Origin: Diphasiastrum complanatum
Taxonomy: Eukaryota > Streptophyta > Lycopodiopsida > Lycopodiales > Lycopodiaceae
Length of the DNA stretch: 64,000 bases
Direction: 5' to 3'
Assembly (NCBI GenBank): GCA_029204225.1
Contig: CM055093.1
Coordinates: 2,706,887 to 2,770,886, forward strand
Shown here: piece by piece, positions 1-64,000 of the stretch
Position numbering within the stretch: the first letter of the stretch is position 1
Layout of the letters: every line of letters starts with the position of its first letter
Position numbers and translations under genes: made by a program
The notes under the pieces: model-generated
Told to the model about the DNA's origin: nothing
What the model saw: the letters and a program-made list of their open reading frames with translations, nothing else
Database searches by the model: none

Positions 1-398
1 TTTCTCTTCTCCTTGGATTTTATGAAGAGTGCTTGATCACTTCCTCCATCCTTGAGAGACAATTTCTCAAATCTTGCCACTCGAGTTTGATGCCTATACT
101 CCTCGGCTATCAAGACTCCTTGTAAGGCTTCTAAAGAGGGTAAGTTCTCTTTAATTGCATAATATTGAACAATGGTATCAAAATCCTCACTTAATCCATT
201 CAAAATAACTTGAACAATTTTTTTGCATTTGATAGAATCATCTATGCAACAAATATCTTTATGGAGATCCTTGACTCTAGAAACATAGGATGAAGCACTT
301 TCATCCTTTTTTTTAATACTTTGAAAAATCATATTTCTTAGAGTAAGGACTCTTGAAGTGTTTTTAGACTCATAAATGGATTTACTTGAAGAAGAGTA
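1..398 (-). pseudogene. Ty1/copia Gag fragment (runs off window edge)
   Basis: Reading the - strand from 398 to 1 gives one uninterrupted frame of about 132 codons that matches the middle of the copia Gag seen at 20.24-20.95 kb. Shared landmarks in order are YESKNTSRVLTLR, a region close to CIDESIKEGELIQVILNGL, and IAEEYRHQTR. There is no start or stop codon inside the window. A stop lies just upstream (near 412), where sequence similarity to Gag also ends, so the fragment is 5'-truncated and joined to unrelated LTR-like DNA. Its continuation, which should include the zinc knuckle, would lie left of base 1. The protein would package element RNA into virus-like particles; as it stands it is a relic. 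Confidence 0.85.
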
Positions 399-404
399 TT
401 TTTG

Positions 405-725
405 TGGTACAAATCCCCCTTATTTATAGTACAAGAGGCCTTCTAGAACTCGTGGAAAAAGAGAACAATCTAGATGCCACATTGCCTCTACCGCTCTAGT
501 AGATGACAAAAAGAGAGATGGATAAGATTTGAGAATCTCTCTTTTTGAGAATACTTTGACCTACAAGAGTGGCCTCAAATGCTTCTTGATAGTTTCTAGA
601 CCTACACATCACTATGAAGACAAAAAACTAACTTGACTCTAATTGGAAGGTTACTAGACTAGTCTACCTCAAGTTTGGACAAATCCCAAAACTTGAATCT
701 CTAAGTTTAATATTATTTTAATTTT
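405..725 (-). other. Gene-free, LTR U3-like stretch
   Basis: No coding similarity is visible on either strand. On the - strand a TATA-type motif (ACTATAAATAAGG, around 418-430) sits directly upstream of the Gag fragment, as in the U3/R junction of an LTR. No matching LTR copy or TG/CA ends were found, so the assignment is tentative. Confidence 0.3.
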
Positions 726-1364
726 ACAATATTTTCACAAAATCCATCCAAAAAGCTATAGGCTTTCACTCCAACAAGGTGGTCCAATATGCTTTCAGTA
801 AAGGGTAATGGAAAATGATCCTTTCGTGTCACTTAAATTCACACAAATTCTCATCTTCTCACTCTTCTTAGGAATGACAACAATTGACGAAACCCATTCA
901 GTTTGCTCGATCTTGTAGATGAAATTGGATTCAAGTAATCTTTGTAGCTCTTTCTTAATAATATCAGTAATGTTTGGATTACAGTGATAGAATCTTGTGA
1001 CTTTGAAACTACATCGGGCATCAAGGGAATTGTATGCTCAATCACAGATATTGGAACCCTTTTTTGATCCTTGTATGTCCAAGCTAAACAATCTGGATAC
1101 TTAACCAACAACTTCCTTAGGGCTTGAAACTGCTCTAGGGTAAGTTGCGTTCCAACTTGCACAATCTTTTCTGGTTCTCCTGGTTCACCAAGATTCATAG
1201 GCTATGTCCTAGCTGGTCTTCTGGTTCACGATGACATAATGACAACATCATCCAAAGTATAGCGTTTGAAATGCTCTGGAATATCATGCTATATTTTATC
1301 TAACCGTTCTTCCTCAAAAGGATTGATCTTGGCTCTTTGTTTAGTTTTTTTGGTAGGGATCGAT
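726..1364 (-). pseudogene. Ty3/gypsy pol linker and reverse transcriptase start, broken
   Basis: The - strand codes for a gypsy pol segment: a linker (around INPFEEERLDKI and IPEHFKRYTLDDVV), then MNLGEPGEPEKIVQVG, LLVKYPDCLAWTYKD and EHTIPLMPD, typical of the region just before gypsy RT. After a frameshift near 990 it continues as LLESNFIYKIEQTEWVSSIV, VIPKK, MRICV and finally AYSFLDGF, the start of the RT palm, ending near 726. The YVDD-type catalytic region is absent. Internal stops occur in the linker. It is the downstream half of the gypsy remnant at 3741-5450, separated from it by the copia insertion at 1365-3740. Confidence 0.8.
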
Positions 1365-1458
1365 TTTTTCTACATTGGCAGGATTATTGGTTTGCTCCTT
1401 ATTGTAACCAAAGATCAGGGACATAGATTGGACCTTGAATGATCTGAAATCCTTCACA
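1365..1458 (+). repeat. Truncated copia 5' LTR (U5 end only)
   Basis: This matches the last ~95 bp of the complete LTR at 18989-19639 (shared TTTTTCTACATTGG, AACCAAAGATCA, ending CCTTCACA versus CTTTCACA). The remaining ~550 bp of the LTR, including the promoter, is gone, and gypsy sequence abuts it directly. Confidence 0.8.
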
Positions 1459-1470
1459 TGGTATCAGAGC
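1459..1470 (+). other. Primer-binding site (initiator-Met tRNA)
   Basis: TGGTATCAGAGC lies immediately after the LTR end. It is complementary to the 3' end of initiator methionine tRNA and is the usual minus-strand primer site of plant copia elements. Confidence 0.9.
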
Positions 1471-2060
1471 TCTTGAGTTTCAGGTTATGAAAGGATCAGC
1501 CATCTTTAGTGAGAATTTGTAGGAGTTACCAATGCTAGAGCATGCTAGATTGATCTCTACTCAAAAATTAGCATTTTTGCATGTGTAAAATTGATCTTTT
1601 GTAGGTCAAAACTCAATATAGGGTTATATACTTGATCAATTTTAGTTTCACACTTGGTTTAGTAGAATTAGACATTTTCTGGTGCATTAGGAAGATCTTA
1701 TTGGAGGCTACAAGATTATATATCAAGTTTTTAGAGATTGCATGTAGAATTTGAGATATTCAATTTTTTGTGATTTTGTCAAAACCCTAATTTTGATTGG
1801 ATCTCTAGTTTGTGAGATTACTAAACTGCATTTGAGTGTGTTTCAATCTGAGGAAGTGGCAAGAATCATTAGATTGAGGATAGATCATATGTTGATCAAG
1901 ATTTCACTATTCTATGTGTTGATTTTCTAGTTAGAAGTGCTAGAAAAGATTTGAGAGGTTCCATATCTTTGTGATTTCTCCTTGAGTTCATTTGTTGACA
2001 TTCAAGAGAGTGCTTTGTGAATTGGAACATGTTGAAAGAAGAAGATCAGGTCATTGCAAC

Positions 2061-2897
2061 ATGGCTGCAAGTGATGGATTCATGTTGGAAGGCAATGATA
2101 GGCTTACCTCAATCAACTATTCTACTTGGAAGGTGAGGATGGAGTCCTTATTGGAGATGAATGAGTCGATGGAGATTTTTGCATGTGAGAGGCCTCAAGC
2201 ACCTCAAGATCAAGTGAGGTATGACAAGAGAGCTAAAAGAGCTCTACACATGATAAAGATGAATGTTATCAATAAACTTCTCAAGGAAGTTGGTAAGTGC
2301 ACATCATCTTTGGAGGCTTGGGAAGCTTTGAAAAAGCTTTATGAATCCAAGTATACATCAAGAGTGCTTACTCTTAGGAGGCAAATCTTTCAAAGTTTGC
2401 AAAAAAAAGGAAGAGAGTACTCATACTTTTGTTTTGAGGGTTAAAGCATTCAATGATGAGTTAGCATGTATTGATGAAAGCATTAAGGAGGTAGAACTTG
2501 TCCAAGTTATACTTAATGGCTTGTTGGATGAAGTTTTACTATTCAAAAGACTTTGCCAAGTATTGTGGATTTGCAAGAGACCTTGGTGAATGAGTATAGG
2601 CTTCAATCAAGAGGAGGTGGATCTACATCAACATCTCAATATGAAGAGGAGGCTATGTTTATCAAAGGCAAGTTCAAGGGCAAAAACAAAGGCAAGTGGT
2701 CTAAAGGGCAAGATCAAGGTGAGATTTCCTCTTTTGGCAAAAAGAAATATAAGTCTAAGTTGAAATGCTTTTATTGTGGAATCAAAGGACATTTTGCAAA
2801 TGAATGTTTGACGAAGCAAAGAGATGAAGGTAGCAATATTCATATCTTTGATGATCAAGAGAAAGGTAAGCAAGTGGAAGCGACTCACTTTGCTTAA
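2061..2897 (+). pseudogene. Ty1/copia Gag, frameshifted
   Basis: The ATG at 2061 corresponds to the Gag start of the sister element at 20240 (MAASDGFMLEGNDRLTS against MATSIGVMLEANDRLTS). The Gag body (YSTWKVRMESLLEMNESM, DKRAKRALHMIKMNV) runs to about 2420, shifts frame in an A-tract, continues as FVLRVKAFNDELACIDESIK, loses about 20 codons near 2530, and resumes at about 2553. The zinc knuckle is intact (CFYCGIKGHFANEC, 2767-2808; spacing C-x2-C-x4-H-x4-C). Gag normally coats element RNA in cytoplasmic particles; this copy cannot make full-length product. Confidence 0.85.
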
Positions 2898-2903
2898 CTC
2901 ACA

Positions 2904-3470
2904 TGTTTTGGAGAATCTTCTTGTGTAGATGATGCTATGCAAGTGGATATTGGTTCTTATGGCTTTTTTGCTGGAAAATCAAGTAATGGATCTGGAAAAC
3001 AAAGTTTGTTCAATGACTTTGATGGTCAAGAGGAAGATCAGAGAGGTTGCTCTCAAAGGGCTTCAACAACACAAAGGAAAAGCTGGCAATTTGGAGCTAG
3101 TCAAGAGGAAGGTCAATTGGCAAAGATGTTTTGGATCTATTTTTGCAGCCTACTGAAGACCCAGGTAAGGTCAAAGAAGCAGGAAGGAAGTGTTGTTCAA
3201 GTTTACATTACTTGTTCTATCTTATGTTTGAGCTATTTCATGTGAATGTGTGCAAATTGTCAAGATATGGACAAACTAGCTACATTGTCTTGCAATATCT
3301 TATTGTCGGAGTTGTACTAGAATTCTTGGCAGATTTTGCTGATGGAAATGAAGCTATTTGAGGTTCATTATATCACTCATCCATGGCTAAGTTCTCAAGT
3401 GTTGAGCTACTTGGTGCCAATACTTGGAGATTGTCATCTTTTGGTGAATTCATGGTCATTTTCTTGTGTT
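2904..3470 (+). repeat. 565-bp tail shared with the 19-23 kb copia element
   Basis: This block is homologous to 22718-23283 throughout (shared TCTTCTTGTGTA, GGATCTGGAAA, TTCAATGACTTTGATGGTCA, and GGTGAATTCATGGTCATTTT at the end). Similarity to the sister element stops sharply after CTTGTG. The block replaces pol in this element and RT/RNase H in the other. Here its reading frames are broken. It is not a recognisable retroelement domain. Confidence 0.75.
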
Positions 3471-3740
3471 GAGTAGATCTTGAAGATGGACTAGTGCAAA
3501 CTACTTGGTTTATGGAGTCATGTGGTGTTGGATTTGCATCATTTATGTACTCACCTACTCTTGGATTTCCAAGGTTTGATGGTTTCTTGTGGCAAGATGG
3601 AGATGGAGGCTCATTCATGGAGTTTTATGGTGGAGACATATTAAGAAAGGACAAAGTTAGAGGAGACAAGCCAGCAAATGGTCATCACTCACATTTATTG
3701 TTTGGTTGCTGTAATTTTCCAGAGAGTTCAAAGTTTGAAG

Positions 3741-5450
3741 CATGGAAGAATCATTTCATTTACATTCTATTTGGTTCTTCATATATTTGCTCATCTATGA
3801 GTTCTATATTTTCATCATATGACAAGGCATGACTAACATGAATGAGTTCATTTTCAATCAGATCTGGTATTGGATCGGTTGATATCCAAGCTACGTTCAT
3901 CATGTTCACTAGAAAAGTGATTGGCGTATCCAAATTTTGATCAGTAAGAGAATCTCGCTCAATTCGGATTTATTATGTCGTTGACACATATAGCTTGTTG
4001 TACAATCCACTGTTGCAAGAGCTTGGTTCCAATTGATAGTATCTGTTTGAGAGTCATAATGAGCTCCAAATTTTTTTACATGTCGATCACTAATATGATC
4101 CGTTGTTGACCATAGTCCAAGTGATTGGATCAACTTTGACTGCACGCTCACGATTCTCAAAAGTGATTTTTCCAGTGCCCCAGTTATAAATTACTTGCGC
4201 AACTTGTATCCATGGACATCCCAATAAGCCACGGTAAACATTCGGTGTGTCAGGTAAGTCCATTACTACTGAACTCTGGAGATCTTGACAGATATATTTT
4301 CACCATTCTCTTAGGATGGACTGTCGTTTGATCAGCTAGCTTAATGAAAAACGTGCAGGTTTTATCTTTGTAAGGCCCCACTTTGCACATAGCTTTGTTG
4401 AAATCAGGTTAACTCATGAATTTCCAGTTATCACGATTGCTTCTTTACCAAACTATCTACATTGTATTGGCAGGGTGATGTTTTGTTGCTCACTTTCCCA
4501 GACTGCTCCTACATTGAGCACTTCTTGATTATTCAAGCCTGGCACAAAAAAGTGGCTTATAATGGACTGTTGGCTCGATCTGAGTTAACTTTTCCACTAA
4601 TACTTCTTTTGCTTTCGGCACCAGCTTAAGAAATTCTCCCAGAAAAATATTCATGATCATTTCCGTTTGCGGCGCTTCAGGTTTTGTCATCTTGAAGGGT
4701 TCTTCATGATGATACAACTGAGTATTAACATATGTTTGTGATTTATGTAAATTCAAAAGCGGCACAAGTGAAGAATGGGCTTCAGTTGCTGTTTTAGCTA
4801 CTTCTAATTTTTCTTGTTCTTGCAATTGTTTAATCCATTGTCTCATATTCTGGTATCTCTTCTTTTTTGAGTTGAGATTCGGATACACCCCTGATGCAGT
4901 AGGTATATCTGTAGTTGGTACAAATTTAGCAGGTATTAAATCAACTAGAACTTCTTTATGCTTCTGAGCTCTGGTAACAACCATCAAAGATACACTCTGT
5001 TTAGTAAGCTGAGTTGTTGGTCTTTGCTTGATTATAATGATATTCATTGGAGCAGTAACCGGTGGTGGTTTTGGTCTTGTTGGACAATCCTTGTAACAAT
5101 GTCCATAAACGCATTCCCGACAAAATGGAACAAACTTTTCTTTGTTCGGATATTTTTCAAGTTGGTGGCAACATCACAATAGATAGATCTGAATCACATC
5201 TATGTGCAATAAGTCGGGCAAAGATTCTTTTTTTATTTTTTTAGAGTTTTTGGTGGTTTTTAGATTGTTTTTGTTCTGTTTCTGGAGATCTGCGAGGACA
5301 TAATCTTCGCCCTTCAATTTGAAGATACTCTGTATGAATTCGGTCCTATCTGCTACTTGACGACAGTTCTTTTCCAAAGAAGAAGAAGTTATCAAGTTTG
5401 ATGATGAAATTGTCTTCTTCTTCACCAAATCTAGCAGAAATGAACAATTT
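3741..5450 (-). pseudogene. Ty3/gypsy Gag C-terminus and aspartic protease region, broken
   Basis: Reading leftward: a zinc-knuckle-like cluster at about 5150-5060 (FCRECVYGHCYKDCPT; one residue shorter than standard), a 172-codon open stretch (5047-4529) with a Lys/Gln-rich linker, then a decayed protease region at 4520-4140. The protease flap/C-terminal motif is visible as DLPDTPNVYRGLLGCPWIQV followed by YNWGTGKITFENRE, but I found no intact D-S/T-G active site. Coding goes on as IRIERDSLTDQNLDTPITFL to about 3741, where the copia element interrupts it; the RT part resumes at 1364. Several stops and frameshifts are present. Gypsy assignment rests on the Gag-PR-RT order and RT motifs. Confidence 0.65.
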
Positions 5451-6363
5451 TTGTTGTTTTCTTTTATTTTTCAGATCCAAATGGATCTTAAGAATTGTGA
5501 GCTGTATGGCTTCCACTGCTCAACAATCAAATTAGATTTTAAACAATTGTTTTGCAGACAAGAACCCCTGATTTCTTGAGATCTACTAGGAAGTAACTCT
5601 CGCCCTTGTTGGCAGATCGTAGTATTGTCTGCTGAGAACTTTGTAGCTGATTGGATCTTCCTCAGCCATTGTCCTTAGCAGACAGGACAAATGCAAAGCA
5701 GTTGTTGAGCCTGTATTGTCTCCAAGGAGATCTTCCAGACAAATAAGAGCACCAGTCAGAAATATACTTGACAACTCGTCTTCTGTTCAGGAAAACTTTT
5801 GTGAATGTTGTGATGCTTGTTCAATTTTACTAGTAGATATATTTTTTATGTTGTCATTAGACATTATCTATTGTTCATAAATTCATTGTCAAGTTAGCAG
5901 TAGCTATCTACTGCTCGAAGGATGATTAATCACGGCTTGAGGCAGTAGCCTTATCCGATAGATCAGCTCCATCTGAGCTTAACCGGAATCTTCGTAGACA
6001 GAGGGAGACCTCGTTGACAAAGAAGAAGAACATATTTCAACAACCCTCTTAACTAAACCTAGATCTAGCTTTGTATAAAGTGACGAAGGTTGACTCTCGC
6101 AGATCTGGAAGTTATTGATGTCTGACGATGTTTCTGACTACTTTTTAGCTTATAGATCCATCAATACTTCGAACTAACTATGAAAATTGTCAACATTTCC
6201 TAGCTAATTTGAGGCCTAAATTGGCAATTTTTGTACATAGTTTTGGATCTAACCCTTCACACGTGTGAAAGAGGCCTAGATACTTTTATTTTAGTATATT
6301 TTTCATATTGAAAAAGTCTCAAACTTCAGGACCTTCAAAATAACACCAAAATCATGTTATTTG
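5451..6363. other. Gene-free; probable gypsy upstream remnant
   Basis: No coding region I can name. A 62-codon open stretch on the - strand (5774-5586) could be more Gag of the adjacent gypsy remnant, but it has no recognisable motif. The sequence leads into the 346-bp tandem duplication. Confidence 0.35.
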
Positions 6364-7055
6364 GACATATAGGCCAAAATTGGCTATTTTAGGCTACTGG
6401 TGTCCTAAAATTGGGTGCTAAGTTCTAGAGAGAGGAGAGAGAGTCATCTCTCTCACTTATATTAGGCTGAAATTTGTGGAGAATAGGTTGGAGAAACTTA
6501 TTGTATTGTTGAGAGAGATCAATAGATCATTGTCACAGTTTCTTCCTCCATTGTGAACATTGGTTAGTGTATTGTCTTCAAGCTTTTGTGTATGATCTTA
6601 AGAGGTTTCTAGAAGTGGTAGGCTGCTGTTGGGAGACCTATTTGCTACTATTTCTGGCTACCATCAGTACCCTTCATTAGTTTCTTTTGTCTCTTGAATG
6701 CTTTGTCAAGACATATAGGCCAAAATTGGCTATTTTAGGCTACTGGTACCCTAAAATTGGGTCCTAAGTTCTAGAGAGAGGAGAGAGAGTCATCTCTCTC
6801 ACCTATATTAGGCTGAAATTTGTGGAGAACAGGTTGGAGAAACTTATTGTATTGTTGAGAGAGATCAATAGATCATTGTCACAGTTTCTTCCTCCATTGT
6901 GAACATTGGTTGGTGTATTGTCTTCAAGCTTTTGTGTATGATTTTAAGAGGTTTCCAAAAGTGGTAGGCTGCTATTGGGAGACCCATTTGTTGCTATTTT
7001 TTATTGCCATCAGTACCTTTCATTAGTTTCTTTTGTCTCTTGAATGCTTTGTCAA
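6364..7055. repeat. 346-bp tandem duplication, two copies
   Basis: Copy 1 (6364-6709) and copy 2 (6710-7055) are nearly identical. Both start GACATATAGGCCAAAATTGG and end GAATGCTTTGTCAA. Each unit contains a GA-rich stretch (AGAGAGAGGAGAGAGAGTCA) opposed by TCTCTCTCAC, and a - strand coding-like end (around LDKAFKRQKK). Such units are common in leader or LTR regions of plant gypsy elements, and the unit may be part of the neighbouring gypsy leader. Confidence 0.9.
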
Positions 7056-7249
7056 GTTCATGTGTATCAGAAGTACCATTAGGATGCTTTGACATTTCTA
7101 GCTTTGTAGCTTGTTGTGCAAAGATCTTATCCAGAACATTTGGGATCTTAGATCCATTCAAGATCCACTTTTTCCACACTAATTCTCACAGACATAATTT
7201 CTAATGAAAAATAACCTTCTAGACTCAATGGGACAGTTAGCGAGAGTTA
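7056..7249. other. Short unassigned stretch
   Basis: A 61-codon - strand open frame (7179-6994), beginning MWKKWILNGSKIPNVLDK, spans the end of the tandem duplication and this stretch. It has coding-like composition but I do not recognise it. Confidence 0.3.
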
Positions 7250-8179
7250 CTTATGCAAGGGTTCTCTGCTTCTAATGATTTTTCTCCTTTTTTGGCACTT
7301 AGAACCACTTTTCGTCACCGTCATCACATTCCTCCTCATCTTGTTGACAATCATCACCACCATCGTCATACCAGTCACTTTGGTTATCATACTCATAATC
7401 ATTTCCATCCCATTGATCTTCATAGTTGGACATATATTCATTATCAGTGTCCATGGTGTAGTGATAGATAGTCTATGGGTTATGGGTCCACAAATCTGAA
7501 TGAAGTGAGAAGAATTTGGGACAATTGTAAATTTCACTCGTAAAATCACAAATTTGCTAGTAACAAATTTGTTCTTCTCCACCGTCCCAAAATTCCGAGT
7601 CCTCAAAGAATGTAACAAAATAGTTATTGGCAAAATGTCAACTTTGTTTCATGGATCCATTTTGGCTTTATACCAGTGCTATCATGTCAAGTTCGACGTA
7701 ATGACCACTTTTGATTTTTACCGCGTCGAAATCTGAGGTCAAATGGAAAAGATATGGAAGTTCAAATAAATGGATTATAAAATAAGCCAAAATGGGACAA
7801 AGTTATAAAAAAAAATCAAATGATGATTTTGACGGTATAGATAGCTGAATAGTGTCAAGCTCGATGATCTGATTGCTCTTGCTTTTGACTGTACCTTTGA
7901 ATGGCAGTACTAGACACTGTCTGGTGTGATTTGCAGTATCCCAAACAAACAAATGAGAAATTTCTTCGCACAACTCTCTCACAAATGGCATTTTTCACAA
8001 AAATTAGAAAGTATTGTAAAACTCTCCCCACTCAACAGATTGTCAATCGTACACCAAGAAGGATTTCTTCTAATCGTTTTTGTCTCTCCAAGCTTTCACC
8101 TCCTGTGAAGGACTTTATCACTCCATTGCGAAGCGTGTGACAAGCTGTATCCACTGATCAGGCATGCAGGACTATCGCC
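7250..8179 (-). pseudogene. LTR-element leader and acidic Gag start (inverted copy of 13.4-13.96 kb)
   Basis: Reading leftward from the primer site at 8191, a leader of about 300 bp is followed by sequence homologous, in opposite orientation, to 13395-13960. The shared part codes for an Asp-rich segment (frame with YEDQWDGNDYEY then DDCQQDEEECDDGDE) after WTHNP. It stops around 7300-7250 with no Gag core and no pol. The 13.9-kb copy retains more of the acidic segment, so this is a truncated 5' end of the same family. Confidence 0.65.
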
Positions 8180-8191
8180 TTTTTGATACCA
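8180..8191 (-). other. Primer-binding site on - strand
   Basis: On the - strand TGGTATCAAAAAGG directly follows the LTR end. The first eight bases match the initiator-Met tRNA primer site; the rest has drifted. Confidence 0.65.
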
Positions 8192-8489
8192 TGTCAATAA
8201 TCATATAAGAAACATCAAACATTCGCCATTAGTATTCACCACAAGGCGGAAGAAGAACACGCAACAACAGCACTATCACACTCTCACACACTATTCACTG
8301 TATTGCAAACTGAATGTAAAATGTACAAATAAACCCTGAACCTTGATAGAGAGAGAGAAAAAAAAAGTAGATGTTAACTAATAGGCTAGCCTACAACTAA
8401 TTATAGTTGGTAACAACTATCAACATTAATGTACATCGTAATCAGTAACAAAGAAGTGTAACAATGAAATTTATTATTGATTTCTAACA
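8192..8489 (-). repeat. 298-bp LTR, copia-like ends
   Basis: Read on the - strand the block starts TGTTAGAAATCAATAATAA and ends GATTATTGACA, a TG...CA pair with matching imperfect terminal repeats. It is immediately followed by the primer site. It is much shorter than, and unrelated in its ends to, the LTR at 14240-14800, although the internal sequences next to the two are homologous. No second copy lies in the window. Confidence 0.7.
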
Positions 8490-8679
8490 AAATCATCATC
8501 CAATAAAGCCTTAGATTTTACGTAAGTGATCTCTATCCACACTTTTCCTAAAGCATCCATGTTCCAGCAATAAACGTGTGAACAACAGCTCTCTTCCACG
8601 ACAAACACAGGTGAATGCCGAGGGACCGACACTCCTTTAGGCCAAGAACCTTGTTGTGAGTATTTCCTACACATAAATA

Positions 8680-8860
8680 AATGAGTGGGTCCCAGCATTA
8701 AGACTACTGTTGGCCAAGCCTTACCAAATGAGCCCCGCCACAGTACAATGTATAGTTGGAATAATAAGTGTGAGGCACTGGCTTCCTATGTGTATAAGCC
8801 CAGCCCAATGAGCACATTAGTTAAATAGTTTAAACTATTTTATTAATGTGCTCATTGGGA
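8680..8860. repeat. Dispersed non-coding repeat ending in a palindrome
   Basis: This stretch resembles 25600-25735: shared GTGGGTC, a GTATAGTTGG/GTATAGCTAGG block, AATAAGTG, TTGTG/TATGTG and finally ATAAGCCCA followed by AATGAGCA. Neither copy codes for anything recognisable. It may be a small non-autonomous element or an LTR part. Confidence 0.5.
8804..8859. repeat. 56-bp near-perfect palindrome
   Basis: The left arm CCCAATGAGCACATTA is the exact reverse complement of the right arm TAATGTGCTCATTGGG, and the centre AAATAGTTTAAACTATTT is itself self-complementary. Only two or three positions are unpaired. It would form a 28-bp stem, or result from a foldback junction. Confidence 0.9.
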
Positions 8861-8939
8861 TCTGAGTCTAAAGGTTATAAGGTGGAGTCAAAGTCAAATG
8901 GTGGTAAGTGGGGTGTGTTTGTTTCACTGAGATAAGCTC

Positions 8940-10923
8940 ACAGATCTTGTTTTAATGATGGTAGCGATTGTCAGCAAGATGATCAACAACAATGTGATGA
9001 TACGAACGAGCATGAACAATATTCCGATGCGGATCGTGATTGTCAACCGAGTGATCAAGAATATCAGCCTGGTGATGTAGGCGAATATAATAATGGCCAA
9101 TATGAAACCGAGTATAACATTGTTGTTAATGAGAGTCATAATCACTCTGAATGGCAACATGAGGACCAATATGAGTCTACGGGTCAACCAAATGATATCC
9201 CTGAAAGTTGTGAGTATGATGAAGAAGATCCAACGGTTCACAACGTGTACAGCAAAAGATTACATTGTCAAGAGACATAATTGCATCCCAATCACTACAT
9301 CGGTGAGGATGGAGACTACAATGATAATAACGAAGCTGGTTTTGAACAATACGAAGTTGAAAAAGATAATTTTGAATACCAATCATCTCTTTGTACAATG
9401 GCATTCAACGGTATATCCATGCTAACAGAAGAGGCTTCATCTATGGCTCTTAAACCAATTGCTGGCACCACTGGATTACAGTTAGAGGACAATATCAGTT
9501 ATGGGAGCATAGTGACCATTCCTAGTTCCTATTACAATGGTGAGAGCAGTTCGTCAAAGTCAAATCAACATCAACAAATCAATATTCAATGAAATTTTGA
9601 TGATGTTCCTTTTGAGAACATACCAACCTTTGAGGGAGAAATGAGTTCATTACATATTGATGACTGAATATCTATTGTCGATGAGAATCTGCGACTATAT
9701 TATGTCTCTGATCAGGGCAAAATTACCATAGCAGCATCCTTCTTTTGAGGAAAAGCCTTGATTGGTGGCAAGGAGTATTACATCATCTAGAGTATGAACC
9801 GAAGTCATGGGACGATTTCAAAGAGTTTTGTGTAGAAATATTTATAGATTATTATATGGACTCTTGGTATATGCTAGAACAAACTGGTTCTTTAAAGGCA
9901 TATAATACCAGATTCCATTTGGTAGCACCTAAGCAGAGGTGTCTTGATGAAGAATTATCTATCCAACACTATCTACGTGGTCTTCAAGATCACATTCGTC
10001 AACATTTGGATGAAGTACTTCGAGCAAATCCAACATTGACAGATGTAATGCAAAAGGCATTAATTCAAGATCTAAGGATAAGACAACAAAAGATGCAACT
10101 ACGGATCATTTTGGAGTCTCAGCAGGAAGAAATTCCTACACCAGTGTGTTCAACTCTCCATCAACAAAACTCTCTAGAACTATCAATATGTCAATTCCAA
10201 GCTCATCAAGGTGCTGGTTTGAACGAAAGTATTTCGTAGAGGAATTCTTCAATGGATGAAGGATTGAAAGGAATCAAGGAACCATCGAATACATCTCTTG
10301 ATCATCCAATCATGTCTCAACATCAACAATGGATGGCTTGTGATTTATCTTCCACGATTGTTGATCCAAGAGCATTTGAGATCAATATTACTATTGACTA
10401 TTCTTGTATATATAACAAATTTATTTTTGGGGATCGAACTGAAGATAATCACTACTTACAGCATTGAAAATACGACAAATTTATCTTTGGAGATCAAACG
10501 GAGGACCATCATTGCTTACAGCAAAACGAATATGAGTTGTTCATATTCCAACATAACGATGCTCTCTTGGAACAGAATGATGAGTTGAAAACGACTGGAA
10601 TGTGGCCAAATTTGGACAATGAAACATTTGATTTGGAGCATTACTATTTTGATCTATCAGGAGCTATACCCATCGCTTCACTCACAGAGGATATCAATGG
10701 ATCCATGGCCATCCATCTTCAACGAGATAACGCTACCAATCTTGCTCAGAATGATTCAACAAGACGGAATTTCAATGCTCAATCAAATAACTTGGATGAA
10801 ACCATTGTTTTAATCAATGCTTTGGAGTTACAAAAGGATATTGTGATCCTACATCAAGGAGCAATGCACAAGGCATCAAAACCGGATGCAAAGACAAGAA
10901 AAGACGCATCTGGAATTGGATAG
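8940..10923 (+). pseudogene. Gypsy-like Gag of a Gag-only LTR element
   Basis: The 5' part repeats the acidic segment of 13.98-14.17 kb (DCQQDD, QQCDDTNEHEQYSDAD). The Gag core is clear at 9745-10239: LDWWQGVLHHLEYEPKSWDD, then FKEFCVEIFIDYY, EQTGSLKAYNTRF and LSIQHYLRGLQDHIRQHL, the pattern of Ty3/gypsy Gag. Further open segments (10252-10467, 10537-10923) carry an acidic repeat, then the frame ends at 10923 just 43 bp before an LTR start. No zinc knuckle, protease, RT or integrase follows. Frameshifts and stops break Gag at about 9285, 9590, 9667, 10240 and 10467. Confidence 0.75.
10405..10545 (+). repeat. Tandem ~70-bp repeat inside Gag C-terminus
   Basis: Two to three degenerate units code for KFIFGDRTEDNHYLQH, KFIFGDQTEDHHCLQQ and then LFIFQHNDALLEQNDE. 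The reading frame is kept through most of the units, so the repeat expanded while the protein was under some coding constraint. Confidence 0.7.
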
Positions 10924-10965
10924 CCTATCCAATCAAGGAAGATACTGAGGAGGAAGACTATTGAA

Positions 10966-11214
10966 TGTCATGAAGAAAGTGGTTCATGTGCCTAAAATCA
11001 CATGAGATCTATGATCATGCTCTAGAATCAGGCCCTATATTGTGAATGATCAATAATCATGAATAAAGATACCTTACTTTGCCTAGTTTGGTGAAGTTTT
11101 GCTACTTTTAGCTATCTTCTTGATTTTTGACTAGTTTCTTGATTTCTTGCATTTCCATTGTAATTTGATGTTTAATTAATGGATTAGATGTTTGAATTAT
11201 AAGGTTGGCACATG
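10966..11214 (+). repeat. LTR with internal ~307-bp deletion
   Basis: It begins TGTCATG, as does the complete LTR at 14240, then jumps to AAGAAAGTGGTTCATGTGCC and follows 14560-14800 closely to GGTTGGCACATGA. A purine-rich tract (GGAAGATACTGAGGAGGAAG, from 10937) sits before it as expected for a 3' LTR, yet a primer site follows it as expected for a 5' LTR. Confidence 0.8.
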
Positions 11215-11221
11215 AAAATTT

Positions 11222-11233
11222 TGGTATCAGAGC
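11222..11233 (+). other. Primer-binding site (initiator-Met tRNA)
   Basis: TGGTATCAGAGC follows the LTR after a short spacer, opening a second element's leader. Confidence 0.85.
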
Positions 11234-11760
11234 ATTAGATCCTTTCCCCATCAGAGTTGGTGGATTTTGTTAAATTTGGTAGAGTTTCTTGTTCTAGCTT
11301 TCTTGATTTTTCAATTTCCAACAAGTTTTGATTCAGTTTTTGACTATTGAACTCTCACTTTATGTGTAGTTTCTTGTTATTAGATCAATAGATCTCTCTT
11401 TTAGATTTCTAGAAGTACTGAGATTTTCTGATTTGGAGCTATAATGACCAAGTTATGGCCATTTTAGTGTTTTCTTTCCAATTTTAGCTAATTGTAGCTT
11501 TTTGCAGTCTGTTTTCTCCATTTTTGGCTGAATTTTTGGCAAAACTTTGTGACTTTATTATTATAGGATTGTAGATCTCACTCTTAGCTTGAATCTGAGC
11601 CAATTTCCAGCCAATTTAGTTGAAATTGAGGGAGTTATGACATTTCTTGTGAAGAGGGTCAAATTTTAACTTTGGTAAGAGATTTGGGAGAGAAGCACTT
11701 CAACTTTTCATGTCTGAAGTTTTGGTTGTTACTTTTTTTTCAGTTTATTCATTTTGAAGT
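11234..11760 (+). other. Untranslated leader of an LTR element
   Basis: T-rich leader sequence without a coding frame, running from the primer site until sequence character changes at an A-tract near 11768. No Gag start follows, so the element is cut off here. Confidence 0.5.
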
Positions 11761-12332
11761 TTTTGCAAAAAAAAAACCTAATGACAGCCCTAACGAAACC
11801 TACCCTAATCCTCGCTTAACTAACCCTAATCTCGCTACAAATTACTTCTCCTACTTCAAATTAACGACCCTAACCGCACACTCCCTCTCTCTCAAGATCG
11901 GCGGCATCATTTGCATCAGGTATATCAAAGTCCTTATCCGCCATTGTTGGTTTGCCTTCCTTCAACTCCCAGAAAAGAATATGGAATGAAAATGACACCA
12001 ATGTCGATCGAGCTCAGAAACTGATGCGAACCTTTCCGTGATCCAACTCCGCAATAAAACAAACAGCAAAGAGAATGGCAGAGCGCTCGAGGATATTCAA
12101 CAAAACAAAGCAGGACGAAACCGGTGGTTAGGCAGACGCGAGGTCCAACATTAAAGGAGGCGGCTACGATCACTCACTGCTACGATCAATGTGGAGAGCA
12201 GTTTAACAACCGCGTACTCTGTAAAGTCAAGTTTATTACAGATGATTATTGGTTGCCTTGGATACCAGCGCCGTGTAATACCTTGAAAGCGATCAGAGAA
12301 GTGAGATAGAGATGGATTTCTTAAACATTGTG
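11761..12332. other. Host-like low-copy sequence, no gene resolved
   Basis: The composition is richer in GC than the flanking elements, with CCCTAA-containing tracts (CCCTAATCCTCGC, AACCCTAATCTCGC) and CTCTCTCTC, typical of plant gene leaders. An open frame of 79 codons on the - strand (12173-11934) has no recognisable domain. Confidence 0.3.
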
Positions 12333-12728
12333 TTAAGCTGGGGCATCGGTATCAGACAAGATCTGAATAAGATGAATATCTGACAAGGTATATCTCAGCC
12401 CAACAACTCCCCAAGAATTAACACAAGTCTCGAACATCACTGCATGCAGGGCCAGAAGTAGACCCCTCTTTCCCCACCTCACCTCGGCCGTATCCTCATC
12501 CACGGTTTCATCAGGAACTCCACGAATTCTGTCAAAAATCACCGCCTGCTCTCCGCTATATATATTATGATGCTAACTTCATCCCTCACAATAATATCTC
12601 CAGTGAGTGAGGATTGCAATATAATCCAAATATCAGCGCTAACGGCTCTGGGTTCTTCTAGGATATGATCAGAAGCTCCTTCCATAGTAGTGGTGGCTTC
12701 AACAGTTCTGACAAGCAATGCCCACCAT
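12333..12728 (-). pseudogene. Possible host gene exon, unknown protein, one frameshift
   Basis: On the - strand a frame from about 12725 reads WALLVRTVEATTTMEGA, SDHILEEPRAVSADIWIIL and DIIVRDEVSIIIYIAES before a stop. One base over, it continues as AVIFDRIRGVPDETVDED, AEVRWGKRGLLLALHAVMF and CVNSWGVVGLRY to a stop at 12333. The residue mix and the smooth pick-up across the frameshift suggest a once-real protein end. Upstream (higher coordinates) a pyrimidine-rich tract ends in CAG near 12755, compatible with a splice acceptor. I do not recognise the family. It could also be chance. Confidence 0.3.
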
Positions 12729-12999
12729 TCTTGAATTTACACCGGGAATCTGTTGAAAGAAAAAAAACCACTTCCAAACAAACTATCACGAAGAGCAAGC
12801 ATTCAAGAATTCAACCGGCGCATTTCCTCGCAGATGTTCGTCACAGTACCCGTGCAACAGGCGCGGTTGATTAACAAATCTTGGGTTTAATTAATCTCGC
12901 GGTTGATCCCCGGCATCCTTCCGAACATCCTCTGATTTGTGAACTCCTATTTCGGAAGCAACTGTCTCACACAAGTTTCTCTTCTCTGCTTCATTCCCG

Positions 13000-13120
13000 T
13001 CGGTTGATATTTTCTCTCTCTACCCGCCCCTCTCTCTCCATCGGTCGAGATTTTCTCTCTCTACCCTGCCCCTCTGTCCATCAGTTGAGATTCTCTCTCT
13101 CTAACCTTCCCTCTCCCTCT
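13000..13120. repeat. CT-rich ~41-bp minisatellite, three units
   Basis: Units start at about 13000, 13041 and 13081, each TCGGTYGA or TCAGTTGA followed by GATTTTCTCTCTCTACC-like sequence and a C/T block. The flanks are also pyrimidine-rich. Confidence 0.8.
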
Positions 13121-13394
13121 GCCCGGTCTGCCAGAATCTTCTTTTTATGTGCCCGATAAAAAAATTTCCGTTTATTCCTATTGCTCTAACGGTTTCATAT
13201 TTTTCTTTCGAGCACCCCAACGGATCACCCAAGTAACCAAGAAAAAAAAATTTGCTATCATTTTTAAGATTTCTACGATTTTATTTCTTTCACGGTCCAA
13301 TGTTTCAAAGAAACCAAAAAAAATTGTGTTATGGCCTTTTTCTTAAGTTTGCCTAATTACGTTTGTTCCTCGATTTTTGTATGTCAATAACTCT

Positions 13395-14800
13395 TTCGTT
13401 TGCAGTCGGATTTTAGTACAGTCAAAAGCAAAAGCAATCAGATCATCGTGCTTGACACTATTCAGCTATCTGTACCGTCAAAAGCATCATTTGATATTTT
13501 TTATAACTTTGTCCCATTTTGCCTTAGTTGTTAAATTTTATAATCCATTTCTTTGAACGTCCATATCTTTTCCATTTGATCTCAAATTTCGATGCAATAA
13601 AAATCAAAAGTGGTCATTACGTCGAACTTGACATGATAGCATTGGTATAAAGCTGAAACTGATCCATGAAACAAAGTTGACATTTTGCCAATAGCTATTT
13701 TGTTACATTCTTCGAGGACTCAGAATTTTGGGACAGTGGAGAAGAACAAATTTGTTACTAGCAAATTTGTGATTTTACGAGTGAAATTTACAATTGTCCC
13801 AAATTCTTCTCCCTTCATTCAGATTTGTGGACCCATAACCCACAGACTATTGGTCACTACACTGATAATGAATATATGTCCGACTATGAAGATCAATGGG
13901 ATGGAAATGATTATGAGTATGGGTATGACGATGATGGTGATGATTGTCAACAAGATGAGGAGGAATGTGATGATGGTGACGATTGTCAACAGCATGATCT
14001 ACAATGTGATGATGGTAGCGATTGTCAGCAAGATGATCATCAACAATGTGATGATACGAACGAGCATGAACAATATTCCGATGCGGATCATGATTGTCAA
14101 CCAGATGATCAAGAATATCAGCCTGGTGATGTAGACGAATATAATAATGGCCAATATGAAACCGAATATCAACATGGCACTCAACAAAGGACTCCATGGT
14201 CTTCATTTTTGAGGAAAAAAATGCTTAAAGTAGGGGTAGTGTCATGTGCTGCATGTAATTAACCCATGAGCTTACTAATGAATTGCCAAATATAGCCATG
14301 GAGCTAAATTAGATTAGAACTAGTCAATAGGACAGTTAATAAAGTGGTTCAAACAACCTCGCTATAATTGAGAATAGTGGAATTGTAATAATGGTTGTAA
14401 AACCCAATTCAGCTAAATAAGGCCCCAAAATTATAGTAGAGGTGCAAATGACCACTATAATTAGCTGAGGTCGTGCTAAATTTGGAGGCTATTGTTCATT
14501 TTGTAATTTTGAGTTTTAAGAGATCTTGGAGATTCTCTTTGAGAGCTTTCTTGATGAAGAAAGTGGTTCATGTGCCTAAAATCACATGAGAGCTATGATC
14601 ATGCTCTAGAATCAGGCCCTATCTTGTGAATGATCAATAATCATGAATAAAGATACCTTACTTTGCCTAATTTGGTGAAGTTTTGTTACATTTAGTTATC
14701 TTCTTGATTTTTGACTAGTTTCTTGATTTCTTGCATTTCCATTGTAATTTGATGTTTAATGAATGGATTAGATTTTGAATGCTAAGATTGGCACATGACA
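13395..14800 (+). mobile_element. Internally deleted Gag-only LTR element, 3' half
   Basis: It starts with a leader homologous (inverted) to 7.4-7.9 kb, then an Asp-rich open frame (13825-14262, 145 codons: DNEYMSDYEDQWDGNDYEY, DDCQQDEEECDD, DDCQQHDLQCDD) corresponding to the Gag N-terminus of 8940-9170. This passes directly into a polypurine tract (AAAGTAGGGGTAG, 14227-14239) and a complete LTR. There is no Gag core or pol. The 5' LTR is absent: the left side joins host-like DNA near 13395. Confidence 0.7.
14240..14800 (+). repeat. Complete 561-bp LTR
   Basis: It starts TGTCATGTGC and ends GCACATGACA, exact inverted termini, and is preceded by a polypurine tract, which makes it a 3' LTR on the + strand. 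Its second half matches 10973-11214. The sequence after it (AAACGAAC...) is unrelated to that after the 11.2-kb copy. Confidence 0.9.
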
Positions 14801-16242
14801 AACGAACAAGCACTGAAATATTGTGTTGCTAGATTCATACATAATTGCTACTTTTTTTAAGGATATGATAGGCCGCTGGCCAGCACATTCTGATGGACCA
14901 ATATTCGCGCTTTCTACTATGGATTCGTGAGGAGTGGAGCATAGTAGTAAAGTGTTGTTGGTTTCCTTCAAAAGTGCGACGGACTTGCTCCATTTACTAT
15001 ATCTTTTGAAGTAAATCGTTGTAGCTTACATTCGGAAATGCGATGGACCTGCTCCACGTATTTTTGTGGGTATGTTTTCATAAATGATTGCTACCAGAAG
15101 TGTGATGGACTTCCATCGTTGTCCATGGATTTTCATAATGATAAAAGCATTGATAATGCTTATGCTTGTCTCTGTGGCCTGGTGCAAGGTAACAGCTGGT
15201 GTTAGGGGAAGTTCCTGACGGGGGATTGGTCTCGCCAGAAAGCCCTAAAAGGTTAAGGGCCCAGACTGCCCTTACATGAGTGATTGAGAGATATCGCTTC
15301 CAACCCTGAGGGTCGTCTCAATCACCCCGTACTCCTCCTGCCAATAGGGGTTTTCCAAGCCCCTAGAGGTATGGCCGGAGGAGTTGTAAGCATCATCATA
15401 CTTGTCTTGTCCTACATGTCTTGTGATGTGTGAGATAATTCTTCATTTGGCACTATAATATAGTACTTGACAAAGGGGAGTGGGGGTGCCAGTTATACAG
15501 CCGCCTTGTTTCATAAGCGGTCCAACCGTTAGGCCTAGGTATTTCGCTAGGCAGTTCCAACGGTGGATGTGACTAAATTGACCCCTAACCAAGGTGGTGT
15601 ATTTCAACCACGCATGGTAAACGGCCTGCTCTTGTGTTTCAAAGAGGTCGAGCTTACGACTTAATCATACAAAAGAACCGATTTTTTGCCAAATATAACA
15701 TCAAGTGTAACTTTTGTAAAGTAAACATCATATACTTAGAACTTTCGATCTTTGCTAATCATGGGTCTAATGTGAGAAAGTGTGATTAGCATGCTAGGTA
15801 AACTTACTCACTATTAGGTCAAACTATGCCAATGCGACAATACCCATGAAAAAACCCCGAAATCATAAGGTACGATATCCAAGTTTAAATCAACACTATG
15901 CTAATTTTAGCAATGCCCATGTAGTTCAAAGAAAGAAATCGCATTTCATAACATCCAACTCAGAGACTAACAAATGAATTGACTAGCTTGACAAGATATT
16001 ACTGAGACCCTTGTTTCACCCAAAACTTTCTCTCTCAGCTTTACGTTCTAGCATACCCTAACGTTTTTAGCCATTCTCTTCAACGAGGGGGTTGGTAGCC
16101 GGATCTCGATCTCTCCTCCAAATCTGATCCATGTGTAATGCAAATTTTCCAAGCACTTGATGAGGTGCGAGTGATCGCTTCTGGTCAGCTAAAACAAATG
16201 AATGCTCATTTCCTGATAGGTGCTGGTATATCGTTGTCGCTT
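14801..16242. other. Gene-free; unclassified GC-richer block at 15165-15660
   Basis: No coding region, tRNA or rRNA was recognised. At 14960-15120 a short motif recurs (AAGTGCGACGGACTTGCTCCA, AATGCGATGGACCTGCTCCA, AAGTGTGATGGACTTCCATC), a degenerate repeat. The 15165-15660 block has G/C runs (GACGGGGGATTGG, AAAGGGGAGTGGGGGTGCC) resembling the LTR style at 41-45 kb, so it may be an LTR relic. Confidence 0.35.
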
Positions 16243-16276
16243 ATTGGCATGGGGACAGCTTTGGCCCCGTGCCAAT
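16243..16276. repeat. 12-bp stem hairpin
   Basis: ATTGGCATGGGG and CCCCGTGCCAAT pair over 12 positions (one G:T in RNA) around a 10-base loop. No gene that it would regulate is evident. Confidence 0.8.
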
Positions 16277-16429
16277 CGTAAATTAACACGTGGAGTCCGG
16301 GCAGGGGACAGGAATTCGTGCACTGAGACCCCACTGTTGCCGCAAAATTAATGGCGCCAAGCGAGCACCCGGTACCAAGGAGTCGGGATCCACTGTCCCA
16401 GCGCCAGCCTTCCACGCAAGCTGGGTGCT

Positions 16430-16790
16430 TGGATAGATTACAAGGAGCCCTTATGGCCGAGGAGAGTAGGCAAGCTAATGTGTTGTCTAGATTTGGACAA
16501 CTCTCTCTCTCAAGGATGAAGGAGATGCACAAGCTCTTTTCACACATGGAAAGAGCAAAGGCAAAGCAATATGACCATTCAAGAAGAAGGTCGAGCTGCT
16601 AAAAGATGAAAATGATGATCAATGATCACCTTCGTCATCTACCAAAAGCAAGAAGGACGAATCCAAGAGATGGCTTCTATGAGGAGGAGGCACTCATGGC
16701 ATCCATGTGTACACACATCATCAAGTTTCATGGAGGAAGATTCTTGGTGGATTGGTAGTGGAGCAAGCTTTCACATCACAGGAAACTGAC
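16430..16790 (+). pseudogene. Ty1/copia Gag-protease scrap
   Basis: A short + strand remnant in broken frames ends in DSWWIGSGASFHITGN (16738-16785), the copia protease start that normally reads WWIDSGASSHMTGN. The catalytic Asp is replaced by Gly and a stop follows. Upstream segments (ANVLSRFGQLSLSRMKEMHK, KKDESKRW) are compatible with a Gag C-terminus but have no intact zinc knuckle. Confidence 0.6.
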
Positions 16791-17642
16791 GTATTTTTCT
16801 TCATTTTCATTGTATTAAATTCCTAAAAAATTATATGCAAAATAGCTAGATTTGATGTCTCAATCTAAGTGCAATCTTTGATGCTTGATTCATGATAGTA
16901 GATTTAAATGAGGTTCATAATCTTTTATTTTAACAGTACTGCTCTTTCCAAAATTTCACTATTTTTCTCCTGGTTTAATCAACCCATCTTACAAATTAAG
17001 GTTGTCAAATTTGAATTGTGAAATGAAATGCATCCTCTGTCATTATATGTACTCTTGATCTAGAATCTACTTGAACATTTGATTAGCAAAAAATCCTTAA
17101 TAGATGTAATGCATGACGTCAACAGACTATATGAACATCACCTATAAGACTATTGACTCCTTTACACTTGATTTAGACTCTCTTAAAAATCAATTGAAAT
17201 CGAAAAAAACACTTGAAATTGTTAAAGGTGAAACATGGGAGAATATTTTCAAGGTGTGGTGAGATGTGTCAACATCCACATAGACTCGATAAGCATGAAT
17301 TAGAACAAATGATTATGAATTGAGCTAATATTAAAAATAATGATTGTCCCATTGTAATGATAAGATTTATAAAGGATGAACAGGATGAATACTTTTCCTA
17401 CCCTTACACCTAAGGAAAAGGAGTCATGTTTGCTAGTTTTTATTTTGGTGCAAATTACTTTATTCACCTTACTGTTGTTGGTTTTGGTGAGTTTTCTTTT
17501 ATTTATCTACCTTCTTAATGAAAGTTAAGCATCAATGAGTAGTAAATTCATGATTATTTCATGGCAATTCAACTCTTCATACCTGTTGGTAGTGACAACC
17601 ATATTGAGGGGATTAGAAGATTGTTCACACAAAATTTTTCAT
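16791..17642. other. Gene-free AT-rich stretch
   Basis: Both strands are closed by frequent stops and I see no repeat, RNA gene or element end here. Confidence 0.6.
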
Positions 17643-18528
17643 TGTTAACATTAAGAGTGTTGTACGAAGTCTAATCAAAAGAACTCAAGACAGTTCGTTC
17701 ATTGTGATCATAGTGATCGAAACAAGCAAATAAATCATGAGATCATTGACAAAATTTCCAGAATTCACACGTGTGGGGAATGTCCACAAGAGTGACTGAT
17801 CTTAATTAAGCTTTGTGATTGGCACTATAACCTGATTCTAGAATGATTAACAAAATCTAGTTCAGAAGAAATGGCTAATCCACAATCTAGCATGCTAATC
17901 AACAGAATATAATGGCAATGATCAATGAATGAATAAAAAATACAAGATTTCAATGTATGAGCATTAGCCTCAACACGAGTTAGAGAGAGAGCTAGAGAGA
18001 TAACAAGCAATATTTGTCTAGATACAAAATGACATGAGAGTGGTTCTTCATCATTGATTGTGTGGAGAGCTACACATATTTATGGAGATTGAGGTAGCTC
18101 GAGGTAGAACCATATCTATCCATTCCAAAATGACATCTAAAGTGACATCTAGAGTCTATGTGACATTTGTCACTTGTCATGCATGAAATTCTACCAACTT
18201 TCTACAAGTGTACTAGTTCTAACTAGAAATGTCCAAAACATCATGCATGTGTCCATTAAACTTTGTGCATGCCTTGCATGTCACTATGAATCACTTACAA
18301 TTAATGCATGTGAGTTGCCACGAGTTTCTACAAGCATAATCATGCTAATTCTATGTCTACAAACTATATGCAAGTTGCATTTATCAAACTAGATAATACA
18401 TAACCATGTAGCTCGAGTTCTATGTAGGCCAAACTTGGCATTTTGCATTAATGAGCTACATACTTGCATGGTACAACATTTGTAACAAGCCAAGAAATCA
18501 GTATGGATTGTTTTTCAATTTTAACACT
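17643..18528 (-). repeat. 3' LTR of the - strand copia element
   Basis: On the - strand it starts TGTTAAAATTG right after the polypurine tract. A CCATAAATATG box lies near 18075. The far end is placed at 17643, where TGTTAACA on the + strand gives matching inverted termini; that end is less certain than the start because no second copy is present. Confidence 0.6.
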
Positions 18529-18543
18529 CCTCCTAAAAATGAT

Positions 18544-18988
18544 CTATATTGATTTGAACATGGATCTTGGTATAACTCCAAGGTTGGCTCTATGCTTGTT
18601 GAAGGAACTTTTGCTCAAAGGTTTGGTGAGCATATCTGCAATGCAAGATGATGTGTCGATGTGCTCCAATTTGATTTCACCTCCAATGATCTTCTCTCTC
18701 ACGAAGTGATGTGCAACTTTGATATGCTTGCTCCTTGCATGGAATATTGGGTTGTTGGCAAGGGCATGAGCTGAAATGTTGTCACACATGATCATAGGTA
18801 TATTTTCTTCCATAATTATCTTTAGCTTGAATTCCAAGATCTCGAGGCTTGCTTCAAGCCATAGATGCTTCTTTGGAGATGGCATACTTTGTTCTCCATT
18901 CCATGACCTCTTGATCCAAAGCACTTCCTTTGTTGTTGTAGTGAGCGCCTTGTACTCAGCTTCACATGATGAGAGTGATACAATATCT
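18544..18988 (-). pseudogene. Ty1/copia RNase H, C-terminal part
   Basis: The - strand frame carries VSLSSCEAEYKALTTTTKE, MCDNISAHALANNPIFHARS, KHIKVAHHFVREKI and ADMLTKPLSKSSFNKHR, the conserved copia RNase H C-terminus including the Asp of MCDN and the His of HARSKH. This domain removes element RNA from the RNA:DNA hybrid. The frame itself is intact to its stop, but it is cut from RT by the inserted element. It ends 16 bases before the polypurine tract region. Confidence 0.85.
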
Positions 18989-19639
18989 TGTGAAAGATTC
19001 AACTAGTTTCATCACATTTTGCAATATTTCCATATTTGGCATATTGAGGCCAAAACTTGTTTTAGACTTAGAGGTTGACTTTTCAAAGTTCATTAGTCTA
19101 AATTTCATTTGAATAAACACTTTTTTGAAAGTGTGGGAGAGATAGAATGCGAGTTTGAGTAGATTCAATTTGAATAAGTTGGGTACATTGAATCTAGACC
19201 CAAAATTGGTAGGGTTAGCATTTTGGTGGGAAAGCCAAGTGGCCAAATACGGTTTGGACCTGCTATAAAAGGATGTAACTCATGGAGAGAGTCATCTTCT
19301 CTCTTCTCTATCTCATTTCATGCTTATACATGGTTCTCTTGGGTTCTACTATCCATTGGTGCATTATCTTGGTGATTGCTTGCAATTCTATGTGTAGAAT
19401 GATCTATATTTGCTATTTTTGGATCCACACGTGTGAAATACAGTAGCTTGCTGGTCTTGTACGGACAACAACAGTACATAATTATTTCATTCAAGTTTGA
19501 TCAAGTTCTATTAGTGTTTGCATCTCAAATTGTGTGTAGATGCTGATTTTTCTACATTGGTGAAATTGATAGTGTATTTCTCTTTCTAACCAAAGATCAT
19601 TCAAGTAGATTGGATCTTAAGGATATGAAATCTTTCACA
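18989..19639 (+). repeat. Complete 5' LTR, 651 bp
   Basis: It begins TGTGAAAGAT and ends ATCTTTCACA, exact inverted termini. A TATAAAA box at 19264-19270 with CT-rich sequence after it marks the promoter and probable R start. The last 128 bp recur at 23282-23409 and the last ~95 bp at 1365-1458. Confidence 0.95.
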
Positions 19640-19651
19640 TGGTATCAGAGC
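19640..19651 (+). other. Primer-binding site (initiator-Met tRNA)
   Basis: TGGTATCAGAGC is directly adjacent to the 5' LTR. Confidence 0.95.
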
Positions 19652-20239
19652 TTGTGTTTCAGGTTATGAAGGAGGAAATCAGATCTATCAATGATTTGGT
19701 GAAGATATCAAGTCTAGAGCATGCTAGAGAGGATTCTACACCAAAATCGGATTTTTTGCTTTTGTAGATTGGATCTTTTGTAGACCAAAACACTAAATAG
19801 GTCAATATACTTGTTCAATTCTAATTTTTGAATTCACATACTGGATTTGGCCGATTTTTGGATCATTGGTTCAGCCTAAGTGGTGGCTTATAGATTGCAT
19901 ATCAAATTTTCAGCATTTGCATGTAGATTTGGAATAGTCAATTTTTTGTGATTTTGTCAAAACCCTAATTTTGATTGGATCTCTAGATAGTAAGGTTGCT
20001 GGACTTCATTTGAGTGTGTTTCAATCTTAGGAAGTGGCAAAAGTCATTAGATTGAGGATAGATCATAGGTTGATCAAAATTCCATGATTCTATGTGTTGA
20101 TTTGCTTGGATAAGTGCTAGAAGAGAATTTGTGAGATAGTTTCAAATCTTGGTGATTTCTTTTGAAAGCATTTGTTGTTGTTCAAAGGAGTGCTTTGTGC
20201 ATTGAAACAGGTTGAAAGAGAATATCAGGTCATTGCTAC

Positions 20240-22579
20240 ATGGCAACCTCAATTGGAGTCATGTTGGAAGCCAATGATAGGCTTACCTCAAGTAACTATT
20301 CATTATGGAAAGTGAGGATGGAGTCACTTCTTGAGATGAATGATGTTTTGAAAATTGTTGTAGGTTTGGAGGAGAGACCAGCAACACAACAAGATCAATT
20401 GAGGTATGACAAGAGGTCCAAGAAGGCTCTACACATGATAAAGATGAATGTTACCAATGAACTTCTCAAGGAAGTTGGTAAGTGCACATCATCTTTGGAA
20501 GCTTGGAATTCATTGAAGAAGCTTTATGAATCCAAGTCTACTTCTAGAGTGTTGACTCTAAGAATGCAAATCTTTTCTTGTTTGCAAAAGAATGAAGAAA
20601 GTCCAAGTACTTTTGTTTTGAGAATGAAAGCATTGAATGATGAGTTAGCTTGCATAGATGAAAGCATTAAGGAAGGGGAGCTTATTCAAGTGATTCTTAA
20701 TGGCTTGTTGGATGCTCATGCTAACATTGTTCAAAGTATTGCTATTCAAAAGACTTTGCCAAGTTTGATGGATCTTCAAGAGATCTTGATCAATGAGGAA
20801 TATAGGCTTCAAGCAAGAGGTGGATCTACATCGACATTTCAAAAGAATGCTATGTTCACAAAGGACAAATTCAAGGGCAAAACCAAAAGCAAGTGGTCTA
20901 AAGGGCAAGATCAAGTGGATGCTTCTTCAAGTGGCAAAAAGAAGGATAGATAAAAGCTCAAGTGCTTCTATTGTGGCATCAAAGGACACTTTGCAAGTGA
21001 GTGCTACAAGAAGAAGAGAGATCAAGGAGACAAGCAAGGTAATCTTACTCTTGATGAGGATGGTTTGGATGTGCAAGATTCAAATGATGATGCTTTTGTG
21101 ATGTCTTCATGTATGCTTTCTAATGATGGAGATCTAGATCCTTGGTGGATTGATAGTGGAGCAAGTTCACACATGACCTTTCACAAAGAGTACTTCACTT
21201 CTTTGTTGGCATATGGAGATGACAAGAGGGTGATCTACACGGCCAATGATGGTGAGTGTGCAATCAAAGGGATTGGCACAATTCCTATTTCTCTCTCTAC
21301 AAATAGGAATGTTCATTTGGAGGATGTCTTGTTTATTCCATCTATTACCAAGAATTTGCTTAGTGTGAGTCAAATGCTAAGTAAGGGCCTCAAGGTGGAG
21401 TTTGATGGAGATGCTTGTTTGATCAAAAGGAAGGATGTCTTGATTGGAAAAGGTAAAAGACAAGGGAAGTTGTTCAAACTTGATGCTTGTGTTATTGCTA
21501 ACCAAGTTGGATGTGTTGCAAGGGAGCAAATTTCTATTCAAGAGGTTTGGCACAAGAGGATGGGACACCTCAACTTCAAGTCATTGGAGGTAATGGCAAG
21601 GAAGAAGGTTGTGATTGGTCTTCCAAGTTCCTTACGTAATGACAAGCATGTTTGTGAGTCTTGTGCTTTGTCTAAGTCACATAGACTACCTTATACTAGA
21701 TCTATTTCTAGATCTACAAAGCCTTTTCAACTTGTACATTCGGATATTCATGGATTTACTACAATTAGCAATAGTGCAGCTAAGATGTATGTAACATTCA
21801 TTGATGATTTTAGTAGATTTTGTTGGATCTATCTACTAAAGAGCAAGGATGAAGTGTATGATGTCTTTGTCAAGTTCAATAATGCAAGGGAGAACCAATT
21901 CTCCACAAAGATCAAGTGCTTGAGAGGTGACAATGGTGGTGAGTACATATCTAACAAGTTCAAGGCCTTTTGTGATGAGCATGGGATCAAGAGGGAGTAT
22001 ACAACATCAAGGACCCCACAACAAAATGGAGTGGCTGAAAGGAAGAATAGAACTTTATGTGAAAGTGCTAAAGCTATGAGGTTAGGTGCTAATCTTGACA
22101 AACCATTTTGGGATCAAGCTTTGTTGTGTGCCAATTTCTTGTGCAATAGGTGGCCGAGTGCTATTTTGGATGGAAGGACACCTTTTGAGATGCTATTCAA
22201 GAGGAGGCCAAGTGTCAACTTTCTAAGAACCTTTGGATGCACATGCTATGTCAACATTACTCTTGATGATAGGACCAAGGAGGATCCATCTTCAAGAAGA
22301 GATATTTTTGTTGGATATAGTGAGGTGAGTAAAGCCTACAAGGTTTACATTCCTTCTACTAACAAAGTGATTGTTGGTAGAGATGTCGTTTTTGATGAGG
22401 AAAACATTCCAAAGGTGTCTTCAAGCATGATTGATGGTAAAGTAGATGGATCTAACATTCTTGATGTTGATGAAAAGGATCCTACTTTGGATGGTGGTGA
22501 TGATGGACCTTCATCAAGTCAAAAGCCAAGGAGAACATCAAGAGAAAGACAAGTACCTTCAAGGCTCACATATGATTAA
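20240..22579 (+). pseudogene. Ty1/copia Gag-protease-integrase, one internal stop
   Basis: The ATG at 20240 opens Gag (NYSLWKVRMESLLEMNDVLK, DKRSKKALHMIKMNVTNEL). A TAA at 20951-20953 interrupts the frame just before an intact zinc knuckle (CFYCGIKGHFASEC). The frame then continues through protease (WWIDSGASSHMTFHKEYF, catalytic Asp kept), the pre-integrase HHCC-like segment (VWHKRMGHLNF ... CESCALSKSH), and the integrase core with its triad in place: LVHSDIHGF, CLRGDNGGEYIS and QQNGVAERKNRTL. A further TAA at 22577-22579 ends it. Integrase would insert cDNA into the nucleus. This is the least damaged pol in the window. Confidence 0.92.
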
Positions 22580-22627
22580 AAGGGTAAGCAAGTAGTTTTT
22601 GAAAATTATGTTGCTTTCCTAACCTCT

Positions 22628-23359
22628 TTGGATGAGCCTACAAGTGTAGATCAAGCAAGGAAAGAAGAGGAGTGGATCCAAGCAATGGATCTCGAGTATC
22701 GATCTCTTATGAAGAGTGGAACATCTTTTGGAGGATCTTCTTGTGTACATGGAGCTATGCAAGTGGATGGATGTTATCTTGCCATAAAATCAAGTAATGG
22801 ATCTGGAAAGCAAATTTTGTTCAATGACTTTGATGGTCAAGTTGAAGATCAAGAGGTTGATCTCAAAGCGCTTCAACTAGTCAAAAGGGAAGTTGGCAAT
22901 TTGGAGCTAGTCAAGAGCATCAAAGGAGAGGTAATTGGCAAGGGTGTTATGGATCTATTTTTGCAGAATATTGAAGACTCAAGTAAGGTCAAAGGAGCAG
23001 CAAGGAAGTGTTGTTCAAGTTTACTTTACTTGTTCTATCTCATGTTTGAGCAATTTCATGTGGATGTGTGCAAATTGTCAAGATATGGTAAAACTAGCTA
23101 CATTGGTGAGCATTGTTTTGATGTTGGATTTGTACTAGCATTCTTGGCTGATTTTTCTGATGGAAATGAAGCTATTGGAGGTTCATTATGTCACTCATCC
23201 ATGGCTAAGTTCTCAAGTGTTGAGCTACTTGGTGCCAATACTTGGAGATTGTCAATTTTTGGTGAATTCATGGTCATTTTCTTGTGTTTGCATCTCAAAT
23301 TGTGTGTAGATGCTGATTTTTCTACATTGGTGAAATTGATAGTGTATTTCTCTTTCTAA
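22628..23359 (+). CDS. RT-start/tail fusion ORF of the nested element
   Basis: This 243-codon open frame begins with the first residues of the copia RT region (MDEPTSVDQARKEEEWIQAM, then DLEYRSLMKSGTSF), and at about residue 34 changes to sequence with no RT similarity: SCVHGAMQVDGCYLAIKSSN, NDFDGQVEDQEVDLKAL, KGVMDLFLQNIEDSSKVKG, SSLLYLFYLMFEQFHVDVCK. The tail spans 22718-23283, matches 2904-3470, and the frame ends inside the LTR remnant. I do not recognise the tail. It could be captured host sequence, or simply non-coding DNA that happens to be open here; the sister copy is not open. Confidence 0.4.
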   Translation: MDEPTSVDQARKEEEWIQAMDLEYRSLMKSGTSFGGSSCVHGAMQVDGCYLAIKSSNGSGKQILFNDFDGQVEDQEVDLKALQLVKREVGNLELVKSIKGEVIGKGVMDLFLQNIEDSSKVKGAARKCCSSLLYLFYLMFEQFHVDVCKLSRYGKTSYIGEHCFDVGFVLAFLADFSDGNEAIGGSLCHSSMAKFSSVELLGANTWRLSIFGEFMVIFLCLHLKLCVDADFSTLVKLIVYFSF

Positions 23360-23409
23360 CCAAAGATCATTCAAGTAGATTGGATCTTAAGGATCTGAAA
23401 TCTTTCACA
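23282..23409 (+). repeat. 3' LTR remnant (last 128 bp only)
   Basis: GTGTTTGCATCTCAAATTG through ATCTTTCACA matches 19511-19639 almost base for base. The first ~520 bp of the LTR are missing. The junction with the tail falls at a shared GTG, suggesting a deletion at microhomology after insertion. Confidence 0.9.
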
Positions 23410-23414
23410 TATCT

Positions 23415-25310
23415 TGCTTTTTGGAAAGCCAAGATATCAAGTTTCCTCCAAGATATATGACATAAGCACTTGTAGATTTTTGATCTGCTCTATCACTTGC
23501 AAAATCCGAGTCAGAATAACCAATAATAGAAAGATCTTCACTTTTATACAATAAACCAAAATCAAAAGCTGAAGATATATATTTAAGCACTGTCTTGGCC
23601 TTTTTCCAATGATAAATTGAAGGATTTTGCATAGTCTGGCTCAACTTATGAATACTAAAGCTAATGTCAGGTCTAGTTATTGTGAGCCAAATTAAGGAGC
23701 CTATAAGACTTCTAAAAAGTGTGATGTCCTCGAAGGATCTTTCATCACCTTTGTTAGAGTCCTTTACATTTTGCTCCATAGGTGTTTCTATACTCTTACG
23801 ATTCAACATATTGAACTTTTTTAACATTGAAAGAGCATACTTAGATTGACATATGAAAGTTTTATCTTTAAGAAAGTCAATCTCTAATCCTAGAATATAG
23901 TGAAGTTTTCCAAGATCTTGCATCTTGAACTCTTTTCCAAGTGCAATCTTGGTTTCCTCAACTAACTTGATACAACTTCCTGTCAGAATGATATCATCAA
24001 CATAAATAAGAAGGATGACAATATCTTTATCAAAAAACTTGACATATAAGGAAGGATCATAGTTACTAAGATTAAATCCTAGTGACTCGAGAAAGGTGTT
24101 AAGTCGAGAATACCATGACCTTGGAGCTTGCTTTAATCCATATAAACTTTTGAAGAGCAAGCAAACTTTTTCCTCATCATGGATGAACCCAATAGGTTGA
24201 TTTATATAGATCTCTTCTTCTATATAGCCATTTAGAAATGCATTAGAAACATCTAGTTGAAGAATTTGCCAATTGAAAAAACAAGCAAGATAAATTATGA
24301 TTCTAATTGACACCATCTTTGCAACTGGGGCAAAGGTCTCCTCATAATCAAGTCCATATACTTGAGCAAATCCTTTAGCACAAAGCCTAGCCTTGTGCTT
24401 GTTGATTGTGCCATCTTGATTATACTTGACTCAAAAAACCCATTTGCAACCAATGGTATGCTTGTTGGATGTAAGATCCACAAGTTCCCATGTATTATTG
24501 GCCATCAAAGCATCATATTCTTCCTTCATGGCAAGGTACCATTCCTTTGAGTTGATAACATCATATACATCCTTTGGCTCCTCATGAGAAATAAAATAGG
24601 CACAATTAGTGGAGTTGATTTCCACTTGCTTTCCTCTATCTTCATAGGTAAGCCTTCTAGGCTCGGATCTTTCTCTTTGAGATCTCCTTGGTGAAAAAAT
24701 TCAAGGTGACTCCTCCTCAAATCTCGGCCCCATCTCTCCATGATAATCTTCAAGGGTGATGATTGGAGTACCTTTGTGAGAATCTTTGAACTCGGCCTTC
24801 TCAAGAATGTATTTTTGATCTTCATGGAATATCACATCTCTACTCTCAATTGTAGTTGAGGTAGAGGGAACATAGATCCTGTAAGCTTTCTTGTTGGATG
24901 CATATCCAACCATGATCCCTTTAACAGAATTAGGATCATCTCTTTTCCTTGTTTCCAAGGGCATATTAACAAAGCAAGTACAACCAAAAACTCTAAGGTG
25001 ATCTACCTTAGGTTTTTTCTAAAACAAGACTTCAAAAGGTGTTTTTCCAACAAGAGCATTGTGAGGTAATCTATTGCACAAATAGTTTGCACAATTTATA
25101 GCTTCACCCCAATATTCAATAGGCAAAGAAGCTGCTACTTGAATTGCTTTAGCACAGTCACATAAAGATCTATTTTTCCTCTCTGCTACTCCATTTTGGG
25201 ATGGAGAATAGGCACAAGAAAACTCTCTCTTTATTCCTTCACCTTCACAATAATTATGAAACTTGTTGGAGATATATTCACCTCCTCACCCAAGAAAAAT
25301 GGCAAGTTGC
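23415..25310 (-). pseudogene. Ty1/copia integrase C-terminus and reverse transcriptase
   Basis: From 25310 leftward: end of the integrase core (SPSQNGVAERKNRSLCDCAK, with the third catalytic Glu), NCANYLCNRLPHNALVGKTP, VFGCTCFVNMPLETRKRDD, then RT from about 24625 (YDALMANNTWELVDL). RT motifs present are LQLDVSNAFLNGYIEEEI, FKSLYGLKQAPRSWYSRL and the catalytic LIYVDDIILTGS near 24000. The longest open piece is 24316-23405. Stops occur at about 25025, 24705 and 24432, and a frameshift near 25255. The first two integrase Asp residues are missing. Confidence 0.85.
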
Positions 25311-25334
25311 AAATCTATGTGAGCCTAAAGACAC

Positions 25335-25530
25335 TCAACACTATAATAGGTTATGTGGTTGCAACCAAGTAAAGATCTCCAAAATTTCAAAACAAGACTG
25401 CATTTGCCATTGAATGGAGAACTTACACTTATAAAGTGATGTCATTAGGACTCTATAATGCCCCAAGCAGTTTCCAAAGAAAGGCATTCAATCATGTTTT
25501 AGCAACATTTCATCCACACTTTTCTCGAGA
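25335..25530 (+). pseudogene. Ty3/gypsy reverse transcriptase fragment
   Basis: The + strand reads RLCGCNQVKISKISKQD, corresponding to the gypsy RT motif GFSGYNQVKI. After a one-base shift it reads KTAFAIEWRTYTYKVMSLGL and YNAPSSFQRKAFNHVLATFH, corresponding to TPFGLTNAPATFQR. The fragment stops before the YVDD motif. It is inserted between the truncated 5' side of the - strand copia element and non-coding DNA. Confidence 0.8.
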
Positions 25531-25599
25531 CAAGAAAATTTCAAGAAATAACAAGTTTCAACAGCTTTCCTTAAAATTCATCGCTAAGGTAGGTGTTGT

Positions 25600-25740
25600 G
25601 GGTCTATCACCAATCTTTGTGGAGGATACTATTGGATGTCTAATGGTCTCACCATTAAAATATTGTATAGCTAGGCTAATAAGTGCAAGGGAATTGGCAT
25701 CTTGTGAATATAAGCCCAACCTAATGAGCATGATTATCAG
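25600..25740. repeat. Second copy of the 8.7-kb dispersed repeat
   Basis: It resembles 8680-8820 over about 130 bp and ends at ATAAGCCCAACCTAATGAGCA, but lacks the palindromic extension seen at 8804-8859. Confidence 0.5.
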
Positions 25741-27774
25741 AATTGTAGATTAGAAATAAAGAGACTTGGGACATTAGTTAAAATAAAATAATATTAAGGC
25801 CTCAAAGTCAAGGTAGCTAAGCTTCTAAAATTAGAGGAACTTGCATACGGAAGCCCTTCTGCTTTCAAAAGAGCATGTGATATTCTCTTGAGCATGCTTT
25901 TCAACTTTGTCAACTTGCTTATATCACATAGTGCTATATATTCTATAGGCAGTTCAAGCCTTGGGAGTTACCTTATCCATTCTTGTAAACGTCACCAACT
26001 TTTTATATCAAATAACAATCAAGTGTAGATTATACACCATGATATGTGAATTGCAAGTGTGAACAAGATAAAGATATCAAATTAACCATACACATGAACA
26101 ATAACCATTTCTAAAAGGTTTGACCAAGAAATAAACCTTAGTTTTTGACCACTATACATTCTTGGCTTTGCAAGAAGAAAGACAAAAATGTTACTAAAAT
26201 TTTAAGGAATTATGGTATTTTGGACCAATATCAATGTTGGTTTATATGTAATGGTCAAGTTAGAGCCATCTTGTCATGAGAGATATTTCACCGTTGATTT
26301 TGGAAACATGTTATTGACTAATCGCATTCACACAATTGTGTTTCAAGTGCAAAAAGGATAAGGACCAATATCATTGATTTTGTGTGGGGCACTTGACAAA
26401 TGAAATAGAAAAAAAGCAACAAGCTAGAAACTTTTGTTTTTTAATTCCCAACAACTATTACTGATTGATTTGAAAATATTGTGTATATTCTAGTGCTAGT
26501 TCTACCACATCTAGATTCATAGCACTTGCTACATTCATGACCATATTATTGCATTGTCAAAAAGTGAGCGGAGCATTAAGTCAAAATTCCATATGAACTT
26601 GTTATCCTTGGAAGCAAAAAAAGGTATCCAAATTTGCAGTAAGATCACAAATCCAAGAGGTGGAACCACTAACGCACTATGGAACCACTACCATGTTGGT
26701 CAAAAAAGACATGAGTTGCGCATTTTACTTTTGAGAAACATGAGATATTAAATACATGGATTTGTGTCAATATTGCAAACACAAAAAGTTTCATTTTTGA
26801 AGTATGCACACAATGCATGGGTGAGAATTACATGCATTGTGTGGTGTTGTGATCAAGGGTTGAATCAAGCATGATGTCAAATTTAATCATGTATTGATAT
26901 ATAGTTGATTCAATAGAGATTGCTACAAAAAATGTAAAAAGGTTGAGTATGTCACCAATACAACAACAAGCCTTTGTAAAAAAGTACTAGTTACAATTTA
27001 TCAAGAGCAGATTTTGAATCAATCTAAGTTGAAAACATATCACTACCTATAACCAAAGCCAAATCACCACCATAAGAACCAAAGTTGGAATCTCACTAAC
27101 AAGCCGATGGTGATAATATCATTACATGAAACCATTAACTCAAAGAGCCAAATCTTAGAACAATCAAAGAAGTCACATAGGCCAAGAGCACTTTTCAAAG
27201 CTTTATCTTCTTGATTCACATGCTCATTAACTTTAAATTTTCACAAAATGTCAACAATGCTAAAACCTAACTACCTATAGTGCCAATGTGTAGGTTTCAC
27301 TAGGCCCCCTCAAAGAGAAATGAAGGGACTTTCCAACTAGATACAATGGTTGAGGATAAAGTTAGATTTTGATCGATGGATTAGCTTACCCAAGCTTTCT
27401 TTAGTGCATTATGACATGTAGCTCTTCACTTGTGTCCCTTCTCAACATCCATTTTTATTCAAGAAACAAGAATTGTTAGTGCGAGAATCTACTGCTGCTA
27501 GCAACGATTCTGCCTCACAAAACCTACTTACCATTGACCAGCCATGTTGCGCAAGCATCTGCTAGCTCTCTGTTCACTGATTCACCAACTATGTGTGCTC
27601 GGATTCTACTTCTTCAATGTTAGCGCAAGTATCTCTTTGTCTCTATTGATCTGCTAGCACCTCTTCTTCCTCTATTTGCACTGATTCTGACCTTGTGTGC
27701 TGCTATTCTTCTAACAGAGAGTCTGCTAAGCAACAGTTCTATCTGGTAACGGGTCTGCCATGTAGTATAGCAGT
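25741..27774. other. Gene-free AT-rich stretch
   Basis: No open frame with coding character on either strand and no element end, RNA gene or tandem array that I can identify. Confidence 0.6.
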
Positions 27775-27823
27775 TGTCTCTGTTAGTATAATGGTAGTTT
27801 GTCCCGCCTGTCAGTGGCACACC
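27775..27823 (+). tRNA. tRNA-Asp-like 5' half (pseudogene or SINE head)
   Basis: GTCTCTGTTAGTATAATGGT followed by AGTTTGTCCCGCCTGTCA matches the 5' half of plant tRNA-Asp(GTC): acceptor 5' strand, D-arm with the A-box (TAGTATAATGGT), anticodon stem CCCGC and the GTC anticodon loop. After the anticodon the match ends: the 3' stem strands and a proper B-box are absent (the nearest candidate is GATCTTGATCC at about 27833). It cannot fold as a tRNA. It may be a tRNA pseudogene or the head of a tRNA-derived SINE. Confidence 0.65.
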
Positions 27824-27914
27824 TACGACCTGATCTTGATCCTTTACTAGCAATGGAAGCTCAACTTGGATATAGGATCTATCAAAACTCGATTCCTACT
27901 TTCTACAAACCTAA

Positions 27915-28200
27915 AAAGTGCTTCTTACAACTGTCACTCAACAGTTGTAGCAAGAACTCCTCAGGGAGCCAAAAATCGGGAGACATCAGAACTCAGTGGA
28001 AGAGTGGATCAATCTCCAAGTCCTACACATCTACCTGATGCTAACACAAATGGGAATCCTACAAAGTGCTTCCTACAACTGTCACTCAACAGTTGTAAGA
28101 AGAACTCCTCAGGGAGCCGATAACTAAGAAGCATCTGAATTGAATGGAATGATGGATCAACCTTCAAGCCTTGCACATCTACCTGATGCTAATCACAAAC
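27915..28200. repeat. 148-bp tandem repeat, two copies, each with a hairpin
   Basis: Copies start at 27915 and 28063 with AAAGTGCTTC. Each carries ACAACTGTCACTCAACAGTTGT, whose 7-8-bp arms are perfect inverted repeats, then AAGAACTCCTCAGGGAGCC, and ends with CACATCTACCTGATGCTAA. The copies have diverged mainly in the middle. Confidence 0.9.
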
Positions 28201-29849
28201 CAGTCCTTAAGAGAGAAATAGACGACAACAAATACATTTTTACATCAGTACTTAAACTATATGCATGAAGATGGAGCATGGAAAGGAATGCAAGCAGTAG
28301 AAACTTCAATTAACAAAGCTATGAAACTCGTGGTGGAGGCCTCTATCTATACCCATGAGATGTAGAATCCAATTGTATCATATTTTGGAGTCCACCTCTT
28401 GCAGTTGAGTGAATCCCAATCTATAATGATTTGAGTTCCACCTCTTACTTGATAATAGGAGGCCTCTTTATTAAAAACATAACTCAAGTTGAGATAGTCT
28501 AAATTGCTAGCTCCCACATGGCTATCCATCTTTTGGGAATTACCATGGGGGTCACAGCATATTCATTTAGCCTAGCACTAATAATTCTCATGCTCTCAGA
28601 CTCGGCTCTCAACTTCATCTCTGCTGGAAACCCTTTTTGGGTGATGAGACACTGCATCGACACATCAGGGGCATGGCATCAGCTAACATTATCCTCCCCC
28701 TATAGTGTTGCAGGTCCCACTACAATGCCTCAGCTTTGACACTTGATTATTGGAAAGTCATGGATCAGCATTTGCCTACGTAAAACCAAGAACTTATTGG
28801 TTGCATTGTCACGTGTCTCGGCAAAACTTCAAAATCGCAGCAGCTTATTAGGGTAGCCCTGCGTAACCGAGAGTCTCTTGCTTGTTCCTTTCAGCTTCTC
28901 CTCCATCAAGAGATTTCTCATAGCCTATCTCCTTTTTGATGGCTTCGAATGTGATGAATCTCGTTCTTTATGCCCAACGAAATAGGTCCCAGATAAGGCC
29001 TAATCACTGGTATAAGCTTGTTCGTATAAAAGCTCTCGATCATCTGAACATATTGTCCTATGAAAATTACCTTTGAATCTTTTCTCTAGATTTCTCGGAC
29101 AATTTCCTTGTAAGTCTTGCCAAATAATCATGAATTGTCTTGGCACTCTTTGTATTCTCTTTCTACTTTAGGGTGTCGAAGTCTCAGCCTCATCGACACT
29201 CTTGTCTCGACGAGAAGAGGAGAATCTTCAATTGGTAGGTCACACAAACCTTGGGTTATCAGTCTTCAAGGAGGTTATGAAACTGGTGGTAGAAACAGAG
29301 TGGATGGATAGGTTGATGATGGTAGGGAAACATGATGAGGGGTTTGGTGGAAGGTGAAGGAATTGACAATATCATAGTTGCAGCTTCAAATCTTTGTAGT
29401 GTTGAGCTTTGATCACTAATTACTTGGTATGGAGCTCACTTTATCCTAGAGGTCCACTGACGTTTTTATCTTTTTTATTTGTTGAGACTCGGCCAAGATC
29501 TTGTCTTGCTTCTTGATCTTTTCTTTTGTATTGGCCTTCTCAGCTGGATCTCTTTGATTCTTTTTCTTTATTTTGTATTTTCTTTTCTTTCAACTTCACT
29601 TGCTTTCTTTCTGATTGACCAACCAATGTAGGTGGTAGTTGGTCTCTACAAGACATTATAATGATCTTTTAGCTGCCTTGGTAAGACTACTAGGGTTTGA
29701 AAAGAGATGAATGGTGAGATGGTGGAATTACAGAAAGATGTACGGTAAGGTGGTGGTGGTGGTATTCTGATGATGGAAGTTGCGATAGATGGTGTGGATG
29801 ATATAACAGACATGAAAGTAGATACAAATGTTGTGGCAAGAGAAATTGA
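28201..29849. other. No gene recognised
   Basis: A motif GGAGGCCTC occurs at about 28334 and 28465 with similar surroundings (TCCACCTCTTGC, TCCACCTCTTAC), a degenerate direct repeat. Part of 28780-29200 on the - strand (around SIHDYLARLTRKLSEKS-like frames) faintly resembles a gypsy Gag, with many stops; I would not assign it. At 29690-29800 there is a GGTGG-rich simple stretch. Confidence 0.4.
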
Positions 29850-30100
29850 ATGGTGAGAGAATTGCCTATGATAGAAGACCACTTGAAGACGATGTGCGAG
29901 TCATGTGCGTATGGGAAGCAACATCGAGAGAAGTTCAATAAAGGTGGTGTTGCAAGGGCCCTTCCTCAACAAATTACGGTGGCAAATGATGGAGGGCATC
30001 GGCACGACAATCTACCACTCCCGACAGCAATAGTCTCGCCTCCAAAAAGCACAAAAGATCAAGACGAAAAGGCGTCACCAATTCAATAAGGAGGGGGATA
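29850..30100 (+). pseudogene. Ty1/copia pre-integrase fragment, run into a polypurine tract
   Basis: MVRELPMIEDHLKTMCESCA followed by YGKQHREKFNKGG is the CxxC part of the copia pre-integrase domain. The integrase core that should follow is absent; instead about 90 bp of unrelated sequence leads to AATAAGGAGGGGGATAA, a polypurine tract. Confidence 0.75.
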
Positions 30101-30101
30101 A

Positions 30102-30850
30102 TGTTATCAACTGTGCTAACATAGAAAAAATAAAAAAATAATAATAAAACTCCGTGGCATGTGTTTTGTAAGACCACGTATGAGTATCTGTTAATAAACT
30201 TCAAGCCATGGCATGTGTTTTGTAAATCCATGAGTAGAAGCTTAAATAATAATAAAATAGCTTAAACTTAGATTTGGAACTTAGACTTAGGAAACTTAAG
30301 ACTAGAAATATTTTATCTTGAATTTTCCTAAGTTAAGAAATTTGAAGTTCTAAATCCTAAGTTAGAAGTTCTTGAAAAGCTAAAAACTAATTAGTCCCAT
30401 AAGTTAGTAGACAATTATGGAAGACCCTCCTTGCCATAAAAGGAGAGGTATTTGCATTGTAACCAACACTTTTGAGATTAAGCTATCTTGCTCTCTATTT
30501 TGGAGAATTATCATTCTATGCCATTTGTGTTCCCTTTGGAAAGGTGCATAGCTTGAGGGAAAGTGCTCGGGCCTCCTCTTGCCTCCTTTTCATCGGTTTA
30601 TTGTGGCATGTTCTTTATTGCTTATTTGCTTAATATTCGCCGCAATATTATTTTATTACCCTTTGGGTTTTAAGTAGAATTTAGATTAAACATCTTGCTA
30701 GTTGGGTAAGCCTTAGCAAGGATTTGTATTTTGTCACCTTAGATAGTTTCATTTCCGTTTTGAGCACTAGTTGGGTAAGCCTTAGTGCTTCCATCATTAT
30801 GTCTTAGTTTCGCATTTCGGTTTGAACCTTGGTAGAAACTTAAAAAGTGG
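30102..30850 (+). repeat. Probable copia LTR after a polypurine tract
   Basis: TGTTATCAACTGTGCTAAC follows the purine tract directly. A CCATAAAAGG box near 30435, followed by transcript-like T-rich sequence, supports an LTR. The 3' end is uncertain; two near-identical CTAGTTGGGTAAGCCTTAG motifs (about 30699 and 30764) lie near it. Confidence 0.55.
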
Positions 30851-30930
30851 ACAAATCTCTACATCTCTATACTACACCTGTAAGTAGATCTAGCCACCGC
30901 ACACACTAGAAATACTTCCAATAGGTATTC

Positions 30931-32084
30931 ATGGATCAACCTGAAGGCTTTGTAGCGAAAGGACATGATAATGAAGTATGTTGCTTGAAGAAAGCACTTT
31001 ATGGTCTTAAACAGGCACCACGTGCGTGGTATAGTAGGATTGATGCCTACTTTCATTCTAAGGGGATGGTGAGAACACATTCTGATCCAAATCTTTATGT
31101 CTTATGCTTTGATGGTATGGTTGCTTTGACATGCTCTTTATGTTGATGACTTGATTATCACGGGAAATAATCAAGAGATAATAGACATGATCAAGAAAGA
31201 TCGCATGGAACAATTCCAGATGACAGACCTCAGCCTAATGCATGATTGCCTTGGAGTGGAGGTGTGAAAAAAGGACACAAAGTGGGTCTAACACAGGTGA
31301 AGTATGTCAAAGAGTTGTTGCATGGGTTCAGGTTGCAGGATTGCAAGCCAGTGAACACTCCTATTGAACCAGGTAAAAAGCTTTCTAAGCTTGATGAGTC
31401 ACAGTCGTTGTATAGGCAATTAGTAGGGAGCTTGATTTACCTTACCACAACTAGACCAATTATATATGCTATGTTGTTGGTATTGTAAGTCAGTTTATAG
31501 TAGCACCTACGGAAACCCATTGGAAGGTAGTTAAGCGCATTTTGCGTTATGTCAAAGGCACTTTCGATTATGGCTTGGTGTACAGGAAGCATGAGAGTTT
31601 ACCTGAGTTATGTGGCTATGTGGATGTGGATTGGGGAGGTGACTATGATGATCATAGATCCACCACAGGGTATCTATTCCAGCTTTGTGGCAGTTGCTTT
31701 TCCTGGTCTAGTAAAAAACAAAGTACAGTTGTTTTATCTACAACAGAAGTAGAGTATAAGGCAATGTGTAGCACAGCACAAGAAGCAATATGGTTGATAC
31801 AGATCTTGGATAAAGTTGGCATGAAATAGGAAAATCTCACGACTATACATAGTGACAGTCAGAGTGGCATTCAGCTAGCAAAGAATCCAGTGTTCCATGC
31901 AAGAACCAAACACATTGAGATTCAGTATCACTTTATACGTGAGAGGCTGTTGAGTCATGAAATTCATGTTGTTTATTGTAGTACGGACGAAGAACTAGCT
32001 AACATTTTCACTAAGCCACTTATTAGAGAAAAGTTTGATAAGTTTAGATCAAAGCTTTTTGTACTTAAAGTTTTTTTACTTTAA
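30931..32084 (+). pseudogene. Ty1/copia reverse transcriptase C-half and RNase H
   Basis: RT motifs: MDQPEGFVAKGHDNEVCCLK, KALYGLKQAPRAWYSRID, then after a frameshift LYVDDLIITGNNQEI (catalytic YVDD), QMTDLSLMHDCLGVEV. Thumb and RNase H: YRQLVGSLIYLTTTRP, RYVKGTFDYGLVYR, GYVDVDWGGDYDDHRSTTGY, FSWSSKKQSTVVLSTTEVEY, and HARTKHIEIQYHFIRE ... NIFTKPLIREKFDKFRS. Frameshifts near 31130 and 31490 and stops at 31267 and 31829 disable it. Upstream Gag, protease and integrase are missing. Confidence 0.9.
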
Positions 32085-32132
32085 AGCTATGTATACGACT
32101 GTATAGAAAGTAGACTCTACTTTAAGGGAGAG

Positions 32133-32411
32133 AGTTAGAATTAAAGTAGAATTATTGTGTTACTATACTATGGGTCCTATCAGTAGATAAGGATTAGTTG
32201 GCCTCGCCACCACGAGGCGAGTCGATGGGACACGCATCCCGTCAACGGCAACCTGGGCCATGCATGGGTTGCCTGAGCGAAGAACTATATGTACAATGTA
32301 TTTTCATTTTGAGAAATACAGTTTGCTACGTGAGCTTGGTGTGGAGAGTGTTTTTCAGTCTGTGTTACTGTGTAGCATGATCTGTGTTCCTGTTCGAAAC
32401 AAATTCTAAGT
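32133..32411 (+). repeat. Copia 3' LTR, ~280 bp
   Basis: It follows a polypurine tract (TTTAAGGGAGAGAG). Its ends (TTAGAATT at the start, AATTCTAA at the finish) are inverted copies, although the outermost TG and CA have mutated. No 5' partner LTR is in the window. Confidence 0.75.
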
Positions 32412-35400
32412 ATCTTGTGATGTTAAAAATATTTCTCTATGACTCTTAGGGATAATACTTATCATTCAAATTTCCAAAGTATTAATATTTTGAATTTGCA
32501 AGTCTTTAATGGAAACTCGTTTGATCACTATTATTTTTCAAATAGCATGCTCTTATATTGTAATTCTTTGCTAAATACTTCTCACTTGCCTTATATAAAA
32601 AAGAAGACCTCTATCCAATGGAATTTTGAGCTAGTACTTTTCATTGAGTGTGGTTTAAAATGTTGCATGTTATGTGTCTTCAAGAAAATCTTTATGTGAG
32701 ATAGTTCTAATGTTATTGAGTGTTATCATATTTGTTGTGCTTGAAACAATATTTGGGTAAAACATGTGATGTGGTTTGAAGTAGTGCTTAATGTTAGTGA
32801 GTCATCATATTACGACTATTGAATTCCATGTTGTTCCAAAATGAGTTTTCATCCAAAACATGTGGGTATGTTTATTTCCAAGTCTTTTGATAGTTCCTAA
32901 AAAGCAACTAAAAAAAAGTTGTTTCTTTGACTATAATCTATTATCTATGGAGATTTATTATGTCACAATCAAGATTTAAAAAATCATACGTCCCACATGA
33001 GATATGTGTCGCGCTATTTACAACTTTAAAAAGTGTGTTTATTGGAATCTTTTAAGGTACTACATTGCTCCATAACTAGATGAGTGGTCTCCATAAAGCC
33101 TTACCTAGAATAAAAATTATAAAGAAAGCATTATTGCCCAAAGTGCAATTTGACAATCACTTTTTGACCTGAAAATTTGAAGTTGATTACATCTTGTGTC
33201 CATGAATGGGGACATTGCATTTATCATCCGTTGTTATATGGATGTTCATCTACTTGTCATTGGCCTTAACTTTTTTGTAAGTACTTCAAGTAATTATAAA
33301 AATTCATCGGGAGCTTACAAAATCTTGTACATGTTCAAAGATCCTTTCAAGACCCAAAAAAGGATTGCACCAACATGGAGGTGACTAGGTTTTAGCTCAT
33401 GGTCATATATTGTTTCTTTTTATTGGCCCTAGAGTTAATCCTATGTAGTTTATCATATTGAACATACATGCCTTGTGTAAAAACATGATCTACTTCTTGA
33501 TGATAGATAAGAAACAAAAATGATACTTTATATTGAAACAATCTTGATAAAGCACAAAATTTGAGCTACTATAGAATTCCTCTATTATTGTGCATATTGC
33601 TCAATAAATCTACTTCATCCTTGTGTCATTCTACAAGTATTCCTATGAGGATGTCTTGTGATGTTCATTCATAAGCATAATAATGTTCTATATTAATATC
33701 AAATTTCTATGATATTACGGTGTTGCATGTTAATTGGAGAATGTCCTCTTTGCAAATATCAACATTCGACATAGATTATTAAGTATTAATAAGCCACCTT
33801 TTACGAGATCCCAATGTTGATCACATAAATATTCGTAGATTCAAAGGTTATTAAAAAACAATGTCATATCAATATTAATTGAATTGCCTTGTTTCTTAGA
33901 TATTTTGATAGTAAGAACAAACTTTTATTGTCAGTGATTCACTACAAGTTTTAAAGAGTACTATAAAACATGCTACAACATGTCCCTTCCCTACCTACAT
34001 ATAATTTTGCAAAAAAAATATGTTCCATAATGAACATATTCATGTAGAGTTTATATATATGCTAACCACAATTCTCATTTTCATCTATTTACTAGGCAAA
34101 TTGTCCATCTGAAAATTAATATTTTTTGTTTTAGTTTGATAACCACCAAATGGTAGATAAATAACCATTGTACAATAACTAGAGCTCTAACAACTCCTGA
34201 AAACTTCAATGTAGACATCAAGTTCATGTACTTCAGTCCACCTATATAAATGCATGTTAATAGTCCACCTTATGGAAACAATTTTGTAGATAGTTTCGGG
34301 CAAATTTTTGACATCCTAAGACTAGACACTCATGGTGATGAACCCTCATAGAAAAAATAAGTAGCCATCTATGTTAAATATGAGTATGTCCTTACACTGT
34401 AAAACTTTCACTAAAACATTGGAATGCCAAAATTTGATTAAACTAAAGTCAAGTTTTCGATGTCATTCACTATGGTTAGATATAAGAAGGATGTGTTGAA
34501 GCAACATCCTTATGCTACTAATGGGGCACCCTCATAGTGGTGATCACAATTTAAAATGGTGTCACCTTTGATGGTTTGAAACATTGCACTACTTGTTAAG
34601 ATTATGTACTTGTGACCATGATGATCATTTTTGTGTGGAGATAATTGCACTACTTTTTCAAAGAATTGTGGTGCTCTATAGACCCCAAACAAATTTAGTA
34701 CTTTAGGGTCTTAACTGTGTGAATTCTAACAAAATAACACACATTAACTTGACTATTTGGGGCCTAGTTAATCTGGGTTATTGGGCTATTAGAACCAGCA
34801 AACCATGTGCCCCTATACCAAAATTTCATCAAATATGTCTTTTGCATTTGTTCCCCCTTTTTTTAGAAGTAGAGTTGAATATGTTTTGTACCCCAACTTC
34901 TATGTCAAAATCAAATAACTAATCATGCATAATTGACAATTATATTCAAGTTTTATTACAAGGCACCTATTTAGAAATGTCATTGATATGAATCGAATCA
35001 TTGCATATTGTTTGTTTTACCATGTGGCTTGATGTGACTTTTTAGAAGGATCTTATTTGAGCTTCCATTAAATAATCTATACTGAAATTTAGATCTCAAA
35101 CCAATCAAGAGAAATAAAGCATTCAATTCGTAAAATTGCACATACGCAACACAAGATTATAAAAAAAGTGCATATTTAATACGAGATAAAGAAGTACAAA
35201 CCTAACATGGCATCAAATAAATCATTAGAAGATATTTTTTCACAAGTAGTCTTATGATGCTAAGTTATCTAGTAGGTTGTGGCTACAAATAGAATCATCA
35301 CATTTTCCAATATAGTGATAATGGTCATCCATGATTTGTTTTAAATACTACTTGCCAGTTTTTTTATATTAGTACAAGATTTTTATGGATTCCAAGCATG

Positions 35401-36100
35401 ATTTTCTAAAAACATGTCGAGCAGTTAGGCAAGTGGAAAGAACAATCATGCAAAAGAACCATTATATTGACAACTTGAGATAATACCTAGTAAAGAAGTA
35501 TATGAGGTGAGAAATACTCCATGAATATACATGATGTGGTTGTAGGAGAACAAGTTCATCAAGTGCTACAATTTTTGTCACTCTCTTGAGATACTTTAGG
35601 ATTGTAGAAATTCTAAATCATGCTACATGACATATGTATCCAGTTTTACCAATATGCTTATGACATGAACTTGGATTTACAAAATAATCCCATCACTTTG
35701 TCATTGTCAAAACTTGACACAAAACTATCATACAACCTCTTCATTTTCATGTCAAAAGATGCCAGTATGCAAAGGTAGATCTTTGCTACAATGTGCCTTT
35801 GATCAGCTATCTCTAATAACACAAAATGTGCTCAATGGATCTAATGTGTCACAAGTAACATGGATAGATTAAGAATATTGATCTAATATTTGTTTTTTGT
35901 TATAAAATCAACTAATAGTGCCTACAACGTATTATGCTTACAAATTTACTTCTATTGAAAAAAAATACTCTTATGGACTTAAACCATGTATGCTTATGAA
36001 TTTGTTATTTCTAACATATCTTATAAATATTTAACTAGGTGTGAAGTTTGAAGAATATAGAAACCAACATGATGGAAATTGTGGATTCTTGTTTTGACAC
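32412..36100. other. Gene-free AT-rich stretch
   Basis: About 3.7 kb with dense stops in all frames. No element ends, RNA genes or tandem arrays were recognised. The few open frames (for example 33196-33384, 34510-34692) are short and without motifs. Confidence 0.65.
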
Positions 36101-36119
36101 CTCAACTTGACAAATTGCT

Positions 36120-39100
36120 AGCGCAAGAAGTGTTGCTTCAACATCATTGAATCATGCTGCAACTGCTGGGTATCAACGCTTCCTTAATAGATTGAGAAGC
36201 AACAATGTATTCTGCTTTTGTAGAAGAAAGTGCGATAGAGGTTTGCTTACGACTCTTCCATGAGATAGGACCGTCGTTGAAGAAGAATGTAATTGTCTAC
36301 ATCTCCTCCCCAGCTTGCATCAGAATATCCACTAAGCTGATGAAGATTGGCATTGTTGAATTCTCCGTAGCATATGCATTGGTCCATGGTAGCTCTCTGG
36401 TCTTGTACAGACCATTGCGTACATGAGAGATCCAAGTATCGATCGATAATGATACTCTCTCATCTGCTCCTCTTCCTGCTTGGTCTGGGGACATTGGTCC
36501 TTTGACAAATATAGGCCTGGATCCATCGGTGAGTGAGCTAATTTACAATTCATTAGATTGTATTTGTTAAGAACATTGTGAAGATAGCTTTTTTGAGTGA
36601 TGTAAATCAGTCGTCTTGCTCTGTCTCTATGGATTTGAATGCCAAGACAGAAGTGAGCTTCACCCAGATCAGTCATGTTGAACTCTGAAAACAGTATTTG
36701 CTTAGAATCCTTGACCAAATTGGTATTGTTGCTGAAAAACAACGTATCATCCACGTATAGGGTGATGATAATGAAGGATTGTTGCACTGACTTGGAATAG
36801 ACATTGCAATCAACAGTGCTTGGTTTGAATCCTTGTTCGATGAGGAATGTGTTGATCCTCTGAAACCAAGCTCTAGCAGACTGTTTCAAGCCGTAACGTG
36901 CTTTGTGGAGTTTACAGACATGATTCTTCATACCTTCCAGAATGTATCCTTCATGCTAGATCATGTAGATGTCTTCTTGTATAACTCCATTCAGATAGGC
37001 TGTTTGCACATCGAGTTGATGTACTTCGAGGTCGGCAGCTGCAACATAAGACAGGAGCGGTCGGATCGATGAATGTTTGACTACTGGACTAAAAGTCTTG
37101 CTATAGTCAGCTTTGGAGATCTGAGTGAATCCTCGTGCTACCAGTCTTTCCTTCCTTCGATCAATTGGTTCGTTGGCATTGTATTTGATCGTAAAGATCC
37201 ATTTGCAATCGATGATATTGTGGCAATAGGAGCTTCGACTAGTGACCACGTCTGGTTCTTGATCAGAGAGGAATACTCTCTATCCATCGCTTCTCTCCAG
37301 ATATCAGAGTCTGGTTGGCTTAGTACCTCTTCGACTGTCGTTGGTTCCCGTATGAAGAGACACGCAGACTCAGGAGTATACCTTGTGGGTTGTGTGCGCA
37401 CTCGGCTTGATCTTCTGGGAGGATTCGACTGATGAACCGATCTTGGGACTTGTTGCTGGTTTACAACAGCATCTTCGTCTGATTCGTTGTCTAGAAGTGG
37501 GTCGACAATGGGCACGCCTAAGCCAAAAGCTCGGGCAGTCATGTCAATGGCAGGTGATGAAGATTCTCTTGGAGTAATATCCTTGCCTTTGATGTCGATG
37601 AACTAATCCTCGATAAAGACTGTATCCTGGCTATACAAGATTTGCTGGGTATCAGGATCATATAGCTTGTATATATTATCAGATGAAGTATATCCGATCA
37701 GGATGGTTTTGAGACCTTGGAAGTCCAATTTCTTCCTTGTGTCTTTTGGGATCTGCGCGTAGCCAACGCATCCAAACACTCTTAGGTTCTTCACAGAAGG
37801 CTTAGAGCCTGTCCACACCTTGTGGGGTGTCTTGCTTGAGAGGGCCTTGGTCGAACATCTGTTCATAAGCTATAGTGGAGACAGCTTCGGCCCAGAATCT
37901 CTTGGGCAGCAATGCATGGGCTAGCATACATTTGGCTTATTCAACCAGGGTACGGTTCTTCCTCTTGGCTAAACCATTAGACTGAGGACTGTAGGGAGTA
38001 ATGAATTGCTGCTCAATGCCTTGGCTTTGGCAGTACTCCTTAAACTCTGTAGATATGTATTCTCCACCATTGTCTGACCTTAGAGCCTTGATCGTCCGTC
38101 CAGTCTCCTTTTTTGCTTGCTCCTTGAAGATTCTGAAGTAGTTGAAGATTTCAGATTTCTTCTTTATAAAATACACCGTAGTCCTTCTAGAAAATTTATC
38201 AACAAAAGTTATAAAATACTTGGCATCCTTCAGCGAAGGATTTTTCATCGGGCCACAAATGTCTAAATGTACAATTTCTAACAATCTTCTAGAAATATGT
38301 TGATGGCTTGATCTAAATGGTTTTCTAGTCTGTTTACCAACTAGACAGTCTTGACAGACATGTAACTCGACTTTATCACGAGGATAGTCGAGATCAAGAA
38401 CAGTAGATTGTCTAGACATTTGTTATATAGCAGCATGATTCAAGTGACCAAGTCTATAATGCCAAAGTAAATTTTTATTTGCATGAATAGATGTACTGAG
38501 CGCCTGACTAGAGGTAGAAAAGCAATGACTTAGTTTATACAAGTATCCATGTCTCTTTCCGAGTGCTAGAATCTTGTCTGTCCTATCAACTACTTTGCAT
38601 TGATCACATTCGAATTCTACTCTATGTCCTAGATCCGTGATTTTGCTTATAGAGAGCAGATTTGTAGATAAGTTTGGTACATACAGGACTTTAGAAAGTA
38701 GTTTAGACTGATCATTCGCAAAGCTTAATCTTACAGTACCTTCACCTTCAATAGCTTGTGTGTTATTGAAACCAAGGTGAACATATTCTTGGGTACTGTA
38801 AGGTGTATAGGACTCAAAACAGCCAATGAGGCTGGTCATGTGCTGAGTGGCCCTGGAATCCAGGAACCAAGAGCTATCGCTGGATGGTCCTTGGTGGCTG
38901 GTCATGAAGGCATCATGATCCGCTTCTTGAATAGGCTGTGGAGCTTCTGCAGCTGCATTTGCCACTTGATTCGACTACCCCTTGTTGTTGTTCTTTGCTT
39001 GCAATATCCGGCAGTCTTGAATTTCGTGGTTGTTTCGCTTGCAGTATCTGCAGAATAGCTTCTTCTTCGTCAGCGGATTCGACTGTTCTTTGTGATGTGC

Positions 39101-39644
39101 TAGTTTTTGGTCTGGCTTTGATTGCTTTGGGCCTTTCTTCTTCTTCTGCTTAGCCGTGCTCTTGTTGGTGTATAAGGCATGAGAATCAGCTAAAGAACTT
39201 GAGGCTTCATTCCTCTGCATGTCTTCCTGCAATAACATAGTAATGACTCTCAAAAGAATCAATTCTGGATGTGTCGTGATGATCTCACCCAGCTGTCGTA
39301 TGAGCTTGGCAAGCTTGTAAGCAGTTGCATCACTGCATCTTGATCGTCTATGACAGATCCGACAACGGCCATTTGCTTCAGCAGGTTCTTGAATTGGTTG
39401 ATGTGATTCTGTAGGGATCATCGTTCGCCATCTTGAGGGAGTAAAATTTCTTCCTGAGATGTAGCTTGGAAGCTATATCTCGCACTTCGTATAGTGCGCT
39501 CAAGATGCCCCAGACTTCTTTCGATGTCTGAGTCTCGGACACATGGCTGATCTGGGTACCCGAAATGTTAAGGATGATCAGCACGAAAGCCTTTCCATAT
39601 TTGTTCTCACATCTGTTGCTAGATTTCATAGGGTGGATCAACAT
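36120..39644 (-). pseudogene. Ty1/copia Gag-pol, near full length, decayed
   Basis: From 39644 leftward: Gag (TSKEVWGILSALYEVRDIAS, LRKKFYSLKMANDDP), zinc knuckle FCRYCKRNNHEIQDC, protease whose active site reads FLDSRATQHM instead of LDSGATQHM, pre-integrase (LLWHYRLGHLNHAAI, CQDCLVGKQTRKPF), and integrase with HLDICGPM and LRSDNGGEY kept but NGLAKRKNRTLVE in place of VAERKNR, so the catalytic Glu is Lys. RT has LDVQTAYLNGVIQEDIYM, ARYGLKQSARAWFQRIN and ITLYVDDTLFFSN. RNase H is visible as GYSDASWGGDV, then WKSRKQTSIALSSTKAEYI, fading out near 36120. Frameshifts and stops occur throughout. No LTRs are present on either side. Confidence 0.9.
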
Positions 39645-39715
39645 CTGTGTTAGATCCTAGATTGAGATAGCAAGCAACATCCTTTCAACTCCATTTTTTT
39701 TTATCATTACTAGAA

Positions 39716-40692
39716 TTTCTCAACACTTCAAGAAGGACAAAGCCAAAGAAGGTGGTGAGGATCAGTCCTCACAAGGTGCAACATCTAGTGGCAAGAAGAA
39801 GCTGTCAAAGATCAAGTGTTTTTTCTGTGGAAAGAAAGGACATTATGCATCAAACTGTTTCAAGAAGAAGAACCAATCTAAGCAAGCTAACCTCACTAAT
39901 GAGGATGAGTGTGAGGGTGTAGAGAGTGAAAGAGAGGATTCATTAATGATATCTATTTTTTCATCTTTCCCTTTTAGGAATGAAGAAGTCTGGTGGATAG
40001 ATAGTGGGGCTAGTTCCCACATGTCTAGTTCTAGGAACTCTTTCACTAATCTCATGCCATATTTAGGTGCAAAAAGGTCAATCTATACTGCTAATGATGT
40101 AGAGTGTAGAATTGAAGGAATAGGTAGTATTCCATTACATGCATCATCATCAAAATCTTTTTGCTTACATGATGTACTGTATGTACCTAGATTGACTAAG
40201 AATCTCATTAGTGTAGGACAGTTGTTTGATAGTGGATTGGATGTCAAGTTTCAAGTTGACAAGTGTATAATCTCAAGAGAAAATGAAGTTATTGCTAGAG
40301 GATCTAGAATTGGTAAGCTGTACAAACTAGATTCTAGGGAGAGTGCTAACATTTCAGATATTGCTTATGAGACCAAGGTTCTACATGAAGATCTGTGGCA
40401 TAAGAGATTGGGTCATCCCAATTTCAAAGCCATGCAATCTACGGTCAAAGAAGGAAAAGTTGTTGGTCTACCAAAGACACTGTCAAAGGAGCTTCTACCT
40501 TGTGAAGCTTGTGTGCTGGCAAAGTCACACAAAAGGCCTTTTCCTAGATCAAGTATCAAGACAAAGCAACCATTTGAACTTGTACACTCAGATGTTCATT
40601 TCTCATCAACTAAGAGCAAAGGAGGAGCCAACTGCTTTGTCTCTTTTGTAGATGATCATACAAGTCCACATTCTTTGGACTCAACATTCTGA
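39716..40692 (+). pseudogene. Ty1/copia Gag end-protease-integrase start
   Basis: A zinc knuckle (CFFCGKKGHYASNC) at about 39820 leads in one open frame (with ATG at 39946) to protease WWIDSGASSHMSSSRNSFTN with catalytic Asp intact, LHDVLYVPRLTKNLISVGQL, the pre-integrase domain (LWHKRLGHPNF, CEACVLAKSHKRPF) and the integrase start LVHSDVHFSSTKSKG ... FVSFVDDHT. The frame stays open for 249 codons and then fuses head-to-head with a - strand integrase remnant at 40692. Gag N-terminus and everything after the first integrase Asp residues are missing. Confidence 0.9.
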
Positions 40693-41069
40693 TTTGATGC
40701 TTGTCCTCGATCTCCCTCTTGAATTGGCAACACTGTGAAAATCTCATGGTGTTTTTCATCCTTCAGTCCAAGGAATCTGGACTTCACATCTCTACTAGAC
40801 ACGACTTTCTTCGTGGTTGGATTGTAGAGTTTGTACATTGTATCCCACCATGATTGTTTGCTTTGATTTTTCATCGAGCTTGCTTCTTTTTTCTTTTGGA
40901 ATGTGCTTGTATGTTGCACATCCAAACACACACAAGTATGACAGATCAAGCTTTCTGCCTATCCACATTCCGTACGGTGTCTTGTTGACCAGGGCTGTCG
41001 TTGTTGATTTGTTCTGCAGGTGTACTACTGCAGCTATTGCCTCAGCCCATAATTGACTTGGCAATTGAG
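40693..41069 (-). pseudogene. Ty1/copia integrase C-terminus (right part of split gene)
   Basis: The - strand reads LPSQLWAEAIAAVVHLQNKS, LVNKTPYGMWIGRKLDL, VFGCATYKHIPKEKRSKLD, then after a shift TMYKLYNPTTKKVVSSRDV, the integrase end and the chromodomain-like linker of copia. It continues the integrase core at 46126-45841: removing the inserted element and one TTGAG copy joins AKCMMAQAQ to LPSQLWAEA in frame. It ends at the fusion point with the + strand copia fragment. Confidence 0.85.
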
Positions 41070-42277
41070 TGTAGCGCAGGCATCCCAAAGGGAGCCGGAA
41101 ACCACGACTTAGCTTCTCAGCCTTCAACTCTTGCCATACAAACCCACTTGACATACAAGCAGCCAACTCGCCAACAACAATCAGACTTAACCAATTTGAA
41201 GTTCCGAAAACCAGCATTGAGATCCAACCTGGCGCCATGCCAGATCGTGGGTCCCGATGTGGGTGACTTCCCTCCAAGCAAGCCGCCCGACATACATCAA
41301 ACTTAACCAACTCGAAGCTTCGTTACAAATGAGTAACATCCATTCCAAGCAAGCGGTCTGACTTACATCAGACTTAACCAGTTAAAAGCTTCGTCACGAG
41401 CGCTGGAAGCCAACCTGGCGCCACGCCAGACTGGACAGCCATAAACATGTACCTTCCACCCAAGCAAGCCATCCAACTCAACCGACAGGTTAGAGCCCAT
41501 TCCCCAAGAGCTTAACCCATTCACGTTCATGCAAGGAACACTCAGAACCACAAGCCACAACAGATATGGAGACAACCAGTTCCTGGACCAAATGGTCCCG
41601 ACAGCATACCGCTGGCGCCACGGACCGAATGGTCCCGACGGCATACCACTGGCGTTCGGGGATACGACCCTCAGCTATGTGCTAACTTAAAAATTTTGAA
41701 GCGGCCTTACAACTGGCACTTCTACCGAACACTGAAATCCAGAAGGTAATCAGAGTTAATTTGAGAAAAATCCCACTTTATTGATAAATCTGAGAAGGTT
41801 ACATTTCAAATGTGTGACCGACCCTAGTCTCCGGGGCTCTAGCATGCCAAGGCGAGAGCCATGACAACATTCCAACAAGGGAGGCTGAGACTTGGTTGGA
41901 GCTCGTCCTGAGTCGCAACCCGCACTCCCCTATAGTATTGGTGGGATTCGGCACCCCCCGTCATACCAAGCACTCTACCCAGGCTGGTAAAGCACGTTTT
42001 TCTCTCTCTAGGATTTTCTCTTTCTAGAAAGTCATTCTCTCTCTCTAGATTTTATTGATCCCTAGGCTTCCTTTAATCATGCCTAGGTCGTGTGAGATGA
42101 TTGCACATCGATCTGAGCTCTCTGGACTTCGCTAGAACCGATCAAAGATTTTCAGCCATAGGAACTTGGCGCCAGCTAGATTCTGGTCACAGTGGCGCCG
42201 GGAGCAGTAGGGGCGCTGCTGGCGTCGGGGACAATGCTGGCACCAGAAGTAAAGCTTATGAAGATAGCTTTACAACA
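41070..42277 (-). repeat. 3' LTR of the LARD-like element, 1208 bp
   Basis: On the + strand it begins TGTAGCGCAGGCATCCC and ends GCTTTACAACA (so the element reads TGTTGTAAAGC ... GCGCTACA). It differs from the other LTR by scattered substitutions and a short indel near the GCGCCGG-rich end. Confidence 0.95.
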
Positions 42278-44604
42278 TCCACTCCACCTTTATAAAATCT
42301 GATGTCCTCATCAGATGCCAGATTAAAGTAAAGGTGTCTCCCAATTAAAATAAATATATGCATTTCAGCTACTTGGCACAGTACTCAATTTACTGGCCAC
42401 TTTTTATTAACATTGAAGCTGGCACACCACAAGTCAGAGGCTCAGCTCTTTGTACTGAAAAATTACATAATTTGAAAGTATCTCTTTGTCTGGGAAAAGC
42501 GTAGATTTTATATCGCTTACGTAAAACCCAAAAACCTTATTAATTGGTGACAGAGGCCTTTCTGTGAAGTGTTCGCCCCTGTCGCTTCTGACTTTTTGAC
42601 TTTGGAACTCCTTTGAGCTCCTGATTTGTCCTTGATGCACTTTGTGTTGAGCTCCCTGAGCTCCAGATTTGATCAGTTCCGCACAGGTATCAAGGCTCCC
42701 TGAGCCAAAGGATTTATCATTTGATTGCCCACTTTATGGTCCACTTTGTGCCTTGTTGCTTCTGCACCTTGATTTCTCTCCTTGTCCCAGCCTGATCTTG
42801 ATACTTTTCCATCTTGGCTCTTTAAAGTAGGCAAAGATTGAGTACTCCGCAATGCACCTGTCACTTAGCTTGAAGTAGCTCTTTGAATCAGCCCAAATGT
42901 AACCATTGACCTCGTGGAGAGCCAAAGGGTCGCACCAGTTTGATCCACATACGAACTACCTCTTCGCGTTTGTTTGAAGCACCATGCCATCGCGCAAAAC
43001 TTGACTTTCACAATTCCATCATTGGCCAGTTGCCTCACAGTCAAAACAAGAAGTGTACATCGAGCTTGGCTTCAAGTAGCTCTCTTTGAATCAGACACAT
43101 GCACCCAGCGTTTGCACTAGTCCGATCTCAACGCGAACTGTCCCTTAGCGTCCGTTAGAAATACCAAGTCTCTCATGCAAGACTCAACTTTCACAGTTCC
43201 TTCATTGATCAGCTGCCTTACACGTAACACAAGCCAACGTACTCATATGTTTCCTCATCATTTCTGGTCCAAAGAAAGCCTATAACAAGCTTTCCTTTCC
43301 ACAACAAAAACTTGTCAACTTATTAGGTCCAAAGTTCGCCAGTCTCCTCGTGTGAGTATGGCTAGGTCACCTTGAATTTGCCCCCATTTTGATCAACTTT
43401 CATTCAAAATTTGCCCCAAGAGAGAGGTGTGTGTGATAGTTCCCCTCCACTTATAAAATCAACTGATCGGACTTAGAGTAGAGTTCTTCAGACAAAAAGC
43501 CTTTCCAACACTTTGCTTCCCATCTGCTAGGATTATGGCTCGATCCAACTTGTTGCCAATTTCTGAAGAGGATCCTAGTCTTTCCCCTTTGAGGCAAAAA
43601 CCCAACTGATACTGGATATCACACATGCTCAATGAGTTTCAGTTCCAAAGGTGGCCGTCCCAAAATGAAGACCAACTGCTCCATAGAAGATCTCCTCTGA
43701 AATTGCCCTTTCCAACTTTTGACTTCCTGCTTGCATCTAGTGGGCATTGTCGCAAATGAAACTAACCCAAGAAACAGGCTAGCCATCCATCATTTGCAAA
43801 CATTGAGTCGTTTCGTTGCCGTTCACGTGCGAGTACTTGAACTGCAAATCCGCCCCACAGATTCTGTAGTCCTCTTTGTTTGATGGTATCAGCCTTCAAA
43901 AAAAAGGTTCCTTCTTGAGCCATCAACTCCTTGTATCACAAGCAATCATGCAAACCAAGCAAAGCACGAGTACTAAGACTCACCACGAATACATACAAGT
44001 AAGACACTCAGGCAGGTTTACTAACAAGTAACAAAGACAAGGTCCCCCTTTGAGATGGTTCTGCCAATGGATTTTTGCCTGGCCGCGCCCATACAAATCA
44101 ATCACAGAATCAGCCCACATAGGACACCCCTCCAACTATCCGTGCTTTCACCATTAAGCAGCACATTGCCTCAGTCATGCCCCACCACTTTCTGGTCGAT
44201 AGCCCTTATAGCTAAACGATCGGCAGCTATCCCGCACCGGCAGCTAACCACCCGTGCTTTACACCCGAATTCGAGCAGCATCTCTGTATCAATGGTTAAC
44301 CCGTACAGTTTGAATATGTCGCCCCGCACCCCACAAGGCACAGACCGTGCTTACACCAACCTAATGGTAGCACACTGCCTCATCTGTCCTACGTGCAGAT
44401 AGAGCCAGGCCTGAACCGCGAGAACTGACCGTGCTTACACCTCAAGGGCAGCACCTTGACTCATCAAGTCCCCCGTTCTACCGACCACCCCGACCGTGGA
44501 CGCACCCATGCTTACACTATGGGCAGCACCTTGCACAACAGTTGTCTTGATGAACCCCAAACCGTGGCCATTTCCGTGAGATCCGCATAGCTGACCGGCT
44601 AGTC
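42278..44604 (-). other. Interior of the LARD-like element, no pol
   Basis: No retroelement domain was found. A degenerate ~200-bp direct repeat (42855-43000 and 43060-43225) codes on the - strand for two similar phrases, VRQLANDGIVKVKFC and a QLINEGTVKVESC-like segment, suggesting a once-coding repeat of unknown origin. Another - strand open piece (42640-42434) includes KVFGFYVSDIKSTLFPDK. None is intact. Confidence 0.6.
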
Positions 44605-44617
44605 GGCTCTGATACCA
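44605..44617 (-). other. Primer-binding site of the LARD-like element
   Basis: The - strand reads TGGTATCAGAGCC two bases inside the 5' LTR end: initiator-Met tRNA type. Confidence 0.92.
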
Positions 44618-44619
44618 CA

Positions 44620-45835
44620 TGTAGCGCAGGCATCCCAAAGGGAGCCAGGAACCGCGACTTAGCTTCCCAGCCTTCAACTCTTGCCATCCAAATCCACTTG
44701 ACATACAAGTAGCCGACTCGCCAACAACGATCAGACTTAACCAACTTGAAGTTTCGAAAACCAACATTGAGATCCAACCTGGCGCCATGCCAGATCGGGG
44801 GTCCCGATGTGGGTGACTTCCCTCCAAGCAAGCCGCCCGACATACATCAAACTTAACCAACTCGAAGCTTCGTTACAAACGAGTAACATCCATTCCAAGC
44901 AAGCGGTTTGACTTACATCAGACTTAACCAACTGAAAGCTTCGTCACGAGCGCTGGAAGCCAACCTAGCGCCACGCCAGACTGGACAGCCATAAACAGGT
45001 ACCTTCCACCCAAGCAAGCCATCCAACTCAACCGACAGGTTAGAGCCCATTCCCCAAGAGCTTAACCCATTCACGTTCATGCAAGGAACACTCAGAACCA
45101 CAAGCCACAACAGATATGGAGACAACCAGTTCCTGGACCAAATGGTCCCGACAGCATACCGCTGGCGCCACGGACCGAATGGTCCCGACGGCATACCGCT
45201 GGCGTTCGGGGATACGACCCTCAGCTATGTGCTAACTTAAAAATTTTGAAGCGGCCTTACAACTGGCACTTCTACCGAACACTGAAATCCAGAAGGTAAT
45301 CAGAGTTAATTTGAGAAAAATCCCACTTTATTGATAAATCTGAGAAGGTTACATTTCAAATGTGTGACCGACCCTAGTCTCCGGGGCGCTAGCATGCCAA
45401 GGCGAGAGCCATGACAACATTCCAACAAGGGAGGCTGAGACTTGGTTGGAGCTCGTCCTGAGTCGCAACCCGCACTCCCCTATAGTATTGGTGGGATTCG
45501 GCACCCCCCGTCATACCAAGCACTCTACCCAGGCTGGTAAAACACGTTTTTCTCTCTCTAGGATTTTCTCTTTCTAGAAAGTCATTTTCTCTCTCTAGAT
45601 TTTATTGATCCCCAGGCTTCCTTTAATCATGCCTAGATCGTGTGAGGTGATTGCACATCGATCTGAGCTATCTGGACTTCGCTAGGACCGATTAAGATTT
45701 TCAGCCATAGGAACTTGGCGCCGGTTGGATTCTGGTCACAGTGGCGCCGGGAGCAGCAGGGGCGTTGCTGGCGCCGGGGACAATGCTGGCGCCAGTGGCA
45801 CCGGAAGTAAAGCTTATGAAGATAGCTTTACAACA
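44620..45835 (-). repeat. 5' LTR of the LARD-like element, 1216 bp
   Basis: Near-identical partner of 41070-42277. Several GGCGCC-type motifs (TTGGCGCCGG, GTGGCGCCGG, CTGGCGCC) cluster at its outer end, with one extra unit relative to the other LTR, accounting for the length difference. Confidence 0.95.
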
Positions 45836-45840
45836 TTGAG

Positions 45841-46126
45841 CCTGTGCCATCATGCATTTGGCTCCTTCGACTAGCGTCATGTTTCTCCTTTCTGCGACAC
45901 CTTTATATTCTGGGGTGTACGCAGGTGTGAATTGATGCTCTATCCCCTGTTCCTGGCAGAATTTAGAAAATTTTGTGCTCTTGTACTCACTTCCATTGTC
46001 AGACCTGATGGTCTGAATCTCCTTTGAGGTGTGTCTCTCTGCAAATGCCAGGAACTTCTTGAAAGAGTCAAACACTTCAAATTTTTTCTTCAGGTAGTAG
46101 ATCGTTGTCATTCGGCTGTAATCCAC
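45841..46126 (-). pseudogene. Ty1/copia integrase core (left part of split gene)
   Basis: DYSRMTTIYYLKKKFEVFDS, IQTIRSDNGSEYKSTKF, QGIEHQFTPAYTPEYKGVAE and RRNMTLVEGAKCMMAQAQ give the integrase core with the second Asp and the Glu in place. The first Asp (HSD) region is missing because similarity ends at 46126. The frame is then interrupted by the non-autonomous LTR element. Confidence 0.85.
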
Positions 46127-47745
46127 TCTAATGTTGGAAAGCTACAATAGAGAGGAAGAAGTCCAAAGGAACTTGCAGATTGTGGTATATATTTTTATGA
46201 ATCTTTATATATGCCACAAACAGATGGAGGTTTTGGCAAGCTCGAAGCAATAATGAGTATGGATCATTGTTGAGCAAGTATATAGATGGGTAAATGGGGT
46301 CTGCAAAGGTCTCCACTGTGGTATAACGGAGCTACTTGAATGGTATGAGAGAGTGTTTTGAAAGGTAGTAACTAATAAAGACTTCCATCAAGAAATAAGT
46401 TTTCACCTTGAAGTTTAACGAGTCCTTTGAGTGTATTAGAATATCTTACAGGTAGCACCCAATCATGATTGTAACATGTTCTTTTTTATGATATGTATCC
46501 ATTGTCACCAACAACTTCTTGTGATTGCAATCGAAACAACTTTTATTTTGTAAAGATTGAAATGAAATTGCCTTAATATGAAAAAAAAAAAATTAGACAT
46601 GAAGCTTTTGGGAAGGCTTCAAAATGTTATTGTATGAGCATTTGTAATATTAGTGTCCATACTCGACTTGGGTTCACATTGGCTTTGCCAACACATGGGT
46701 CAATACTCAACCTAGGTTGGTTTTGGCCCAAGCAATACTTGGGAGAAAAAGGGAATAAGGGCGAAAGGGTTCATGCATAGAGAATCTACTATTAGCATAT
46801 TCGAGCTGGAGATTATGCAAAGTTTCATGGTTGTTGTGTGAAGATTTTGTATGTTACTCTTGTAGAGAGTATTTACTATTAATTGTATGCATACCCGAGG
46901 TGAAGATTTTGTCAAAGTTTCATGGTTCTGTGACGACTTTGTATTTTCCTTTTTGACATGGAGAGGTCTTTTGCAAGGTAGTTCGTCTTTCTTAGGTACA
47001 TTCTTATGTGAGTTGGAGGCATACTTATCTAGATGACCCACCATATTTTTAAATATTGCATTGAAAATTGCAAATGAGATTGCATTTATTCATTATATAA
47101 TTAATGACTTGAATGTCCCCTTGGAGATACAAGTATGGTTGATAGTTGATAACATTGTGCAACTCACATATCATGTTTATATTCTTGTATACAGTTGGAA
47201 TCAAAATTTAAAATATTTTAATACCATGGAAATCTAATGGCTTAAAAAATTAAAGAATCTATTTTTTTCTCGAATCTTTTAATAGGGAATCTTTCTATAA
47301 AAGAAGTTTGGTAGTACAAAATTCAAATAATGATACTTGATCATGACTATGGTTTTAACCACTTTCACTCAAAGCTCTTTACTTGTACGGAGTAAAGCCA
47401 CGGGGAGCGGCTTTTTGTCTTGTAAGGGCACTTTTGCTCAAAGGGGCATTGAGCATGGGCCTAAAGCATACTGCCTTGGGGATTATGGCCATGATACCTT
47501 GCTTGAGATGGATGCTCGGTTTGGGCTTCACTCACTAAGCAGGTCCATAAGGTTGGCTTGATATTTTCTTACTAGCTTTCTTACTTGAAGTAGTTGGACC
47601 ATCATCATCAAGAACTAGCAAAGCTAGTTAGCCGATCAATTGATTTTGAGTTTTATTTGCCAATTTTGCAAGAAGCAAGAAATTCGTGTTTTTAAGTTGC
47701 AGAGAAGTTCATCTTCTAAAGTGAAATTGTGATGGGAAGTGATGC
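46127..47745. other. Gene-free AT-rich stretch
   Basis: No coding region, RNA gene or element end recognised. Short open frames are without motifs. Confidence 0.6.
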
Positions 47746-48200
47746 AAGTTAAAGGGTGGAAAATATTTGCCACGTTAAAAAATGTGAAGAAAACAATCGA
47801 TTCTAAGACAAAAAGAAGAAGGGGAATGGGAGGAAAACGATCAATTATCAAACAAAAAACCAAAAAGGGTGGGGCTGGGACAATCTATTCCCAGACCCAA
47901 AGAAGAAAGGGGAAATGGGAGGAAAATAGGTGATTATTAGAGCCAAAAAAAGGGAAAGGGGGAGGGGGGGGTGCTGCGGATGATGCAAGGAAACCTATCA
48001 ATTATCAAACAAAAAACCAAAAAACCAGAGGGGGGGGGGGGGGGGTGGAGAAACGCGATTGATTCTCAAACAAGGTTAAAAAACACCGAAAATGGGAGCA
48101 AAAAACTCAATTCTCATTCTCAAACAAAAAAAAAAAAATCTATAATGAGAGGAAGACAATCAATTCTCAGACAAAAAGTTAAAAAAAAAATTAGATCTGG
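47746..48200. repeat. Purine-rich degenerate minisatellite with long G-tracts
   Basis: A unit of about 50-70 bp recurs at least six times: GAKTNTCAAACAAAAA followed by GGGGAATGGGAGGAAAA-like sequence (for example ATCAATTATCAAACAAAAAA at about 47840 and 47997, and GATTGATTCTCAAACAAGG at 48056). Two uninterrupted G-runs (at about 47961-47970 and 48029-48046) could form G-quadruplexes. It lies upstream of the Aux/IAA promoter region. Confidence 0.8.
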
Positions 48201-48379
48201 GAATTGCTTATGCCAAAGCATCATATATAATCTTTTGGATTGGCGAAAGCAAAAAAGAAGGGAGGAAAACAATAGATTCTGGGGGAAAAAAAAAAGCACT
48301 TAGTGTGAAAGTTAAAATTTGGACAAATCAAAATCAATGTAAATTTTTTTTTGTTGGGTTGTTTAAAGGAAAATTGATG

Positions 48380-48754
48380 TTGGAAGAGTCAGCAGCCGGC
48401 GACCAAAAAGTGGGCAGATATTGCGGGGATTTGCTATGTCGCCTACCGACCAGACCGTCGGCGGGGCCCACCGACGGTGGTCCTAGTACCCTACGAGGCC
48501 ACGATGCCATCGCATCGCTGCCGGGTCACGGACCCGCCACACTTGGCGGGTGACCTACTCATGCAAACCACGATAGGGGTGGGGACCCACGGTCGGCAAA
48601 GTGGGGGCAAAATTTGTCTGGCTCGTGGCCGACCGCTGACGTTGGCCGGCAAACACGGGTCCCGTGGCGCGCTCTCATTGGCTGCGAACGGGTGGAGAAT
48701 GACTGCTCTCTCGGACGCCAACCCCCTTTTGCAATCCCCCTTAATTTATTGCTC
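48380..48754 (+). promoter_or_regulatory. GC-rich upstream region of the Aux/IAA gene
   Basis: This 375-bp block is far richer in GC than its surroundings. It holds candidate auxin-response-factor sites: TGTCTG at 48615-48620, TGTCGC near 48437, and an inverted pair GTCGG/CCGAC (48457-48461 and 48471-48475, 9-bp gap; full arms CCGTCGG/CCGACGG). Another hairpin, ACCCGCC/GGCGGGT, spans 48532-48551. Aux/IAA genes are typically auxin-induced through such sites; binding here is inferred, and no canonical TATA box was identified. Confidence 0.45.
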
Positions 48755-48800
48755 TCTCTCTCTCCTCTCTCTCTCCTGCTTCTCTCTTCTATTTCTTGCG
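48755..48800 (+). promoter_or_regulatory. CT-repeat leader tract
   Basis: CTCTCTCTCTCCTCTCTCTC and following pyrimidine-rich sequence, a common core-promoter/5' UTR feature of plant genes, placed about 600 bp before the Aux/IAA start codon. Confidence 0.5.
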
Positions 48801-49293
48801 CATCTTTTCATCTCTCTTGAGGGATTGATTCCATCTTTCTTCGCTCCATCGCTTGCTGCATCACCCCATCGCCTCGTGATTATCACTCTAAACACCCTTG
48901 CGGATTTTTCGAGCCTTTTTGGAGGTTTTTTCGTGGAAATTTGCGCTAGCTATTGCCTTATATCACGTAATCTGCTCAATTTGATCCTTTGCTCTGCTGG
49001 GTTAGATCTTGGCCTCAATTGGGACGTTCTGATGCAATTTCACAGTAGTAGAGTGCGTTAGATCTCGGCATTCCATTTAATTCAGCTTCCTTCAGGCTCC
49101 TCCTGGCGCGATTGTGCTTTGATTTAGATTTTAAAAGTCATAGCTCATCATAGATCAGCATAGCTGACTTTGAAAGTGCTGTGGAAACCTCGATAGTTGG
49201 TAAGGGAAGCTTCTGTAGCTTAAAGGTTGAAGCTCTTGCCAGATGGAGTTCATAATGGATTAGATATCAGACAGGTTGATAGCTACCAGGAAG

Positions 49294-49394
49294 GTAATTC
49301 ACCTTTCAATTGATATAGTTTGGTGCTACTTGCCTTGGCTTATGTTCATCCAATCTTATCCTGGAAGACATTTTGGTTGCATTTAATGGTACAG
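49294..49394 (+). other. Candidate 5' UTR intron of the Aux/IAA gene
   Basis: AAG|GTAATT at 49291-49299 and TACAG at 49390-49394 make a plausible 101-bp intron ending 14 bases before the ATG. If spliced it removes the upstream ORF at 49342. Confidence 0.4.
49342..49386 (+). other. 14-codon upstream ORF
   Basis: ATGTTCATCC... to TAA encodes MFIQSYPGRHFGCI, out of frame with the Aux/IAA start and ending 22 bases before it. It would act only in transcripts that keep the candidate intron, which could tie translation to splicing. Confidence 0.4.
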
Positions 49395-49408
49395 ACGCGA
49401 AAAGGTCG

Positions 49409-52089
49409 ATGGCATCCATGACGTTTGATCATTCTAGAACAGGCGAGTTTTCTGTTAATACACGCATATCAGGATCAGAAACATCCTCCAAAGATGGCAG
49501 GTCTGTAGCTGCTGCTTTTCCCCTCTCGACAAATACCTCAGACTCTGTAGTATCTGGCATATTTTCCAATGTGGATGGTAAGGGATTCTTTCGTTCTGCT
49601 AACAATTCAGCTTACAAGCTCAGCCATAGCCATGGTCACGGCCAAGTTCAATTTTCTTGTAGCATGATATCAGCTTCAATGGCAGCATCGGCAGGGCGGA
49701 GCGCCTTCTCCTGCGCAAATGAAAGCCGGATGGAGCAGGCCACCAGAAGCGATGTCTCATCTCCAGCACAGGAAAATACCAGAGATGGCGAAGCTACTCT
49801 CACAGAGCATGACTATATCGGCCTCTCTGAAGCAGCGGCGTCTGCTTCCTCAGAAAGAACGCTCACATCTGGGGTGCGTGTTAATCAGGGAGGCATACCT
49901 GATCTCAACCTAGGAGAAACGGAGCTTCGGCTTGGCCCTCCAAAGGCTTTCCACCCATCCCGAGATCCATCCAACGAGTGTCCCTTCCCTGGGGGAGATA
50001 TGGAACCCTTTCAAGGTAATCGTGATGATGAAAAGCAAAATATTGCTGCAAGCTGCGAGCAGATTTCATGCAGAGGTGAAGGAGTGGTCTCTCGCTTCAG
50101 TGATGGCGCTGCCGCAGATCGTCCACAGGTAGTTGTCACTGGGGCAAAGCGGGTATTTGCTGAGGTGATATCCAGTCAATTTGCAGAGGAATCAACTTCT
50201 GCAGCACAAAGTGCACCAATCGACACAGTCTCGAGCCGTTCTACCACTGATTCCGAGACTAAGCACATGAGAAGCCGTTTGATGCCTCCAGCATATCCTT
50301 GGGGGCTGATGAATGAGATGCCTTCTAGTTCCTCTAGACCCATGGATCTGGATCAATCAAGAGCTTCCTTCCAGCCTTTTCCGTCTGCGATGTCTGTGCA
50401 AGAGCAGCAAAAATATATAACTTCAGGAGGAGGAGCGTCCAGCAGCCTAAATGATTCCGATACAAACCCATGGGACACCTGCGGCATGAGAATGTCGGAT
50501 ACTTCTTGTGGCATAGAATCAGCTTCCTATGGCCGGGAAGATGGCCAGGACATGCCTGAAGATGATAGTGAAAATGCTCCAGCTTCTAGGTTAGATCTCA
50601 AATCTCACCACACCATTTCCTATCTTATTTCAGTTAAGATAATACTCTTTGCTCTTTACTTTGTCCTCTGCATGTCCAGAAAGTTGAAATCAATGTACAG
50701 AGATGTCATGACTATAACCAGATATTTTTTTTCCTCGTTTATGATGATCTTGAAACTGTAGACCTTCTGAAACAAAATACTTCTTATGCCAGACTCTTTT
50801 GAGCTTCATGTGAAACTTTTTGTAACTTGATCGAATGAGTATCATTCATAAAAGAACATTTGATGCTTGATCAAATGAGTATTATTCTTTAAAGACCTAG
50901 TACTTGTTCTTTTGCTTAATTCCGAAGCAATTTTGCTCTTACTTTCAAGTTATCTAAGTGGATAGCCAGCAAGAGCAGTACAGAGTCTTATTACATAAAG
51001 ATTTTTTTTCTTTTTGCTGATAAATAGTAATGGTTTTGGTGGCAGTTCTCCAGTTGTTGGCTGGCCACCTGTGCAGTCATTCAGAAACAAAGCCTTAGCA
51101 ACACAGCCTCAGCCAAAATCTACTCATGAAAGCCAAGCATTACCTCCTGCTGCTACTTCCCCAGCTCCTCAAGGAAGCACTTTGATTGACTCATTCTTTG
51201 TCAAAGTGTACATGGATGGTGTTTCAATCGGGCGAAAAGTAGATCTGAAGAGTAGCAACAGTTATGAGAAGCTGTCTTTAGTGCTGGAAGAGATGTTTCG
51301 CCGCTTGATATCGGGTATGTAACTGGAGTATTGCTGGGGTATAGAAAACCCAATGTTCTGTATATGTCGAGCATAGCCTGTTCTAAGATGATGATTTGGG
51401 TCTCAAGCAGTACTAGATCTTTCAGGATAATAGTGAGTATCATGACTGAAGTTGGCTCTTTGCAGGTAATGGTAGAGCACAAAGATCCCTGACAGGGAGC
51501 ATAGCTCTTGTGAAGGAGAATAAACAACGAAACTTTATATATGGATCGCATCAGTATGTGCTTACTTACGAGGATAAAGACGGTGACTTGATGCTTGTTG
51601 GGGACGTCCCTTGGAGGTACGAACTTGTGTGATCATCCAAGCTAACAATCGTAACAATCTATCAGATGTGGTATTGACAAGCCTTTTTGCCTTTTTGCTC
51701 TCATATTATGCCTTAACTGATATCCACAACTTGAAATGGTTATTCATGCCTATTTTGAACTAACTGCAGCATAAGTATCATGTTTGTCTTTGAGTTATTA
51801 AGGCTTGCGTCTTCTTTATTGCAGTATGTTTATTGGCACTGTGAAGAGATTAAGGATTATGAAAGGTTCTGATGCAATCGGGCTTGGTAAGTACACGCTA
51901 GTTCCACGTTGCTGCTGCTTTTCTTGATGACAATTTAGAGATAATTTCTTCATTTGCTTCTTTTCAGAGTCGGTATCAATTAGATCTCATTTCATCGCTT
52001 CCACATCTATATGACTCCTGTGTGTACATGCAGCTCCCAAAGCTTGTGAAAAAGGAAGCCACCAAATCCAAACTTTGATTAATTCGTGA
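49409..52089 (+). CDS. Aux/IAA auxin-response repressor, five exons
   Basis: Exons 49409-50589, 51046-51314, 51466-51616, 51825-51886 and 52034-52089, all GT-AG, give 572 residues. Aux/IAA proteins bind ARF transcription factors in the nucleus and recruit TOPLESS co-repressors; auxin makes TIR1/AFB ubiquitin ligases destroy them. Domain I is [14 protein letters not shown] (165-178), an EAR-type LxLxL repression motif. A KR pair sits in GAKRVFAEV (245-253). The degron VGWPPV (398-403) is canonical, so auxin-dependent turnover is expected. The PB1 part has FFVKVYMDG with its Lys (K447), RKVDLK, then [16 protein letters not shown], an intact acidic OPCA motif, and [18 protein letters not shown] near the end. 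The ATG at 49409 is the first in frame after a stop at 49316; M4 is an alternative. Intron phases match the family. The long Ser-rich N-terminus is typical of non-seed plants. Confidence 0.95.
50590..51045 (+). other. Intron 1 of the Aux/IAA gene
   Basis: Donor AG|GTTAGA at 50590 and acceptor GGCAG at 51045 join TCTAG to TTCTCC, giving a Ser codon and the frame [10 protein letters not shown]. Reading through the donor instead would end the protein at 50761 without degron or PB1 domain. Confidence 0.85.
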
Positions 52090-53234
52090 TCTCGTAAGGC
52101 ATCTTCTGCGTGGAAAAATATATTCTGGTTCAAAAAAAAGAGACAATTTAGAAGTAGTTCAGCTTATTACTTTAAAATACAGATATAAGGGTTTTGGAAT
52201 GCGATCATATGAATTTCAACACTATCGTCGAAGACTTTAAAGCCACGATGCTCTATGTATGAAGAAGATAGATGATTTTTGTGTATTTCCCTCCAAAGGA
52301 TAATTTTCCATCGTGGATTTTGTCTTTGACGTGTATAAATGATGCTTGTTAACGATGTGTTCTATTTACGAGACATACGTGAGGACAACAAGGTTGCCAT
52401 TTACTGAGGGACGTGATTTCCTCCAATAGTTTGGTCCAAATTCAGATATTTATAGATACTTGGCCTGCCAGTTTCAGATTGCACAAAACTTTGTATTCTG
52501 ATCAGAGGCTTGTTTTACCTGTAAACTGGTGTAATAATGTCCAGGTGAACTTTTTACTTTCATATGAACGATATTATTCCATTGTATGTTCTTTTCCATG
52601 AGATCTCTCACAACCTTATTACCTCTTTTATAGAAATGGTGGTTCTTATTTTCAATGTATCAACTGATGTGTTTTCTAATCACAATATTTTTTGCATGTT
52701 TCTCAAAATAGCTTTGTAAGTAGTTTATCCTCTTGATTTCCAAAGCAAATCTGATCAATACTAGTATTAGTACCAGAATTTATTATTTGATCAAAGACGT
52801 GGATTGTGATTTTGTGAAAAACGTGGTATACAGCTCCTCCAATTCTAATGGATCATTCTTAAAAAGAAGCGCAAGTTTCTAGATTTCTGTATCTTCCAAA
52901 GCACTGTTATCATGTCACGGAAGTATTTGCTTGCTGGAAATGTTTCATGCCATGCGTTAATCATCAGACTTGCTGCATTGCATTGCAAGACTCTCTACTC
53001 TGATACATGACAAGCAAGATAAAATGTACAAATGTTATCATTCCTCATGCGCATGCATGCATGCAGGAACTATATATTAATCTCGAAATATGATAATGGC
53101 CTTAATTCAGAAAACATAATGTATACTATCCCATTTTTACTTATTAGCATTAAGAGCTATGATATTTAAAATCTTGTGTAGATGTGTTAAGAAAATGAAG
53201 CTTGTGCAGCCACATCATGTGTAACAAACAGTTC
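52090..53234 (+). other. 3' flank of the Aux/IAA gene, no further gene
   Basis: T-rich 3' UTR-like sequence followed by AT-rich DNA. A CATGCATGCATGCA run lies near 53054. No open frame with coding character. Confidence 0.5.
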
Positions 53235-53364
53235 ATGAAGCAACTCCATTTGGCAACTATTTTTGTAATAGTTTGACATAAAGGCAAGAGTGGAGCTTTA
53301 TGAAGCAACTCCATTTGGCAACTATTTTTGTAATAGTTTGACATAAAGGCAAGAGTGGAGCTTT
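53235..53364. repeat. 65-bp tandem duplication
   Basis: ATGAAGCAACTCCATTTGGC begins at 53235 and again at 53300. The two units are essentially identical and directly abut the copia remnant. Confidence 0.92.
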
Positions 53365-53365
53365 C

Positions 53366-56280
53366 TTAAATGACAAGAAAAAGTTAAAGCAATTTAAAGG
53401 TGAGTGCTACTATTGTGAAAAAAAAGGCCATATGGTGAGAAGCTGTAGGGCAAAGCAAGCAGATGAGAAGAATGGCACCTTAAAGCCATATGCAAAGGGT
53501 GCCAAAGGCAAGCAAGAAGCCAACAATGTGCAAACAGAGTTGGAATTATTTATTGTCATTGAAGAATTATCTGTTGAAGCACAGTCATCCGACTACAAGT
53601 CGTGGGTTTTGGATAGTGAGGCATCCCGACATATGACCGGTAAGAAAGACTGATATATTTCTTTGTGGCCTCTTAAGGAAGCCATTACAGTAACTGTTGG
53701 GAATAATGTTAAGTGCCCTGCAGAAGGAACTGACACGATATATTTTGTGACAACAAATGGTGAAACCAGAAAGTTGTCTGATGTGCTTTATGTTCTTGAG
53801 ATTGCGAAGAATATGTTGTTTGTTTTTGCAATAACAAATTGCAACTTGATGATATGTCTTTTTATTTCATGTTAATCGTCGATGATTTCAGTAGAAAGAT
53901 ATGGGTGTATTTCTTCGTGACGCTTTTGGAAATTTCAAAACGTGGCACAAGCTTGTTGAGAATGAGAAAGGTTCGAAACTGGAAAAGTTTTGCATGGATC
54001 GTGGAGGAGAGTTTTGTTCAAATGCTTTTAATGACTATTGTAAAGAGCATGGCATTAAGCGCCAACTCACTGCTACGCAACGCCTCAGCAAAACAGCATC
54101 GTTGAAATAGAATTGTTATGGAGATGGCTCATTGTATGTTGAAAGCGAAGGAATTGCCTAATTCATTTTGGACAGAAGCAGTAAAAACAACATTTTACAT
54201 TTTGAATAGAACCTACACAAAGGCAGTCATAGGTATGACACCTCATGAGGTCTATTGTGGTAAGAAACCTTTAGTTGCTCATTTTCGAGTCTTTGATTAG
54301 AATGTTATGCACATGTACCAGATTCTGATCGCAAGAAATTAGATTCCAAAAGCAGAGTATGTATTTTTTTGGGCTATAGTGATGAATCAAAGGCATGCGA
54401 AATCTATGACAAAGAGGCAAAGAAAATACTTATGAGTCGAGATGTTGTTTTTGATGAAGGACCACATTCAGTGGCAGGAGATAGCCAGGCCACTTTATCA
54501 TCAAACAAAAAAATAGCTCACCAAGTGCCTTACCCAATGGCTAGTATTCCTTTGAAGGAGGAGGATACCTCAAAGAATGAGGAGGAGAAAACAGAAAGCA
54601 AGTCTGTCACGACACCACAAGGAAAGCCACCTTCATTGTGGGCTAGGCGGCTCTTTGACGAAGGGGACATTCCCACGATACTTGAATCACCTGCAGATGG
54701 GCCCCGAAGGTCAAAGAGAATAGAGGAGCAATTGAGGGCATCAGGACATATAGTGAACTTGGCACTAATGGATGAAATTATGGAAATACATGAGCCAACA
54801 AATGTGGATGAGGCTATGGCTAGTCCAGAATGGAAGGAGTCCATGCAAGCTGAGTATGATAGCTGCTATTAAAAATCAGACTTGGGAGCTTGTGAACCGA
54901 CTTCATAACAGGAAAATCATTGGCACCAAGTGGATTTGGAGAGTCAAGTGCAAATCTGATGGCACTCTTGAGAAGTATAAATCCAGGCTTGTTATGCACA
55001 AGGATTTTCACAAGTTGAAGGTTTTGATTTTCAAGAAACCTTTGCTCCCACAACTAGAATAATTATTATTCGTACTATCATTGCTATAGCTACTACCAGG
55101 GGATGGAAGATTATTCAGATGGATGTGAAATCAGCATATCTGAATGGATACCTTGAAGAGGAGATCTATGTGTTTCAACCACCAGGTTTTGAAGTACCAG
55201 GTTCAAAAAACAAGGCTTGTAGACTGAAGAAGGCTTTGTATGGGCTAAAGCAAGGAGCAAGAGTTTGGTACAAACGAATAGATGGTTTCTTTTTGTCAAA
55301 TAATTTTTTTAGATGTGCTTCTAATGCAAACTTATATTTCTACAAAGAGTATGGCAAGTATGTGGTTATTGTCCTTTATGTGGATGATTTAATAATCACC
55401 GGTGATCATGAAGAGATAACTCAAAAAACTAAGGCAATGTTAAGTTCTGAATTTGAGATGACAGATTTGGGACTTATGCACTACTATTTGGGAGTTGAAG
55501 TCTACCAAGATGTAGGAAGTACGTTCGGTTCTCAACAGAAGTATGCTCAAGAAATTCTGTAATCTTATGACATAGATGATTGTGTACCAGTGGCTATTCC
55601 TATGGAAGTGAATCTTAAACTATCTAGTGAAGATCCTTCACCACTTGTCAATTCTACAAAGTATAGGAAACTTGTGGGGCTGCTAATTTATTTAACTACC
55701 ACAAGATTTAAAATTTGTTTTGTTGGAAGTGTCTTAAGCAGATTCGCAAACATGCCTCATGAAAATCATTGGAAGCAAGACATGAGAGTTCTTAGATATC
55801 TTAAAGGTACTTTGAACTATGGTATTACTTATGGTCATGGAGAAATCTTGGCAGGATAGTACTGTGATTCTAATTGGGCTGGAGATTATGATACACGCAG
55901 ACCAATTTCTAGATATTGTTTCTCACTTGGTTCTGAAATTATTTCTTGGAATAGTAAGAAGCAAGCAACCGTGGCATTATCTTCTATCGAAGTAGAGAAT
56001 ACAAGGCAGCTTGTGTTGCAGCTTGTGAGGCAGCATGGATGTGGAGGATTTTAGCGGACTTGGGTGTACCTGTTCATGATGCTACAGCTCTAAATTGTGA
56101 TAGTCAAAGTTGCATGGCTATAGCCAGGAACCCCGTGTTTCATGCTCGGACGAAACACATTGAAATACACTATCACTATAATCAGGAGCTGATCGAGGAT
56201 GGAGCCTATAGAGTTGGCAACAAATGAGAATGTTGTTGACATCTTTACAAAAGCTTTCGGATCAGTTCAACTTTCTGGTC
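53366..56280 (+). pseudogene. Ty1/copia Gag-pol, decayed but nearly complete order
   Basis: Zinc knuckle CYYCEKKGHMVRSCRAK (about 53405), protease active site mutated to LDSEASRHMTG, then the pre-integrase domain is deleted and integrase begins at IVDDFSRKIWVYF. The core has FCMDRGGEFCSNAFNDYC but the motif expected to supply the Glu reads TATQRLSKTASLK and stops. After the linker (GYSDESKACEIYDKEAKKIL) RT follows: NQTWELVNRLHNRKIIGTKW, MDVKSAYLNGYLEEEIY, LYGLKQGARVWYKRIDGFF and the intact VLYVDDLIITGDHEEI. RNase H: WAGDYDTRRP, SWNSKKQATVALSS, NCDSQSCMAIARNPVFHART. Multiple stops and frameshifts. Ends at a polypurine tract and LTR. Confidence 0.92.
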
Positions 56281-56344
56281 ATCTTCTTTAACTTGGTCTT
56301 GGACCAAGATAGTGATTTACATTCGGGTGAATGTTGAGGGTGGG

Positions 56345-56911
56345 TGTTAGACATAAACATTCACCTCTCAGTTTAGTACTCACTAGTTATCCATGAGCTC
56401 AAATTTGTAAGGCCCCCGTTATAAGGAGAAGCCATAATTGAGCACGGTTGTTAGTATGGGGTCTAATGTGAGACCATGATGATTAGGAGATGGTTGGATT
56501 TCATAGCAGAAGTCTTGAGGGGTTTGGGGGGCGGAACCCCCCGAGAAACAGGGGGTTAGGAGGGCAAAGCCCCCCAACGACAAGGTCCCCAAACAGTACA
56601 ACCTCTTCATCATTTGGCCTTCCGACTCCCTATGCAGAAAACACACTTTTGGTGTTTTGCATCCCTTTTGTCCCTTGGTTGTTCGCTCTCTCTAATGGTG
56701 GTCACCACTATATAACTACCACATTGAGAAGCATTCCTCAACAGTTGGAATTTTCTGTTATTGTGTAGATCAGTCATCCAGAGTCTATTCTAGATCGCCA
56801 TTGAAGCCCTTCTCCAGGGTGCACAGATTGGATAGCACCATCATCATATGTATTGGCTTTTATTATCAGATTTTCAGATTTACGATCATTGTCTCTTGTC
56901 TATGCTAAATT
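56345..56911 (+). repeat. 3' LTR of the copia element at 53-56 kb
   Basis: It begins TGTTAGACATAAACATTC immediately after the purine tract TTGAGGGTGGG. A TATATAAC box lies near 56709 with R-like sequence beyond it. The right end is approximate (a CTTGTCTATGCTAA segment near 56905 resembles the complement of the start). Confidence 0.75.
56520..56600 (+). repeat. G/C-run hairpins inside the LTR
   Basis: GGGGGGCGGAACCCCCC (56526-56542) is a perfect 6-bp stem with a five-base loop, followed by GGGGG (56551-56555) pairing with CCCCCC (56570-56575). These lie in U3, upstream of the TATA box. Confidence 0.85.
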
Positions 56912-58525
56912 CAATTGTCAATCATAATATATTATCCTACTTCAATGAAAGGAGTAATGGTAGCTTTTTGCTCTTCAAATAGAGTAGAGAATGTAGAATT
57001 TACATTTGTTCCACTTAAAAAGGTGTCAATGGTGGAAATGTGATCTTTCATGAGTAGATTATGTTAAAATTACATAAGCTAGTTTGAAATTTCCACTTTG
57101 TAAATTGCATTGAGGCCATGTTGTGGGATGTCACACGTGTCAAAAGCATAGAATACTTTTTTTCCAAATCAAATTCTTAACCTAGCTTTGGAATGCCACC
57201 TTTGGAATGAGGCCAAATTGTGCATAGATAAACTAGAGAGATTCTAGGAGCTAGAAATAGCAATTTTTACATTGTTTTGGATCTCAAGATCTCGACCTAA
57301 AAAATTGAGAGTAAGAAATTTCATTGCTTTTATTATTTGCTGAAATATTGACATAGGTCAAAACCTTGCGTTCAAATTCATAGCACCAATACACATCATG
57401 ATTTCCATGTCAATATATATCATCCAATATTTCACCATTTCTTGCATACACAAGTGCGAGATAAATTGACAATGCAAGAGCAATAGACAAACTACATGGA
57501 AATCATGAGGTCTTATAATGATTCCAACCTGCAACGTGTTCCAATGGAGACGAGTTTGGACCAAGGTACTCCTCACTTTGAACTCTCCAAGCAAGGGGGG
57601 TGAATCTTATGACCTAATAGATTAAACATTAGGGTTGGTCTTGAATGGATCATAGAAAGCCCTAAATGCTCAGATCCGAGGCAATCATATATAAATATGT
57701 GATGGATTTGCCATCCAATTATGAATAAAATTGAGATATTCTTTCATGACTAGTTTTTGTCTATCATTTGAGTGATGATTCTTATTGACATTTGGATTTT
57801 GTAATCATTAGAAGAGTTTGAAGGTGCAGATACATTACGCAGGCTGCAGCAGGCCGTACATCCACACATGAGATGTTTAGCATGATTTTGGAGCCAATTT
57901 GCAGAGTTCAAGCCAAGATACGCTAGAATCAATGCATTGATTTGTAATCTAGCTATTGGATCTAGTTTAATTTGGATCTTAAATATGTGCTTTCTCCATC
58001 ATTTCTAGGATCTGCATTTTCAACATGGTATAATATCCATTCCAAGAAATGAGCTATAAATCATACTAGGATCATAGATTTTGATGCAATTCAAGCATTG
58101 ATTGTCATCTAGACACAATCTATGATTTGTACCTTCAATCTTTGATGTATTTGAGTGAAGAGGGATCTAATGGGTTTTTGATTTATAGGGTTTTTAGCTT
58201 CAAAAAATTAGTTGAGGTCATCTCTAACACGATGACATTTGTTTTGGGACTTTGACCTAAAAAAGAGTAACATTTTTAGTTATTTTTTAATGGTCCTAGT
58301 TTTAGGCCAAAATCATGGTTTTTTGTAAGATTTTCTAACTTGCAATAAAAAAAATGTTAAAAAGTGTCTATTTTTAATGAAGCACTGCAATTTTTTTTTT
58401 TGCAAATTTCATAAAACCATCATTATTACATACCGCATAACATTTTAAGACAACACATGATTTTTGAGAGTCCAAATGCCATTAGAATAAAGAAGGGCTT
58501 AAATTATATTATGTATATATTTTGT
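56912..58525. other. Gene-free AT-rich stretch
   Basis: No coding region, RNA gene or repeat recognised between the copia LTR and the - strand DUF7869-like gene. Confidence 0.55.
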
Positions 58526-61500
58526 TCAAAATACATTTTCTAAGAAATTTTCACTAATGCCTCTCAATTCAGAACTTGACACATTTTGAATACTCTCGTT
58601 TTCAGCCGATGAGGTGGAAGACCCGTCTTCTTCATTAGAGTCCACTGACATATCATCCTCAGAATTTGTGTCCAATGTTGATAAAAAAAATCTTGTAAGT
58701 CAATTTTCTTCTGTTGTTGACAAGTTGACGACGATGGTTGTTTCATTAATCCAAGTCGTTCATTCAGTATGGCTATAGTTGACTTTCGTAGACGATTGGT
58801 CATATTAACTCAAAATTAAAAGCCAAAACATCTACATCTTGTAAATTCCAATTATCAACCCTCGGTTGGTTCTTTGGCAATCGTTTTCTCTTGCCCTTTG
58901 GATCTACTTGCAACATTTCATATTCGCACCTTCCCAAAAAAGCATTTGTTGAAGTGGTGCGCAACCAATGGACACGTAGTACTTTTGTCTGATTGCTATT
59001 TTGAATGAAACCAAGTACTTTTGCAATCCAAAATGGATGTCCTTCATTGTTTTCTGAAGCTAGAAGTGCAACAAGACTCCCAATTTGAATTTCATTGAGA
59101 TCACCATGCCACTTTATTTTTGTAGCTTTTACACTTTGCCTATTCTTCCTTGAGCCCACATAAATTTCACGTTCCTCACCTTGCACAAGCTCCAAGAATC
59201 ATTATCTCGAGGGAGATTTGAAGGTTCGACAATTGTAGTTGAAGTTCCTAATTTCTGAGGCCAGTGAAATTCTTCAGTTGTTGATGCATGTTCAAGATTG
59301 AGCAAACTGATTTTTTTTTCCTCAAAAAAGTCCAACCACCAATGCTGATCAAACTCATCAAAAAATTGAAAAGTTGCTTGAATACTTGATTCCAAAAAAT
59401 TTCACGAGGCAAATGGGTCAACCTCACGATGCTCTCTTTGTGTTTTTTGTTCTTCTAGCATGTACTTCAAGGGAGACAACACAACAAGAGGCATATTTAG
59501 CAGAAACCGTATTCCTTCAATATGTAACCATGAATTTGAACTTGAAAATTGTTTGTCCCATAACAATGTGATGCCAATTTCATTGCATTTGATTTTGAAC
59601 TGATGTTGAAAGCTAATATCATTAATAGTAGCAACACAATGATTTGTTTCATTGGACGCCTTAATGTATTCACGAAAATCAAAGTGTGCCTAATTAACGA
59701 CACATTTGGCTTTGGCAAGTATGATTCTTCAACAATGCTCAAAAGCACTGGTAAAGAAAATGCATCTTAGTCTTTTGGAAAGACAACTAAACATCTGATC
59801 AATTTGATCATGGGTGTGACCCACCAACAAAAATCCTTTTTTTATTTTTTTGAAATTTTTTTTTTTCTACCAGCATCGATAAGTAATCTTGTACAGCTTG
59901 ATTTTTATTTTTCTTAGCAGTGTTATCAAAATGCAAATATAGTATTTGTAGAAGATTATCACCAAATTCGCAAATTATCTTTTGTACAATGGTTATGGTT
60001 AAATTTGGATCGTTTTGAACATTAAATAATTGAAAAATACTTTCGACTCCAATGTGCCATTAAACACAAGTGCTCCAATGAGATGAACCTGAATAAAATC
60101 TTCCTCGTTCAAATTTTTTGGCACTCTAACAAAATGAGACAACATCGTTTTCTTCTAATCCATGCCATTGATGACAAGGCCCAAATACTTTTGTGGACAT
60201 TTCAAGCATTTCTTTTGAAGTTTCATCAATTTTTGTCTTTCAATTTTTTATTGATCTCTGTGCACTTGAAGCGCTTTTGCAGCATCCATTACAAAATGTA
60301 ACAATTAAAATATTTCAATAAAATTAAAATAATATCATAACATTAATGATTTGAAAATTTAAAAGTTAGCAAAAAAATAAAGTTTTTAAAGTAGTGAAAA
60401 TAAATTAATTTTTATCTTTCTCAACATTGGTCTTTGCAAGTTGTTTGGCAGATTTTAACAACTCGCATGTCGAATAAACTGTTATTCGTGATTTTTTAGG
60501 AATTTTCACCAAACCAAAATCTCTCTTCCAAATCCTAAGAAAATATGAGTAACTTAAATAGGCAACATTTTTTGTCTTAGCAAACTCCTTGTACATCAAA
60601 AATATCTCCAATTTTGTATAATTATCTAGCAAGTGAAAATATAATGAATTTGGTAATTTCTCTCCATGCACCTCCACAAAATGCTTTAGCGAGCCGTAGC
60701 ATTCAAAGCATCCAAAGACACGGTTCTACCTTGCAATGATCCTTGCAATGTTGGATCTTTTTTAAGTCGTGCATGCATTCTTTGAAGACATGAATTTTCA
60801 ATTGCATGAACAACTTTGTAGGCTTTTCGACAAACCTCTGTTGCATTTAAAAAATATGCATACGAGTTTTTGTCAAGTCTCACTGTGACACACAAATAGT
60901 AATTCTTTTCATCTTTACTTCGCAAGAAAAACTTGGACAACAATTTCTCGATCTTTTTGTTATTTAATTTCTGTAAGCAAGAGGCTGAACAACAAATAAT
61001 GGACCGTACTTTCCGAATCTCGTGTCTTGTAATCAATTGTTTTTGACGTTTTGTCAAATTAGGTGAAGATTTCAAGTCTCTCTTATATCTTTTCTTTCTT
61101 TTGAAATCGGATTTGTAAATTGACGATGTGGCACTTGTAGTTGCTCGAACAGGTTGAGAAGATGTGGGAATGTCTGCCTGAACATCAAGTTGTTGTTGGT
61201 TTGCCTCAGCTAGTTCTGTAGTGCCAGAAAAAAAAGGATTTTCATTAAATATAGCTCTTTTAGATTTGACCAGATTAGGGATTTGAGAAATGGACCTTTT
61301 TCGAATATGTGAAAAACTTGCACGTCGAGGATCATTTGATTGACGGGGATCTGTAGATTTACTTGAATCCGTGACTGAGTGAATTGAATCCTGTGAATCA
61401 TCACTCACTAACTCTTTTGATTGGTCAAAACAATATTGCAATGTTGTTTCTCTACTATCTGAATCAGAAGACGAAGAACTCAAATTTGTAACAAGTTGTG

Positions 61501-61692
61501 TCAAAGGAATCATTTCTTGAAAAGTAGTTAGATGAGGAGTTTTAGATGATGTTGTTGACTGAAAACAGAAAGGGTAATAGGACAAGAACCCGAGGGAGTG
61601 GCTTCATAATAATAGCTTTCATTAGGAATATCAGATGTGGCTACATACTGAGTTACAACTACAAGAATAGAAGAAGAAGAACTACTCACCAT
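58526..61692 (-). pseudogene. DUF7869-like transposase-type gene, broken
   Basis: From 61692 leftward: a Ser-rich N-terminus; a Cys/Lys segment (VRSIICCSASCLQKLNNKKI, then NATEVCRKAYKVVHAIENSC); KHFVEVHGEKLPNSLYFHLL; YSYFLRIWKRDFGLVKIPKK followed by STCELLKSAKQLA. After an AT-rich break (60404-60300) come LGLVINGMD, VHLIGALVFNG, LYLHFDN near 59930, and GFLLVGHTHDQIDQMFSCLS near 59800. The end holds LVALLASENNEGHPFWIAKV and an acidic tail stopping at 58526. This order (CxxC block, D-G-MD, LxxDN, GHTHxxIDQ) matches my memory of the DUF7869 family of transposase-like proteins in plants, algae, oomycetes and animals. Damage: TAG at 60155-60157 in MD(Q)KKT, an upstream TAA, and frameshifts near 60690, 60040, 59760 and 59190. 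An intron may explain the AT break. Confidence 0.7.
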
Positions 61693-61941
61693 GACAAAAA
61701 TCTAAAAAAATAAAAAATTATCCCTATGTTAAGCATAGACAAAAATAAAAATATGAACGTAAAAATTTTACAACAGACCAAATTTTTTTCTTATCCTATG
61801 TTGGTCATAGAAAAAGTTAAACAGACTATGCTAACACTTATAGAACTAGACACTAAAATTTGCAAAGAACACATTTAACCTGAAATCAACAATAACAATG
61901 ATAATTTTCACATGCAAAATACTTCTCTTAAATAATAAAAT

Positions 61942-62040
61942 GTTAGGGTTAGAGTTAGGGTCAAGTATAGGATTAGGGTTAGAGTTTCGTTCTAAAAGCA
62001 GGGTTAAAGTTGATAAACTTGACACATTGCCGGTTAGGGT
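61942..62040 (+). repeat. Telomere-like degenerate TTAGGG tract
   Basis: TTAGGGTTAGAGTTAGGGTC, GATTAGGGTTAGAG and GGTTAGGGTTG recur within 100 bp. This resembles a short, degenerate telomeric-type repeat (plant telomeres are usually TTTAGGG). Confidence 0.6.
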
Positions 62041-62129
62041 TGAAAAACATGACACATTGGTAACCGTAAAGGTTGGTGGTAGTATTGGTATTTTGTGAAA
62101 AAGAGATCCCATTAAAATTTGGCGGTCAA

Positions 62130-62280
62130 TTTTTTCTATTTAAGGACCCACAAAGAAGGACAAGGCACTTCATTTGCGATTTTGTGTTAAAGGTTGTCGT
62201 CAGAGCGATCTAAGCGTTCATTTGATGATCTTCTATAATCTCGCGCATAGCTTTCAGCGAGCCTTTTCTAATGAAGGTGA
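62130..62280 (+). promoter_or_regulatory. Possible promoter and leader of a + strand gene
   Basis: CTATTTAAGG near 62138 is TATA-like, followed by leader-like sequence and AAG|GTGACA at about 62275, a possible splice donor. It lies back to back with the start of the - strand DUF7869-like gene, so the region could be a divergent promoter. Confidence 0.3.
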
Positions 62281-62399
62281 CATTTCTAATTTTTTTCTTT
62301 TTCAAAGTTTTTCTTTATGCTTAGCATAGTATTACAGACATTTAGTTTATTTAAATAGCAAAAGATCTTATGCTAAGCATAGCGTAGACCAACAATTTT

Positions 62400-62832
62400 C
62401 TTTTATTTTGCAACTATTGGCTATGCTCAGCACAGGAAACTAGCTTTCTCTCGTCCAAGTCTTATGTTGAGCATAACATCTTCTCTTTCTTTAAGAGCTA
62501 ACGTTATGCTCAGCATAAGATATTATCATCTTCTCTCCCGACTTCTATGTTGAGCATAGCATTCATCCTCACTCAACACATTTATGTTATGCTGTGAACA
62601 TAAGATCTCCTCATCGCGGTTGAGGAGATCCTATGTTCAGCATAATATAAACGCATTGAGTGAGTAGGAATGCTATGCTCAGCATAGAAGTCGGAAGAGA
62701 GGATGATAATATCCTATGCTGAGCATAACATTAGCTCTTTAATAAAGAGAAGATGTTATGCTCAACATGAGACTTGGACGAGAGAAAGCTAGTTTCCTAT
62801 GTTGAGCATAGCCAATAGTTGCAAAATAAAAG
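62400..62832. repeat. 433-bp foldback: 213-bp inverted arms, 7-bp loop
   Basis: Left arm 62400-62613 starts CTTTTATTTTGCAACTATTG and right arm 62621-62832 ends CAATAGTTGCAAAATAAAAG. The arms complement each other along their whole length with roughly one mismatch in ten, around the loop TCGCGGT. The palindromic motif is spaced about 41-42 bp apart within each arm. Confidence 0.95.
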
Positions 62833-63064
62833 AACTTTCTATCCTATCATTGAAGATACTTATTTTTTTTGGCTTATATACAATTTTTTTTTAAAAAAAC
62901 CTCCAAAATCTACACAAAAATGTTGGTTTCTAATCATATTTATTGTTAAGATTTTAAGAATCAAACTTGAATTTTATTGGATTTGTCTAATAAAATTGTA
63001 CTAAAATGGCAATAATAATTGTATTTTTGCATATTTTTAGAGAGATAGTTTTGCAAAATTAAGG

Positions 63065-63313
63065 ATGTCAAAAATTTCTTTTTGGATGTCGTCCGGGGCA
63101 CAAGATGTTTCATTAAAGAACAAGAAAAAACACATGTTTTATTTTACAAAAGGTGTAAATAACACGAAACTTGATGAACTATTTATCCATGTTGCTGAGA
63201 AGAGCGGAAGAGGAGATAGTCCATTTAAGGTGCAAGGTAGAGTACTTAAAGATCAACCCAACAATGATGAGGAGCAAGAGGGCTTGTCAAGGTTCTTGTC
63301 AAAAAAAACTTGA
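63065..63313 (+). CDS. Unknown 82-codon ORF, possible exon
   Basis: ATG at 63065 opens MSKISFWMSSGAQDVSLKNK, then KKHMFYFTKGVNNTKLDELF and SPFKVQGRVLKDQPNNDEEQ, to a stop at 63313. Composition is coding-like (Lys/Asp/Glu-rich) in an AT-rich setting. I do not recognise it. Its position opposite the DUF7869-like gene and among the palindromic motifs suggests it may be an accessory ORF of the same element, joined by splicing to the block at 63583. Confidence 0.4.
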   Translation: MSKISFWMSSGAQDVSLKNKKKHMFYFTKGVNNTKLDELFIHVAEKSGRGDSPFKVQGRVLKDQPNNDEEQEGLSRFLSKKT

Positions 63314-63582
63314 CAAAACTCGTTCTATTCATTTTGGATGAAGGAATGTTGAAGATTTGACTTTGCCGAGATGAAGTTGTTAAGACATATTTTGACAAAG
63401 CACATGTGACATTGGTAGGTACACTCAAAGAATTTATAAATTTTTACTCGGATCATCAGTCTCATTTAGAATAAATTAGGTTTTGGATTATTTAGTATTG
63501 TAATAATTGCATTCTATGCTGATCATAGATCACATTATGATTATTCGAAGTTCTTTAATATTGTTTTTCTAGTTTTTGTCAT

Positions 63583-63893
63583 ATAGAGCCTCAAACAATG
63601 TCTACAGAACTTGTTGGATGCTGTTGCTGAGGGGAAGGATCTAATCTTCACTTCTCGTGGTTCAAAGTCAATGGCTTTGGGACGTGGCAAAATAGCTTCC
63701 TCCATTGTCCCTTCCAACATTGAGAGTACCAAAAAATCTGCACCTTCTAAATCAGTCCCTTTCCTGAAAAAAAAAAAGATCTCAAACTTCTGTACATACT
63801 GAAGAGGGTGTAAAGAAATTGAGGTCTAGAAACAAATCAATGGCCAAGCGACCCAAAGTAATTCCCTCTGAAGAAAGTAGAAACAAAAAATAG
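63583..63893 (+). pseudogene. Unknown basic ORF, possible last exon, one frameshift
   Basis: After a pyrimidine-rich stretch ending CATATAG (63582), the frame LQNLLDAVAEGKDLIFTSRG, SKSMALGRGKIASSIV, ESTKKSAPSKSVPFLKK runs into an 11-A tract (about 63768-63778); one frame over it continues as RSQTSVHTEEGVKKLRSRNK and MAKRPKVIPSEESRNKK to TAG at 63891. The Lys/Arg/Ser-rich make-up suggests a nuclear, nucleic-acid-binding tail. The homopolymer could be a true frameshift or a sequencing error. Confidence 0.35.
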
Positions 63894-64000
63894 AGAAGTC
63901 CACATTAATTTTGCTTGGAGCCTCCATCCAACCTCTAAGAGATTCATCTGAGATTTCCAAACTTAGAGATGAAATTCATAAAACAAAAAAAATTACAAAA

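What the first reader, a model, noticed from the sequence alone, without database searches (positions are those of the whole stretch)
58526..63893. Candidate undescribed DNA transposon: DUF7869-like gene plus palindrome cluster and giant foldback
A broken gene with the transposase-like motif set (INGMD, LHFDN, GHTHDQIDQ) sits next to about fifteen palindromic 13-mers and a 433-bp hairpin, with a small divergent ORF beyond. Seen: motifs, repeats, hairpin. Known, from memory: DUF7869-type proteins are widespread and transposon-like, with poorly described termini. Inferred: the palindromes are subterminal binding sites, making this one element. If right, it would give the family a set of ends and an accessory ORF.
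Basis: partly seen in the sequence, partly recalled or inferred. Interest (0 to 1): 0.88.

Follow-up and report, generated by a model that had tools for sequence, protein, structure and literature searches.

The report
Plant transposon carrying a DNA methyltransferase
This is a broken copy of a large, many-copied plant jumping gene that carries a cut-and-paste enzyme, a bacterial-type DNA-methylating enzyme and clusters of one palindromic signal in its non-coding parts, which suggests that it may mark or protect its own DNA.

Summary
The broken gene is DUF7869. Comparing 20 genomic loci shows a repeated element, about 9 kb when complete (estimate), starting at window 58226 and ending beyond the window. 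Its ends are AACACGATGAC...GTCACCATGTT, with a 4-bp target duplication (23 of 28 positions match in 7 pairs; null maximum 14). A homologue's modelled core resembles retroviral integrases and Mos1. The 'small divergent ORF' begins a second gene whose 3' exons, absent from the window copy, encode a beta-class DNA methyltransferase (PF01555). Both genes show purifying selection between subfamilies (dN/dS about 0.2). The palindromes belong to the element but are not subterminal: 1 of 166 sites lies in scored coding sequence, and the main array repeats every 41-42 bp between the genes. A 1488-bp derivative with both ends has none. This layout parallels VANC anti-silencing motifs in Arabidopsis VANDAL transposons (PMC5735166). 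Likely reading: a DDE transposon whose methyltransferase protein acts on its own palindrome arrays. The anatomy is well supported; the protein-palindrome link is inference.

The parts
58226..58236 (+). Left terminal inverted repeat AACACGATGAC; shared left end of the element
   Evidence: Alignment to the window copy begins at 58225/58226 in 10 of 19 other loci, with different flanks; left-end pattern at 745 places, control 0
58529..61692 (-). Gene A, broken DUF7869 transposase gene (ATG at 61692-61690; C-terminal homology reaches about 58529)
   Evidence: Pfam PF25273 on two pieces; homology blocks; 93 homologues
61725..61737 (.). Palindrome TATGTTAAGCATA just upstream of gene A
62316..62810 (.). 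Main array of 11 scored palindromes (starts 62316, 62369, 62422, 62463, 62505, 62546, 62632, 62674, 62715, 62757, 62798), mostly 41-42 bp apart, between the two divergent genes
62398..62834 (.). Long hairpin (two 197-nt arms) made of the palindrome array and its symmetric spacers
   Evidence: self-inverse matches across the same region also appear in L013, L014, L016, L021, L023 and L025
63065..63471 (+). Gene B, first recognised coding block (frameshifted here)
   Evidence: tblastn block e_nt
63515..63527 (.). Palindrome TATGCTGATCATA between gene B coding blocks (putative intron)
63590..63948 (+). Gene B, second coding block; a third block (64016-64305) and the methyltransferase exons lie beyond the window, the latter missing from this copy
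   Evidence: tblastn blocks e2, e3; copies L011, L016, L017, L018, L025 carry the methyltransferase blocks

Best explanation
A right-truncated, decayed copy of a two-gene DNA transposon family in a plant-like genome. Gene A (minus strand) encodes a DUF7869 DDE/D transposase that moves the element by its short terminal inverted repeats and leaves 4-bp target duplications. Divergent gene B encodes a multi-exon protein ending in a bacterial-type beta-class DNA methyltransferase (motif D-x-P-Y, then FxGxG; I guess N6-adenine). A palindrome, TATGCTNAGCATA, is arrayed between the genes at about four helical turns per unit and recurs singly between gene B's coding blocks. Inferred: the gene B protein binds or methylates these palindromes and so marks the element's non-coding DNA, keeping it active against host silencing or tuning the two genes, as VANC proteins do for VANDAL transposons. 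Shown: ends, duplications, gene content, selection, palindrome placement. Inferred: transposase activity, and every step that links the gene B protein to the palindromes.
For: Shared left end in 10 of 19 other loci. Right ends. 745 left-end and 388 right-end matches with control 0. 4-bp duplication: 23 of 28 positions, null maximum 14 over 1854 re-pairings. DUF7869 hits; integrase-like core in the model of homologue P0002. PF01555 hits in L011 and L060. Order and strand of methyltransferase and ends agree in 5 of 5 left and 6 of 6 right neighbours found among the listed positions. dN/dS 0.21 and 0.22 at large dS for the two genes. Palindromes: 0 in 38 kb outside the 12 scored elements, 1 of 166 in coding blocks, as in VANDAL21 (PMC5735166 passages).
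Against: No call shows that any protein binds or methylates the palindromes. All fetched window-like copies are decayed. L031's flanks agree at only 2 of 4 positions and three perfect duplications are AT-only. The methyltransferase model is low in confidence (pLDDT 47.5). D-I-P-Y departs from the usual D-P-P-Y (recalled), though bacterial P0099 shares it. The methyltransferase search found one close relative, P0094, and none labelled as fern or liverwort (lengths 311-989 aa), so the pairing is shown in this genome only. The window copy has an 8-bp flank match that the 4-bp rule does not explain.
Confidence: 0.55

Rival explanations
1. The palindrome array is a two-way promoter/operator for the divergent genes, bound by the transposase itself or by the unassigned N-terminal part of gene B for autoregulation; the methyltransferase acts elsewhere, for instance on the termini or on the genome at large.
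For: The array lies between the divergent genes; 41-42 bp spacing puts sites on one face of the helix; palindromes suit dimeric regulators (general knowledge).
Against: Single sites also lie between gene B coding blocks far downstream, which an operator does not need.
Confidence: 0.25
2. The array is a palindromic minisatellite that expanded by slippage or hairpin-primed copying and has no function; the methyltransferase is unrelated cargo.
For: Unit number varies between copies, and the spacers are symmetric too.
Against: The same 13-mer recurs singly between gene B coding blocks and is nearly absent from scored coding sequence. Palindrome columns are 90% alike against 78% for the rest; none of 556 circular shifts of the mask reaches the observed difference, though the best is close (0.123 against 0.124).
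Confidence: 0.14
3. Palindromes are subterminal transposase-binding sites.
For: They are element-specific and multi-copy.
Against: They lie 2.8-3.4 kb from the left end and 0.5-1.6 kb from the right end in the three copies measured; the 1488-bp L031 with both ends has none.
Confidence: 0.04

Closest known systems
VANDAL MULE transposons with VANC anti-silencing proteins (Hosaka et al. 2017, PMC5735166, passages seen; Sasaki et al. 2023, PMC10398659, abstract and outline seen)
   Same: Short element-specific motif in arrays in non-coding DNA, upstream of one gene and in introns of others, varying by repeat gain and loss
   Different: Other transposase and duplication length; motif here is a palindrome; the accessory protein is a predicted DNA methyltransferase; no binding or anti-silencing shown here
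Sola superfamily, Sola2 (Bao and Jurka 2013, PMC3627910, passages seen)
   Same: Short inverted repeats, AT-rich 4-bp duplications, a transposase of similar size (888 aa against 870 for homologue P0002)
   Different: Transposase homology not tested; no Sola sequence in the libraries searched
[quoted passage not shown]
   Same: A transposon encoding a DNA methyltransferase beside its transposase
   Different: Mariner transposase; other methyltransferase families (Methyltransf_26, Cyt_C5); no palindrome array mentioned in the passages seen
Fungal DNA transposons with TET/JBP dioxygenase (PMC12730594, passages seen)
   Same: DNA-modifying enzyme carried by a DNA transposon, perhaps against silencing
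   Different: Dioxygenase rather than methyltransferase; fungi
Bdelloid rotifer N4CMT (PMC8885841, search listing and abstract start seen)
   Same: Bacterial-type N6_N4 methylase in a eukaryote; solved N4CMT structures are among the top fold matches of P0094
   Different: There reported as serving a eukaryotic epigenetic mark; here the enzyme lies inside a transposon

Membership tests
DDE/D cut-and-paste DNA transposon | Shared ends with terminal inverted repeats in independent copies | tested here: met
   10 of 19 other loci share the left end; five right ends; 9 of 11 positions agree between the two termini
DDE/D cut-and-paste DNA transposon | Fixed-length target-site duplication | tested here: met
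   4 bp, 23 of 28 positions in 7 pairs, null maximum 14
DDE/D cut-and-paste DNA transposon | RNase H-like catalytic core with conserved acidic residues | tested here: met
DDE/D cut-and-paste DNA transposon | Excision and integration activity | not testable with these tools
   Needs experiment
Sola superfamily | AT-rich 4-bp target duplication and short inverted repeats | tested here: met
   4 bp, not all AT; inverted repeat about 11 bp against 12-21 bp in PMC3627910
Sola superfamily | Sola-type transposase by sequence | not testable with these tools
   No Sola model or sequence at hand; Pfam gave only DUF7869
VANDAL (MULE) with VANC | Element-specific motif arrays in non-coding regions and introns | tested here: met
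   feature from PMC5735166
VANDAL (MULE) with VANC | MULE transposase and about 9-bp duplication (recalled) | tested here: not met
   DUF7869 only and 4-bp duplication
VANDAL (MULE) with VANC | Encoded protein binds the motif and removes silencing marks | not testable with these tools
   Needs experiment
Beta-class N6A/N4C DNA methyltransferase (PF01555) | Catalytic D/S-x-P-Y motif placed before the AdoMet motif FxGxG | tested here: met
   DIPYG, then DLFSGSGTT in L017; PF01555 in L011 and L060; fold matches of P0094
Beta-class N6A/N4C DNA methyltransferase (PF01555) | Methylates DNA, on adenine N6 or cytosine N4 | not testable with these tools
   Needs experiment; closest NCBIfam models of L060 are adenine-specific but far below their cut-offs
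Foldback (FB) transposons | Long inverted repeats at the element's ends (recalled) | tested here: not met
   The hairpin is internal

The most novel reading that the evidence does not exclude
A eukaryotic cut-and-paste transposon family that writes a bacterial-type methyl mark (N6-adenine or N4-cytosine) on palindrome arrays in its own non-coding DNA, using an enzyme that it encodes: a self-marking system that reached the VANC layout by another biochemical route, and a first set of ends, duplication length and accessory gene for a DUF7869 element.
Probability: 0.35. Interest if true: 0.88.

Novelty: new variant of a known kind. Interest (0 to 1): 0.73.

Why it matters
It gives a Pfam domain of unknown function defined ends, a duplication length and a predicted integrase-like fold, so DUF7869 genes can be tested as transposases. 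It puts a predicted N6/N4 DNA methyltransferase in a transposon of a plant-like genome, under purifying selection similar to that on the transposase. Its motif layout resembles VANC anti-silencing in an unrelated element, so whether transposons repeatedly evolve self-recognising chromatin marks becomes testable from methylation signals in long reads. In the held library no paper names DUF7869, and none of the titles and abstract starts listed (2 of 2; 20 of 28; 12 of 109; 12 of 20) describes a methyltransferase-bearing plant DNA transposon; that library lacks most subscription journals, and Repbase was not searched.

Tried and rejected
Subterminal binding sites: rejected. Foldback transposon: rejected, because the hairpin is internal. 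An 8-bp duplication: the window copy has GTCATCTC on both sides, but the 7 pairs with both canonical ends support 4 bp and not 8. Its left flank is itself a repeat, and the 38 other places scored (40 of 2186 candidates scored) stop matching at or next to the joint of the two flanks, so the right flank does not look like its usual continuation; unexplained. Deletion breakpoints at palindromes looked interesting by eye (window copy, L020); I made no count and drop it. A 1488-bp 'MITE family' predicted from shared right ends failed: 10 of 10 tested places had no left end there. Viral contigs held no relative of the transposase. A right end for L021, and left ends for two other places, were sought and not found. 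The solved-structure sequence search with P0094 gave only weak hits, the best E 0.006.
Full report
WHAT IS THERE. The window is G000:C2:2706887-2770886, part of a 1.74-Gb assembly of 5176 contigs. Copia-like reading frames nearby (family recognised from memory) and fern and liverwort homologues suggest a plant; I suspect a clubmoss (recall). The minus-strand gene at 58.5-61.7 kb is broken, and two of eight searched pieces hit DUF7869 above the cut-off. Thirteen of the window's 17 matches to TATGCTNAGCATA (up to 2 mismatches) lie in 61725-63527. The hairpin arms are 197 nt and 92% complementary.

ENDS. The gene's DNA gave 55 matches in the genome (3172 candidates, 40 scored). I fetched 20 loci of 10 kb, the window copy included. 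Alignment to the window copy begins at 58225/58226 in 10 of 19 other loci, with different flanks; L011 starts 6 bp further in by alignment but has a recognisable end. The complete right end lies beyond the window: L011, L016, L018, L010 and L027 end in GTCACCATGTT or a close variant. Left AACACGATGAC and right (reversed) AACATGGTGAC form an imperfect inverted repeat, 9 of 11 positions alike. The left-end pattern is found at 745 places (up to 2 mismatches) and the right-end pattern at 388 (up to 3), with 0 in read-backwards controls. A complete element is about 9 kb; this is an estimate, because the copies with both ends that I read have internal deletions.

TARGET DUPLICATION. Seven copies had both canonical ends in hand (L011, L016, a C7 copy, L010, a C3 copy, L017, L031). 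At length 4 the flanks agree at 23 of 28 positions; over 1854 re-pairings of flanks the mean is 8 and the maximum 14. Length 2 also exceeds its null (9 of 14, maximum 8) and length 7 weakly; 3, 5, 6, 8, 9 and 10 do not. Three pairs are perfect (AAAA, AAAT, TTTT, low in complexity), three have one mismatch, and L031 has two. The window copy was left out because its right end is missing.

GENE B. The plus-strand ORF at 63065 is the first recognised block of a gene that continues through several blocks. Its last exons match PF01555 N6_N4_Mtase: L011 E 4e-7 (two other copies in that call scored below the cut-off) and L060 E 3e-11. The order is D-I-P-Y, then DLFSGSGTT, as in beta-class enzymes (recalled). 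The nearest protein is P0094, unnamed, E 1e-30 and 33% identity; the next are bacterial methylases, the best at E 6e-8 (33 proteins at E up to 0.1). A low-confidence model of P0094 (pLDDT 47.5) still has 27 matches at E 0.001 or less, all to DNA methyltransferases of N6-adenine, N4-cytosine or putative type, rotifer N4CMT included. The window copy stops at 64608 and lacks these exons. In the genome a protein search gave 181 methyltransferase matches (4714 candidates, 112 scored), a number of them exon-length without stops. Of the positions I listed (89 methyltransferase, 130 left-end, 86 right-end, all from capped lists), 5 pairs with left ends within 15 kb and 6 with right ends within 5 kb all have the same strand and the expected order.

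SELECTION. For the last methyltransferase exon I used 21 copies: 20 fetched for being stop-free (a bias), plus L011, L016 and L017, minus two duplicates. dN/dS falls from 1.54 at dS under 0.06 to 0.21 above 0.3; pooled pairs with dS of at least 0.2 give 0.30 (bootstrap 0.23-0.39). For the transposase (19 loci, 170 pairs) it falls from 0.65 to 0.22 at dS above 0.5. Recent copies look close to neutral; the lineages behind them were constrained in both genes. Pairs are not independent.

PALINDROMES. Twelve of the 20 loci, those with usable extents, were scored; the other eight were not. Each scored element carries 3 to 20 sites; the 38 kb outside them carry none. With coding blocks set by tblastn, 1 of 166 sites is coding, against 31.5 kb coding and 44.7 kb other. 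Coding blocks are incomplete, so 'other' includes some coding DNA. A first run that also counted bridging matches of P0094 gave 4 of 166. In L016 the sites lie between the genes and between gene B blocks. Spacing is 41 bp 35 times and 42 bp 32 times. In six aligned arrays palindrome columns are 90% alike against 78% for the rest; none of 556 circular shifts of the mask reaches this, though the best comes close (0.123 against 0.124). A 1488-bp copy, L031, has both ends and no palindrome.

MECHANISM. Arrays of a self-specific motif upstream of a gene and in introns of accessory genes, varying by repeat gain and loss, are what Hosaka et al. describe for VANC21 (PMC5735166, passages). There the motif is bound by the element's own anti-silencing protein. 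By analogy the gene B protein is the likely reader or writer of the palindromes here. I give about 0.45 to that link (0.55 to the explanation as a whole, whose anatomy is firmer), about 0.25 to an operator role, and the rest to other roles or none.

KNOWN OR NEW. The element is a DDE/D DNA transposon by ends, duplication and predicted fold. Sola2 elements have AT-rich 4-bp duplications and 12-21 bp repeats (PMC3627910, passages), so Sola is the lead for its superfamily, untested. The same paper reports methyltransferases in two Mariner elements and says that methyltransferases in transposons had not been reported before (2013). TET/JBP-bearing fungal transposons are a functional parallel (PMC12730594, passages). 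I therefore call it a new variant of a known kind.

Noticed in passing
L009 8588-8603 (window 64601-64616, just outside) and window 58217-58224: The truncated window copy is flanked on both sides by GTCATCTC, although its right junction is not the canonical end but falls inside a palindrome of the other copies; the left flank is a repeat whose other scored copies stop matching at or next to the joint.
   Followed up: partly
54772-56227: Reading frames that look like a decayed Copia-type pol gene upstream of the element (recognised from memory, no family search made).
   Followed up: no
61940-62045: Degenerate TTAGGG-like repeats between gene A and the palindrome array.
   Followed up: no
L018 3926-4757 and L014 6939-7770: An 832-bp insertion inside gene A of L018 matches a stretch of L014 at 96% identity, more alike than the host elements: probably a younger mobile element.
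   Followed up: no
C2:4664017-4664196 of the assembly: Three right-end patterns spaced 74 bp apart, as if the terminus had been tandemly duplicated; two with the same spacing occur in C4918.
   Followed up: no
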